A DNA stretch of 50,632 bases, taken from NCBI GenBank assembly GCA_013141155.1, contig JABFRM010000024.1, forward strand, positions 1-50,632. The letters run 5' to 3'. The stretch is from Methylococcaceae bacterium (GTDB lineage: Bacteria > Pseudomonadota > Gammaproteobacteria > Methylococcales > Methylomonadaceae). Position 1 is the first letter of the stretch. Every line of letters starts with the position of its first letter. Made by a program: the position numbers and the translations under genes. This document shows, piece after piece, positions 1 to 50,632 of this stretch. A model generated the notes under the pieces. That model saw only the letters and a program-made list of their open reading frames with translations, ran no database searches and was not told the DNA's origin.

Positions 1-1
1 G

Positions 2-1282
2 TTTGAAAAATCAGGTTCGTCGCAAAAAACTGAATTCGAAGCTTTGCCGTATGATGAATTACGAAATTTTACAGAGATTTTTGGTCGTATAAAACGCGAC
101 TATGTTGAGCCGGTTTCTGATAAAAAATTGCTTGAAGATGCGGTGCGTGGCATGCTCACAGGCTTGGATCCGCACTCAACGTATCTTGGAGATGAAGAAT
201 ATAAAGAATTGAAAGAAGGCACGACTGGTCAGTTTGGTGGCTTAGGCATAGAAGTCAGCATGGAAGATGGTTACGTTAAAGTAGTTTCACCTATTGATGA
301 TACGCCTGCAAGTAAAGCGGGTGTGCAAGCAGGTGATTTAATTATTAAGCTTGATGAAAAGCCAGTTAAAGGTATGAGCTTGGTAGATGCAGTAAAATTT
401 ATGCGTGGTGAGCCGGGCAGTAAAATTGTATTGACGATTGTTCGTGAAGGCGCTGATGTACCGCTTAAAATTACGTTATTACGTGCGATCATTAACGTTA
501 AAAGTGTTAAAAGTCGCTTGTTGGAACCAGGTTATGGTTATGTACGGATCAGTAGCTTTCAGTCTAAGACCAGTCAAGGACTTACTGATGCGATAAAAGA
601 GTTAACTCAAAATAACAAACTGTTATTGAAAGGTTTGGTCTTAGATTTGCGCAACAATCCCGGTGGTGTCCTTGATGCCGCAGTTGCGGTGAGTGATGCC
701 TTTTTAAAAGAAGGCTTGATTGTTTATACCGAAGGCCGTATTAAAAATTCTGAGATGCGATTTAATGCTTCCCCAGATGATTTAATCGTCGGTGCGCCAA
801 TTGTGGTATTGATTAACGCTGGCTCAGCTTCCGCTTCTGAGATTGTCGCGGGTGCCTTGCAAGATCATCATCGTGCGATTATTATGGGCGAAAAGTCTTT
901 TGGTAAAGGTTCGGTACAAACCGTATTGCCTACCAGTAATGGCGGTGCTATTAAATTGACCACGGCGCGTTATTACACCCCGTCAGGCAGGTCAATTCAG
1001 GCAGAGGGCATTGAGCCGGATGTGCCATTGGCTAGGGTTAAGTTGGAATCCATTGATGCTGAAAACTTTAAGCCTGTTAAAGAAGCTGATTTATCACATC
1101 ACTTAGAGAATGGTAATGGTAACGAAAAGCCCATAAAGCCAGAAACAAAAACTAAAATGATTGAAGATGAGACTGGCGAGAATAAAACGGATACAAACGT
1201 TAAACAGAAAGCTGACATCATAGATTACCCAATGCAGGAAGCATTGACATTGTTAAAAGGAGTTAGTATTTTAAAAAAATAA
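2..1282 (+). CDS. ctpA: C-terminal processing peptidase (S41 family), 5' end outside window
   Basis: Periplasmic serine protease of the CtpA/Prc type, which trims or degrades exported proteins from their C-termini. The frame is open from base 2 with no convincing start, so the N-terminus and signal peptide lie upstream of the window. Visible in order: an N-terminal helical part, a PDZ domain beginning at GGLGIEV (about bases 239-480), then the S41 core with GSASASEI (about 820-843, holding the nucleophilic Ser) and GEKSFGKGS (about 889-916, holding the general-base Lys). The C-terminal ~80 residues are charged, Lys/Glu-rich and low in complexity, as in many CtpA proteins. Family assignment is secure; the substrate is unknown. 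Confidence 0.93.
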   Translation, partial: FEKSGSSQKTEFEALPYDELRNFTEIFGRIKRDYVEPVSDKKLLEDAVRGMLTGLDPHSTYLGDEEYKELKEGTTGQFGGLGIEVSMEDGYVKVVSPIDDTPASKAGVQAGDLIIKLDEKPVKGMSLVDAVKFMRGEPGSKIVLTIVREGADVPLKITLLRAIINVKSVKSRLLEPGYGYVRISSFQSKTSQGLTDAIKELTQNNKLLLKGLVLDLRNNPGGVLDAAVAVSDAFLKEGLIVYTEGRIKNSEMRFNASPDDLIVGAPIVVLINAGSASASEIVAGALQDHHRAIIMGEKSFGKGSVQTVLPTSNGGAIKLTTARYYTPSGRSIQAEGIEPDVPLARVKLESIDAENFKPVKEADLSHHLENGNGNEKPIKPETKTKMIEDETGENKTDTNVKQKADIIDYPMQEALTLLKGVSILKK

Positions 1283-1302
1283 TTAGACCCTGCGATTAAG
1301 TT

Positions 1303-1328
1303 CATGATTGATTATTAAAGCAATCATG
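1303..1328. terminator. Hairpin downstream of ctpA
   Basis: Perfect 8-bp inverted repeat CATGATTG / CAATCATG around a 10-nt loop, about 20 bases after the ctpA stop. No T-run follows, so it may be a weak terminator or an RNA-stabilising hairpin. Confidence 0.35.
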
Positions 1329-1439
1329 GGCTTTGGCTATAGGGTGGAGTTTTGATGGATATTTGTGTCAATCATTTGTTTTTTTATAGCTTGTTAATGC
1401 TTAGCTTAACAAAATATGTAGTTTAATTCGAGTTTGAAG

Positions 1440-1670
1440 ATGGCAAGAACACCCTCTAAATTGGTTGATAAACCAATAGAAAAAACCAGTGCTGATAAAG
1501 AAGTCGATGCGGATGAGGATTTCGATGCGCCTGAGTATGTATCACTTTCTGATGATGCAGAAAAAGATATTAAAAAAATGGTTGCGCGTAGAAAAATAGA
1601 AATTTATTGGGAGAAAAAAAGGTTAAAGGATCAGTTTGATGATTTTGAGGAATCTGAATTTGATTTTTAA
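1440..1670 (+). CDS. Small acidic protein, PA3496-like family
   Basis: Predicted 76-residue cytoplasmic protein. The first 45 residues are acidic and look disordered. The C-terminal half has a basic patch followed by an amphipathic helix (MVARRKIEIYWEKKRLKDQ) and an acidic end. That layout resembles the short gammaproteobacterial PA3496 family, annotated elsewhere as putative envelope-integrity proteins with no biochemical function known to me. I place the start at the ATG (MARTPSK) rather than the TTG two codons earlier. No strong ribosome binding site is visible. The family match is by pattern memory only. Confidence 0.6.
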   Translation: MARTPSKLVDKPIEKTSADKEVDADEDFDAPEYVSLSDDAEKDIKKMVARRKIEIYWEKKRLKDQFDDFEESEFDF

Positions 1671-1770
1671 GTGGCCTTAAGTTTAATGACGCTATGCCTA
1701 ATTTAGTGTAGTTAGCAAAGAAGTATCGCGTTAACTTTTCCTTATCGAAACACGCCCGATAATTTAATGG

Positions 1771-1802
1771 TAGGGTGCATTAAAAAATGCCTAATGCCCC
1801 TA
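1771..1802. terminator. Imperfect hairpin between convergent genes
   Basis: TAGGGTGCATTA pairs with TAATGCCCCTA across a short loop, between the PA3496-like gene (+) and the Fae homologue (-). It could terminate either transcript. It also resembles the taggggc hairpin at 11141. Confidence 0.35.
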
Positions 1803-1823
1803 CACGCTTTATTGTTTAAACGC

Positions 1824-2375
1824 TTACCACTGTGATTCGCCAGTTTCTGGATCATACATTTCATGCACGATTTTGTGACGGTTGGCAATCAGCTCATCAA
1901 TGCTAGGTGAATTGGTCATTGCCCGTTGAATCGCTAGCTTCATTGCTTCATAATTCGTCCGGTATAAATCTTTACGGTCTAGGTCAGGATTGGTTGCGCA
2001 TTCCGGTGCGATCCATAGCATAGCGATAATGCACAAATCATTGGCTTCATCGCGCGGTATAACGCCTGCAATAAGGCTGTCCAACACCGCATCAGCTACC
2101 GCAGACTGTACGGGGCCACCAAACAATTCGATATACGCTGTCGATTTCATCGTCACTTTCGGCACGATGATGGTTGCAGGTTTAACTTGCTGATTGCAGG
2201 CGCGGATAGCAAACATTCGGGTATGCCCTTCGGTTTGCCCCATCAAATTGGCAAATGCGTGTCCGGCAGGCCCTTTAACATTGCCGATCAAAATTTCAGG
2301 CATGGCGTCTGTACCCTGCCCTTCGCTCGAAAATACGGTGGCTTCACCAGTTCTAAACCAAATAGCCTCTGACAT
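1824..2375 (-). CDS. Formaldehyde-activating enzyme (Fae) homologue, lacks the catalytic His
   Basis: 183-residue homologue of formaldehyde-activating enzyme, which in methylotrophs condenses formaldehyde with tetrahydromethanopterin. Conserved stretches are visible: GEA near the N-terminus, PKVTMKS, a VADAVLDSLIAGVIPRDEAN block and NYEAMKLAIQRA, all matching Fae colinearly. Against Methylobacterium Fae as I remember it, HIDLIIG (holding catalytic His17) corresponds to MPEILIG here, so the His is a Met. The protein is also about 13 residues longer at the C-terminus. A strong Shine-Dalgarno (AGGAG, 6-nt spacer) supports the start. It may be a Fae2/Fae3-type paralogue with another role, such as formaldehyde sensing or binding. 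It stands alone, not in a methanopterin cluster. Confidence 0.82.
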   Translation of the reverse strand: MSEAIWFRTGEATVFSSEGQGTDAMPEILIGNVKGPAGHAFANLMGQTEGHTRMFAIRACNQQVKPATIIVPKVTMKSTAYIELFGGPVQSAVADAVLDSLIAGVIPRDEANDLCIIAMLWIAPECATNPDLDRKDLYRTNYEAMKLAIQRAMTNSPSIDELIANRHKIVHEMYDPETGESQW

Positions 2376-2562
2376 GAAAAACTCCTAAAATATAGTAATA
2401 AAAAGGGCATTTTACGCTGAAAGTAGAAGCAGCGGCAATGTGTTCCTGTGGTCTGGTTTGGATTACGCCGATTATCCTTTTGTTTTCCACACTGCCAACA
2501 ATATGGTTTTTTGCAATGGCGGTTGAACAGAATAGCTTAAGCGGGGCAGTTCATATAAGTAA

Positions 2563-2741
2563 CTAAGGATTCCGTCAAAAATAACTTCCCCCTTTGAAAA
2601 AGGGGGATGGAGGGGGAGAGCAAAGCGAGGGGCGATATCTAATAAATCTCCCCTAACCCCTCTTTTTCAAAGAGGGGAGCTGAGTTGCTACCCAGCAAGA
2701 ACATTCACAAATCAGGAAGTTATTTTTAACCAAGTCCTAAG
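2563..2741. repeat. MITE-like element with imperfect terminal inverted repeats
   Basis: About 180 bases bounded by an imperfect ~27-bp inverted repeat whose inner part (AAAAATAACTTCC) is exact. Inside are two oppositely oriented G-rich/C-rich arms (AAAAAGGGGGATGGAGGGG and CCCCTAACCCCTCTTTTTC), a motif repeated near 22471, 30281 and 31075. No coding capacity. The rest of the 2376-2916 gap holds only this element and the short repeat at 2794. Confidence 0.6.
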
Positions 2742-2793
2742 CTAAGTTTTCGGGTATTTGTCCTAAGCCAAAAAGGTGGTTAAGCCGATCATG

Positions 2794-2816
2794 GTTCGAC
2801 AAGTTCAGGACGAACG
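2794..2816. repeat. Short palindromic dispersed repeat
   Basis: GTTCG...CGAAC palindrome of the TTCGACAAGTTCAGGACGAA type. Related copies lie at 18875-18905 and 41251-41293. It resembles the extragenic palindromes common in proteobacteria. Confidence 0.5.
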
Positions 2817-2916
2817 GTTAAGCCTGTACCGCTACCTGAAAATGTACGTTTAATTACTTATGCGTTTGATCTTGAAGACTTGGTTTGCAAGTCAGGGATG
2901 AGCGAAGCCACTGCCG

Positions 2917-3436
2917 CTAAACTATCCATGATTCGTTATTATTTGGCAATCGATGCAAATCATCAATAACCTGGATTGATTTCGTTGACCATTGCCATAA
3001 CACCAGATTAAGATTGGCCGCAGTGCAGCCTGGTGCAAAGCTTCTGACTACCATGCCAGCAATGCCTTCTGCTAATAGTTGATCTGCTAGTAACCAGGTG
3101 GGCGGAATGTGTTGGTCTAAAGTCAGCGCTTCCCAAGCACAGGCTAACTCGCTGGCGGTTATGTTTAAAAGCTGTTGGATGGTAGGGTTGTTTAAGTCAA
3201 TGATATTTTTGCAATCAATCTGATAAGCTGGTCATCGGTTGTGGTTTAAAGGGAAAGCTTTGCTGCGCTTCCAGCCAGGCGGTGGTGAAATCTAAGGAAG
3301 TGTAAAGGGCTGCGATGCCAGGACGATTAAAACGTCCGCCGAACTGTTTTGCGCCCTCGCCGGAGAGTGGCGTATATGCCCACATTGGATGATGGGCGCG
3401 GTAAACGATGTGCCTAAAACGGGTTCTGGGTGTCAA
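2917..3436 (-). pseudogene. RES-domain toxin, frameshifted
   Basis: Toxin half of a RES/Xre (MbcT- or ParT-like) toxin-antitoxin pair; family members attack NAD+ or ADP-ribosylate targets. The first frame gives 73 residues with RES hallmarks (YRAHHPMWAYTPLSGEGAK, GGRFNRPG, ALYTSLDFTTAWLEAQQ) and stops at 3215. The remainder of a full-length RES domain continues in the next frame from about 3228 to a stop at 2917 (AYQIDCKNIIDLNNP, SELACAWEAL, GIAGMVVRSFAPG). The break is at about 3229; against typical homologues it fits loss of about five bases after PMT. The start is probably TTG at 3436, overlapping the antitoxin stop (TTGA). A sequencing error cannot be excluded. Confidence 0.82.
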
Positions 3437-3798
3437 GCATAACCACCCGCGGCAATTCGTGCCAAATAAATTTTAACCGCATCTGCTTGACCGGCTTTAA
3501 CCAGTTCTTCTGCGGTTTTATCGCCAAATGAGGGTAACGGTTGCGAGCGAAACCAAGCAAAAGCTCTGCCTACGCCGCCCGACCATTGCGCGACACGGTT
3601 GATGATCTCGACGGTGTCTTTGAGCCGCGCTTGAGTGTTTCGGCTTTTGACACGCGCACTTTTGGACACTGAATCCAAGGATAAGCCAGTTACTTCCGCT
3701 AAATCACTTTGGGTGATATGTAATACTTTTGCCAATGCACCAGCCAGTACTAGCCCATCATCACTAATTACTTGCTGTAAAAAATCTATACTGACCAT
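3433..3798 (-). CDS. Xre/MbcA/ParS-type antitoxin (DUF2384-like)
   Basis: 121-residue antitoxin of the RES toxin downstream. An N-terminal helix-turn-helix-like region (LAKVLHITQSDLAEVTGLSL) precedes the toxin-binding domain, recognisable by RVAQWSGGVGRAFAWFRSQP, FGDKTAEELV and the terminal YLARIAAGGYA. I start at MVSIDFLQQ, which has GAGGG five bases upstream; the longer frame adds 28 atypical residues. It overlaps the toxin start by four bases, implying translational coupling. In this family the antitoxin neutralises the toxin and represses the operon. It appears intact although the toxin is broken. Confidence 0.85.
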   Translation of the reverse strand: MVSIDFLQQVISDDGLVLAGALAKVLHITQSDLAEVTGLSLDSVSKSARVKSRNTQARLKDTVEIINRVAQWSGGVGRAFAWFRSQPLPSFGDKTAEELVKAGQADAVKIYLARIAAGGYA

Positions 3799-3811
3799 GA
3801 CGCCCTCTATT

Positions 3812-3843
3812 TGGTACCTTATATGGGCAAAATTATAGGGCAT
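3812..3843. promoter_or_regulatory. Possible operator of the antitoxin promoter
   Basis: Just upstream of the antitoxin start lies a near-repeat (TATGGGCA and TATAGGGCATA, 13 bases apart) plus a short palindrome around GGTACC. Such repeats are usual where antitoxins autorepress. No protein-specific consensus is known to me. Confidence 0.25.
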
Positions 3844-4030
3844 AAATAAGCAATTGCAAAGATAGTTAGCTAAAAACACCACTGTCTAAAGCTGGGGTTG
3901 CTGTTTGGGGCATTGCGGTTGCAATGGAAAATAGGTGGGTTACATTTTGCTGGGTGATATGCACGAGGTATAATCGTAAAATACCTGCACTAGCGGTTTC
4001 CCCTACTGTTTCATTGTTAAACCTATCTCT

Positions 4031-5650
4031 ATGTCCTTAAAAATAACTTTGGCACAAATTAACTTTTTGGTGGGTGATATTGCCGCTAATAGTCGAAAAA
4101 TTATTCAAACGGCGATCAATGCGCGTGATCAATTGGGTGCTGATATTTGTGTTTTTTCAGAACTGGCCGTCACAGGGTATCCACCGGAAGATTTATTGTT
4201 TCGTCCTGATTTTATTGCTAAAGCGGCTCAAGCAGTAACAGAAATTGCCAACAATACCCAAGGTATTGATGTGGTGTTGGGTTTTCCGGAAGCCACTGCG
4301 GAGGGATTGTACAACAGCGCGGCAGTGCTGCGAGAGGGGGCAATACTCTGTGTATATCGTAAAAATTGTTTACCCAATTATGGTGTGTTTGATGAGCGGC
4401 GCTATTTTAAAGCAGGGCATGACGTCACTTTATTTACGCTAAAAAATACCACCTTGGCGCTAACCATTTGTGAAGATATATGGTGTGATGGGATGCTGCT
4501 GAAAAATCGTCAGGCAGGTGCAGATATTGTGTTGACGCTAAATGCCTCGCCTTTTCATGCGGGTAAAATGCAATTGCGGGAAGAGGTTGTACGGAAACAG
4601 GTAAAACAAGCGGCAGTACCGTTGATTTATGTGAATCAAGTGGGCGGACAGGATGAGCTGATTTTTGATGGGGCATCTTTTGTACTAGATCAGCATGGAG
4701 TTTGTGTTATGCGTGCCGCAGAGTTTAAGGAGCAGTTGTGTGTGATTGAGTTTATCAATCAGCAACCACAAGCAACGCTTTGCGCGCCTTTGTATGATGG
4801 GATATCAAGTATTTATCAGGCTTTGGTATTAGGTATTCGCGATTACGTGACCAAAAACGGTTTTCAAGGGGCGTTATTGGGCTTATCCGGCGGCATCGAC
4901 TCTGCGTTGGTGCTGGCCTTGGCTGTTGACGCGCTGGGGGCAGAGAAAGTGGAGGCGGTGTTGATGCCTTCTTGCTATACGCAGGATATGAGTACGCAGG
5001 ATGCCATAACTCAGGCAAAAACGCTTGGGGTGCGTTATCAGACCATCCCAATTATGCCTGCGGTCAATGCCTTTACGGAGATGTTGGCAGAGGTATTTGC
5101 CAATACTAAACTTGATGCGACGGAGGAAAATATTCAGGCGCGCTGCCGCGGGGTTATTTTAATGGCACTGTCTAATAAGCAGGGTAAAATTTTACTCACT
5201 ACCGGCAATAAAAGTGAAATGAGCGTTGGGTATGCCACTTTATATGGCGACATGGCGGGCGGGTTTGCGCCGATAAAAGATGTGCCTAAGCTGTTGGTGT
5301 ATGCACTCTCTCGTTATCGAAATAGTCTATCGGCCATCATTCCGGCGCGCGTGATTGAACGCCCGCCGTCAGCCGAGTTAGCGCCCAATCAAGTGGATGC
5401 CGATTCATTGCCGATTTATGAGAACTTAGACCCCATTTTGGAACGCTACATAGCGCTTGATCAGTCCGCTGATGAAATTATTGCCGCAGGATTTAAGCCT
5501 GAAGAAGTCAGGCGCGCGATCAGTTTGGTTGATCGTAATGAATATAAACGCCGACAATCGCCGCCAGGCATTAAAATCACCACACGGGCGTTTGGACGTG
5601 ATCGACGCTTTCCCATAACCTCAGGGTATCGGGGCGTGGATAGTCAATAG
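4031..5650 (+). CDS. nadE: Glutamine-dependent NAD+ synthase
   Basis: 539-residue enzyme catalysing the last step of NAD synthesis, deamido-NAD+ to NAD+, with glutamine as nitrogen donor. An N-terminal nitrilase-fold glutaminase domain (about residues 1-260) has the Glu-Lys-Cys triad at E44 (FSELAVTGYPPEDLL), K111 (YRKNCLPNYGVFDE) and C147 (LTICEDIW). The C-terminal synthetase domain starts near residue 280 with the PP-loop LSGGIDSAL and continues through LLTTGNKSEMSVGY. Length and domain order match the two-domain bacterial form. The ATG start fits homologues. It is a single gene, separated by 230 bases from the divergent toxin-antitoxin locus. Confidence 0.96.
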   Translation: MSLKITLAQINFLVGDIAANSRKIIQTAINARDQLGADICVFSELAVTGYPPEDLLFRPDFIAKAAQAVTEIANNTQGIDVVLGFPEATAEGLYNSAAVLREGAILCVYRKNCLPNYGVFDERRYFKAGHDVTLFTLKNTTLALTICEDIWCDGMLLKNRQAGADIVLTLNASPFHAGKMQLREEVVRKQVKQAAVPLIYVNQVGGQDELIFDGASFVLDQHGVCVMRAAEFKEQLCVIEFINQQPQATLCAPLYDGISSIYQALVLGIRDYVTKNGFQGALLGLSGGIDSALVLALAVDALGAEKVEAVLMPSCYTQDMSTQDAITQAKTLGVRYQTIPIMPAVNAFTEMLAEVFANTKLDATEENIQARCRGVILMALSNKQGKILLTTGNKSEMSVGYATLYGDMAGGFAPIKDVPKLLVYALSRYRNSLSAIIPARVIERPPSAELAPNQVDADSLPIYENLDPILERYIALDQSADEIIAAGFKPEEVRRAISLVDRNEYKRRQSPPGIKITTRAFGRDRRFPITSGYRGVDSQ

Positions 5651-5913
5651 TTGTAAGGTCGACTCGGGCCTGTTAGCAACTATAGCCATCCGCTTTTAAA
5701 ACAGCACTGATGTTCTTTAGTTATTTTAGGGTCAATAACTGTTATACTTCGCAACGTTACCTCACCTGACGCTTATGTTGTTACGTTACAGTTTACTCAA
5801 ATTCTTTTAAACTAACTGGCTTACGGGATCATAAGTCGACAATAGCTAAGGCAATCGGAAAGTGTCAGGCGCTTTCAGATGTTTATAACTTTTTTGACCA
5901 ACGGAATTTTGTT

Positions 5914-7158
5914 ATGTATAAAATAATTTTATCTTCCTTCATGCTGCTGAGCGCTGCAAGTTATGCAGATAACACCCCTACCTTTGATTTTGCGACCGGC
6001 GTGCTTTCTATGCCTTTTGTTAGTACTTCACAAGGTAACTATATGGCGACACTGCAAATAGACCCTAATCTGCCAGCAACGACATTTACCATATTGCAAG
6101 CAGAACCTACTGTTGTTGCGGCTAATACCACTACACCACCTACTTTTAGTTTTACGTCGGGATTGCTTAACCTGCCGAAAGTGAATACAACCAATGGCAC
6201 TTATACTGCGAAGTTACAGTTGGCAGAAAATCTATTTAAACTAACGGCTGTTCAGGTTGTTGGCGTAAATATTCCGACAGGTGACGCGCCAGCTATAGCG
6301 GGTTGTTCAATATTCCCAAGCAATAATGCCTGGAACACTGCAATTAATGCCTTGCCTGTACATCCGCGTTCTGCCGCATGGATTAATACGATCCGCATCG
6401 CCGCTATTCATACTGATTTTGGTGCTGATTATGGTGCTGGGCCGTTTGGACAACCCATTAATATTGTTGCAGGCTCTACAACGCCTAAATATACCTTTAA
6501 TTTTCAAATCCCCATTGAATCTGACACGGGCCCTTATCCTGTTCCTGATGCTTTTTTACGTGAAGCGACTGACGATAAACGCCTGTTTATTGTCGATACA
6601 GAAACTTGTAAATTATATGAAACCTATAACGCCAATAAAACTGGCGCGCAATGGTCTGCCAAACGCGGCGCTATTTGGGATATGAAATCAAATGGTTTAC
6701 GTCCGCTTGGATCAGGTTCCGCTGATGAAGGGGGGTTCCCAACCGTGCCAGGGTTGGTGCGCTATGACGAAGTTGCTTCAGGCATTATTAAGCATGCGCT
6801 ACGCTTTACTTTCCCCAAACCTAACACGGCTATATGGCCTGCTCGGCATACAGTTGGCGCAGCAGTTGCGGTAAATAATACCTTGCCCATGGGTGCGCGA
6901 CTTCGTTTAAAAGATAGCGTTGATATCAGTGCTTATGCGCCAGAGCTTCAAGTTATTTTGCAAGCCATGAAAACCTACGGCATTATGCTTACCGATGACG
7001 GTTCGGCATTATATTTAAGCGGAACGCCTGATGAGCGTTGGAATAACGATATGCTGAGTAACTTACGTGCTATCAAAGGCGGTGACTTTGAAGCCGTCGA
7101 TTCTGAATGTATGCAAGTTAGCCCAGATTCTGGCGAAGCTAATCCTGGCAAATGTTAA
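5914..7158 (+). CDS. Secreted protein with two N-terminal repeats and a conserved C-terminal domain
   Basis: 414 residues, exported: a typical signal peptide (MYKIILSSFMLLSAASYA) is followed by two related ~45-residue units, PTFDFATGVLSMPFVSTSQG and PTFSFTSGLLNLPKVNTTNG, probably small beta repeats. From about residue 130 a larger domain starts at CSIFPSNNAWNTAINALPVH and runs to the end, with WPARHTVGAAV and YGIMLTDDGSALYLSGTPDERW. I have seen this domain type in secreted proteins of diverse bacteria but can give no reaction for it. The four Cys outside the signal peptide could form disulfides. It is monocistronic, followed by a hairpin. Confidence 0.75.
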   Translation: MYKIILSSFMLLSAASYADNTPTFDFATGVLSMPFVSTSQGNYMATLQIDPNLPATTFTILQAEPTVVAANTTTPPTFSFTSGLLNLPKVNTTNGTYTAKLQLAENLFKLTAVQVVGVNIPTGDAPAIAGCSIFPSNNAWNTAINALPVHPRSAAWINTIRIAAIHTDFGADYGAGPFGQPINIVAGSTTPKYTFNFQIPIESDTGPYPVPDAFLREATDDKRLFIVDTETCKLYETYNANKTGAQWSAKRGAIWDMKSNGLRPLGSGSADEGGFPTVPGLVRYDEVASGIIKHALRFTFPKPNTAIWPARHTVGAAVAVNNTLPMGARLRLKDSVDISAYAPELQVILQAMKTYGIMLTDDGSALYLSGTPDERWNNDMLSNLRAIKGGDFEAVDSECMQVSPDSGEANPGKC

Positions 7159-7208
7159 TTAGGCGATAGTTTTCATCGTCATATTTGCCTAATGCTGCAA
7201 AAGCTAAA

Positions 7209-7240
7209 GGGTGCGGAGCAATAGTTACAACTTCGCACCC
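7209..7240 (+). terminator. Hairpin after the secreted-protein gene
   Basis: GGGTGCG pairs with CGCACCC around an 18-base loop, 50 bases after the stop. A short A/T-rich run follows. Probable terminator. Confidence 0.45.
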
Positions 7241-7322
7241 TTCGGTACAAAAAACCTATTTGATACCATCGCAACACTAATTCATTGCGTATGTTTAGCC
7301 TGAGTGACAGGGATTGATTGTT

Positions 7323-8063
7323 ATGAATGACAAAGCAGTAAGGCAACGTCCTCGGGGTATTTATTTATTACCCAATCTTTTTACCACAGGGGCAATGTTT
7401 GCTGGCTTTTATGCCATGACCTCTGCAATAAATAGCCATTTTGAAACCGCCGCCATTGCAATTTTTGTGGCGATGGTTCTGGATGGTTTAGATGGGCGGG
7501 TGGCACGATTAACGAATACCCAAAGCGAATTCGGCGCACAATACGATAGCTTATCTGATATGGTTTCTTTTGGTGTTGCGCCAGGCTTGGTCATGTATCT
7601 ATGGGTATTGTCATCGATGGGGCAGCTAGGGTTGTTTGCAGCATTCGTACACACGGCGGGCGGTGCTTTACGTTTGGCGCGCTTTAATACACAGCTCACG
7701 ACCGCTGATAAACGCTATTTTCAAGGTTTGCCAAGCCCTGCTGCTGCGGCGATTTTAGCGGGCTTTATCTGGATCAGTGCCAAATATCACTACGATGTAC
7801 ACGCTATAAAATATCTTGCCTTAATATTAACCATCAGCACCGGTTTATTGATGGTCAGTAATTTCCGTTATTCCAGTTTTAAAGAAATCGATTTAAGAGG
7901 GCGCGTACCTTTTATCGTTGCCATTTCAATCATGTTAACCATTGCCTTTGTAATGGCACATCCAGAAACCATGTTGTTTTTATTCTTTTTAGGGTATGCC
8001 GTTTCTGGCCCCATAATTACCTTGATCATGCGTAAACGTAAGCGGCAAGTCCGCAATACTTAA
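7323..8063 (+). CDS. pssA: CDP-diacylglycerol--serine O-phosphatidyltransferase
   Basis: Inner-membrane enzyme making phosphatidylserine from CDP-diacylglycerol and serine, the entry to phosphatidylethanolamine. The CDP-alcohol phosphatidyltransferase signature DG-x2-AR-x8-G-x3-D-x3-D is clear in DGLDGRVARL...FGAQYDSLSD (residues ~55-80). At least six hydrophobic segments follow. I start at the ATG (MNDKAVRQRPRG), three codons inside the longest frame; 246 residues is normal for the type II pssA of Pseudomonas and relatives. It precedes leuA, as in many gamma- and betaproteobacteria. Confidence 0.93.
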   Translation: MNDKAVRQRPRGIYLLPNLFTTGAMFAGFYAMTSAINSHFETAAIAIFVAMVLDGLDGRVARLTNTQSEFGAQYDSLSDMVSFGVAPGLVMYLWVLSSMGQLGLFAAFVHTAGGALRLARFNTQLTTADKRYFQGLPSPAAAAILAGFIWISAKYHYDVHAIKYLALILTISTGLLMVSNFRYSSFKEIDLRGRVPFIVAISIMLTIAFVMAHPETMLFLFFLGYAVSGPIITLIMRKRKRQVRNT

Positions 8064-8068
8064 CAACC

Positions 8069-8097
8069 TTGAGCGCTTTTTGATAATCGCGTATAGT
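8069..8097 (+). promoter_or_regulatory. Sigma-70-like promoter upstream of leuA
   Basis: TTGAGC, a 17-base spacer and TATAGT: good match and ideal spacing. It starts six bases after the pssA stop. Transcription would start near 8103-8106, at or just before the leader ATG at 8106. Confidence 0.55.
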
Positions 8098-8105
8098 GTC
8101 GCACT

Positions 8106-8177
8106 ATGAACACGCATCAATGCCTCTTTTCATCCATCTCTTGTCGCCTTTTTGGCCTGCGTACGCTGCTGCCCTGA
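8106..8177 (+). CDS. Possible leader peptide of leuA (23 codons)
   Basis: A 23-codon ORF beginning almost at the predicted transcription start, so it might be translated leaderless. It contains five Leu codons including a CTG CTG pair, and two Cys codons, and ends LRTLLP. The Leu-Leu-Pro-stop codons lie inside the 5' arm and loop of the hairpin at 8168-8185. That arrangement is what a ribosome-mediated attenuator would need. It has no Shine-Dalgarno. Real translation is not shown by the sequence. Confidence 0.4.
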   Translation: MNTHQCLFSSISCRLFGLRTLLP

Positions 8178-8185
8178 GGGGCAGC
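8168..8185 (+). promoter_or_regulatory. Hairpin in leuA leader, possible attenuator
   Basis: Perfect 7-bp stem GCTGCCC/GGGCAGC with loop TGAG, in which TGA is the stop codon of the small leader ORF. A partly T-rich stretch follows (ATTTCTTTG). It may be a terminator/attenuator for leuA or the end of the pssA transcript. Confidence 0.45.
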
Positions 8186-8262
8186 ACATTTCTTTGTTAG
8201 CTCCAATATGTTTTTATATTTAACCTAACCGTTGATGCCCCCACTTGGATGGCGATTTTGAT

Positions 8263-9807
8263 ATGAATGACAAATTAATTATATTTGATACAACCTTGCG
8301 CGATGGCGAGCAAAGCCCCGGCGCATCTATGACGCGCGATGAAAAAGTTAGAATTGCAAAAGCGCTGGAACGCTTAAAAGTCGATGTCATTGAAGCAGGA
8401 TTTCCAGCGGCCAGCGTGGGTGATTTTGAAGCGGTCGGCGCAGTTGCTAAAATCATTAAAGACAGTATCGTCTGCGGCTTGGCGCGCGCACTGGATAAGG
8501 ATATTGACAAGGCAGGAGAGGCATTGAAATTTGCCCAACGTTCACGTATCCATACTTTTATTGCGACCTCCCCAATTCACATGCAGATGAAGTTGCAGAT
8601 GCAGCCGGACGAGGTTATTGAACATGCGGTACGCGCCGTTAAACGCGCACGGCAATTTACCGATGATGTCGAGTTTTCACCGGAAGATGCCGGACGCTCG
8701 GAAGAAGATTTTTTGTGCCGTATTTTAGAAGCGGTTATTAAAGCCGGTGCAACCACTTTAAATATTCCAGATACCGTTGGGTATAGTTTGCCGCAACAAT
8801 TTGGCGCAACCATTGCCAATTTAATGCAGCGCATTCCCAATGCGGATAAAGCCATTTTTTCGGTGCATTGTCATAATGATTTAGGCTTGGCGGTGGCGAA
8901 CTCGTTAGCAGCGGTTATGAATGGCGCCAGGCAAGTTGAGTGTACCATCAATGGTTTGGGCGAACGCGCAGGCAATGCTTCTTTGGAAGAAGTGGTGATG
9001 GCGATTCGCACGCGTAAAGATGTGTTTCAATGCCAAACGACCTTGGATACCCGAGAAATTATGACCTGTTCCAGGTTAGTGTCTTCGATCACTGGCTTTC
9101 CGGTGCAGCCTAATAAGGCGATTGTCGGTGCCAATGCGTTCGCACATGAAGCGGGCATTCATCAAGATGGCGTTTTAAAAAACCGTGAAACCTATGAAAT
9201 CATGCGCGCCGAAGATGTTGGCTGGGCGGCGAACCGCATGGTGCTCGGCAAGCATTCTGGGCGCAACGCCTTTAAAAGCCGGGTTGCTGAATTAGGCTCT
9301 GAATTTGTTTCAGAAGAAGAGTTGAATGATGCGTTCTTTCGTTTTAAACAATTAGCCGATAAAAAACATGAAATTTTTGATGAAGATTTGCAAGCCATTA
9401 TTTCAGAAATAGGCATTGAATTAGAAGAGGAACACACCAAATTAATTGCCTTAAAAGTATGCTCAGAAACTGGTGAAGTTCCCTATGCAACGGTAACCTT
9501 AAGGCTTGATGGCAAAGAGGTGACTGGCAGAGCCTCGGGCAGTGGTGCGGTTGATGCCAGCTTGAAGGCCATCGAAAGCGTAGTGAAGACCAATGCGACC
9601 TTGGAGTTATATTCAGTTAATAACATTACCAACGGTACTGATGCCCAAGGCGAAGTCACTGTCAGGCTGGAAAAAGCCGGACGCATTGTCAATGGATCTG
9701 GAGCCGATACCGATATTGTGATTGCTTCTGCAAAAGCGTATATCCATGCGGTAAATAAATTGCAAATACCCAATCAACGTCGTCACCCGCAAAAAGGTGA
9801 TGTTTGA
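8263..9807 (+). CDS. leuA: 2-isopropylmalate synthase
   Basis: First committed enzyme of leucine synthesis: acetyl-CoA plus 2-oxoisovalerate gives 2-isopropylmalate. The catalytic TIM barrel opens with [16 protein letters not shown], carries the metal ligands in [13 protein letters not shown], and has [18 protein letters not shown] and the [10 protein letters not shown] linker motif. The C-terminal ~130 residues are the leucine-binding allosteric domain. I start at the ATG giving [12 protein letters not shown]; the TTG six codons upstream is less likely. 514 residues is normal. The other leucine genes (leuBCD) are not in the window. Confidence 0.96.
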
Positions 9808-9841
9808 CTGTGCATCACAATTAACGGCTTAGGGCTTACCG

Positions 9842-10549
9842 TTGGATAATACATCAAGGCTGCACTACCTACATGCAATGGGCATCGACGTTTGGCTGCC
9901 CAGAGCCGGAGCAGTCATGCCAAGCGCGCAACAATCTGAAGGTGATGCGGACGCATTACCTGGCCGCATTCTAGCAAGCGCTTTGCCTTATGCCCAATTA
10001 AACTGGGAGGCGTTAAAGCAAATAGCGATTGCTGAATGTGGTTGTAGCCTATCAATCCAGGGTAAAAAATATGCGCCGAGTAAAAACAACCAACGTGCTG
10101 ATTGGTTGTTGATTGTTGATGCCCAATTTGAAGACGGCAGTCTTGAGCAGGATGCGGAGTTGCTATTCACCGAAATGTTGTCTGCCATTGGCTTAAGCCG
10201 CGCGCAAGTCTTTATAACTAGCGTATTAGATTACTCGGAAACGAAGACGGATGCGCTTAATGACCAGTCATTGTTGAACGGTCTAGGGTATTTAACGCGG
10301 CAAATTGAATTGCTGAATCCAAAAATTATTTTGGTGTTAGGGGCAGTTGCAGCAAAGCGTTTATTACAAACTGATGCTTCAGTTGCTGAATTGAGAGGGA
10401 TAAATAAGTCATTTTCTTTGGGTGCTTCGTGCATTCCAACGGTGGTGACCTATCATCCCGCCTATTTGTTACAGTCAGCTTTGGATAAGCGTTCGGCTTG
10501 GCTGGATTTACAACGGGCAATACAAACGTTTAGCCAAAAGAACCACTAG
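9842..10549 (+). CDS. Family-4 uracil-DNA-glycosylase-like protein with degenerate active site
   Basis: 235-residue protein. The C-terminal part matches family-4 uracil-DNA glycosylases: LTRQIELLNPKIILVLGAVA, then VVTYHPAYLLQSALDKRSAW (the second active-site motif). The expected first motif (GEAPGxxEDxxG type) after DWLL is replaced by VDAQFEDGSLEQDA, and the four-Cys iron-sulphur pattern is reduced to a CGC. Activity as a glycosylase is therefore doubtful. The TTG start is supported because homologues begin with a similar RLxYLxAMGIDVW stretch and the frame closes upstream. It directly precedes rimI (18-base gap), so the two are probably co-transcribed. Confidence 0.75.
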   Translation: MDNTSRLHYLHAMGIDVWLPRAGAVMPSAQQSEGDADALPGRILASALPYAQLNWEALKQIAIAECGCSLSIQGKKYAPSKNNQRADWLLIVDAQFEDGSLEQDAELLFTEMLSAIGLSRAQVFITSVLDYSETKTDALNDQSLLNGLGYLTRQIELLNPKIILVLGAVAAKRLLQTDASVAELRGINKSFSLGASCIPTVVTYHPAYLLQSALDKRSAWLDLQRAIQTFSQKNH

Positions 10550-10567
10550 CCAGGAGCTTAAATAAAT

Positions 10568-11113
10568 ATGGTGATGGAATTTTTAGATCGCGTGAAAGAA
10601 AAAATTGTTTATGATGCTGATCGGGATTTTTATGCAAAAATATTTCCGGGTTCGGTATCGCGTCTTGACTTAATGCGGCTCAGAAAGATGCGTTCAGGCG
10701 ATCTTCCTGAAGTAATGGCGATTGAAAATGCCAACTATCAATTTCCGTGGTGTGAAGCTATTTTTCAGGATTGCCTAAGGGTCAACTATAGCTGTTGGGT
10801 TTGTGTGGAAGACGGCAAAATATTGGGGTTCAGTATTGTTTCAATAGCGGTTGGCGAAGCGCATATTTTGAATATTAATGTCCATCCTGATGAACAAAAG
10901 CAGGGTGTGGGACGGAAAATGTTGCTTAATATGATTGAAGTTGCGCGCAAAAAAAACGCTGAAACCATTTTTTTAGAAGTAAGGCCTTCAAATTTGGGTG
11001 CGATTGCATTGTATGATTCGATGGGTTTTAATGAAATCGGCATTCGCAAGGGCTATTATCAGGCACAAAATGGCCGGGAAGATGCGCTGATGCTGGCTTT
11101 AGAATTGGTTTAA
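10568..11113 (+). CDS. rimI: Ribosomal-protein-alanine N-acetyltransferase
   Basis: GNAT-family acetyltransferase that acetylates the N-terminus of ribosomal protein S18. The core starts at LRKMRSGDLPEVMAIEN; the acetyl-CoA pyrophosphate loop is HPDEQKQGVGRKML, and EVRPSNLGAIALYDSMGF is the RimI-typical C-terminal motif. At 181 residues it is about 30 longer than usual, with a charged N-terminal extension. AGGAG lies about 12 bases before the ATG, so the extended start is plausible. It follows the UDG-like gene. Confidence 0.9.
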   Translation: MVMEFLDRVKEKIVYDADRDFYAKIFPGSVSRLDLMRLRKMRSGDLPEVMAIENANYQFPWCEAIFQDCLRVNYSCWVCVEDGKILGFSIVSIAVGEAHILNINVHPDEQKQGVGRKMLLNMIEVARKKNAETIFLEVRPSNLGAIALYDSMGFNEIGIRKGYYQAQNGREDALMLALELV

Positions 11114-11140
11114 TCCTACCCAAAATATTGTTCGGCATGA

Positions 11141-11164
11141 TAGGGGCGAATGCTTTCGCCCCTA
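11141..11164. terminator. Bidirectional hairpin between rimI and suhB
   Basis: Perfect 10-bp stem TAGGGGCGAA / TTCGCCCCTA with a 4-base loop, between two convergent genes. It probably terminates both and also belongs to a common gtaggggcg-type dispersed palindrome. Confidence 0.6.
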
Positions 11165-11175
11165 CGATGTTTAAA

Positions 11176-11970
11176 TTATTTCAAACTATCGGTTACGAAA
11201 GGCTGAATTGCTTGATAGATAACTTGCTGCATTTTAGGGTTACCTACAATCAGATTGCCAGATTCCAAGTAATTATCGTTAAATGAAAAATCGGTAGCCA
11301 CACCGCCCGCTTCTTGTACCAGCAAAATGCCTGCCGCCATATCCCATTCATGCAAACCTATTTCCCAAAACCCATCCAAACGGCCTGCGGCTACATAGGC
11401 TAAATCCAGTGCCGCGGCACCTGCTCTACGAATGCCCGCAGAATCAATACAAATAGCCCGAAACATTTGCAAATAGGCATCTAAATGCTGTTGGTGTTTA
11501 AAAGGAAAGCCTGTTCCAATTAATGCACCTTTTAAACTATTTTGTGGCGTAACGCGGATTCGGCGATTGTTAAGCATTGCACCGCCGCCTTTACTGGCGG
11601 TAAATAATTCGTCGCGCAACGGATCAAACACCACGGCAACCTCGAGTTTACCTTTTATTTTAAGGGCGATTGAAACTGCGTATTGCGGAAAGCCATGCAG
11701 AAAATTAGTCGTGCCGTCTAAGGGGTCAATCACCCAAATAAAGTCATTGCCAGCATGTGCGCCACTTTCTTCCGCTAAAAAACTATGCTCAGGAAAAGCG
11801 GTTCTAATAATTTTGATAATTTCATATTCAGCCGCGCGATCAACTTCCGAGGTAAAATCGTTTTTACTTTTTTGATCAACATGCAGTCGATCAATATTAT
11901 TGGCTGAACGTAAAATAATGTCGCCGGCACTGCGAGCAGCGCGGACGGCAATAGTAAGCATTGGATGCAT
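11176..11970 (-). CDS. suhB: Inositol-1-monophosphatase family protein
   Basis: 264-residue Mg2+-dependent phosphatase of the IMPase family; in E. coli SuhB also associates with transcription antitermination complexes. Metal-binding motifs are present: FLAEESGAH, WVIDPLDGTTNFLHGFPQYA and HEWDMAAGILLVQEAGG. I start at MHPMLTIAVRAARSAG because E. coli SuhB begins almost identically. The frame stays open to an ATG at 12042 with a good AGGA site, which would add a hydrophobic 24-residue N-terminus. It is divergent from trmJ. Confidence 0.92.
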   Translation of the reverse strand: MHPMLTIAVRAARSAGDIILRSANNIDRLHVDQKSKNDFTSEVDRAAEYEIIKIIRTAFPEHSFLAEESGAHAGNDFIWVIDPLDGTTNFLHGFPQYAVSIALKIKGKLEVAVVFDPLRDELFTASKGGGAMLNNRRIRVTPQNSLKGALIGTGFPFKHQQHLDAYLQMFRAICIDSAGIRRAGAAALDLAYVAAGRLDGFWEIGLHEWDMAAGILLVQEAGGVATDFSFNDNYLESGNLIVGNPKMQQVIYQAIQPFVTDSLK

Positions 11971-12092
11971 AGAGTGTAAGATTAAGTTAAGAGCAGCGAT
12001 AAAAGCTAATAGAATAACAAATATTTTGTTATAGTTGCTCATTTTATCCTAGATGCCAGAGTTAACGCATTCTTTATAGCTGTAGACGCACC

Positions 12093-12815
12093 TTGTTATC
12101 AAATATCCGCATTGTATTAGTTGAAACTTCCCATCCGGGCAACATCGGGGGGGTCGCGCGAGCCATGAAAAATATGGCGCTCAGTCAGTTATATCTGGTT
12201 ACCCCTAAAATTTTCCCTAGTGCTGACGCAACCGCCAGGGCAGCGGGTGCCGACGAACTATTATCGAAAGCCGTGGTGTGTGAAAGCTTAGCGGAAGCGG
12301 TTCGGGATTGTACTGTCGTATTTGGCGCCAGTGCCAGATCAAGAACCATCAGTTGGCCAGAAGTGGAGCCTAGAGCCTGCACACATATTTTGCGAACCCT
12401 TGCGTCTGATACTTCGGTAGCTATTGTATTTGGACGTGAAAATTCCGGCTTGAAAAATCATGAATTGGACTTATGTCATTATCTATTGCGCATTCCGTGC
12501 AACGCAGCGTTCAGTTCTTTAAATTTGGCTGCCGCGGTGCAAGTCGTGGGCTATGAATTATTTTTAGCGTTTGGCGAACAAGCACCAGTGAACATTGGCG
12601 ATGCTGGCGCTGATCCTTTAGCAACCGTTGAGCAAATGGATTCTTTTTATACCCATCTGCATGAAACCATTGCGGACATCGGTTTTTTGCATCCTGATAA
12701 ATCCAAATCCATTATGCGGCGTTTACGCAGGATATTTAATCGGATTCATTTGGATAGCAAGGAATTGGATATTTTACGGGGTATCTTGCGATTTTCTCAA
12801 AATCATAATAAATGA
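12093..12815 (+). CDS. trmJ: tRNA (cytidine/uridine-2'-O-)-methyltransferase TrmJ
   Basis: SPOUT methyltransferase that 2'-O-methylates position 32 of certain tRNAs. The N-terminus, [20 protein letters not shown], is nearly the E. coli sequence, and the knot region [20 protein letters not shown] is typical of the family. The start must be TTG, because no ATG or GTG lies before this conserved stretch. 240 residues is usual. It is followed 7 bases later by cysE, a pairing common in gammaproteobacteria, where iscR often comes next; iscR is not present here. Confidence 0.93.
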
Positions 12816-12822
12816 AGGGATT

Positions 12823-13584
12823 ATGTTTACACGAATAAAAGAAGATATTGCCTGTGTATTTGAACGTGATCCTGCGGCACAATCGGTATTTGAAGTCATT
12901 ACCACCTATCCGGGATTTCATGCCGTGTTGTTTCATCGGCTTAGTCATGCTTGTTGGATAATGGGTTTTAGATGGGCAGGTCGCTTTATTGCGCATATTG
13001 GACGCTGGTTGACGGGCATTGAAATTCATCCCGGCGCAGTCATCGGTAGGCGTTTTTTCATTGATCATGGTATGGGCGTGGTCATCGGCGAAACCGCAGT
13101 AATAGGCGAAAATTGCACTTTATATCATGGGGTTACTCTTGGAGGCACCAGTTGGAACAAAGGCAAGCGCCATCCGACTTTGCATGACGGTGTGGTTGTC
13201 GGAGCGGGTGCGAAAATTTTAGGGCCTATTGAAATCGGTGCCAATGCACGAATTGGTTCAAATTCTGTGGTATTAAAATCGGTTGCCGCGAATGCCACCG
13301 TTGTGGGTATTCCAGGGCGGGTCGTTAGTGCTAAACCTGAAGCCAACTTTGGTAGGGACGAGATTGCTTATAAATTGGGTTTTGATCCCTATGGCGCGAC
13401 CGCTGATATGCCTGATCCGGTTGCCCATGCCATCAACCGGATGTTAGATCATATTCATCTTTTGGATCAACATGTCGAGTGTATGCGTAAAGTGCTGCAA
13501 GAAGCGGGTTTAGCTTGCCCAGAAGAGTCTATGCCGGAGCTGGATGTGAGTGAATTAGACGCATCTAATCCTTCCAAAACTTAA
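12823..13584 (+). CDS. cysE: Serine O-acetyltransferase
   Basis: 253-residue enzyme acetylating serine with acetyl-CoA, the first step of cysteine synthesis. The left-handed beta-helix of hexapeptide repeats is clear ([55 protein letters not shown]). The N-terminal helical domain is short, like EpsC/NifP-type enzymes. The C-terminal ~80 residues after the helix are a lineage-typical extension. I start at the ATG preceded by GAAGGGA; the longer frame overlaps trmJ and is not credible. Confidence 0.94.
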
Positions 13585-13628
13585 AATTGAATTAACAAGC
13601 AACGTCGCCTGCTTTGTTTATGGCGCAT

Positions 13629-13728
13629 CCTGATTATAAAGCTTGCTCCAGCTAAGCCAAAAATATCGTCATCTCGGCAATCCCTGCCGAGATGACGGAG
13701 CCTTGTTGAAGCATCTGGCTCATCAGGT
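13629..13728. repeat. MITE-like element A, CGTCATCTCGGC core
   Basis: About 100 bases. A 13-bp perfect palindrome (CGTCATCTCGGCA / TGCCGAGATGACG, 13667-13697) is flanked by imperfect outer arms. The outer arms (CCTGATTATAAAGCTTGC... and ...GAAGCATCTGGCTCATCAGG) resemble those of the element at 22554-22749, so this is probably a shorter, diverged relative. It lies between cysE and pqqC. Confidence 0.6.
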
Positions 13729-13769
13729 CATTGTTACTGCGCATATACTGATTTTTTACCAAACGCCCA

Positions 13770-14501
13770 TTACGCAGCAACATTAAAATACGGCGGCATG
13801 TCCTTAATATAAGCCATTGTCATTGCATCCGCCATTGTCCATAACACATCCAGTTTGAATTTTAATATTTGCAGCATCCGCTGTTGTTGTTCGTGGGTTT
13901 TATAATAATCCAATGTGATTTCCAGGCCATGTTCAACGTCGCGCCTGGCTTCTGTCAGGCGTTTACGAAAATAAGCATAGCCTTCAGGTTCTATCCAAGG
14001 GTAGTGTTCAGGCCAATTACTTAATCGTTGTTGATGGATTTTCGGCGCAAACATTTCGGTTAAGGAGGAGCTGGCGGCCTCATGCCAATCGGCTTTGCGG
14101 GCGAAATTAACGTAAGCGTCAACCGCAAAGCGAACGCCAGGAAGTACGTGCTTTAAAGAGGTAATTTCTTCACGGCTCAAACCCACTGCAATGCCAAGTT
14201 GTATCCACGCTTCAATGCCGCCAGGCTCACCAGCTTGACCGTCATGGTCAATAATGCGCTGCACCCATTTGGCACGGGTTTCACGGTCGGGGCAATTCGC
14301 CAAAATGTTGGCATCTTTAATCGGGATGCAGACTTGATAATAAAAACGGTTCGCCACCCAGCCCTGAATTTGGGCTTTGGTGAGCTTGCCTTCATTCATC
14401 ATGACATTATAGGGATGATGGATATGATAGAACTTTTCCATACCGCGTAGTTGCGCTTCAAATTCAACCCTGCTCCAGGCGGTGTTTTCGCGATTGCTCA
14501 T
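13770..14501 (-). CDS. pqqC: Pyrroloquinoline-quinone synthase
   Basis: Cofactor-less oxidase catalysing the last step of PQQ formation: ring closure and oxidation of the PqqA-derived intermediate. 243 residues, the usual size. Recognisable blocks are [58 protein letters not shown] and [20 protein letters not shown]. It follows pqqB by 12 bases on the same strand. No pqqD domain is fused and no pqqD gene follows. Confidence 0.96.
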
Positions 14502-14513
14502 GGGATATTCCTG

Positions 14514-15425
14514 TTATAAGTCAATTTCTAAACCATCGTAAGCGACTTCGATGCCGGCGGCATCCAGTTGTTTGCGCTCGTTGGAATCTTCGTCTAATAT
14601 CGGGTTGGTGTTATTGATGTGGATCAATATTTTGCGCGCTTGGCTTACGCCGTTTAAAACCTCAATCATGCCGCCCGCACCAGACTGAGGCAAATGGCCT
14701 ATCTCACGCGCCCGTTTTTGGCTAATGCCTTGCGTCACCATTTCATCCTCTGTCCAGAAAGTACCGTCCACCAACAAGCAGTCAACCGTTTGCAGCGCGT
14801 GCAAGACGTGAGGCTCTATTTCACCCAGGCCAGGAGAGTAAAACACTTTTTTGCCGGTGGAAATTTGCTCAATGATCACGCCGATATTGTCACCATCATG
14901 CGGGTCGTGGCGATGGGGTGAGTACGGCGGCGCTTTGCTCTTTAAAGCTTGGGTGTAGAGTCTTAGGTCATTAATGCCAGGAATTTCAAAACTACTGCCA
15001 TCATGTGGAATACTATGGTGGTTAATGGTGCAATAATCCGCCAACATTTTAAAAGTTGGGAAACCGGTGCTTAAGTCCTGTTTGACCATTTCGGTGCAAT
15101 AGACCTCTAAGGGTTTGCCTTCACGCAGCATCAACAGACCAGTGGTGTGGTCGATTTGGCTGTCCATCAATAAAATGGCTTTAATGCCGGTATCGCGAAT
15201 GCCGTTTTTCGGTTGGATAGCGGGAAAGGCTTCCAGTTGCGCGCGAATATCGGGAGAAGTATTGAACAACAGCCAGTTGAAATTATCGGTACTGACGGCA
15301 ATGGACGATTGTGTGCGTGTTCTGCCATTCATGGTGTTGTTGCGAATGCGTTGGCAATTATGGCAGTTGCAGTTCCATTGAGGAAAACCACCGCCTGCGG
15401 CTGAACCTAAAACTCGAATTTTCAT
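14514..15425 (-). CDS. pqqB: PQQ biosynthesis protein PqqB
   Basis: 303-residue metallo-beta-lactamase-fold protein of PQQ synthesis, proposed to hydroxylate the Glu-Tyr intermediate. The N-terminus [20 protein letters not shown] is diagnostic, with the CNCHNC cysteine cluster just after. HHSIPHDG and [12 protein letters not shown] are also family-typical. I start at this Met and not 21 codons upstream. It lies between the terminator after pqqA and pqqC. Confidence 0.95.
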
Positions 15426-15482
15426 AGTGTGTCGTGTCTGTGGGTAAGATAGAGAAAGAATAATACGGGATTTCAGAATGGC

Positions 15483-15515
15483 AGGCAAAAAAAAGGGGTC
15501 CTTAAAGAACCCCTT
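15483..15515 (-). terminator. Rho-independent terminator between pqqA and pqqB
   Basis: On the minus strand an AAGGGGT / ACCCCTT stem is followed by a run of eight T. It sits immediately after pqqA and before pqqB. It would give abundant short pqqA mRNA with limited read-through into pqqBC, consistent with the need for much PqqA peptide. Confidence 0.8.
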
Positions 15516-15537
15516 CTGTTATCTATAAAGCCGCTAA

Positions 15538-15612
15538 TTAACGGTTGTAGATATACATTGTCACTTCAAAACCAAAACGTAGATCGGTAAAGCTTGGTGT
15601 TTCCCATTTCAT
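15538..15612 (-). CDS. pqqA: PQQ precursor peptide PqqA
   Basis: 24-residue peptide whose Glu and Tyr side chains become PQQ. The conserved E16-V-T-M-Y20 core is present, preceded by a typical MKWETPSFTD start. A strong Shine-Dalgarno (GGAGGG) lies 8 bases before the ATG. A TATAAT box stands at 15639-15644 on the minus strand, about 27 bases upstream of the start codon; no clear -35 was identified. A terminator directly follows. Confidence 0.97.
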   Translation of the reverse strand: MKWETPSFTDLRFGFEVTMYIYNR

Positions 15613-15756
15613 AGTAAGACCCTCCAGAGTTGTTTTAAATTATAGGCTAGCTTGATCGGTTAAGCTGCTTAAAAGTATACGACTAACCGTGTGGTTACGC
15701 AACTTTTTGATACGCCTTTGTCAAGATTTTTTCGGTGCCGCGCGTAAGTTAAGGCT

Positions 15757-17052
15757 TTAAAAAGCTAAGCGGCCGTTAAGATAAAGCGTTTCATTGGAGG
15801 CCGCGTAAGTCGTTTTACTGACATCAGCAATATACCCTAAATTTAAGCGTAAATTAAGCCACGGCGCCAATAGTGAATGCTGCTTGCCGAACGGTGTGTA
15901 GGAAAGCTCAGTGGTGACCAATTCTAAATCATTGGCATTGGCGGAGGAAGAATACTGCTGGTAGCCTACGGCTAGACCCAAGGTTTGCTGCCAGGTATAG
16001 GTGCCGCCAACATTGAAGGTATCTACTGTGCTTTCATACTTATAAGAAGAAGGGTAGTAAGCGCCATAATAGTTAGAAGCTGTCTTAGTGCCTATGCGAG
16101 TCTCTTGGACATAACGTCCTTTTAACTCGAAAATGTGTTCTGGATTAGCCAAATATTGATAAGTGGCATCGACGCCGAGATCAGAATAAGACTCGTGGGT
16201 AACACCGTCATAATAGTTGGATGGCTGCAAATCTGCTTGTAGTCCAAAATGGCCTAAGGAAACGTAATGGCCATCCCAATTATGTTGCAAGGCAATCCGC
16301 CAATAGGGTATAGCGCCATCCACAGAACCATAATAAGAATCACGACCAATTGCTCTTTGAACATCATTAGGTAGTGAGGCATAGCCGCCTGCCTCAATAT
16401 AGAGTAGATCATTAATCATTGCATAAAGCGTCGCACCACCCACGTTTCCACTTAAACGTCGATCAGCTAGGATTGCACCATAAGGCGCTCCAATAACAGA
16501 ATTCCAAACGGCATTGGTGTTCCACAAATCCTGCACGCCAGGCTCATTATTGACCGACACGCCATAATTAACCTGCTGCCCAGCCACCTTCACTTGATTA
16601 GCAAAACGAAGATCAACTTTATTCAAGACGCCTTTGCTACTGCCGCTATCGGGATCAAGTGCATAAGATCCCTCAATGTAAGCGCCGACAGAGCCAAAAA
16701 TTTTACCGGCATAAAACAGCGAGCCATTGAAAAAACTTCTGTCCCGATTAGCATTGCCGTAATTATCATTGCGATCAGTAAGATCCAAAACCCCTCCTCC
16801 GTTAATAACCATGCTCAATGGTGGTAACCCATTGCCTTCGCCTTCGGTATAGCCTTTAAGTTTAAAATCGCGGCCGCGTGGCGTAAGATTTGAGCCTTGC
16901 GTCTGGATATGGCAAGCGGTGCACGCTTCGCCAGTTTGTCGCGCGAAACTGGGTAATGCTTGAGCCGTCGTGGTGAAAATGCACAATAATACGACTGCAA
17001 ATAGCGCAATAGCGGATTTTTTATGCCTTAAAAATTTATTATTAGGGGGCAT
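15757..17052 (-). CDS. Cyc2-like fused monohaem cytochrome c / outer-membrane beta-barrel
   Basis: 431 residues. A signal peptide (about 1-32, ending AQA) is followed by LPSFARQTGEACTACHIQ with one c-haem site (C44, C47, H48) and then LTPRGRDFKLKGY. The remaining ~350 residues alternate polar and hydrophobic, are rich in Tyr and Gly, and end in Phe (LYLNGRLAF), the pattern of an outer-membrane barrel. This architecture and the ARQTG-x2-C-x2-CH stretch match Cyc2-type cytochrome-porins, which move electrons across the outer membrane, in iron oxidisers from Fe(II). The substrate here is unknown. It is monocistronic and lies upstream of pqqA on the same strand. Confidence 0.72.
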   Translation of the reverse strand: MPPNNKFLRHKKSAIALFAVVLLCIFTTTAQALPSFARQTGEACTACHIQTQGSNLTPRGRDFKLKGYTEGEGNGLPPLSMVINGGGVLDLTDRNDNYGNANRDRSFFNGSLFYAGKIFGSVGAYIEGSYALDPDSGSSKGVLNKVDLRFANQVKVAGQQVNYGVSVNNEPGVQDLWNTNAVWNSVIGAPYGAILADRRLSGNVGGATLYAMINDLLYIEAGGYASLPNDVQRAIGRDSYYGSVDGAIPYWRIALQHNWDGHYVSLGHFGLQADLQPSNYYDGVTHESYSDLGVDATYQYLANPEHIFELKGRYVQETRIGTKTASNYYGAYYPSSYKYESTVDTFNVGGTYTWQQTLGLAVGYQQYSSSANANDLELVTTELSYTPFGKQHSLLAPWLNLRLNLGYIADVSKTTYAASNETLYLNGRLAF

Positions 17053-17356
17053 GGCGGGTTCTCCTTATTTAAACAAAAGCGCTTATTAGCGAACTGGCTA
17101 GTTAACCATGCTCCAGCGGGACTTATAGGCGGCTTAGTGGGGGTGATAATATTGATAGCGTTTTTTTACAGTTTAATCATGCAATACTTAAACTGAATTA
17201 GCGCTGAATCAAGTGAATTTTAAAGAAAACACCTTAGGCTAATTTTCCGCCACACGACTTTCTTGTGTTTTCACGCATAAGCAGGATAATATTGCTGTGT
17301 ACTGATAAGCCATGGTACCCAGCCCAAAACCCTTATTGTTTGAGAACTTAAAACCT
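17053..17356. other. Divergent intergenic region, nothing firm
   Basis: About 300 bases between the cytochrome-barrel gene (-) and the biotin carboxylase gene (+). It must contain both promoters. I could not identify convincing -35/-10 pairs, operators or repeats in it. Confidence 0.4.
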
Positions 17357-18775
17357 ATGTTACGAAAAGTTCTAATTGCCAATCGTGGCGAGATTGCCGT
17401 ACGCATCATTCGCGCCTGTGCAGAGATGGGCATCCGTTCGGTGGCTATCTATTCGGAAGCCGACCGCTTTGCCCTGCATGTCAAAAAAGCGGATGAATCC
17501 TATTGCATCGGCAGTGAACCGATGGCGGGGTATCTGAATGTCTACGCGCTGGTTGATCTGGCAGCAGCGACAGGTTGTGATGCGGTTCATCCGGGCTACG
17601 GGTTTTTATCGGAAAATGCAGGGTTCGCCAAGGCCTGTCAGGAACGTGGCATCATCTTTATTGGGCCGAGCGCCGAAGTCATTTCGCGTATGGGCGATAA
17701 AACCGAAGCCAGAAAAGCCATGATTGCTGCTGGTATTCCCGTTACACCCGGCACTGAAGGCAATTTAAGCAGCGTTGAAGAGGCGCTGCAAGTTGCCGAG
17801 AAAATAGGCTTTCCGGTGATGTTAAAGGCAACTTCCGGTGGCGGCGGTCGTGGCATTCGGCGCTGTGATACGCGCGATGAATTGCAGCGGCAATATCCGC
17901 GCGTCATTTCTGAAGCCACCAAGGCTTTCGGCAGCGCGGAAGTATTTTTGGAAAAGTGCATCGTCAACCCCAAGCATATTGAAGTCCAAATTCTCGCGGA
18001 TCAATTGGGCAATACCATCCATCTATATGAACGCGATTGTTCCATTCAACGTCGCAACCAAAAATTAATCGAAATCGCCCCCTCACCACAACTGGATGAA
18101 GCGCAACGTCAGTACATTGGCGGCTTAGCGGTGCTGGCAGCGAAAGCGGTGGGTTATACCAATGCGGGTACGGTGGAGTTTTTGCTGGATGAACATGACC
18201 GTTTTTACTTTATGGAAATGAATACCCGCGTGCAGGTGGAACACACCATCACCGAAACCATTACCGGCGTGGATATTGTTGAAGAACAAATTCGCGTGGC
18301 GGCGGGGTTGCCGTTACGTTTCAAGCAGGAAGAAATAATCCGCCGCGGCTATGCCATTCAGTTCCGCATCAATGCCGAAGACCCTAAAAACAGCTTTTTG
18401 CCGAGCTTTGGGCGCATTTCCCGTTACTATGCGCCAGGAGGCCCTGGCGTGCGGACTGATACTGCGATTTATACCGGCTACGACATTCCGCCGTTTTACG
18501 ATTCTATGTTAGCCAAGGTAATCGTCAGCGCCCTCACTTGGGAAGATACCATCAAACGTGGCGAACGGGCGTTACGCGACATGGGCTTGTTTGGCATTAA
18601 AACCACCATCCCCTATTATCTGGAAATTTTAAAACACCCTGATTTTCGCGCGGCAAAATTCAATACCGGTTTTGTGGAAAAATACCCCGAATTGGTCAAT
18701 TATTCCAATAAACCTAGGCCAGAAGTGTTGGCGAGTGTGATTGCGGCAGCGATGGCGGCGCATACGGGATTGTGA
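17357..18775 (+). CDS. Biotin carboxylase, pyruvate carboxylase subunit A type
   Basis: 472-residue ATP-dependent biotin carboxylase. MLRKVLIANRGEIAVRIIRA begins the pre-ATP-grasp domain; the glycine-rich loop is KATSGGGGRGIRRC, and the catalytic region is MEMNTRVQVEHTITE. The C-terminal stretch (TGYDIPPFYDSMLAKVIV, GIKTTIPYYLEIL) and ~470 residues resemble the PycA subunit of two-subunit pyruvate carboxylases more than the ~450-residue AccC. The partner biotin/carboxyltransferase subunit (oadA/pycB) is not adjacent. The start chosen is the internal ATG directly before the conserved N-terminus. Likely role: anaplerotic oxaloacetate formation, if paired with PycB. Confidence 0.85.
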   Translation: MLRKVLIANRGEIAVRIIRACAEMGIRSVAIYSEADRFALHVKKADESYCIGSEPMAGYLNVYALVDLAAATGCDAVHPGYGFLSENAGFAKACQERGIIFIGPSAEVISRMGDKTEARKAMIAAGIPVTPGTEGNLSSVEEALQVAEKIGFPVMLKATSGGGGRGIRRCDTRDELQRQYPRVISEATKAFGSAEVFLEKCIVNPKHIEVQILADQLGNTIHLYERDCSIQRRNQKLIEIAPSPQLDEAQRQYIGGLAVLAAKAVGYTNAGTVEFLLDEHDRFYFMEMNTRVQVEHTITETITGVDIVEEQIRVAAGLPLRFKQEEIIRRGYAIQFRINAEDPKNSFLPSFGRISRYYAPGGPGVRTDTAIYTGYDIPPFYDSMLAKVIVSALTWEDTIKRGERALRDMGLFGIKTTIPYYLEILKHPDFRAAKFNTGFVEKYPELVNYSNKPRPEVLASVIAAAMAAHTGL

Positions 18776-18874
18776 TGCGTTATCGCCACTATTGGAAAAA
18801 TAACGAGTATTGCATTTACTAAGTAACAAAGCTAAAGTTCTCGGGAATATAGTGTGGTTCAGTATGAGGTTAAG

Positions 18875-18905
18875 CCGTTCGTACTGAACTCTGTCGAAGC
18901 ATGAG
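18875..18905. repeat. Short palindromic dispersed repeat
   Basis: CCGTTCGTACTGAACTCTGT followed by CGAAGC, in the orientation opposite to 2794 and related to 41251-41293. It lies in the ~295-base gap before the PilZ gene, in which nothing else was recognised. Confidence 0.5.
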
Positions 18906-19070
18906 AAGGCTTCTTTGCGCGCACCCAACTGATTTTTTAGGATAAAGGAAGCTCTGTGTCATGCAATCGCTACGATTAATTCATCACCCATTCGATATTT
19001 TTATAGTACACTTCCGCCAACGATATTGCTGGAGCTTATAAGCCCTTAAAGCAATTACCTTTCGCATCGG

Positions 19071-19376
19071 ATGACTATGCTGGAATATGATGAAAAACGT
19101 AATTATGATCGCATGGATGTCGATTGTGAGCTTACTTACCGGTTGGCGGATTCGGACGTGGTGCAACAGGGGTGTTGTACTTCCATCAGCGGCGCAGGCA
19201 TGTCGTTTATCGCCGCACATTCTATTGAATTGGGTAAGGCCCTGGAAATTCGAATATTACCAGGCAAGTCGATTTCGCCGCCGTTGGTCGCTTTTATTGA
19301 AACCGTGCGATGTATAAGGCAAGCTGATGGTCATTTTGAAATCGCCGCTGCCATTAAAGGCATCAAAGCCGACTAA
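19071..19376 (+). CDS. PilZ-domain protein
   Basis: 101-residue stand-alone PilZ domain, a c-di-GMP receptor fold. The first binding motif RxxxR is present as KRNYDR (residues 9-14). The second, canonically (D/N)xSxxG, reads SISGAG, so the acidic/amide position is Ser and ligand binding may be weak. A second ATG (MLEYDEK) two codons inside is an alternative start. No flagellar, pilus or cellulose gene is adjacent. Confidence 0.82.
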   Translation: MTMLEYDEKRNYDRMDVDCELTYRLADSDVVQQGCCTSISGAGMSFIAAHSIELGKALEIRILPGKSISPPLVAFIETVRCIRQADGHFEIAAAIKGIKAD

Positions 19377-19416
19377 TATTTTTTGTATCCGCATTTTTTA
19401 GCAGACGTTAATACCT

Positions 19417-19821
19417 ATGTTTACGATTACCAAAGAGGTTTATTTTTGCTACGGTCACCGCTTAATGAATCATCCTGGCAAATGCCGCCACTTGCACGGA
19501 CACAGCGTTAAAGCGGCCATTTCGATTAGCCATGATCAACTCAATGCGCAAGGCATGGTTTGTGATTTCGCGGACATTCGTGAAGCCGTTGAGGTATTTA
19601 TTGAGCAACAATTGGATCATAACTTTTTGTTACATAAAGATGATCCGCTTATTCCGTTGCTGATTCAGCAAAATGAACGTTTTCTCGCGCTGGATGAGCA
19701 TCCTACTGCTGAGGTACTCAGCAAAATAATTTTTGTGTACCTTAAGCAGCAAGGGTTTAACGTGCAACAAGTGGTGCTGTGGGAAACCGCGAGCGCCAGT
19801 GCCGGTTATCGGGAAGATTAA
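19417..19821 (+). CDS. queD: 6-carboxytetrahydropterin synthase (QueD/PTPS family)
   Basis: 134-residue T-fold enzyme. In queuosine synthesis QueD converts dihydroneopterin triphosphate to 6-carboxytetrahydropterin. Zinc-binding histidines are seen in YGHRL (H14) and HLHGHS (H27, H29), the catalytic Cys at C23 (GKCRHLHGH), and the Asp-His element as LDHNFLL. A terminal WETASASAGY carries the substrate Glu. The downstream DUF1249 gene starts 8 bases after its stop. A tetrahydrobiopterin-type PTPS role cannot be ruled out from sequence alone. Confidence 0.88.
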   Translation: MFTITKEVYFCYGHRLMNHPGKCRHLHGHSVKAAISISHDQLNAQGMVCDFADIREAVEVFIEQQLDHNFLLHKDDPLIPLLIQQNERFLALDEHPTAEVLSKIIFVYLKQQGFNVQQVVLWETASASAGYRED

Positions 19822-19829
19822 AGCCCTTT

Positions 19830-20276
19830 ATGGCCTGCGTTGACCCTATCAATAAGTCGTGGTGTTTAGAGCAACTCTGCGAAGCCAATTATCAAAAACT
19901 GTTGCGCCTGGTCCCTGATTTATTGAGTATACAAAACCAGGCGATTGGTACGGCGCAGCAAAAAATGGCGTTGCAACTGCATATCCTTGACCGTAGCCCG
20001 TTTACCATGACCATTGAACTCAACCATCGCTTTGAGCAGCGTTTAGACCCTTTATTGCTCCCCGCCATTAAGATTCGCGTGTATCAAGATGCTAAATGCG
20101 CCGAGGTTTTGAGTGATCACGTTCGCGCAGATGTTGCCAAATTGTTTAAAGATCCCAGTCAAAGTGTTGCCATTATGAATTATAAATGGCGGCTAAATTA
20201 TTTTCTAAGCAAGTGGTTAGATCATTGCTTGTGCGCCGATTATCAATTTCAAACAGAACAGTTGGTGGCGGTTTAA
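19830..20276 (+). CDS. DUF1249 (YqiB-like) protein
   Basis: 148-residue cytoplasmic protein of the DUF1249 family, found mainly in gammaproteobacteria, function unknown. Typical features are the N-terminal CEANYQKLLRLVPDLL, the central PFTMTIELNHRF, IKIRVYQDAKCAEVL and the C-terminal KWRLNYFLSKWLDHCL. I start at the Met giving MACVDPINKSW, 8 bases after queD, and not inside queD. The tight spacing implies co-transcription with queD. Confidence 0.82.
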   Translation: MACVDPINKSWCLEQLCEANYQKLLRLVPDLLSIQNQAIGTAQQKMALQLHILDRSPFTMTIELNHRFEQRLDPLLLPAIKIRVYQDAKCAEVLSDHVRADVAKLFKDPSQSVAIMNYKWRLNYFLSKWLDHCLCADYQFQTEQLVAV

Positions 20277-20435
20277 TTATTGTGTAGAAATGAATATAGC
20301 ACGCTTGGATATTTCAGCTTGCTCATTGTGGGTTACGTCGCGCTAATGTGAGAGAGCTTTTAAAGACAGTGCGCGACTAACCTGCCCTACACGTAAGTTG
20401 GACAAAACCAAAAAAATTTACAGAGGATTTTGCGC

Positions 20436-22466
20436 GTGTATTTGATTTATCTTTTCCTGACTATCGCTCTGATTCTGGTTAATTTTGCCGGATTAAACGC
20501 CTGGGTTAGCCGGTATCTCCCTGCCCAGGCTAGCGCACGGGTATTAGGGTTATGTGTCATTATCTTGATGTTGTTTGCCTTTGAACATCTACATGGATTG
20601 GGCAAGCTCACCTGGCTTTGGCCGCTGACTACCGGATTAGCTACATGGAGTCTTTACTGCCGCAAAGACCGTCGATTTTGGATAGGCGAACTGGTGTTTG
20701 CCGTAGGCTTTATTTATGGCATTGCTTGGCGCTTTGGGTATCCCAATATTGATGGCGGTTCGGAGCATCTGACTGATCTTTATTTCATCAGCAATTTTGT
20801 GAATGGCGAAACCTTGCCCGCAAAAGACCGCTGGTTGGCGGGGGATTTGTTCACTTGTTATTACGCTTTCCAGCATTATGCGGCGGCACTTTTAGTGCGG
20901 CTGTTCAATGTGGAGGTCGGCTTAGCCATGAATCTCGCTTGGGCGCTATTAATAGCCCTGTTGCTGAGTTTGGGCTGGGAAATAAGTGGTTATTTTGTTA
21001 AGCGTTTTGCATTGCGGGTGCTGTTGCTTCTCGCGCTGATGCTGGGCGGTAATGGCCTGAGTCCGCTCATGCCGTTTATGATTAAAGATACCACCACCGA
21101 TATTGCCAGCAAAGCAAACGATGCGATTACCCGCGCTTGGGCAACTACGCGTTTTGCGGGGATGTACGAGGAGCAGGTAAATACGCCGTTAGGTCGTGCC
21201 ATTACTCGGGACTTTCAAAAACCCGATGTTGCTGAGCATATTGAATTACCCTTGGAAACCATCGCTTACTATAGCGTCTTAGGGGATTATCATCCGCCTT
21301 TAAGTGGTTTTGTGATTGCGCTGTGGACACTGGCATTGAGCGCTTTTTTAGGCTTGCGAAAAGTGCTGGATACGCCGAAAAAGATCGAGCAACCTTTTTC
21401 AAGCCGCATATCCGCTGACGCCTTGGCGTTTTTTGCCATGGGATTGACCCCGGCATTGGTTATCGTGACCAATGCCTGGGTATTTCCCTTACAGTGCGTG
21501 TTATTGGCAAGCTGGTTGGCATTAAGATATTGGAAAGCAGATATTCATTGGTCGGCGTTAATCGTAGGCGGTGGCGTGGGTTTTGCGCTGAGCTATCCTT
21601 TTTTGAGCTATTTTGCGCCTAGCTCGCTTGATACGCCGATCCATTGGGTGACTAAACAAGAGCATTCGCCCTTGCGCCTGTTGTTGGCACTGCACTGGCC
21701 GCTCCTGATTTGGCTGAGCGTTGGACTGATGCTGGCGAGGCGATCAGCTTGGGCTGGTTGGTTGGCGTTAACGCTGTTGGTGATTTTTTGCGCGTCTGAA
21801 TTAATTTATATAGATGATCCCTTATCAGGCAAATATCAACGCTTTAATACCACGCTTAAATGGTGGTCGTGGCTCTGGCCGACCGCGTTGATTGGTTTGG
21901 GCAGTGTGGCTTTGGGCATCGGTGGGCGACTGATTAAAACCCTTATGGTGCTGAGCTTATCTGCATTGCTGGTCTACACCATAGATCTAGGTCGTTACTG
22001 GCGTTATATCGACAAACCGCAGCTAGGGAAAATGGCGGGTAATGGCTGGCTTAAACAAGATAATACCCTACGCGAATTACTTATTTATTTGAAAAATGCC
22101 CCTGAGGGTATCGTTATGGAGTCAATCGAACAAGGTGCGTATTCAACCTCCAGCGCCTTAGCGTTATTCGCGAATAAACCGTTGCTGTTAGGCTGGCCTG
22201 ATCACCTCGGACAATGGCGGGGAAATCCGGCTTATATCAGCAATCGAGCGACTGATATTCGCGCTTTCTATAAGGGTGAACTGACTGATCCACTGAATTT
22301 TCTTAGGAAATTCCCAGTGCAAACAATTATTTGGACAGCAACTGATCAGCAACGCGCGCCTACGGTACGCGAAAAATTGCAGGCGCAAATTAACCAAGAT
22401 TACCATTGGCGTGCTTTTGACCAAAATGGCGCGCAAGCTGTGGGTATTTGGGAGCGTCGTTTATAA
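20436..22466 (+). CDS. DUF2298 polytopic membrane protein
   Basis: 676-residue inner-membrane protein with many hydrophobic segments through its first ~530 residues and a soluble C-terminal part. It contains the family signature around residues 130-170: LPAKDRWLAGDLFTCYYAFQ followed by an Asn-containing helix. DUF2298 proteins look like GT-C-type glycosyltransferases, but no substrate is known to me. The GTG start at 20436 has AGAGGA 8 bases upstream; the TTG two codons earlier is too close to that site. Monocistronic. Confidence 0.8.
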   Translation: MYLIYLFLTIALILVNFAGLNAWVSRYLPAQASARVLGLCVIILMLFAFEHLHGLGKLTWLWPLTTGLATWSLYCRKDRRFWIGELVFAVGFIYGIAWRFGYPNIDGGSEHLTDLYFISNFVNGETLPAKDRWLAGDLFTCYYAFQHYAAALLVRLFNVEVGLAMNLAWALLIALLLSLGWEISGYFVKRFALRVLLLLALMLGGNGLSPLMPFMIKDTTTDIASKANDAITRAWATTRFAGMYEEQVNTPLGRAITRDFQKPDVAEHIELPLETIAYYSVLGDYHPPLSGFVIALWTLALSAFLGLRKVLDTPKKIEQPFSSRISADALAFFAMGLTPALVIVTNAWVFPLQCVLLASWLALRYWKADIHWSALIVGGGVGFALSYPFLSYFAPSSLDTPIHWVTKQEHSPLRLLLALHWPLLIWLSVGLMLARRSAWAGWLALTLLVIFCASELIYIDDPLSGKYQRFNTTLKWWSWLWPTALIGLGSVALGIGGRLIKTLMVLSLSALLVYTIDLGRYWRYIDKPQLGKMAGNGWLKQDNTLRELLIYLKNAPEGIVMESIEQGAYSTSSALALFANKPLLLGWPDHLGQWRGNPAYISNRATDIRAFYKGELTDPLNFLRKFPVQTIIWTATDQQRAPTVREKLQAQINQDYHWRAFDQNGAQAVGIWERRL

Positions 22467-22470
22467 AATA

Positions 22471-22498
22471 TCCCCTAACCCCTCTTTTTCAAAGAGGG
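22471..22498. repeat. CCCCTAACCCCTC-type dispersed repeat
   Basis: CCCCTAACCCCTCTTTTTC followed by AAAGAGGG, starting just after the DUF2298 gene stop. The same motif is at 30281, 31075 and inside 2563-2741. The CCCTCTTT/AAAGAGGG parts form a small hairpin that may act as a terminator. Confidence 0.6.
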
Positions 22499-22553
22499 CG
22501 ATTCACCTTACGATTATTGTAACAAAGTTGAATTAATGCTGGCGTCAAGCCGG

Positions 22554-22749
22554 CACCTGATTAGCAAGCTGCTTCAGCCAACGTCAAAAAAACCATCATT
22601 CCGGCAGGGAAGCCGGAATCCAGAGCCAGGGACGGTGATTTTCCAGATACCCTGCCAAGTCATACATTCAAAACCATCGCTATGCTCTCCCGATACTGGC
22701 ATCCCTGCCAGTATGGCGGTGTTGGCTGAAGCAGCTTGCTAATCAGGTG
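22554..22749. mobile_element. MITE-like element B with perfect 29-bp terminal inverted repeats
   Basis: 196 bases bounded by exactly matching 29-bp inverted repeats (22554-22582 and 22721-22749; outer end CACCTGATTAGCAAGC...). Inside are two more palindromes: ATTCCGGCAGGGAAGCCGGA, and ATACTGGCATCCCTGCCAGT followed by AT. No coding capacity. A diverged, shorter relative is at 13629-13728. The rest of the 22467-22930 gap shows only the repeat at 22471. Confidence 0.75.
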
Positions 22750-22930
22750 TTTTTTGTCGATGATAGTTTAGCGGAGGTGCGACAATTTGCCACATGTGCA
22801 AGGATACTGTTTGAGTGTAAACTTGCCACAACTCTTGTATGCGCCTCTTTAAACAAGGAACCAGAGTTAAAAACCTTCCCCTAAATGCGGTCAGATCATC
22901 TGATCGCATTCTTTTATTTGAAGCTATTTG

Positions 22931-23518
22931 TTACCTTGAATTAGCCTCGACAATTTCAGCATAGCGATAACAATTGACCGTATGATCATTCACCATACCA
23001 GTTGCCTGCATGTGCGCATAACAAATAGTTGAGCCGACAAATTTAAACCCACGTTGCTTCAAGTCTTTGCTCATGGCATCTGAAATAGGCGTAATCGCCG
23101 GAACTTCTGACGGTTGCCGCCATAAATTCTGAATGGGTTTGCCTGCAACAAAGCGCCAAATATACGCATCAAAGCTACCAAATTCGGCTTGCACTTTTAT
23201 AAACGCCTGGGCATTGGTGATCGCCGCATTTATTTTAAGCTTGTTTCTAATAATGTCTGGATTAGCTAAAAGCGCATTGACCTTATCCGCATCAAAACGC
23301 GCCACTTGCTCGACATCAAAATGCTTAAACGCTTTTCGGTAGCCTTCGCGTTTCTTCAATATGGTTGACCAACTTAAACCCGCCTGCGCACCTTCCAGAA
23401 TCAAAAACTCAAACAATAGCCGATCATCATGCACCGGCACGCCCCATTCCGTATCATGATAATGTTCTTCATGTGGACTTTTTATTGCCCAGCTACATTT
23501 ATCCATCGCTTTACCCAT
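22931..23518 (-). CDS. tag: DNA-3-methyladenine glycosylase I
   Basis: 195-residue base-excision repair enzyme removing 3-methyladenine. Recognisable: CSWAIKSPHEEHYHDTEWGV, FEFLILEGAQAGLSWSTIL, RNKLKINAAITNA and FKFVGSTICYAHMQATGMVN. The first Cys and the C-terminal His/Cys residues fit the zinc-snap of Tag. The start is either the first Met (MGKAMDK) or MDKCSW four codons later. Confidence 0.95.
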   Translation of the reverse strand: MGKAMDKCSWAIKSPHEEHYHDTEWGVPVHDDRLLFEFLILEGAQAGLSWSTILKKREGYRKAFKHFDVEQVARFDADKVNALLANPDIIRNKLKINAAITNAQAFIKVQAEFGSFDAYIWRFVAGKPIQNLWRQPSEVPAITPISDAMSKDLKQRGFKFVGSTICYAHMQATGMVNDHTVNCYRYAEIVEANSR

Positions 23519-23613
23519 AATAAATTATAGTTATTGGCACTTAATTGTATACAATCATAAGTCTAAACCATACTAAACCCAACTGTTATCTTAACCCCGC
23601 AGTGGCAAAAACC

Positions 23614-24774
23614 ATGAATCGAATCGCCTTAAAAATGTTAATGGGAGATCGCGGTAAATATTTCGGCATTGTGATGGGTTTAACCTTCGCCTCGTTGATT
23701 ATGACGCAGCAACCCGCGATATTTGTGGGCTTGATGACGCGCACTTTCAGTTTTATTTCGGATGTGGGCTTACCAGACATTTGGGTGATGGATGCCAAAG
23801 TGCAATTTGTTGATGATATTAAACCGCTGCAAGACACCGAGTTGTATCGGGTGCGCGGAATTTCCGGCGTGGAATGGGCAATGCCGATGTATAAGGGCTT
23901 GTTAAAAGCGCGGCTGACTGACGGCACTTTTCAGACCTGCAATGTTGTCGGCTTGGACGATACTACCTTAATCGGTGGGCCGCCAGTGATGTTAGCGGGG
24001 CGAATTGAAGATCTTCGCCGCAGCGACGGCATTATTGTCGATATTGATGCCCTTAAAGAAAAACTTGCCAAGCCTTCAGGCACGCCTAACGGTAAACCCA
24101 TTCAACTGCAAATCGGTGATAGCCTAGAATTAAATGATCACCGTGCGATTATCGTCGGAATCGCGAAAGTGACGCGCACTTTTCAGTCGCAACCCGTTAT
24201 ATACACCACCTATTCCAGAGCCAAAAGCTATGCACCCAAAGAACGTAAGTTGTTATCGTTTGTTTTGGTTAAAGCGAAACCACAACAAAACCTGACCGAA
24301 CTTTCACAACGTATTCGTAAGAACACTGGCTTAGCAGCTTACACGCAGCAAGAGTTTATGGATCTGACGTATCAATATTTTATGAAAAATACCGGTATAC
24401 CGATTAATTTTGGCATTTCAGTTTTGTTAGGGTTTATCGTGGGTGCCGCCATCGCTGGGCAAACTTTTTATAATTTTACTTTGGAAAATATCCGGCAATT
24501 CGGGGTCTTAAAAGCGATGGGTACCAGCAATTGGACCTTGTTGCGGATGATATTATTGCAAGCGATTCTGGTCGGCCTGATCGGTTACGGCATGGGCGTA
24601 GGCTTAACCGCCTGGTTTGGTTATGCCATGCGTAATACCATATTGGCGTTTAGATTTCCGTGGCAATTGCTGGTGTTTAGTGGCGCTGGCGTGAGTTTGA
24701 TCTGTATGTTTGCGGCACTGCTGAGTATTGTTAAAGTGATTCGTTTGGAGCCTGCGATTGTTTTCAAAGGATAG
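23614..24774 (+). CDS. ABC exporter permease, DevC/FtsX-like
   Basis: 386-residue inner-membrane protein of the MacB/FtsX type: one N-terminal helix (KYFGIVMGLTFASLIM), a ~240-residue periplasmic domain, then three helices at the C-terminus. I start at MNRIALKMLMGDRGKYFG; the longer frame adds 23 unlikely residues. The ATPase begins 4 bases downstream and the adaptor overlaps that, giving a permease-ATPase-adaptor order. It resembles DevBCA/MacAB efflux units that work with a TolC-like channel; none is in the window. Substrate unknown. Confidence 0.85.
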   Translation: MNRIALKMLMGDRGKYFGIVMGLTFASLIMTQQPAIFVGLMTRTFSFISDVGLPDIWVMDAKVQFVDDIKPLQDTELYRVRGISGVEWAMPMYKGLLKARLTDGTFQTCNVVGLDDTTLIGGPPVMLAGRIEDLRRSDGIIVDIDALKEKLAKPSGTPNGKPIQLQIGDSLELNDHRAIIVGIAKVTRTFQSQPVIYTTYSRAKSYAPKERKLLSFVLVKAKPQQNLTELSQRIRKNTGLAAYTQQEFMDLTYQYFMKNTGIPINFGISVLLGFIVGAAIAGQTFYNFTLENIRQFGVLKAMGTSNWTLLRMILLQAILVGLIGYGMGVGLTAWFGYAMRNTILAFRFPWQLLVFSGAGVSLICMFAALLSIVKVIRLEPAIVFKG

Positions 24775-24777
24775 CGC

Positions 24778-25488
24778 ATGAGTGCGATTGCGGTACATTG
24801 CCAGAATTTGGTCAAAATCTATGCAACCGGCAATCAAAAAGTCACCGCATTAAATGGCATCAATCTCGACATTGCCCAGGGCGAATTAATGATGCTGGTG
24901 GGGCCTTCCGGTTGCGGCAAAACCACCTTGATTTCGGTGATCGCGGGTATTCTTGATCAAGACGATGGTGTTTGCGAATTATTCGGGCAAAATATCCTGA
25001 AGATGCGCAGTGCCGAGAAATTGAAGTTTCGTGCGCAAAATATTGGTTTTGTGTTTCAGGCGTTTAACCTGCTCCCTGCCTTGAATGCCATGGAAAATGT
25101 CTCCGTGCCGTTGATTATCAACGGCGTAAGGCGCCAAACAGCGGAGCGCCAAGCCGCTGCGGTGCTGGAACAAGTGGGCCTGGGTGAACGCAGAAAATCA
25201 TTGCCCGCAGAACTGTCCGGCGGGCAACAGCAACGGGTCGCGATTGCCCGCGCGTTGGTGCATAGTCCACGACTGATCGTTTGTGATGAACCGACCAGTG
25301 CCTTGGATCATGAAAGCGGACGTAATGTAATGACTTTACTTAAAGATGTTGCTTTACATAAAGATCGCACCTTGGTGATAGTGACCCACGATGCTAGGAT
25401 TTTTGAATTTGCGGATCGCATGGCGAAGATGGACGATGGACATATTGTGAATGTTAGCGGATCCAAACCATTGCACGAGGCGTTATGA
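24778..25488 (+). CDS. ABC exporter ATPase, DevA/MacB/LolD type
   Basis: 236-residue nucleotide-binding subunit powering the adjacent permease. Walker A GPSGCGKTT, Q-loop FVFQAFNLLPALNAMENV, signature LSGGQQQRV, Walker B LIVCDEPTSALD and H-loop VTHDAR are all intact. The AFNLLPALNAMENV region is typical of MacB/LolD-class ATPases. Its last codons overlap the start of the adaptor gene (4-base overlap). Confidence 0.93.
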   Translation: MSAIAVHCQNLVKIYATGNQKVTALNGINLDIAQGELMMLVGPSGCGKTTLISVIAGILDQDDGVCELFGQNILKMRSAEKLKFRAQNIGFVFQAFNLLPALNAMENVSVPLIINGVRRQTAERQAAAVLEQVGLGERRKSLPAELSGGQQQRVAIARALVHSPRLIVCDEPTSALDHESGRNVMTLLKDVALHKDRTLVIVTHDARIFEFADRMAKMDDGHIVNVSGSKPLHEAL

Positions 25489-26429
25489 TCACCAAATACT
25501 TACTCCCCTTACTGGCCATCATTGGTTTTCTGTTCGCCTCCTATACAGTGGTGAGCAGCAATAAACCTTTACCGGTTGCCCCAGCCGTTGCAGAACCCGC
25601 ATCAGCACCATTTAAAACCTTTATCGCCGGGGCAGGCATTATTGAACCCCAAAGCCAAAATATTGCCATTGGTACGCCGTTGTCACGCATCGTCAACATG
25701 GTCAGTGTCAAAGTTGGCGATAAAGTAAAAGCGGGTACGCCGTTATTTTATTTGGATGATCGCGATACCCGTGCTGAATTAAACGTAAAACTGGCGGATT
25801 TAGCCAAAGCGCAAACAGATTTAAGGGTCGCCAAAGCCAGCTTAAATGATACGCAAACCTTAAGCAATATGGCAGAAGCGGTCGCCGATAAAGGCGCGAT
25901 CAGCGGCGAAGAACTATTAAAAAGACGGAATGCACTACAGGTCAACAAAGCCAAGCTAGATAGCGCCAAAGCCTTGATCAAACAGGCGGAAGCAAGCGTT
26001 AACAATAGCCAGATTACCCTAGAGCGATTGGTCATACGCGCACCCGCAGAAGGTGAAGTGTTGCAAGTCAACTTGCGCGCAGGGGAATTTGCCCAGGCGG
26101 GCGCACTCAATACGCCGCTCATGGTGCTGGGCAATCTGGATGAACTGCATGTGCGCGTGGATATTGACGAAAACGATGCCTGGCGCTTTAACAAAACCAG
26201 TAAAGCCGTGGCGTATTTACGCGGTAATCGTAGCGTTAAAGTGGATTTAAATCTGGCTTATGTGGAGCCGTATGTCATCCCGAAAAAATCCTTAACTGGC
26301 GACAGTACCGAGCGCGTCGATACCCGCGTATTACAGGCGCTGTACCGTTTTGAACGCAAACAATTACCGATCTATGTCGGGCAACAAATGGATGTATTCA
26401 TTGCAGCGCAGGATTACAGCCCGCAATAA
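25485..26429 (+). CDS. HlyD-family periplasmic adaptor (DevB/MacA-like)
   Basis: 314-residue membrane-fusion protein. An N-terminal anchor (LLPLLAIIGFLFASYTVV) is followed by a lipoyl-like half (VSVKVGDKVKAGTPLFYLDD), a coiled-coil hairpin rich in Ala/Lys/Leu (residues ~95-175), the second lipoyl half (IRAPAEGEVLQVNLRAGEFA) and a beta-barrel (LHVRVDIDENDAWRF). It links an inner-membrane ABC pump to an outer-membrane channel. Its ATG overlaps the ATPase stop, so the three genes form an operon. Confidence 0.9.
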   Translation: MITKYLLPLLAIIGFLFASYTVVSSNKPLPVAPAVAEPASAPFKTFIAGAGIIEPQSQNIAIGTPLSRIVNMVSVKVGDKVKAGTPLFYLDDRDTRAELNVKLADLAKAQTDLRVAKASLNDTQTLSNMAEAVADKGAISGEELLKRRNALQVNKAKLDSAKALIKQAEASVNNSQITLERLVIRAPAEGEVLQVNLRAGEFAQAGALNTPLMVLGNLDELHVRVDIDENDAWRFNKTSKAVAYLRGNRSVKVDLNLAYVEPYVIPKKSLTGDSTERVDTRVLQALYRFERKQLPIYVGQQMDVFIAAQDYSPQ

Positions 26430-26479
26430 GAATAGGGTATATTTAGAGTTTCCTTCCATACTTAACCTAAATTGAACGT

Positions 26480-27655
26480 ATGCAAATTCCAGAAGCCATT
26501 ACCCAATTACACCCGCAGATGCTTGTCTGGCGCAGGCATTTGCACCGCTATCCTGAAACCGCTTATGAAGAAGTGCAAACCGCCGATTTTATTGCCCAAC
26601 AGTTGCGAGATTTCGGTTTTATCCCGCACACTGGCTTGGCTAAAACTGGCGTGGTTGCCAGCTTATCAGTAGGCGCCAGTACTAAAACCATCGCCTTACG
26701 TGCCGATATGGATGCCTTGCATATTCATGAACATAACGAATTCGCCTATAAATCTACGGTATCCGGTAAAATGCACGCCTGTGGACATGACGGGCATAGC
26801 GCAATGCTACTGGGTGCCGCTAAGCATTTGGTCGATACACAACAGTTTGATGGCACGGTGCATTTTATTTTTCAACCGGCAGAAGAAGGGCGGGCTGGTG
26901 CGCAACAGATGTTAGCAGAGGGTTTATTTGAACAATTCCCTAGCGATTGTGTGTTCGGCTTGCACAATTTTCCCAACGTACCCGTCGGGCATTTTGCCAT
27001 CAAAGCAGGGCCGATGATGGCGGCGTTAAATTGCTTTGAAATCACCCTAACTGGCAAAGCCTGCCATGCTGCCAAGCCACATTTAGGGCAAGACCCGATG
27101 ATAGCCGCCGCGCAATTAATCATGGCACTGCAAACCATTGTTAGCCGTAATGTTAACCCACACGAACCTGCGGTGGTTAGCGTAACCCAAATTCACAGTG
27201 GTCAAACCTGGAATGCCATCCCAGAAGAGGTCACCTTGCGCGGCACTTATCGCTGCTTTGAATACAGCGTGCAACAGTTACTGGAGCGTCGTTTACAGGA
27301 ATTGACCGAAACCTTGAGCATGGCGTTTAACGTAACCGGTCAAATCGTCTTTAATCCCGAAAATCCGGGCTATCCGGTTACCAGTAACAGCATTAAAGAA
27401 ACCGCTATTGCGGTGGCTGTGGCAACTGCGGTGGTGGGCGAGCAAGCGGTAGATTTAAACCCAGTGCCAAGCATGGGTTCGGAAGATTTTGCATTTATGC
27501 TCCAGCAAAAGCCCGGGTGCTATGTGTGGCTGGGTAACGGCAACCAGCCCTGTTGTGGGCAGTTGCATAATCCCCACTATGATTTTAATGATGACATCTT
27601 ACCGATTGGCGCCGCTTATTGGGTTAAACTGGTCGAAACTGTGTTAAATAAATAG
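26480..27655 (+). CDS. M20-family amidohydrolase (hippurate hydrolase / N-acyl amino acid deacylase type)
   Basis: 391-residue cytoplasmic metallohydrolase. Motifs of M20D carboxypeptidase-like amidohydrolases are present: RRHLHRYPETAYEE, RADMDALHIHE, the metal site HACGHDGHSAMLLGAAK, FQPAEEGRAGAQQML and GSEDFAFMLQQKPG. The exact substrate (N-acetyl amino acids, hippurate or amide conjugates) cannot be set from sequence. It follows the exporter by 50 bases; a link between them is possible but unproven. Confidence 0.9.
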   Translation: MQIPEAITQLHPQMLVWRRHLHRYPETAYEEVQTADFIAQQLRDFGFIPHTGLAKTGVVASLSVGASTKTIALRADMDALHIHEHNEFAYKSTVSGKMHACGHDGHSAMLLGAAKHLVDTQQFDGTVHFIFQPAEEGRAGAQQMLAEGLFEQFPSDCVFGLHNFPNVPVGHFAIKAGPMMAALNCFEITLTGKACHAAKPHLGQDPMIAAAQLIMALQTIVSRNVNPHEPAVVSVTQIHSGQTWNAIPEEVTLRGTYRCFEYSVQQLLERRLQELTETLSMAFNVTGQIVFNPENPGYPVTSNSIKETAIAVAVATAVVGEQAVDLNPVPSMGSEDFAFMLQQKPGCYVWLGNGNQPCCGQLHNPHYDFNDDILPIGAAYWVKLVETVLNK

Positions 27656-27666
27656 GGTGTAACGGT

Positions 27667-28242
27667 ATGAAGGAAATAATAATAAATCGCTTGGCAGTTG
27701 GATTGTTGCTGTTGGGATTTAGTCAGGTATTGTTTGCCAGTTCGTATAGGGTTGAAGTCTTGGTTTTTGCCCATAAACAGCCCAATACTGAGGTTTTTGA
27801 GCAAACCACCAGCGCCCTAAAACCGCCGGATTCAATTGTCGAGGTTGGTGCGAATAATGATTCTGGAGAGGTTGCCCTGGATGAGGAGCCGTTAAGTGGT
27901 TTAAGTGCGGCTTATCAGCAATTATCGCAGCAAGCAAATTATGCGGTTTTGTTAAAAAAAGCCTGGGTGCAAAGTATTAGCACTGATCAATCGACGCCTG
28001 CGGCACATATTCAAACTGCCGATCATACCCTAAATGGCTATGTTAGCCTGATTACCAACGGCGCCATGACCATGCAGGTGGATGTTGAATATACAGTTAC
28101 CCGAGAGAACCGTTATAATCAAACCATCAGCATAACGCCAGTGATATACCATTTAACAGAAAAACGCCCCTTGAAATTTAATGAGAGCCACTATTTTGAT
28201 CATCCTCAGATTGGCGTGATTATGTTGGTTACGCCGTTGTAA
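27667..28242 (+). CDS. CsiV-like exported protein
   Basis: 191 residues with a signal peptide (LAVGLLLLGFSQVLFAS). After it, YRVEVLVFAHKQPNTEVFEQ and the C-terminal FNESHYFDHPQIGVIMLVTP match the CsiV (cell shape integrity) family of gammaproteobacterial periplasmic proteins, which in Vibrio supports the lipoprotein that activates PBP1A. It lies 11 bases after the amidohydrolase gene. The usual partner mfd is not in the window. Confidence 0.7.
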   Translation: MKEIIINRLAVGLLLLGFSQVLFASSYRVEVLVFAHKQPNTEVFEQTTSALKPPDSIVEVGANNDSGEVALDEEPLSGLSAAYQQLSQQANYAVLLKKAWVQSISTDQSTPAAHIQTADHTLNGYVSLITNGAMTMQVDVEYTVTRENRYNQTISITPVIYHLTEKRPLKFNESHYFDHPQIGVIMLVTPL

Positions 28243-28431
28243 GGTTTAGTTTTTGCACCTGTTTTGGGTTGCAATTTTGTTACTTTATTCGCAGCGATTA
28301 GCTGTTAAAGCAAATAGCCATATCATTATGCTATGATCTTTGGAAGATTAATTTGAGTGGAAAAATCTATTCTTAAACTGTTATTATTTTTAACCCGTTA
28401 CCTTTAAGTAACCGTAATCCAATTGTTAACC

Positions 28432-30252
28432 ATGCACCCCATCATTGAGAAAGTCACGCAAGAAGTCATTAACCGTAGCCACGAGACCCGTTCCCGCTAT
28501 CTTAACTACATTAATTCCATCGCTAAAAAAGAGCCTATCCGTTCCGGCATGGGTTGCGGCAATTTAGCGCACGGTTTCGCAGCCTGTAGCGCTACTGAAA
28601 AAGCCGATTTAACCGGTATACAAAAAGCCAATATCGGCATTATTACCTCTTACAACGATATGTTATCCGCGCATCAGCCTTATAAAGATGCACCAGATAT
28701 GTTGAAAACCGCGATTCGCGAAGCGGGCGGTGTTGCACAAGTCGCCGGCGGTGTACCCGCCATGTGTGACGGCATCACGCAAGGTCAAGCGGGTATGGAA
28801 TTGTCCTTGTTCAGCCGTGATTTAATCGCGATGGCTACCGCTATCGGCATGAGCCATAATATGTTTGATGGCGCATTGTACCTAGGTGTGTGCGATAAAA
28901 TCGTACCTGGTCTATTGATTGGCGCGCTTAGCTTTGGACATTTACCCGCAGTATTCGTCCCCGCAGGTCCCATGCCCAGTGGTATCACCAATAAAGAAAA
29001 AGCCCGTGCGCGTCAAGCGTATGCGGTAGGTAAAATTGGGCGTAAAGAATTGCTGGAAGCAGAGTCTGCCTCTTACCACAGCCTCGGCACCTGCACGTTT
29101 TACGGCACGGCCAACAGCAACCAGATGATGATGGAAATCATGGGATTGCATTTGCCGGGTAGTTCGTTTGTCAATCCATACACCCCCTTGCGCGATGAAC
29201 TGACCAAAGCCGCCGCGAAACAAGTGTTGAAATTCACTGCGTTAGGGGATGATTACCGTCCTATTGCACACATGGTTTCTGAAAAAGCCATCATCAATGC
29301 CGTGATCGGCTTGCTGGCAACGGGAGGGTCAACCAATCATACCATGCACTTAATCGCTATCGCCCGCGCGGCGGGGATCGTGCTGAACTGGGACGATTTT
29401 GATACGCTGTCCAAAGCCGTGCCGCTTATCGCCAAAATTTACCCCAATGGACCTGCGGACGTGAACCATTTCCACGCGGCAGGCGGCATGGGGGTATTAA
29501 TCGCTGAGCTGTTACGTAATGGCTTGTTGCATCCCGATACGGTCACGGTTGCCGATCAGCGCGGTATGCACAGTTACACCGAAGAGCCTAAACTGATTGA
29601 CGGGGTTTTGCGCTGGGAAAAAGTATCAGAAACGTCTTTAGATACCGAAGTGTTAGGCACTATTGCCAAGCCATTTGCTACGGGCGGCGGCTTGCATGTG
29701 ATGCACGGCAATTTAGGGCGGGGTATTTCTAAATTATCCGCCGTTTCAGAAGATCACCAGATTGTAGAAGCACCCGCCGTGGTATTTGACGATCAAGAAG
29801 ACATGCTCTCTGCATTTAAACGCGGCGAATTGGAAAAAGATTTCGTCGCGGTTATCCGTTATCAAGGCCCCCGTGCCAACGGTATGCCTGAGTTGCATAA
29901 ACTCACGCCGCCGCTGGGGGTATTGCAAGATAAAGGTTTTAAAGTCGCGCTGGTCACCGATGGTCGTATGTCTGGCGCTTCCGGTAAAGTGCCGTCGGTC
30001 ATCCATTTGTGTCCTGAATGCGAAATGGGCGGCCCGTTGGCGAAGGTCCGCAATGGCGATATTATTGCGCTGAACTTACAAACTGGCGAAGTGAATGTGG
30101 TGATGGATAATGCAGAGTTTGCAGCCAGAATCCCGCTACCGAAAGCCACCACCAACCACCATTACGGCATGGGACGTGAAATGTTCGGCAACTTCCGCTT
30201 AGGCGCCTCATCCGCTGAGACGGGTGCGTCTAATTTGTTTATTGTCGATTAA
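28432..30252 (+). CDS. edd: 6-phosphogluconate dehydratase
   Basis: 606-residue Entner-Doudoroff enzyme converting 6-phosphogluconate to KDPG, of the IlvD/Edd family with a 4Fe-4S cluster. Cluster cysteines lie in [25 protein letters not shown] and [37 protein letters not shown] and [17 protein letters not shown] are further signatures. I start at the ATG (MHPIIEKV), three codons inside the frame. It is 130 bases upstream of eda, with a dispersed repeat between. In methanotrophs Edd-Eda can cleave hexose phosphate for the ribulose monophosphate cycle. Confidence 0.97.
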
Positions 30253-30280
30253 TGGGATACAGGATTTAGTTAAAAAATCT

Positions 30281-30309
30281 CCCCTAACCCCTCTTTTTCA
30301 AAGAAGGGA
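30281..30309. repeat. CCCCTAACCCCTC-type dispersed repeat
   Basis: Second clear copy, between edd and eda: CCCCTAACCCCTCTTTTTCA followed by AAGAAGGGA. It could form a small hairpin and reduce read-through from edd into eda. Confidence 0.6.
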
Positions 30310-30384
30310 ATGGATTCGTTACCTCGGATTTACCATTTATTTATTTCAGTAGGTTATTTGCCTGCCCACACCTAAGGAACCCCT

Positions 30385-31023
30385 ATGCAACAACACTGGA
30401 AAATTCAAGCGAAAGAAATTTTAACCGCCTGCCCTGTCATGCCAGTGATGGTTATCCAAAATGCCGACGATGCTGTCCCAATGGCGAAAGCCCTTTGTGC
30501 TGGGGGCATTCGCGTACTGGAAATCACGCTGCGTACCCCTGCGGCACTTGAGTCCATTAAGCGCATCGCCCAAGAAGTGCCGGAAGCCATCGTTGGCGCA
30601 GGCACCATCATTACCACCCACCAATTACAAGCAGTTACTGAAGCTGGTGCTGTTTTTGCCATTAGCCCTGGCCTAACCCCGACCTTACTCCATGCCGCTA
30701 ATCATGGTGCAATTGCCTTAATTCCGGGCATCTCTACGCTTTCGGAATTAATCATGGGTATGGAGTACGGTTACGACTGCTTTAAATTTTTCCCTGCGGA
30801 AGCCGCAGGCGGAATTCCTATGCTCAAAGCCATAGCAGGGCCGATTCCGCAGGTGACCTTTTGCCCGACTGGTGGCATTTCGCCACAAAATTATCAAGCT
30901 TATTTGGCGTTGGATAACGTGGCTTGTGTCGGTGGGTCGTGGTTGGTTCCGGCGGAAGCCGTTAAAGCTAAAAATTGGCAAGCGATTACTGATTTGGCGA
31001 AAGCCGCAGTTGCTGGGGCTTAG
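30385..31023 (+). CDS. eda: KDPG / 4-hydroxy-2-oxoglutarate aldolase
   Basis: 212-residue class I aldolase splitting KDPG into pyruvate and glyceraldehyde-3-phosphate. The Schiff-base Lys is in [12 protein letters not shown], the catalytic Glu in [12 protein letters not shown], and the phosphate/active-site loops are [12 protein letters not shown] and [17 protein letters not shown] upstream of the ATG gives a ribosome site. It completes the Entner-Doudoroff pair with edd. Confidence 0.97.
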
Positions 31024-31074
31024 TTATCCTATTCGCTTTAAAAAGAAGGGTGAAGAGAATGTATTTGAAAAATT

Positions 31075-31105
31075 TCTCCTAACCCCTTTTTTTTCAAAGA
31101 AGGGT
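31075..31105. repeat. CTCCTAACCCCT-type dispersed repeat
   Basis: Variant of the repeat at 22471 and 30281. The preceding AAAAGAAGGGTGAAGAG (about 31040) is a degenerate inverse arm, so the two may fold into a longer hairpin after eda. Confidence 0.5.
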
Positions 31106-31155
31106 GCTAAACGGTTACGCAATTGCAACCGTGTAAATAGTGAATTAATACTGGA

Positions 31156-32346
31156 ATGTTATTAATAATGTGGATTGAAAATTTATTTTGGGTATTGGTT
31201 TTTTTAATTATATATACTTATTTATTTTACCCATTAATACTTTTAATCATCAGTAGTGTTATCCAAAGTTTGCAAAATCCCCTTTATTTAGTTAATAAAA
31301 AAGAACACGACGTCATAGCCATAGAAAGTTGGCCGGCAGTAGCGGTTGTTATTGCAGCTTTTAATGAAGAAAAGCATATAATTGAACGCATTAATAATTT
31401 ACTGGCGCAAAATTATCCGGTCGATAAATTAACGCTTTATATTGGTTCTGATGGCAGTACTGATGATACGGTTGCTTTGGTTAATACTATTAAAGATAAG
31501 CGGGTAGTATTATTTGATTACGCGGTTAATCGCGGTAAAGTTTCAGTCTTAAACGATTTGCTGACGCATATTAACCAAACCGTGGTGGTGTTTTCCGATG
31601 CCAATGCTTTTTTTAAACCGGACGCCTTAAAAAAACTCACGCGGCATTTTGTTGGCAATAATGCTATTGCGGGTGTTTGTGGCGAATTGCAGTTAATTGA
31701 TGGCCAAAAGGGCGATAATCAAGATGGTTTATATTGGCGATTGGAGCGCTTTTTAAAATTCCATGAAGGCAAAATAAACGGCTTTTTAGGTGCTAATGGC
31801 GCAATATATGCGTTGCGACGCGAGCATTGCCAACCATTGCCAGCAGATACCATCATAGATGACTTTATGCTATTTATGAATGTGGCTCTGGCAGGGCATC
31901 AATTAATATACGATAACGAGGCCATTGCTGAAGAAGAAATTGTAACGGATAGATCCGGTGAATACAGGCGTCGTGTGCGAATTGGTGCGGGTAATTATCA
32001 AGCTTTTTTTAGATTATTATCACTCTATCATCCCAAGCAGAAATGGCGAATATTGACTTATAGCTCACATAAGGTAATACGCTGGTTTACGCCGCATTTT
32101 ATGTTGCTGCTGTTAATATTAAATGTATTATTGCTTGGTAAGTTACTGTATAAGCTTATTTTTATTGCGCAATTATTAGTATATATAACGGTTTTTGTTA
32201 TCGTTAAATATAAAAAAAATCAGCCGTTGTCGGCTTTAATTAATTTACCGGTATTTTTAATTACCATGAATTTCGCCTTGGGTCATGGTTTTATTAACTA
32301 TATTTTTGGTAATGCCAATGGCGCGTGGAAAAGAACCGAGCGTTGA
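31156..32346 (+). CDS. Membrane-anchored family-2 glycosyltransferase
   Basis: 396 residues: an N-terminal helix (FWVLVFLIIYTYLFYPLILL), a cytoplasmic GT-A domain and three to four C-terminal helices. Nucleotide-sugar motifs are VVIAAFNEEKHI, YIGSDGSTDDTV and FSDANAFF; the later acidic motif is DTIIDDFMLFM, and RRRVRIGAG stands where processive enzymes carry QxxRW. It resembles BcsA/HasA-like polymer synthases or surface-glycan transferases. The gene reads more AT-rich than its neighbours and stands alone, so lateral acquisition is possible. Product unknown. Confidence 0.82.
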   Translation: MLLIMWIENLFWVLVFLIIYTYLFYPLILLIISSVIQSLQNPLYLVNKKEHDVIAIESWPAVAVVIAAFNEEKHIIERINNLLAQNYPVDKLTLYIGSDGSTDDTVALVNTIKDKRVVLFDYAVNRGKVSVLNDLLTHINQTVVVFSDANAFFKPDALKKLTRHFVGNNAIAGVCGELQLIDGQKGDNQDGLYWRLERFLKFHEGKINGFLGANGAIYALRREHCQPLPADTIIDDFMLFMNVALAGHQLIYDNEAIAEEEIVTDRSGEYRRRVRIGAGNYQAFFRLLSLYHPKQKWRILTYSSHKVIRWFTPHFMLLLLILNVLLLGKLLYKLIFIAQLLVYITVFVIVKYKKNQPLSALINLPVFLITMNFALGHGFINYIFGNANGAWKRTER

Positions 32347-32385
32347 GATAATTTAAAAAATGGACTGGTCTCGTGTGAGACATCG

Positions 32386-33291
32386 TTAAATGGGTAAAAT
32401 AGCAAAATTAGCACATAAACTATTCTGCTCGCCTGGTAGAATCTCGATATGGTCAAAGGCAATATTGCCCATTTCAACACACACAAAATCTTTGTAGGCT
32501 TTGTTGCCTAAGTCAGATATGTTAGGCGCTGCTTGCGTCCATGGATTCCAAATGACCGCTGTTTTAGTGCTGGTAGAAGAAATCTGAATGCGACGATTGA
32601 AAGCGGCGTCCACGATAATCAACTCATTCTTTGGATCTGTATAAATACGGTCAACTTCTTCCGTAATCACAACCGCACCCTGTTGTGATTTTTCAGCATC
32701 CTGATCTAATTTATCAAAATAATGGCACCCCGCCAATCCCAAAATCTGTACGCGCCTAATATCACTAATCCGAAAATAACTGTGGAAAGCCTGGGTAATG
32801 GAAAAGGCTTTGTCGCCGGTATTATAGGTCGTCAAATTTAAGCTGAGGCTGCTGCCGATGGTAATGTCGAGTATTAATGTAAACGGCTTATGCCAGATTT
32901 CTGCATTTTCAAAGCTTTCATTAAACAAGAGCTTGATTTTGGTTTCACCATCGCTGCTCGCCTCGGTATCGGCAACTTGCCAAAAGTGATTGCGCACAAA
33001 GCCGTGATTTGCGCGGTGCAAACGCTTTGGGTCTGCTCCAAACCAAGGCCAGCAGAGGGGAATGCCGCCGCGAATCGCCTTGCCTTCGGTGTAGGCCGAT
33101 TGTTGGCTGAGAAATAATAAATCTTCGGCTTCAGCAACGGGCTGAAATGATAAAACTTGCGCCCCATAGATTGAAATTAAGGCGTTAGCGCTATGATTGT
33201 TGATCTTAATAAACGGAAAACCGCCATTGCCCGCTACAAACTCAAGCTGGCCTGCAATGCCAAAGTCGTTATTTAATTGCTTAATTTCCAT
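32386..33291 (-). CDS. D-hexose-6-phosphate mutarotase (aldose 1-epimerase family)
   Basis: 301-residue YeaD-like enzyme interconverting anomers of hexose-6-phosphates. Family motifs: IYGAQVLSFQP, AIRGGIPLCWPWFG, HGFVRNHFW, ITQAFHSYFRI and VIWNPW, and a C-terminal ILPGEQ. The start is at MEIKQLNND; 20 further upstream codons are open but not conserved-looking. Nearness to edd and eda fits sugar-phosphate metabolism. Convergent with the glycosyltransferase gene (39-base gap). Confidence 0.9.
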   Translation of the reverse strand: MEIKQLNNDFGIAGQLEFVAGNGGFPFIKINNHSANALISIYGAQVLSFQPVAEAEDLLFLSQQSAYTEGKAIRGGIPLCWPWFGADPKRLHRANHGFVRNHFWQVADTEASSDGETKIKLLFNESFENAEIWHKPFTLILDITIGSSLSLNLTTYNTGDKAFSITQAFHSYFRISDIRRVQILGLAGCHYFDKLDQDAEKSQQGAVVITEEVDRIYTDPKNELIIVDAAFNRRIQISSTSTKTAVIWNPWTQAAPNISDLGNKAYKDFVCVEMGNIAFDHIEILPGEQNSLCANFAILPI

Positions 33292-33603
33292 ATTCGTTAC
33301 GGTTAGTATTGTTGCTTTATTACACGCAAAGATTATACCAAACCCAGCCATTCATCCCGCATAAATGCTTTGCATTAAGCCATATCAACCTTTGACGGAC
33401 GTTCTCGTCGGTATTTTCTAATTTATCCTGAAAATCGTAATGGATTAAAGCCCGAAAATGGTGCGATAAATATAATATTGTACAACATTAAGTCGGCACG
33501 ATTACGCTATGGCAACAATAATTTTTCTGTAATGTCCAGATTGATAATTTATAACTAATTGTATTTTTTTATAAAATTTCAGTAAATAAAATTTTTTGGC
33601 ATT

Positions 33604-33620
33604 TTGGCACGGTATCTGCT
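33604..33620 (+). promoter_or_regulatory. Sigma-54 promoter of the uptake operon
   Basis: TTGGCACGGTATCTGCT: the -24 GG and -12 GC are separated by exactly 10 bases, and the match to TGGCACG-N4-TTGC has one mismatch. Start of transcription would be near 33631, leaving a ~140-base leader. A TGGTGC half-site at about 33457 might belong to an NtrC-type activator. Apart from this, the 33292-33603 stretch is AT-rich with nothing recognised. Confidence 0.72.
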
Positions 33621-33770
33621 TCAGTCATAGTAAGCACAGCCTGTTGGATGTGTAACAAAATCCAAGGAGGGGTATTAAAGCTTATGAGCCTTTAATTTAA
33701 GTGGGGTTGTTTTTACTAAACGGGTATAGACGCTTTGCAATTACAGGATTTATTACTTACTGAGGTCAAT

Positions 33771-35171
33771 ATGAAACACGCTGAACTTTTTACGGTTAAA
33801 AAATTAGTTAAAACTTTTTATGCTATTGCAGCGGCTGCAAGCTTAAGTTTTGTAGGTAACTTAGAGGCTGCTGAAAAGCTTGAAAAAGAAACCTTAAAAC
33901 TTGGCTTTATTAAGCTTACCGATATGGCGCCTTTGGCAGTAGCCTTTGAAAAAGGCTTTTTTGATGAAGAAGGTCTGTCGGTGCAATTGGAGGCGCAAGC
34001 CAATTGGAAAGTGTTATTTGACCGGGTGGTCAGCGGTGAGTTGGATGGTGCGCACATGCTGGCACCCCTGCCCTTGGGCGGCGCTATCGGGTTTGGCACC
34101 AAAGCCGATATTGTCAGTGCCTTTACCATGACCTTAAATGGCGACGCGATTACCGTTTCAAATGATGTTTGGAAACAAATGAAACCGCAAATCCCACAGC
34201 AGGACGGTAAACCGGTGCATCCGATTAAAGCGGACACCTTAAAGCCAGTACTTGAAAAGTACAAGGCAGAAGGTAAGCCGTTTAACATGGCGATGACCTT
34301 CCCGGTCGGCACCCATAACATAAAATTGCGTTACTGGCTGGCAGCGGGCGGCATTCATCCCGGCTTTTACGGCCCTCCGCAAGACACTTCTGGTCAGATT
34401 GGTGCTGAGGCTATGCTGTCCGTAACGCCGCCACCGCAAATGCCTGCGACGATGGATTCCGGCACCATCGTCGGTTATTGCGTGGGTGAGCCTTGGAACC
34501 AACAAGCGGTATTCAAGGGTATCGGTGTACCAGTGATCAGCGACTATGAGCTGATGAAAAACAGTGCGGAAAAAATATTTGGCGTGAGTAAAGCATTCGC
34601 CGATAAAAATCCTAAAACCCATGTGGCGGTGATTAAAGCCTTAATTCGTGCCTCAATGTGGCTGGATGCAGAGGCGAATAAAAACCGCAATGAAGGCGTG
34701 GAGATGTTGTCGCAAAAACAATATGTTGGTGCAGATTATGAGGTGATTGCCAACAGCATGAACGGCACTTTTGAATATGAAAAAGGCGATAAACGTCAGT
34801 TGCCGGATTTTAACGTGTTCTCGCGCTATAACGCTTCCTACCCTTATTACAGCGATGCAGTGTGGAACCTGACGCAAATGCGCCGCTGGGGACAAATTAA
34901 CGAAGCTAAACCAGATGCTTGGTATTTGGAAACCGCTAAAAAAGTCTATCGCCCCGATATTTTTATGGCGGCTGCTAAAGCGCTGATTGCGGAAGGCAAA
35001 GCCAAAGCCAGTGATTTCCCCGGCGAGGGTGAAACCGGTATTAAACCTGCCAGTGCTGACTTTATTGATGGTATTGCTTTTGATGCCACTAAGCCGAATG
35101 ATTATTTAAATAAATTTACAATTGGTTTAAAAGGCAAACAAGTGGTTAAAGGCGGCAAGGTGGTTGGATAA
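33771..35171 (+). CDS. NrtA/CmpA-family ABC substrate-binding protein
   Basis: 466-residue exported binding protein. A signal sequence (ending about LEAAEK) is followed by LKLGFIKLTDMAPLAVAFEK, ELDGAHMLAPLPLGGAIGFG, MTFPVGTHNIKLRYWLAAGG and TIVGYCVGEPWNQQAV, the conserved framework of NrtA (nitrate) and CmpA (bicarbonate); the His in GTHN matches a ligand residue of NrtA. An insert is seen around PPQDTSGQIGAEAML. The start has GAGGT five bases upstream. First gene of a sigma-54-controlled cluster. Nitrate, nitrite or a similar anion is likely but not proven. Confidence 0.88.
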   Translation: MKHAELFTVKKLVKTFYAIAAAASLSFVGNLEAAEKLEKETLKLGFIKLTDMAPLAVAFEKGFFDEEGLSVQLEAQANWKVLFDRVVSGELDGAHMLAPLPLGGAIGFGTKADIVSAFTMTLNGDAITVSNDVWKQMKPQIPQQDGKPVHPIKADTLKPVLEKYKAEGKPFNMAMTFPVGTHNIKLRYWLAAGGIHPGFYGPPQDTSGQIGAEAMLSVTPPPQMPATMDSGTIVGYCVGEPWNQQAVFKGIGVPVISDYELMKNSAEKIFGVSKAFADKNPKTHVAVIKALIRASMWLDAEANKNRNEGVEMLSQKQYVGADYEVIANSMNGTFEYEKGDKRQLPDFNVFSRYNASYPYYSDAVWNLTQMRRWGQINEAKPDAWYLETAKKVYRPDIFMAAAKALIAEGKAKASDFPGEGETGIKPASADFIDGIAFDATKPNDYLNKFTIGLKGKQVVKGGKVVG

Positions 35172-35292
35172 CGCCTGATCGCAAGGTTCATCGTAGTGTT
35201 CTCCCCTCTTTACAGCGGATGTTGGTTCAGTGCAAGGACGCACGTTTTTTAGGGGATAGGTATCTTTACACAGCTTCTTTTTTAGTTTTTCT

Positions 35293-35418
35293 AGTTCTCA
35301 AGCTGGAGCGCTCATCGTTATACACAAGTGCGCTGAAGCCCGTCATTCCGGCATCCATGCCGGAATGACGTACCCCTTTAGACTTGTGTATAACGATGAG
35401 CGCTCCAGCTTGGGAACT
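35293..35418. mobile_element. MITE-like element C with 37-bp terminal inverted repeats
   Basis: 126 bases. The outer arms 35293-35329 and 35382-35418 are inverted copies matching at 36 of 37 positions. The centre is a palindrome CGTCATTCCGGC...GCCGGAATGACG (35341-35370). It lies within the 324-base gap between the binding-protein and permease genes and could form a large hairpin that lowers expression of the distal genes. Confidence 0.75.
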
Positions 35419-35495
35419 GCACTGCCGAAGCCCCAGCTTCGCACATTAATCAAGGAAGCACCCTTTTATAGTTAATGAACATTTAGGAGTCCATT

Positions 35496-36512
35496 ATGCA
35501 CAATCAACTCATTAAATTTCTGAACATCACTGGCCTTACTTGGTTTGTGCCGTTCGTGAAAATGGCCGCAGGGGAAAATCCAACCCAACAAGCCCGAGAA
35601 TTACTCTTAATCATGGGCGTACCGATTATTGCGTTCCTGATGTTTTTAGGCTTGTGGAGTTTTTCGGCGTCTAAAGTCAACACCAGCCTGGGCGCAATCC
35701 CAGGGCCGGTTGCGGTTTGGCATGAGGCAGGCGGTTTATTGGACGACCATTTTGCCGAACGTGCTAAAGAGGTTGACTATTACCAACGGCAACAGGAGCG
35801 CAACGATAAAAAACACGTAGAAGATCCTACCGCTGAAATTAAGGTGCGGCCTTACAACGGACAGGCAACCTACTTGGACAAAATTTTCACCAGCCTTTAC
35901 ACGGTATTTGCAGGTTTCGTCATTGCCTCACTGATTGCGATACCGTTAGGGCTGTTATGCGGCATGAGTCCGATTTTTAACACTGCACTCAATCCCTTGA
36001 TCCAGATATTCAAGCCGGTGTCACCCTTGGCGTGGTTACCGATTGTGACATTGGTGGTCAGTGCCCTGTATGTCACGACGGATGATTCTTGGTTTGAAAA
36101 ATCCTTTTTGACCTCTGCCATTACCGTAACTTTATGTTCCTTATGGCCGACGTTGATTAACACCGCAGTAGGGGTGTCGTCTATCGACAAAGATTTGGTC
36201 AATGTCGGTAAAGTATTGCGGCTTAACTGGAGCACCCAGATTAGAAAAATCATTTTACCCTCGGCCCTGCCGTATATTTTTACGGGGATGCGTTTGTCGT
36301 TAGGGGTGGGCTGGATGGTGCTAATCGCTGCGGAAATGCTGGCACAAAATCCAGGGTTAGGTAAGTTCGTATGGGATGAATTTCAAAACGGCAGCTCTAA
36401 TTCCTTGGGCAGAATTATGGTGGCGGTGTTTACGATTGGGCTGATTGGTTTCATTTTAGACCGCATCATGCAGTCATTCCAAAAAGTGTTTTCCTTTGGT
36501 AAAGCCATTTAA
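35496..36512 (+). CDS. NrtB-like ABC permease
   Basis: 338-residue inner-membrane permease of the nitrate/taurine class. The first helix is at about 37-55 (ELLLIMGVPIIAFLMFLGLW), then a ~75-residue hydrophilic insert (GLLDDHFAERAKEVDYYQRQ region), then five helices. The coupling motif EMLAQNPGLGKFVWDEFQNG is typical. KPVSPLAWLPIVTLVV is a signature of this class. AGGAG precedes the ATG. It is separated from the binding protein by element C and followed by the fused ATPase. Confidence 0.88.
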   Translation: MHNQLIKFLNITGLTWFVPFVKMAAGENPTQQARELLLIMGVPIIAFLMFLGLWSFSASKVNTSLGAIPGPVAVWHEAGGLLDDHFAERAKEVDYYQRQQERNDKKHVEDPTAEIKVRPYNGQATYLDKIFTSLYTVFAGFVIASLIAIPLGLLCGMSPIFNTALNPLIQIFKPVSPLAWLPIVTLVVSALYVTTDDSWFEKSFLTSAITVTLCSLWPTLINTAVGVSSIDKDLVNVGKVLRLNWSTQIRKIILPSALPYIFTGMRLSLGVGWMVLIAAEMLAQNPGLGKFVWDEFQNGSSNSLGRIMVAVFTIGLIGFILDRIMQSFQKVFSFGKAI

Positions 36513-36548
36513 GGAAGAAACGAAAACGCCGCCCGTAAAACTAAATAC

Positions 36549-36578
36549 TATGCGTTCCCACGCAGTGCATGGGAGCGA
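36549..36578. repeat. Short palindromic repeat between permease and ATPase
   Basis: GCGTTCCCACGCAGTGCATG followed by GGAGCG: an inverted repeat (GTTCCCA/TGGGAGC, one mismatch) of a type common as extragenic repeats. It sits just before the Shine-Dalgarno of the ATPase gene. Confidence 0.5.
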
Positions 36579-36594
36579 AAAACAGGAGAAAACC

Positions 36595-38346
36595 ATGTCA
36601 GCGGTAAAACTTAACGTCGTGGATATTATGAATGACAGCACACCGCTATACCCTTCAAATGATGCTTTTCAGCCATTACTGGAACTTAAGGATGTCTGTA
36701 AAAGCTATGGCGAAGGTAAAGCTAAAGCCTCGATTTTGAAGAACATCAACTTGTCGGTCAGAGAAGGCGAATTTATTGCCATCGTCGGATTTTCCGGCAG
36801 CGGCAAGACGACGCTTATTTCAACGATTGCGGGTTTGATTCAAGCGGACAGTGGCGAGGTATTAAAGCAAGGTCAACCCATTACCGCACCGGGGCCGGAT
36901 CGCGGCGTGGTGTTTCAAAATTATTCCTTGATGCCTTGGCTGACGGTATTTGAAAACGTCGCTTTAGCGGTTGATGAGATTTTTAAAGCGTGGCCTAAGG
37001 ACAAGCGTCACGCCCATACCGAAAAATACGTACGCATGGTGAACTTGGGCGCGGCGATGCACAAACGGCCGGCGGAACTTTCTGGCGGAATGCGCCAACG
37101 CGTCAATGTGGCGCGGGCGTTGGCGGCAAATCCTGATATTTTATTGTTAGATGAACCGTTGAGTGCCTTGGATGCGTTGACGCGGGGTAATTTGCAGGAC
37201 GAAATCTTGTCGATTTGGTCACAGGAAAAAAAGACCGTCATCCTCATCACCAATGATGTCGATGAGGCGATTTACATGGCGGATCGGGTTATTCCGCTTA
37301 ATCCTGGTCCCGATGCGACGTTTGGGCCTGCTTTCAACATTAACATCGCCCGTCCGCGTGACCGCACCGCTTTAAACCATAATGCAGAGTTTCAGCATTT
37401 ACGTTCTGAAATCACCCGCTATTTAATGGACATCGGTATTGCAAAAACGCAACAAAGCACTGGCAGGTCTATCGTGTTGCCCAGTGTCAGGCCGAATACG
37501 CGTAATGATTGGGAGATAGAAAAGTCAGCGCTGCATGTGGTTAAAACCGAAGTGCCATCGCCGCGTTATTTGGAATTTTCAAATCTCTCAAAAATTTATC
37601 CAACTTCAGATGGCAATAGCACCGTGAAAGTGGTGGATGGTTTTGACTTGAAGATGAAAAAAGGCGAATTCATTTCCATTATTGGGCATTCCGGCTGTGG
37701 CAAATCCACGGTGTTGTCGATGACCGCCGGTTTAAACAGCATTTCGGAAGGCGTGATTATTTTGGACAACCGCGAAGTCGATAGCGCAGGGCCAGATCGC
37801 GGGGTGGTGTTCCAGGCACCCAGTTTGTTTCCTTGGTTGACAGCGTTTGAAAACGTCACGTTGGGCGTGGATAAGGTTTATCCGCATGCGTCAAAATCAG
37901 AACGCGACGACATTGTTGAATATTATTTGACGCGGGTTGGCTTGGGCGATGCTTTGCGTAAAAAAGCGGGAGACATGTCCAATGGCATGAAGCAACGGGT
38001 TGGCATTGCACGGGCATTTGCGTTATCGCCCAAATTACTCTTGTTGGATGAACCGTTTGGGATGCTGGATTCCTTGACCCGTTGGGAATTGCAGGAAGTG
38101 CTGATGGAAGTGTGGGAGCGCACGCATGTGACGGCGATTATCGTCACGCATGACGTAGATGAAGCGATTTTGCTGGCGGATCGCGTGGTGATGATGACGA
38201 ATGGCCCACATGCCAAAATCGGCACAATCCAAGACATTAATTTACCCAGGCCCCGTTCGCGCAAAGCATTGCTGGCACACCCTGATTATTACCATTATCG
38301 GGAAAGTATTTTGAGTTTTCTCAGTGAATGTGATCACACGCATTAG
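36595..38346 (+). CDS. Tandem ABC ATPase fusion (NrtC-like plus NrtD-like halves)
   Basis: 583 residues with two full nucleotide-binding domains. NBD1 (about 28-240): Walker A GFSGSGKTT (65-73), signature LSGGM (162-166), Walker B LLLDEP, H-loop replaced by Asn (LITNDVDEA, N220). NBD2 (about 325-545): Walker A GHSGCGKST (364-372), signature altered to MSNGM (461-465), H-loop intact (VTHDVDEA, H519). GGMRQRV, GPDRGVVFQ and VMMTNGPHAKIG are NrtC/NrtD-like. NBD1 matches NrtC and NBD2 NrtD, joined in one chain. AGGAG before this ATG decides the start; 33 extra codons upstream overlap the permease gene. It powers the NrtB-like permease. Confidence 0.9.
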   Translation: MSAVKLNVVDIMNDSTPLYPSNDAFQPLLELKDVCKSYGEGKAKASILKNINLSVREGEFIAIVGFSGSGKTTLISTIAGLIQADSGEVLKQGQPITAPGPDRGVVFQNYSLMPWLTVFENVALAVDEIFKAWPKDKRHAHTEKYVRMVNLGAAMHKRPAELSGGMRQRVNVARALAANPDILLLDEPLSALDALTRGNLQDEILSIWSQEKKTVILITNDVDEAIYMADRVIPLNPGPDATFGPAFNINIARPRDRTALNHNAEFQHLRSEITRYLMDIGIAKTQQSTGRSIVLPSVRPNTRNDWEIEKSALHVVKTEVPSPRYLEFSNLSKIYPTSDGNSTVKVVDGFDLKMKKGEFISIIGHSGCGKSTVLSMTAGLNSISEGVIILDNREVDSAGPDRGVVFQAPSLFPWLTAFENVTLGVDKVYPHASKSERDDIVEYYLTRVGLGDALRKKAGDMSNGMKQRVGIARAFALSPKLLLLDEPFGMLDSLTRWELQEVLMEVWERTHVTAIIVTHDVDEAILLADRVVMMTNGPHAKIGTIQDINLPRPRSRKALLAHPDYYHYRESILSFLSECDHTH

Positions 38347-38366
38347 TCGGGTGTATCTAACAACTT

Positions 38367-38406
38367 GTCCCCTCTCCCTCAGGGAGAGGGCTAGGGAGAG
38401 GGGGGT
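38367..38406. repeat. CCCTCTCCCT-type dispersed hairpin repeat
   Basis: CCCTCTCCCT / AGGGAGAGGG inverted repeat with AG loop, followed by a second AGGGAGAGGGGG. It starts 21 bases after the ATPase stop and may act as a partial terminator. Confidence 0.55.
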
Positions 38407-38462
38407 TAAATAGATAAAAGTCTGTTGTTATTCACCCTCATCCCAATCTTTTTCCTTCAAGG

Positions 38463-38656
38463 GCATGAGTATCTACATAAGTATAGTTTCCGTCATTCCG
38501 GCAGGGAAGCCGGAATCCAGAGCCAGGGATGGTAATGTGGTTGAACATAAGTATTTGATTTATCTTCGGTACTAGACCATTTGTCACATCCATGTGACTG
38601 GATTCCGGCTTCCCTGCCGGAATGACGTGCTTTGAAATTTGTGTAGATACCTATGC
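38463..38656. mobile_element. MITE-like element D with nested inverted repeats
   Basis: 194 bases. Outer ends (GCATGAGTATCTACATAA and TTGTGTAGATACCTATGC) are imperfect inverted repeats. Inside, two 30-base blocks (38491-38520 and 38598-38627) are exact inverse copies, each itself a CGTCATTCCGGC-type palindrome. No coding capacity. It occupies most of the 347-base gap between the ATPase and the haem membrane protein. Confidence 0.75.
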
Positions 38657-38693
38657 TTCAGGGGAGAAGACGTTGGTGTTTTGGAGGTGAGTG

Positions 38694-39806
38694 ATGGAAA
38701 CGCGTTGCAAAAGATTTGAAGACATTTCAATCAGTGAAAAGCTGTTGTATTCACTGTGTTTAATGACCATCGGCATAGGCTATTTATTTGCCTTGACGCA
38801 CATGGTTTACACGCATCAAATGCGCGATGGTGAGCCAGGGGTTTCGGTGCAGGACGTGATGATTGCTTATTACGGCTCGCATAATCAAACCCGTTTGGGG
38901 TCTGCTATTGATGGTGGACCGATGGAGCCGAATTTAAAATCGGCACAGGATAAGCAAGCCATTCTTAATTGGCTGCAAACCGATAAAAGCGAGCAGCAAT
39001 ACGCCGAAGTGATCGCACCGATTTTAAATCGCGATTGCACGGGTTGTCATACGCCCGCTATTAATCCGAGTCTGCCCAATTTAAGCACTTATGCAGGGGT
39101 GATGGAGGTGGCAAAATCAAAAGCCGCCTCTTTGCCCAGTTTGGTGAAAGTGTCGCATATTCATTTATTTGGTATAGCGTTCATTTTGTTATTTACCGGC
39201 AGAATTTTTATTTATTGTGAATGTAATGTCACTTTAAAGCGCTTGATTGTCGTGATTCCTTTTTTGGCGATGGTCATTGATACGTTTTCTTGGTTTGTCA
39301 CCCGTCAGATTCCCCAGTTTGCTTATGTGGTGGTTTTTTCGGGGGCGTTGATGGGGCTTGCGATGGGTGCGCAAATTGTGATTAGTCTGTATCAAATGTG
39401 GGTGAATGTTTTTCCGCTGCCTTTCAGGTCTTTGAGCAACTCGCCATGGCAAGACTGGTTGGTTTTTCGCAAATTGGCTGATTTGGGCGCGTTGTTTCGC
39501 TTTAGCGTATTGCCGTTATTTAACTGGTTTGGGTTAAAGAGTAAGCAGATAGGATTTAGTTTGTATCAAATAAGCTTGTATAAGCTGAATAATTGTTTGG
39601 ATTTTTATGCAAACAATCAATCCTTGCAAGATCAACAGCAGGTTAAACAATATAGCGATGTTTTGCATGATTACGGTTACGCAATTGTGTCTAATGGCAA
39701 TGGCTGGTTAGTTAAAGAGTCACTGTTTTGCTGGCATTTCTTGGAGTCTATTAACAAAATGGAGCAATACGTCAAAACTATTCAGTATAAAAAACAGACA
39801 CGTTAA
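38694..39806 (+). CDS. Membrane protein with one c-type haem motif
   Basis: 370 residues. One N-terminal helix (~17-37), a ~115-residue periplasmic part ending in CTGCHTPAINPSLPNL with a haem site (C115, C118, H119), three further helices (~155-175, 184-203, 209-233), and a ~135-residue soluble C-terminal region with no motif I know. HIHLFGIAF in helix 2 has two histidines that could hold a second haem or metal. The ATG has GGAGGTGAG upstream. No family name recognised. Position after the Nrt-like ABC genes and before the porin suggests a role in the same system, perhaps redox sensing. Confidence 0.75.
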   Translation: METRCKRFEDISISEKLLYSLCLMTIGIGYLFALTHMVYTHQMRDGEPGVSVQDVMIAYYGSHNQTRLGSAIDGGPMEPNLKSAQDKQAILNWLQTDKSEQQYAEVIAPILNRDCTGCHTPAINPSLPNLSTYAGVMEVAKSKAASLPSLVKVSHIHLFGIAFILLFTGRIFIYCECNVTLKRLIVVIPFLAMVIDTFSWFVTRQIPQFAYVVVFSGALMGLAMGAQIVISLYQMWVNVFPLPFRSLSNSPWQDWLVFRKLADLGALFRFSVLPLFNWFGLKSKQIGFSLYQISLYKLNNCLDFYANNQSLQDQQQVKQYSDVLHDYGYAIVSNGNGWLVKESLFCWHFLESINKMEQYVKTIQYKKQTR

Positions 39807-39854
39807 AAAGCGTCATGTCCCATTGGCTTACTTAATTTTTAGGAGCAGTTTTAT

Positions 39855-41147
39855 ATGCAATCGGAACACAAATACTTATGGCTGTCCGCCTCGTTGTTGG
39901 CAATGTCAACCGTCTCCAGCCCTGTTTTAGCGAAGAACGTTACACAAGAAATTGAAGATGCGCTGAATTTTTATCATTATGGCAAAAACGGCGCGGTTAA
40001 GTTTGACCTTAACTATCGCTGGGAGAATGTCGATCAGGATAATGTGTTAGGTGCTAATGGCAAACCTGCCGCCATTCAGCCACACACGGCTAATGGAAAC
40101 ACCGCGCGTTTACGTTTAGGCTTGTTATCGCCGATTTTTTATGGGCTACAAGGCTATGCCGAATATGAAGGTAATCTTGCCATGCAGGAAGATTACAACA
40201 GTACCCGTAACGGCAATACCGGCTACTCCACCATTGCCGATCCCGATCACAGCGAGCTTAACCAGCTTTGGATCAATTATACTGGTATTCCTGATACTGA
40301 AATTAAAGGCGGTCGGCAACGGATTAAACTGGATGACGACCGCTTTATCGGCAACGTCGGTTGGCGGCAGATGGAAACAACCTTTGATGCGGTGTTACTA
40401 ACCCATAAAAACCAACAGCTTTTTGGCCTCACTATTAATGCGGGTTACATCGGTAACGTCAATACCTTTACCGCCACTACTGAAAATATCAATGCGCCGA
40501 TTTTGAATCTGAATTACAAAGTGGGTGATTACGGCAATGCGGTGGCTTATGGTTATTGGCTAGACTACACCGAAAAAGACACCTATGAAAAATCCAGCCA
40601 AACCTATGGGGTAAAGTTCTCCAATTATCAAAAACCGGGCGATACCCTTAAGATCACCGATGATTTGGGTGTGGTGTATACCGCTGAATACAGTTATCAA
40701 CAGGATTATGGTCATGGCGTGACACATTATGCGGCGGATCGCCTGAATTTAATGGGCGGTGTAACGGCGTTTAATTTCACCTTGCAAGGGGCGATGGAGC
40801 AGTTAGACGGTAGGGGGCTGAATAAAACCTTCGATACGCCTTTAGGCACTAACCATGCCTTTCAAGGCTGGGCAGATTTGTTCTTGGTCACGCCTGTTAA
40901 TGGGGTACGGGATGTGTTCGGTACACTAATCGGGCAGTTTGACCAAGGCAATACCATTGCAACCTTTGTGTACCATGATTTCACCGATGATACCGGCAGC
41001 CTGCATTACGGTAAAGAATACGACGCGCAGGTGCTGAAAAAATTCGGTAAGCATTATTCATTGCTGGCGAAATATGCTTTCTACGATGCCGACCAATTCG
41101 GGACGGATACGCAGAAAATTTGGTTACAAGCAAATATTAGTTTTTGA
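39855..41147 (+). CDS. Outer-membrane porin, alginate-export family
   Basis: 430 residues: a signal peptide (about 1-26, ending VLA) and a beta-barrel ending in Phe (IWLQANISF). The segment GGRQRIKLDDDRFIGNVGWR is a hallmark of the alginate-export (AlgE-like) porin family, which includes porins for small anionic solutes. AGGAG precedes the ATG. It is the last gene of the sigma-54-controlled cluster and may give the ABC system its outer-membrane entry. Solute specificity unknown. Confidence 0.85.
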   Translation: MQSEHKYLWLSASLLAMSTVSSPVLAKNVTQEIEDALNFYHYGKNGAVKFDLNYRWENVDQDNVLGANGKPAAIQPHTANGNTARLRLGLLSPIFYGLQGYAEYEGNLAMQEDYNSTRNGNTGYSTIADPDHSELNQLWINYTGIPDTEIKGGRQRIKLDDDRFIGNVGWRQMETTFDAVLLTHKNQQLFGLTINAGYIGNVNTFTATTENINAPILNLNYKVGDYGNAVAYGYWLDYTEKDTYEKSSQTYGVKFSNYQKPGDTLKITDDLGVVYTAEYSYQQDYGHGVTHYAADRLNLMGGVTAFNFTLQGAMEQLDGRGLNKTFDTPLGTNHAFQGWADLFLVTPVNGVRDVFGTLIGQFDQGNTIATFVYHDFTDDTGSLHYGKEYDAQVLKKFGKHYSLLAKYAFYDADQFGTDTQKIWLQANISF

Positions 41148-41250
41148 TTAAGTAATCAATTTGTTTAAATTCTGCCAGCCCATTCCAATGCGCTTTGCTT
41201 GCGCTTCTCGAAGGGTTGAACGGGGTTTGTATGGCTCACTAAAGGGTGTG

Positions 41251-41293
41251 AGCGTGCTGAACCCGTCCATGCTTCGACCGGGTTCAGCACGAA
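41251..41293. repeat. Extragenic palindrome
   Basis: Perfect 12-bp inverted repeat GTGCTGAACCCG / CGGGTTCAGCAC (41251-41288) around a loop containing CATGCTTCGAC, continuing into GAACGG. Related to the repeats at 2794 and 18875. It lies between the convergent porin and small-membrane-protein genes and may terminate both. Confidence 0.65.
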
Positions 41294-41330
41294 CGGATTT
41301 CTTCACGCCCAACTAATTTTATTAGGTTTA

Positions 41331-41603
41331 TTAAAACCCAGCCGCTATCATAGAAAACAAGGTGGCTGGCACATACAGCAGCCCAATTAATAAGCGCCAC
41401 CAAACCGAAATAGACTGAGCTAAAAACAAAGCGACTACGCCCACCAGAAAACCGATAATCGTTAGCCAAAACGCACAGAGTGCATAAGTGTTGTTAGATA
41501 AGGGAAAACCAGTATATGCAATTGAAAACAACACTATAAAAGTAATGAACGCAATTGGAACAAAAAAAGGTGTGAATATTAACCAACTACTACTTTTTAA
41601 CAT
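41331..41603 (-). CDS. Small hypothetical membrane protein
   Basis: 90 residues, almost entirely three hydrophobic helices (FVPIAFITFIVLFSIAYTGF, YALCAFWLTIIGFLVGVVAL, WWRLLIGLLYVPATLFSMIA). No charged functional motif. It lies 22 bases downstream of valS on the same strand and could be in its operon. No ribosome site is evident. Real but unrecognised; could also be a chance hydrophobic frame. Confidence 0.55.
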   Translation of the reverse strand: MLKSSSWLIFTPFFVPIAFITFIVLFSIAYTGFPLSNNTYALCAFWLTIIGFLVGVVALFLAQSISVWWRLLIGLLYVPATLFSMIAAGF

Positions 41604-41625
41604 AAGCTATTACGCCCCATTAAAA

Positions 41626-44487
41626 CTACAACTGACTAATCTTAGCGTATTGCGCTTCCAAATTTTGCAATTGTGAACGCAAGTCCGCCAATTTTTCCTG
41701 CTCTTTTTGCAGCACCTCAGCAGGTGCTTTTTCCACAAAACTGGCGTTATTCAATTTACCTTCAATACGGGGTAAATCTTTGGCAATACGTTCTATTTCT
41801 TTTGCCAATCGTGCCAATTCCGCTTGCTTATCAATCAAGCCCGCCATCGGGATCAAAATCTGCAATTCACCCACCAACGCAATCGCTGATTCAGGCGGCG
41901 TGGCATTTGCTTCCAACCAAACCACGCTTTCCAGGCGGGCGATTTTTTGCAAATACACGCGATTGTTTGCCACAAACTGCCGATCTTCAGGTGAGCCTTG
42001 TTGCAACAGTACTGGCAAGGGCTTACCTGGTGCGATATTCATTTCACCGCGAATCCGTCGCACGCCCAAAATAACCGCCATGAGCCAGTTAATTTCGCTG
42101 ATTGCCGCAGGGTTCAACTGACTTTCATCCAACGTAGGATAAGCTTGCAACATTATCGTATCACCTTGTGCCGAACCTGCTCCCGGCAGGTTTCCGGCAC
42201 ACACACCCTCCTTGGCGATAATACCTGCCAAAGGCGCGACCCGCTGCCAAATCTCTTCGGTGATAAACGGCATAATCGGATGCGCCAAACGTAGGATAGT
42301 TTCCAATACCGTCAATAAAGTTTTGCGTGTGCCGCGTTGCAAGGTCAGGTCATCGGATTGCAACGAAATTTTCGCCAGCTCCAAATACCAATCGCAATAT
42401 TCGTTCCACGTAAAGTCGTACAACGCTTGCGCCGCGAGATCAAAGCGGTATTGGTCAATCGCTTGCGTCACCGTCGCAGTCACTTCTTGCAGTCTGGACA
42501 CAATCCACCGATCCACTTGGCTGTAAGCACACACCGCATCACCTATACCGTTATCCTGTTCTTCGGTATTCATCAGCACAAAGCGCGCAGCATTCCAGAG
42601 TTTATTACAGAAATTGCGGTAGCCCTCGGTGCGTTCTAAATCGAAACGGATGTCACGCCCCGTTGAGGCTAAGGACGCAAAGGTAAAGCGCAAGGCATCG
42701 GTGCCGTAAGCGGCTATGCCGTCTGGGAACTCTTTACGGGTTTTTTGCTCAATTTTTTTCGCCAAATGTGGCTGCATCATGCCGGAAATGCGTTTGGCAA
42801 CCAGCGCTTCCAAATCAATGCCGTCAATAATATCAATAGGGTCAATGACATTACCTTTGGACTTGGACATTTTTTGCCCCTCGCCATCGCGCACCAAGCC
42901 ATGAATATAGACTTCCTTAAACGGCACTTCGCCTTGAAACTTCAAGCCCATCATGATCATCCGCGCCACCCAGAAGAAAATGATGTCAAAACCGGTGACC
43001 AATACGCTGGTGGGGTAAAACGTCGCCAGCTCAGGGGTTTTCTCAGGCCAGCCCAAGGTTGAAAACGGCCAAAGCGCCGATGAAAACCACGTATCCAGCA
43101 CATCTTCATCTTGTCTTAACGGGTAATCGGCGGCTAAGCCATGCTTTTCGCGAATCGCTGACTCGGATTTACCCACATAAATATTACCCAGCTCATCGTA
43201 CCAAGCGGGAATGCGGTGTCCCCACCAGATTTGCCGCGAAATACACCAATCTTGGATATTACGCATCCATTCAAAATAGGTGTTTTTCCAGTTATCGGGG
43301 ACAAATTTAATATCGCCGTTTTCCACCGCCGCGATGGCAGGCGCGGCTAATGGCGCAACTTTCACATACCACTGATCGGTCAGCAATGGCTCAATGACTG
43401 AACCGGAACGATCACCGCGCGGCACTTTTAACGCATGGGGTTCGATTTTTTCTAATAAGCCTTGCGCGTCTAAATCCGCAACGATTTGCTTACGCGCCGC
43501 AAAACGCTCAAGCCCAATATACGCCTGTGGAATCAAGCCATGCTCATCCTCATCATTGGCGCGAATGTCTGCATCAACCGTGAAAATATTGATCAAGCCA
43601 CCGTGCGGTAACCCTAAGATGGCGGATTCTTGTTGATGGCGTTTCCATACCTCGTAGTCATTAAAATCATGCGCGGGGGTAATTTTGACGCAGCCTGTAC
43701 CGAATTCAGGATTCACATATTCATCGGCGATAATCGGGATTTTCCGCCCCGTCAACGGCAACAGTACAAATTCACCCAGCAAATGTTTATACCGCTCATC
43801 ATTGGGATGAATCGCCACTGCCGCATCGCCCAGCAAGGTTTCAGGACGGGTGGTCGCCACCAGCAAATGCCCCGTGCCGTTCGCCAAGGGATAACGCAAA
43901 TACCACATGCTGCCTTGCGTTTCTTCTGGGATGACTTCCAAATCCGACACGGCGGTATGTAGCACCGGATCCCAGTTCACCAAACGCTTACCGCGATAAA
44001 TCAGCCCTTCTTCATACAATTGCACAAACACATCCTGCACCGCATCGGACATGCCATCATCCATGGTGAAGCGTTCACGCGACCAGTCTAAGGATGAACC
44101 CATACGCCTTAACTGGCGGGTAATGGTGCTACCGGATTCCGCTTTCCAATCCCAGATTTTGTCGATAAACGCCTCGCGACCATAATCATGACGGGTTTTG
44201 CCTTCCGCATTACACAGCCTTTCCACCACCATTTGCGTGGCGATCCCTGCATGATCCGTCCCCGCTTGCCATAAGGTATTGCGCCCTTGCATGCGGTGGT
44301 AGCGGGTGAGCGCATCCATAATCGTGTCTTGAAACGCATGCCCCATGTGCAAACTGCCAGTCACATTGGGCGGCGGAATCATGATGCAATACGGATCACC
44401 CGTACCACTGGGCGCAAAATGCCCTTGTGCTTCCCAAGTGTCATACCAGCGTTGTTCGATTGCGTGCGGTGCGTAGGTTTTTTCCAT
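41626..44487 (-). CDS. valS: Valyl-tRNA synthetase
   Basis: 953-residue class I synthetase charging tRNA-Val. HIGH motif as [16 protein letters not shown] near the N-terminus, editing domain (CP1) with [19 protein letters not shown] and [28 protein letters not shown], an anticodon-binding helical domain and a C-terminal coiled coil ([20 protein letters not shown]). Length is normal. No clear Shine-Dalgarno before the ATG at 44487. A diverged duplicate of its 5' end and upstream region is at 46466-46585. Confidence 0.98.
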
Positions 44488-44627
44488 GTTAAGAGGGGGA
44501 TGTCGGTTTGTTAAAAATCAATGGATGGCATTTTAACGCGACTTGGGGGATTTGGGGGATTTTAGGTGTGGCTGGTGGTCGTGGAATGTGGGGATGCGCA
44601 TTGCCTTGAAGCAAATTGTGGTTAGCA

Positions 44628-44648
44628 TACACAGCTATAGCCGTGTGC
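44628..44648. promoter_or_regulatory. Palindrome upstream of the RTX gene
   Basis: ACACAGCTATAGCCGTGT, an 18-base near-perfect palindrome (one mismatched pair), about 110 bases before the RTX start. It could be a regulator site or a small hairpin. No known consensus recognised. Confidence 0.3.
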
Positions 44649-44755
44649 TTATGAATTGAATCTAAGATTCATTTGTGTGATACTCGCCTGAGTACATAAA
44701 TTTGTGCTATTGATGTTTAAGTAATTTACGCAAATAACACTTTAGGAGCTTCTAC

Positions 44756-46150
44756 GTGTCTAAAAATAAAAACCCAATAAAAACACCTGTACCACCTATT
44801 CCTACCCCAGTATTCACAACTCAAATTATCAACGGCGTTAGTACGCTAGTTGGCACAGCGAATAACGATACGATGACCGCGCCTGCTGGAGTAATCCCTC
44901 CAAGATTTATTGCTGCGGGCGCTAACGCCTTCTATGCCGTTTCAAATGCTGATGGTGGCGCAGGCGATGACACCATGTACGCATATAACTCAAGCACTTA
45001 TGGTAATGGTTCTACATTGCATGGCAATATTGGCAATGACAAGTTATATGGCAGCAATATGCGCGACGCGCTTCACGGTGGCGACGGCAACGATACCATT
45101 CTCGCTGGCGACGGTAGCGACCTGATTTGGGGTGATGCAGGTAACGATAATATTGATGGCGGCTTAGGCATTGATTTTGCTTATTTCGACAGCGCCACCT
45201 CAGCGGTTACCGTTGACTTAGCTCTGACTACTGCACAAAACACTGGCGGCGCTGGTATTGATACTATCGTGAATGTAGAAGGTTTATTTGGCTCTAACTT
45301 TAATGATGTTTTGCTAGGTGACGCAACAGCCAACACACTTGATGGCGGCGCTGGCAACGACACTTTAGATGGACGTGCTGGCAACGACACTATCAATGGT
45401 GGCGCAGGTGATGACACCATTAGCGGCGGCGATGGTAACGACATCATCAGCGGCGGTGACGGTACAAATACCATTTACGCGGGCGCGGGTGATGATGTCA
45501 TTAACAAAACAACAATTAGCACAACAGACGGTATTTCTAATGACATGATAGATGGTGGTACTGGTACAGACACCTTAGCCATCAACTTGTATTATGGATC
45601 ATCGCTCAATGTTGATTTATCTAAAGGCACGGTAACAGGAAATTCTTGGGGTAATACATTTACGCAAACTGTATCGAATATCGAAAATGTATCCACCAAC
45701 GTAAACAATGCCACTCTAATTGGCAACGATGGCGATAACGTATTAACTGGTGCTTATAGTAGCGTTCTAATAGGTAACGCGGGTAATGACAAGTTAACTG
45801 GCTTCTTCCATGATCAAATGACAGGCGGCACGGGTGCTGATACTTTTGCAACGTACCTAAGTCAGGATACTATTTTAGATTTTTCTGCGGCTGAAGGCGA
45901 CAAAATTGACATAAGCGTATGGGCAGCTTGGGCCAATACCACAAGCAGAGTATGGAACACAGTTATTACGTTCCTTGACAATGGTGCAGCCTTCACTGGC
46001 GTAATAGGCCAAGTACATGTGGTGGCAGACGCGACAGTTCCTGGCTTACAGCATATTGAAGCAGACTTCTACGGTGATAAATCCGTATTTTATTCTACTG
46101 ATGTTTATTCATCTACAACATTAACGGCTAATGATTTTTTCTTTTATTGA
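44756..46150 (+). CDS. RTX-repeat calcium-binding protein, probable type I secretion substrate
   Basis: 464 residues without an N-terminal signal peptide. Glycine/aspartate-rich nonapeptide repeats of the GGxGxDxux type occur in three groups: residues ~70-145 (GGAGDDTMY, GGDGNDTIL), ~195-250 (GGAGNDTLD, GGAGDDTIS, GGDGNDIIS) and ~330-365, the fold that binds Ca2+ as parallel beta-rolls. The C-terminus (STTLTANDFFFY) is hydrophobic and resembles type I secretion signals. No enzymatic domain is seen, so it may be structural or adhesive. No exporter is adjacent. The GTG start has AGGAG eight bases upstream. A terminator follows. Confidence 0.85.
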   Translation: MSKNKNPIKTPVPPIPTPVFTTQIINGVSTLVGTANNDTMTAPAGVIPPRFIAAGANAFYAVSNADGGAGDDTMYAYNSSTYGNGSTLHGNIGNDKLYGSNMRDALHGGDGNDTILAGDGSDLIWGDAGNDNIDGGLGIDFAYFDSATSAVTVDLALTTAQNTGGAGIDTIVNVEGLFGSNFNDVLLGDATANTLDGGAGNDTLDGRAGNDTINGGAGDDTISGGDGNDIISGGDGTNTIYAGAGDDVINKTTISTTDGISNDMIDGGTGTDTLAINLYYGSSLNVDLSKGTVTGNSWGNTFTQTVSNIENVSTNVNNATLIGNDGDNVLTGAYSSVLIGNAGNDKLTGFFHDQMTGGTGADTFATYLSQDTILDFSAAEGDKIDISVWAAWANTTSRVWNTVITFLDNGAAFTGVIGQVHVVADATVPGLQHIEADFYGDKSVFYSTDVYSSTTLTANDFFFY

Positions 46151-46260
46151 TTTAATGTTTTTTGCTTAGCGCGTAGAGTGGAAACGAAACCCATCATGAA
46201 CATAGAGAAGCCGAAATGTTGGGTTTCGGCTATCGCCTCTACCCAACCTACATTTTTCAA

Positions 46261-46294
46261 AAACCGCGCTTGGCAAACTGAGGGCGGTTTTTTT
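46261..46294 (+). terminator. Rho-independent terminator after the RTX gene
   Basis: AAACCGC / GCGGTTT stem with a ~16-base loop followed by a run of T, about 110 bases after the stop. Confidence 0.7.
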
Positions 46295-46356
46295 ATGCGG
46301 CTAGTATAGCTCCGTATACCGAACCATAGGCTCAAACACAAAACCAATGAGGTTAA

Positions 46357-46462
46357 ATTCTCATACTACAAATCAATGAACAAATCGAATCTGCACTACT
46401 TGCCCTAGCGCATTCAGCGGGTAAATCAACGAATGACTTTATTACAATGCTGCTAGAAATTG
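46357..46462 (+). pseudogene. Ribbon-helix-helix antitoxin remnant
   Basis: The frame reads LQINEQIESALLALAHSAGK then STNDFITMLLE, closely like the N-terminal DNA-binding part of CopG/ParD-type antitoxins. A stop codon lies directly before it and there is no start codon in frame. The frame then runs into the antisense of the valS duplicate and ends at 46539. So it is probably a truncated relic of a toxin-antitoxin module; no toxin is seen. Confidence 0.45.
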
Positions 46463-46465
46463 ACC

Positions 46466-46585
46466 ACAATGCCCTTGCGCTTGCCAAGTGTCATACCAGT
46501 GTTGTTCGATTGCCTGTGGAGCGTAGGTTTTTTCCATGATGAAGGGGGGGGATAATCAAAAAATAATAAGTGGCATTTTAGCGTG
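46466..46585 (-). pseudogene. valS: Duplicate fragment of the valS 5' end
   Basis: About 72 bases match the first ~24 codons of valS at roughly 90% identity, including the start (MEKTYAP, WYDTW, AQGH), and a further ~45 upstream bases match less well. The corresponding original is 44413-44540, same orientation, about 2.05 kb away. After about 24 codons the frame leaves valS and stops at once. It is not functional. The rest of the gap to 46803 shows nothing recognised. Confidence 0.85.
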
Positions 46586-46803
46586 TCTTTACGCCTTTGC
46601 GTGAGTTTAGCCACTATTGCTGTGGATATTGGCATAGAAAAACTTATTTTGACCGAGATTTTTTTTTATGATAAAAACAGTGCCGATATTTTGCGTAATT
46701 AAACTTTTTTCTATTTAATTCTGTTACATTAAAAATCGGCAGAGATTAAGAGTGACACATTCTCACTAAATTTAATAACGATAATAAAAAACCATAAATC
46801 CGT

Positions 46804-48051
46804 GTGAAAAATAATACCGCTACCGCAACAAAGTCTTTAGATATTGGGCATTTTATCAATCGCTTGCAAACCTTATTTGTGGGGTTGTTAAGGGTATGGT
46901 CTATCCCGATTGTATTGATGTTAAGTCTGGCCTCTGGGTTTACCACTTTTTATGGCTTATCTAATTTCATATTGCCGTGGATTGCTTTGGTTATAACCAT
47001 TGCGATTCAATCCATTATTGTCATTTGTTCCCTCGAATTAGCGGGTATGCACTGGCGAGCTAATCGGCTGCGCTACTTGACGGTGGTGCTATCTTTATTG
47101 GTGGCGTTACTGGCGTCGGTTTCGTTTTCTTATTTCAAATTTTATGAAATATCGGAACAAGACACCTTGCATATCAAAAAGTTAAATCAACTAAAGGGCG
47201 GTATAAAACAGTATGTCGATGATATTTTGGTCATTAAAAATCTGACGTTGGTTGCGCAAAACAAAGTGCTTGAGAAGGCTGCTGAGGAAGTGTCGCAAGC
47301 TTATTTTGGCACTCATCCGCAAGTTGCGCCGGACTTTAAAAATCATGTGGGCGAAGGTCGTTTTTGGCGGCATTATAATCAGCTATATAAAGAAAAAAAA
47401 CATACGTTGGAAAAATTTGAGCAAGATTTTAAAGTCTTGGATACCAGTATTCGTAATGTTCAAGTCAGTTTAAATGAGCTGGATGTTAGTAATAAACCAG
47501 AACAAGCTTACCAAACGTTCATGACGCATTTTCAGGAGGTGCAATCTAAAGTCAATCAATTGCCAAATTTGAGTAACCAACCGCTTCCAAGTGCGCCGTT
47601 GTTGATGACGTATAGCCAATTTGCACAAACGGTAAAGCCCTCTTTTGATATGTGGTCGGGTTTTTCGTTATTTGCCTTTATTTGCGCCGCGATGGTGGAT
47701 TTTTTTACGGTTTTATTGTCTTATCGACTGGAATTTAATGCGCCGGGACCGTTAACCAAAGATGAAGAAAACTTGGTTTTTGAATGTTTGCGAGAGTTTA
47801 CGCAGTTTAAGATTAACGCCAATGATGAATTGCAAATCGTAATTGAAAAAACGCCCTTGGAAAAAGCGCGGCATTATTCGGATTGGTCAAGAATGTTTGC
47901 GGTAGGGTTGCTGTTAAATCGCGGTTTTTTAAGAAAAATTGATGACCGCACCGTGGAATTTTCGCCTAATCTTTATCCGTTGATCTCGGATAAAATGGGT
48001 GAAAAATTACGCCAACGTCAACAAGCCGCCATTAAAACAGTACATTCGTGA
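46804..48051 (+). CDS. Four-helix membrane protein with periplasmic coiled region, unknown function
   Basis: 415 residues. Three helices near the N-terminus (about 31-51, 56-80, 91-113), a ~170-residue polar helical region (about 114-282), a fourth helix (~285-308) and a ~105-residue C-terminal domain with PLTKDEENLVFECLREF and a DRTVEFSPNLYPLIS strand-like end. By helix count the middle and C-terminal regions are on opposite sides of the membrane. No family recognised. The GTG start is the only candidate before the first helix. The next gene begins 7 bases after its stop, so the two are probably an operon. Confidence 0.72.
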   Translation: MKNNTATATKSLDIGHFINRLQTLFVGLLRVWSIPIVLMLSLASGFTTFYGLSNFILPWIALVITIAIQSIIVICSLELAGMHWRANRLRYLTVVLSLLVALLASVSFSYFKFYEISEQDTLHIKKLNQLKGGIKQYVDDILVIKNLTLVAQNKVLEKAAEEVSQAYFGTHPQVAPDFKNHVGEGRFWRHYNQLYKEKKHTLEKFEQDFKVLDTSIRNVQVSLNELDVSNKPEQAYQTFMTHFQEVQSKVNQLPNLSNQPLPSAPLLMTYSQFAQTVKPSFDMWSGFSLFAFICAAMVDFFTVLLSYRLEFNAPGPLTKDEENLVFECLREFTQFKINANDELQIVIEKTPLEKARHYSDWSRMFAVGLLLNRGFLRKIDDRTVEFSPNLYPLISDKMGEKLRQRQQAAIKTVHS

Positions 48052-48057
48052 CGCATT

Positions 48058-49278
48058 ATGAATAATAGTTTAAATACACAACCTATGGCGAATAGCCAAT
48101 ATGGTGATCTTCAGGTCATTGATGAACAATGGGATTCTGGATTTGATGCCGAACGTTGTTTGGTGTTCGCAAAAATAGGTCCTTATCAAAAATTATTTCC
48201 CAGGCCTGAGCAGTTTACACAACGTTTTTATCATACGTTGTTTCCATTGCCAATTGAGCATTGGCAAGTTCAAGATCAAGTTGGGCTATACGATGATTTT
48301 TGTACAATTGCTGTTGAATTAGACATTCGCTTTCAGGCAACTTTTGATTATGTCACCAAAAATGCCGTGGCGCTCGAATATATTAATACTAATATTAAAG
48401 CCGCTTATGATGATTTAGTGCGCAATATTGTTCAGTCTAAGTTGCTTAATTTGGATGATGCCCGTTGGGTGCAAAATGGTTTGTCGTCGGTTGAAAAAGC
48501 CATTGCATTAGCGGTGAGTGAGTTGTTTCTTCTGCATGATTTGCAAGCGATGACGAGTTGTTTGCTTAAACCCACATTTAGAGCATTTCCTGAGCTTAAG
48601 TTTAAAGAAGATGCCGCTTATTTATTGGTGTTGAAAAAAAGTTATGAATTAACCCAGCAAAAACAACAAACGCAATTTTCACATGAACAGCAAATAGAGC
48701 AGCAAAAACAGGAACAAGAAAAAGTTAAGCTGGAAAATTTACAAGCTGCCAATGCGTTAGTGCTGTTAAAGCAGGCGCAAGATGCCGAACATCTTAAAAA
48801 AATGTTGCTTGATCAGGAAATTCAGCAGCTTGAACGCTTTGCCGTGGAGCGACGCTTACACAGTGATAAAGTAAAGCAAGAAACCTTATTAAATGAATTG
48901 TCCTTAAATGGAAAATTTGAACAACTTGAAAAACAAGAGTTTCTTGAAAGACAGTTGGCTGAAAAAACCATTGATGAAAAAATGGCGCATCAACATAAAA
49001 TTAAAGAAAAAGAATTGGCGGCAAAAATTAAATTGTACGATGCCGAAAAGCAGAGTTGGGGTAAGGTCAAAGAGCAATCACAGCAGGATGAATTAAAACA
49101 AAGACAGCGGCAAAAGCAATTGCAGATTAACGCTGAAATTGAAAATAAAGCCTATTTGCATAGACAGCAACTGCTTTTAGAGAATCAGCTCATGCTTGAA
49201 AAGCTCAGGCAAAGTACGAAGTCAACCCCTGAAATGCTTGGGGATACGCTGGCTAAAAATCAATCAGGAGTTAAATGA
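48058..49278 (+). CDS. Soluble SPFH-like / long coiled-coil protein
   Basis: 406 residues. Residues ~15-190 look like an SPFH (band 7/prohibitin) domain: QDQVGLYDDFCTIAVELDIR, RFQATFDYV and NTNIKAAYDDLVRNIVQSKL have the spacing of that fold. No signal peptide or membrane helix. Residues ~195-390 are a Gln/Lys/Glu-rich coiled coil (QKQEQEKVKLENLQAANALV). SPFH proteins usually form membrane-associated rings or scaffolds; here the anchor may come from the membrane protein encoded just upstream. The SPFH assignment is by eye and moderate. It sits one base from the DksA-like gene. Confidence 0.65.
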   Translation: MNNSLNTQPMANSQYGDLQVIDEQWDSGFDAERCLVFAKIGPYQKLFPRPEQFTQRFYHTLFPLPIEHWQVQDQVGLYDDFCTIAVELDIRFQATFDYVTKNAVALEYINTNIKAAYDDLVRNIVQSKLLNLDDARWVQNGLSSVEKAIALAVSELFLLHDLQAMTSCLLKPTFRAFPELKFKEDAAYLLVLKKSYELTQQKQQTQFSHEQQIEQQKQEQEKVKLENLQAANALVLLKQAQDAEHLKKMLLDQEIQQLERFAVERRLHSDKVKQETLLNELSLNGKFEQLEKQEFLERQLAEKTIDEKMAHQHKIKEKELAAKIKLYDAEKQSWGKVKEQSQQDELKQRQRQKQLQINAEIENKAYLHRQQLLLENQLMLEKLRQSTKSTPEMLGDTLAKNQSGVK

Positions 49279-49279
49279 T

Positions 49280-49621
49280 ATGCAGGATGACGAACAATTA
49301 CGCGGTAATTTAATTAAAATGCTTGAGGATTTGAATGTCCGTTTGGGCAAAATTACTCAAGAGGTAAAGCATGTTGATGGCCCGGTTTCACAGGATTTTG
49401 CTGAGCAAGCCGTAGAGAACGAAAATAACGAAGTATTGGATGCAATAGGCACGGCCACGCGTAGCGAAATAGAAAAAATAAAGTTGGCGTTGGTTAGAAT
49501 TGATAAAGGCGAATATGGTATTTGCCAAAGTTGTGGTGAAAAAATCGGCAATGAGCGCCTAGCAGTTGTGCCTTTTTCAAGCCTGTGCATTAAATGTGCG
49601 ACGTTATCGGAAGGGTGTTAG
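49280..49621 (+). CDS. Short DksA/TraR-type zinc-finger protein
   Basis: 113 residues: an N-terminal coiled coil and a C4 zinc finger (C82, C85, C103, C106; C-x2-C-x17-C-x2-C) in GICQSCGEKI and SLCIKCA. The tip element DFAEQA resembles the DxxDxA motif by which DksA acts in the RNA polymerase secondary channel, with Asp and Glu at the acidic positions. AGGAG nine bases before this ATG decides the start; the longer frame overlaps the coiled-coil gene. Shorter than DksA (~150), closer to TraR/DksA2-like proteins. Third gene of an apparent operon. Confidence 0.85.
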   Translation: MQDDEQLRGNLIKMLEDLNVRLGKITQEVKHVDGPVSQDFAEQAVENENNEVLDAIGTATRSEIEKIKLALVRIDKGEYGICQSCGEKIGNERLAVVPFSSLCIKCATLSEGC

Positions 49622-49702
49622 TGTAATATTGTCGGTACAGGGTGTGTTAAAACAGTGTAAAATCCAGCCTTTGAATTTATATTTATACGTTACGATGGCT
49701 GT

Positions 49703-49918
49703 TTAATGCAAGGGATATGCAATGTCGAAGCCTTTTATAATACAACCACTTAGTTTTATTATAAAAGGCTCCGACTGGTTATGTTTTGCTTTACGCGTGT
49801 ATTGCCGTTGGTCACGGAAAATTTGTGCCTTATTAAATTTAAACGCATTTTTAGCCACCAGATTAGGGGTATTGAAGCCCTGATCTATTGATTTTTTGGA
49901 TTTAAGTTGTTTAGCCAT
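49703..49918 (-). CDS. Small basic protein (DUF7230-like)
   Basis: 71 residues. NLVAKNAFKFNKAQIFRDQR and KHNQSEPF resemble a family of short basic proteins (NP-VAK-x-FNKA-x-F-x-DRK). The function is unknown. AAGGGG lies six bases upstream of the ATG. The last ~20 codons overlap a large inverted repeat and look unlike the family, so the original gene may have ended earlier or its 3' end may have been altered. Confidence 0.5.
   Translation of the reverse strand: MAKQLKSKKSIDQGFNTPNLVAKNAFKFNKAQIFRDQRQYTRKAKHNQSEPFIIKLSGCIIKGFDIAYPLH
49724..49775. repeat. Long inverted repeat overlapping a small ORF
   Basis: Arms 49724-49741 and 49758-49775 (GTCGAAGCCTTTTATAAT and ATTATAAAAGGCTCCGAC) match at 17 of 18 positions around a 16-base loop. 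It lies inside the 3' end of the small basic-protein gene and may be a terminator-like hairpin or a REP-like insertion. Confidence 0.6.
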
Positions 49919-50005
49919 GGTTTACCCCTTTAATTTTACGATTAAGCCTAAGTTTGATATTACCAAAATACCCGTACTATTTTATTCCAAATATTGGATG
50001 CCTGT

Positions 50006-50632
50006 GTGAAATTTAATAAAGAGTTTGATGTTATTGTGATTGGTGGTGGCCATGCCGGAACTGAAGCTGCTTTAGCTTCCGCACGTTCGGGGGCGGCTAC
50101 GCTGTTGCTCACGCAAAATATTGAAACGCTGGGGCAAATGAGTTGCAATCCGGCGATTGGCGGGATTGGCAAAGGGCATTTGGTTAAAGAAATTGATGCC
50201 TTGGGCGGCATCATGGCGCAGGCGATAGATCAAGCGGGTATTCATTTCCGTGTCCTCAATGCCAGCAAAGGGCCTGCCGTAAGAGCCACTCGTGCGCAAG
50301 CGGATCGTTTGTTATATAAGCAAACTATTAGAACAGCGCTGGAAAATCAACCGAATTTATCATTGTTCCAACAAACTGTTGCGGATTTGATTGTCGAAAA
50401 TGACCGCGTCGTGGGTGTTAAAACGCAGATGGGCTTAAGTTTTATGGCCCGCGCGGTGGTATTAACGGCGGGTACATTTTTGGGTGGCAAGATTCACATC
50501 GGCCTGGAAAACTATACCGGTGGGCGCGCAGGTGATCCAGCCTCTATTGCGTTATCACACCGCTTACGGGAACTGCCGCTGCGTGTAGAGCGCTTAAAAA
50601 CCGGTACACCGCCACGTATCAATGGTTTAACC
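50006..50632 (+). CDS. mnmG: tRNA uridine-5-carboxymethylaminomethyl modification enzyme MnmG, 3' end outside window
   Basis: FAD-dependent partner of MnmE in forming the (carboxymethyl)aminomethyl group on wobble uridine 34 of several tRNAs. The N-terminal Rossmann motif [19 protein letters not shown] is followed by [49 protein letters not shown] and [10 protein letters not shown], all invariant MnmG features. The frame runs off the window after 209 codons. Start: GTG at 50006 (MKFNKEFDV); TTG at 49994 is possible. Confidence 0.97.

Follow-up and report, generated by a model that had tools for sequence, protein, structure and literature searches.

The window analysed here, i.e. the whole stretch of 50,632 nucleotides, carries three closely spaced open reading frames on the forward strand: A (46804–48051), B (48058–49278) and C (49280–49621). 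The gaps of 6 and 1 bases between them agree with the initial annotation, in which these genes were regarded as a single unit. The genome has a size of 3.55 Mb in 354 contigs and contains pmoA. As, in addition to pmoA being present, its relatives in the named collection belong to Methylococcales (Methylomonas, Methylobacter, Methylotuvimicrobium and Crenothrix, together with symbionts of mussels, snails and sponges), the host most probably belongs to the type I methanotrophs. In a promoter and terminator scan promoters were no more frequent than expected by chance, and tRNA and Rfam scans of the window found none. An inverted repeat (AGCCGAAA...TTTCGGCT) is located upstream of A at 46209–46231, within a stretch resembling the repeats upstream of C at locus L181. 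An RTX-type calcium-binding repeat protein (HemolysinCabind, E 5e-31) is encoded at 44756–46150 beside valS.

Gene A starts with GTG and encodes a membrane protein of 415 amino acids. Both hydropathy and the predicted model agree with the four helices and the extended polar region read initially from the sequence: there are four hydrophobic segments, the third and fourth of which are separated by a long polar stretch of helices. TM1 (residues 27–52, 46882–46959), TM2 (residues 56–79, 46969–47040) and TM3 (residues 91–114, 47074–47145) are followed by the helical region (residues 115–281, 47146–47646), TM4 (residues 284–310, 47653–47733) and a C-terminal alpha/beta domain (residues 311–400, 47734–48003). 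According to the positive-inside rule, the helical region should be periplasmic and the C-terminal domain cytoplasmic. The former is modelled mostly as helices, with pLDDT of about 80–94 over residues 121–250, and the latter is modelled poorly (pLDDT only about 42–65). The best conserved parts of the protein are the transmembrane segments (0.89, 0.91, 0.82 and 0.89 for TM1 to TM4) and the C-terminal domain (0.88), i.e. about 0.82–0.91 vs 0.63 for the helical region. Residues 311–400 are a candidate docking site for B.

A fold search with the predicted model of A, which is a weak one, gave no significant match. Pfam searches revealed no recognised protease domain in A and, at the level of sequence, no match of the window's A to NfeD at E up to 1. 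Of 70 A proteins, 26 match DUF4407 (PF14362) weakly, with E not exceeding 0.1 and 3.6e-6 at best; the fully read scores of 19.9–26.0 bits are under the cut-off of 31.3. The widest match spans the transmembrane segments and the helical region, and it is possible that the similarity stems from architecture or composition.

The product of gene B (406 amino acids) was initially described as an SPFH domain without its own anchor followed by a coiled coil of about 200 residues, and the predicted structure bears this out. The AlphaFold model (mean pLDDT 82.6) has strands and helices in the SPFH order, forming an SPFH-like domain (residues 30–180, 48145–48597), and then one single helix, the predicted coiled coil (residues 186–386, 48613–49215), for which pLDDT is high to about residue 320 and lower beyond. 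Foldseek with this model gave prohibitin, flotillin, HflK/C and stomatin as the leading matches (best E 1.1e-5, probability 1.00). In a VIA superposition the SPFH part matches stomatin 4fvg with Z 8.6 and rmsd of 3.4 Å over 105 residues. The match to flotillin extends along the SPFH domain and the coiled coil (Z 11.3, 351 residues), its rmsd of 37 Å being due to the long helix. An N-terminal membrane anchor is usual, though not universal, in SPFH proteins; B of the window contains no 19-residue stretch hydrophobic enough for a membrane anchor. B is therefore predicted to be a very divergent flotillin-like relative with the SPFH fold and no anchor of its own.

The SPFH assignment is based on the model, as profile comparison detects no relation of B to the known families. 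None of 70 B members matches Band_7 or Band_7_1 in Pfam, and when B was compared by hhalign with local alignments of Band_7 and Band_7_1, E was 0.23–0.27, i.e. no relation, with the positive control (the two alignments vs each other) at E 1.3e-5. B is recognised by no SPFH sequence profile, although the window's genome has nine ordinary Band_7 matches. Searches of A and B against Pfam, NCBIfam, PHROGs and PADLOC gave nothing above cut-off, and a PDB sequence search with the A and B profiles gave weak coiled-coil matches only. In some distant families the B proteins (L057, L058 and L070) carry a hydrophobic or aromatic-basic tail, which could touch the membrane.

Homologues of A are about 42–68% identical across the order and those of B 23–44%; such identity is far beyond chance and the two open reading frames are real. 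Among 61 related genomes B was found in 44, and A in these same ones. The search with A also matched a forty-fifth genome (G058), weakly and partially (E 3e-4, 89 positions); this genome aside, the sets are exactly identical. A is followed by B at 41 of 41 loci and at the best 80 named loci, where the exceptions are a contig end or a broken A frame. The two frames overlap at 107 of 116 measured loci, which suggests that A and B are translationally coupled. The outer neighbours differ by genus, so it is A–B that forms the conserved unit, and comparison of recurrent neighbours across genera revealed no conserved third partner.

Gene C encodes a DksA/TraR-like protein of 113 amino acids (PF21173, PF01258). 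DksA-like_N (49.2 bits) and zf-dskA_traR (44.0 bits) are both above the Pfam cut-offs, as the initial assignment would predict. Like other DksA-like proteins, C has the DksA-like N-domain and the C4 zinc finger, and it differs from them in being a short paralogue; a second, longer DksA-type gene is present in the same genome. By our reading of the conservation, an acidic D-x-x-E-x-A-like stretch is conserved at the expected coiled-coil tip. Judged by its sequence, C is a gene of the DksA/TraR type, the RNA-polymerase-binding kind, and its product may bind in the secondary channel of the enzyme.

Orthologues of C occur family-wide with about 45–68% identity, in the conserved order C-(DUF7230)-mnmG-rsmG-parA-parB and mostly divergent from moxR-DUF58-transglutaminase genes. 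In the window we confirmed the small DUF7230 protein on the reverse strand (49703–49918), conserved as an antisense gene upstream of mnmG, and the 5' part of mnmG (gidA; 50006–50632, forward strand; PF01134, E 1e-83), the conserved downstream neighbour of C; the remaining genes of this order were named from sequence. The conserved synteny envisaged for the three families holds for A and B and does not extend to C, which is adjacent to A–B in 0 of about 118 other A–B loci (some of which share a genome). At one other locus C is found about 5 kb off on the opposite strand. Co-occurrence in other genomes, by which the initial annotation proposed to judge the unit, is likewise seen for A and B and fails for C: the genus-mates G002 and G003 contain C and lack both A and B. 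The three-gene arrangement was seen in the window's genome only. C is a separate gene of the mnmG locus, directly upstream of which A–B came to lie here; a common transcript of A, B and C is possible in this genome. The case demonstrates that three genes may be mistaken for a unit when their tight spacing is seen in a single genome. In G003 (L166) the C orthologue is preceded on the same strand by genes for an SPFH-like protein of 306 amino acids and an NfeD-like one of 147. An SPFH/NfeD pair is found near the mnmG locus in related genomes, beyond the moxR cluster, and its adjacency to C in G003 therefore fits deletion.

A was found in 189 of 301 sampled Methylococcales genomes. In a class sample of 369 genomes it was found in three only, all of them Methylococcales; it was absent from several hundred sampled genomes outside this order. 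In a phylum sample of 398 genomes B was found only in the window's own genome. A–B, a tightly linked pair that has not been described before, was found in gammaproteobacterial methane eaters alone. As many genomes within the order lack it, its function can be dispensed with or replaced. At Methylomonas loci including L042, L074 and L085, A–B follows the sigma-E envelope-stress cluster rpoE-rseA-rseB-mucD(-cysM), the genes of which were confirmed by Pfam in L042. Methylomonas LW13 (L085) has no cysM ORF, and about 470 bases separate the ORF at the mucD position from A. This arrangement, based on one genus, hints at a link of A–B to envelope stress.

We propose with moderate confidence that A and B together form a membrane scaffold peculiar to Methylococcales, in which A holds a B oligomer on the cytoplasmic face. 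Through the SPFH domain and the long coiled coil, B would assemble into an oligomer shaped as a ring or patch at this face of the membrane. As B has no anchor, it would be held there by the four-span protein A, most likely via the conserved C-terminal domain predicted to be cytoplasmic. With its helical domain, which is putatively periplasmic, A may make contact with components of the envelope or sense them. The binding of A to B, the oligomer and the membrane-organising role are what we infer for this pair; the assembly would organise or protect a membrane patch, stress resistance or membrane organisation being the probable function. The pair would add to the SPFH proteins an order-specific branch with a dedicated four-span partner, invisible to current family profiles.

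Of the systems already studied, the nearest is that of Bacillus subtilis, where membrane localisation of the anchorless SPFH protein YdjI depends on the operon-encoded YdjG and YdjH (PMC8581546). In pspA-ydjGHI, as in A–B, an anchorless SPFH protein is encoded beside integral membrane proteins, but A–B has neither PspA nor a second membrane gene. A membrane partner encoded next to an anchorless SPFH protein is a YdjI-type feature of A–B, which has no linked pspA. B also differs from YdjI, which we take to be a member of PF13421 (Band_7_1), in having no match to this family and in having a long coiled coil. The likeness between A and YdjG/YdjH is one of gene arrangement. The common two-gene form is the SPFH-NfeD operon (PMC13086221). 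The role of A as anchor of a B oligomer is proposed by analogy with these systems. Pairs of this type (QmcA-YbbJ, FloA/FloT with NfeD) resemble A–B as two-gene operons of an SPFH scaffold and its partner. QmcA-type proteins, however, have their own anchor whereas B has none, and NfeD is a small partner whereas A, which has no match to NfeD, contains four transmembrane segments and a large helical region. Flotillins and HflK/C share with B the SPFH domain (predicted in B) followed by a long coiled coil; unlike them, B has no detectable sequence relation to these families and no anchor, and is lineage-restricted.

The initial annotation had also considered a scaffold for internal membranes. According to this explanation B polymers held by A would shape or stack the discs of pMMO-bearing intracytoplasmic membranes in type I methanotrophs. 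It is compatible with the restriction of A–B to a methanotroph order and its retention in methanotrophic symbionts, as well as with its absence from family f7, which may be a non-methanotroph lineage (its pmoA-like matches are divergent, at most 365 bits vs about 380–450). Furthermore, in the Methylotuvimicrobium group g10 five genomes (G012, G860, G888, G916 and G918) have A–B at a distance of about 17–21 kb from pmoA. However, there are many near-complete genomes with full-length pmoA but without A–B (e.g. G001, G003, G016, G024, G028, G806 and G874), which makes this idea weak, and no pmo genes are found among the recurrent neighbours of A–B. We consider it unlikely, and we are still more doubtful that A–B, as an SPFH polymer peculiar to the order and equipped with its own multi-span anchor, is the structural organiser of these membranes. 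In the literature available to us, a search found no work joining SPFH proteins to methanotroph internal membranes. We are aware of no gene to which the construction of the internal membranes housing methane monooxygenase has been assigned, and for studies of membrane organisation in methanotrophs A–B is a concrete candidate, ready for knock-out. Improbable, too, is a cage of the HflK/C kind serving as a chaperone or protease adaptor, in which B would enclose membrane proteins or a protease and A would be the substrate-binding or regulatory subunit. HflC and prohibitin are indeed among the top fold matches of B, and in Methylomonas the pair follows the genes for the MucD protease and sigma-E; but canonical Band_7 genes are present in the sampled genomes as well, no protease gene accompanies the pair consistently from genus to genus, and A has no recognised protease domain.

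Least probable of all is cooperation of the three genes, i.e. the membrane-stress sensor signalling to RNA polymerase that was suggested initially, with A–B sensing the state of the membrane and C relaying it to the enzyme. The short gaps in the window speak for it, as does the presence of an SPFH pair before C, a different one each time, in two members of one genus (the window's genome and G003). The second adjacency is, however, explicable by the deletion mentioned above, and since C stands outside the conserved unit, with its orthologues at the mnmG locus even in genus-mates devoid of A–B, the main basis for such signalling is gone. It is also very unlikely that A–B is a mobile or defence-type pair, i.e. 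an accessory cassette. Patchy distribution and varied neighbours would agree with this, as would the low G+C in the window (0.40 for A and 0.38 for B vs 0.455), the clearest pair deficit among the compared loci. The latter fits a recent transfer of A–B into this genome; alternatively, the pair may have been lost in other members of the genus. Against a cassette stand the lack of a PADLOC match of note, the absence of A from the plasmids, phages and viral contigs searched, and the restriction of the pair to one order with its retention in reduced symbiont genomes. The A and B trees, moreover, largely agree (r 0.91), the window being on a long branch in both. One small symbiont genome (G018) contains two A–B copies (L053 and L054), in which the A proteins score identically and the B proteins have 453 vs 373 amino acids.
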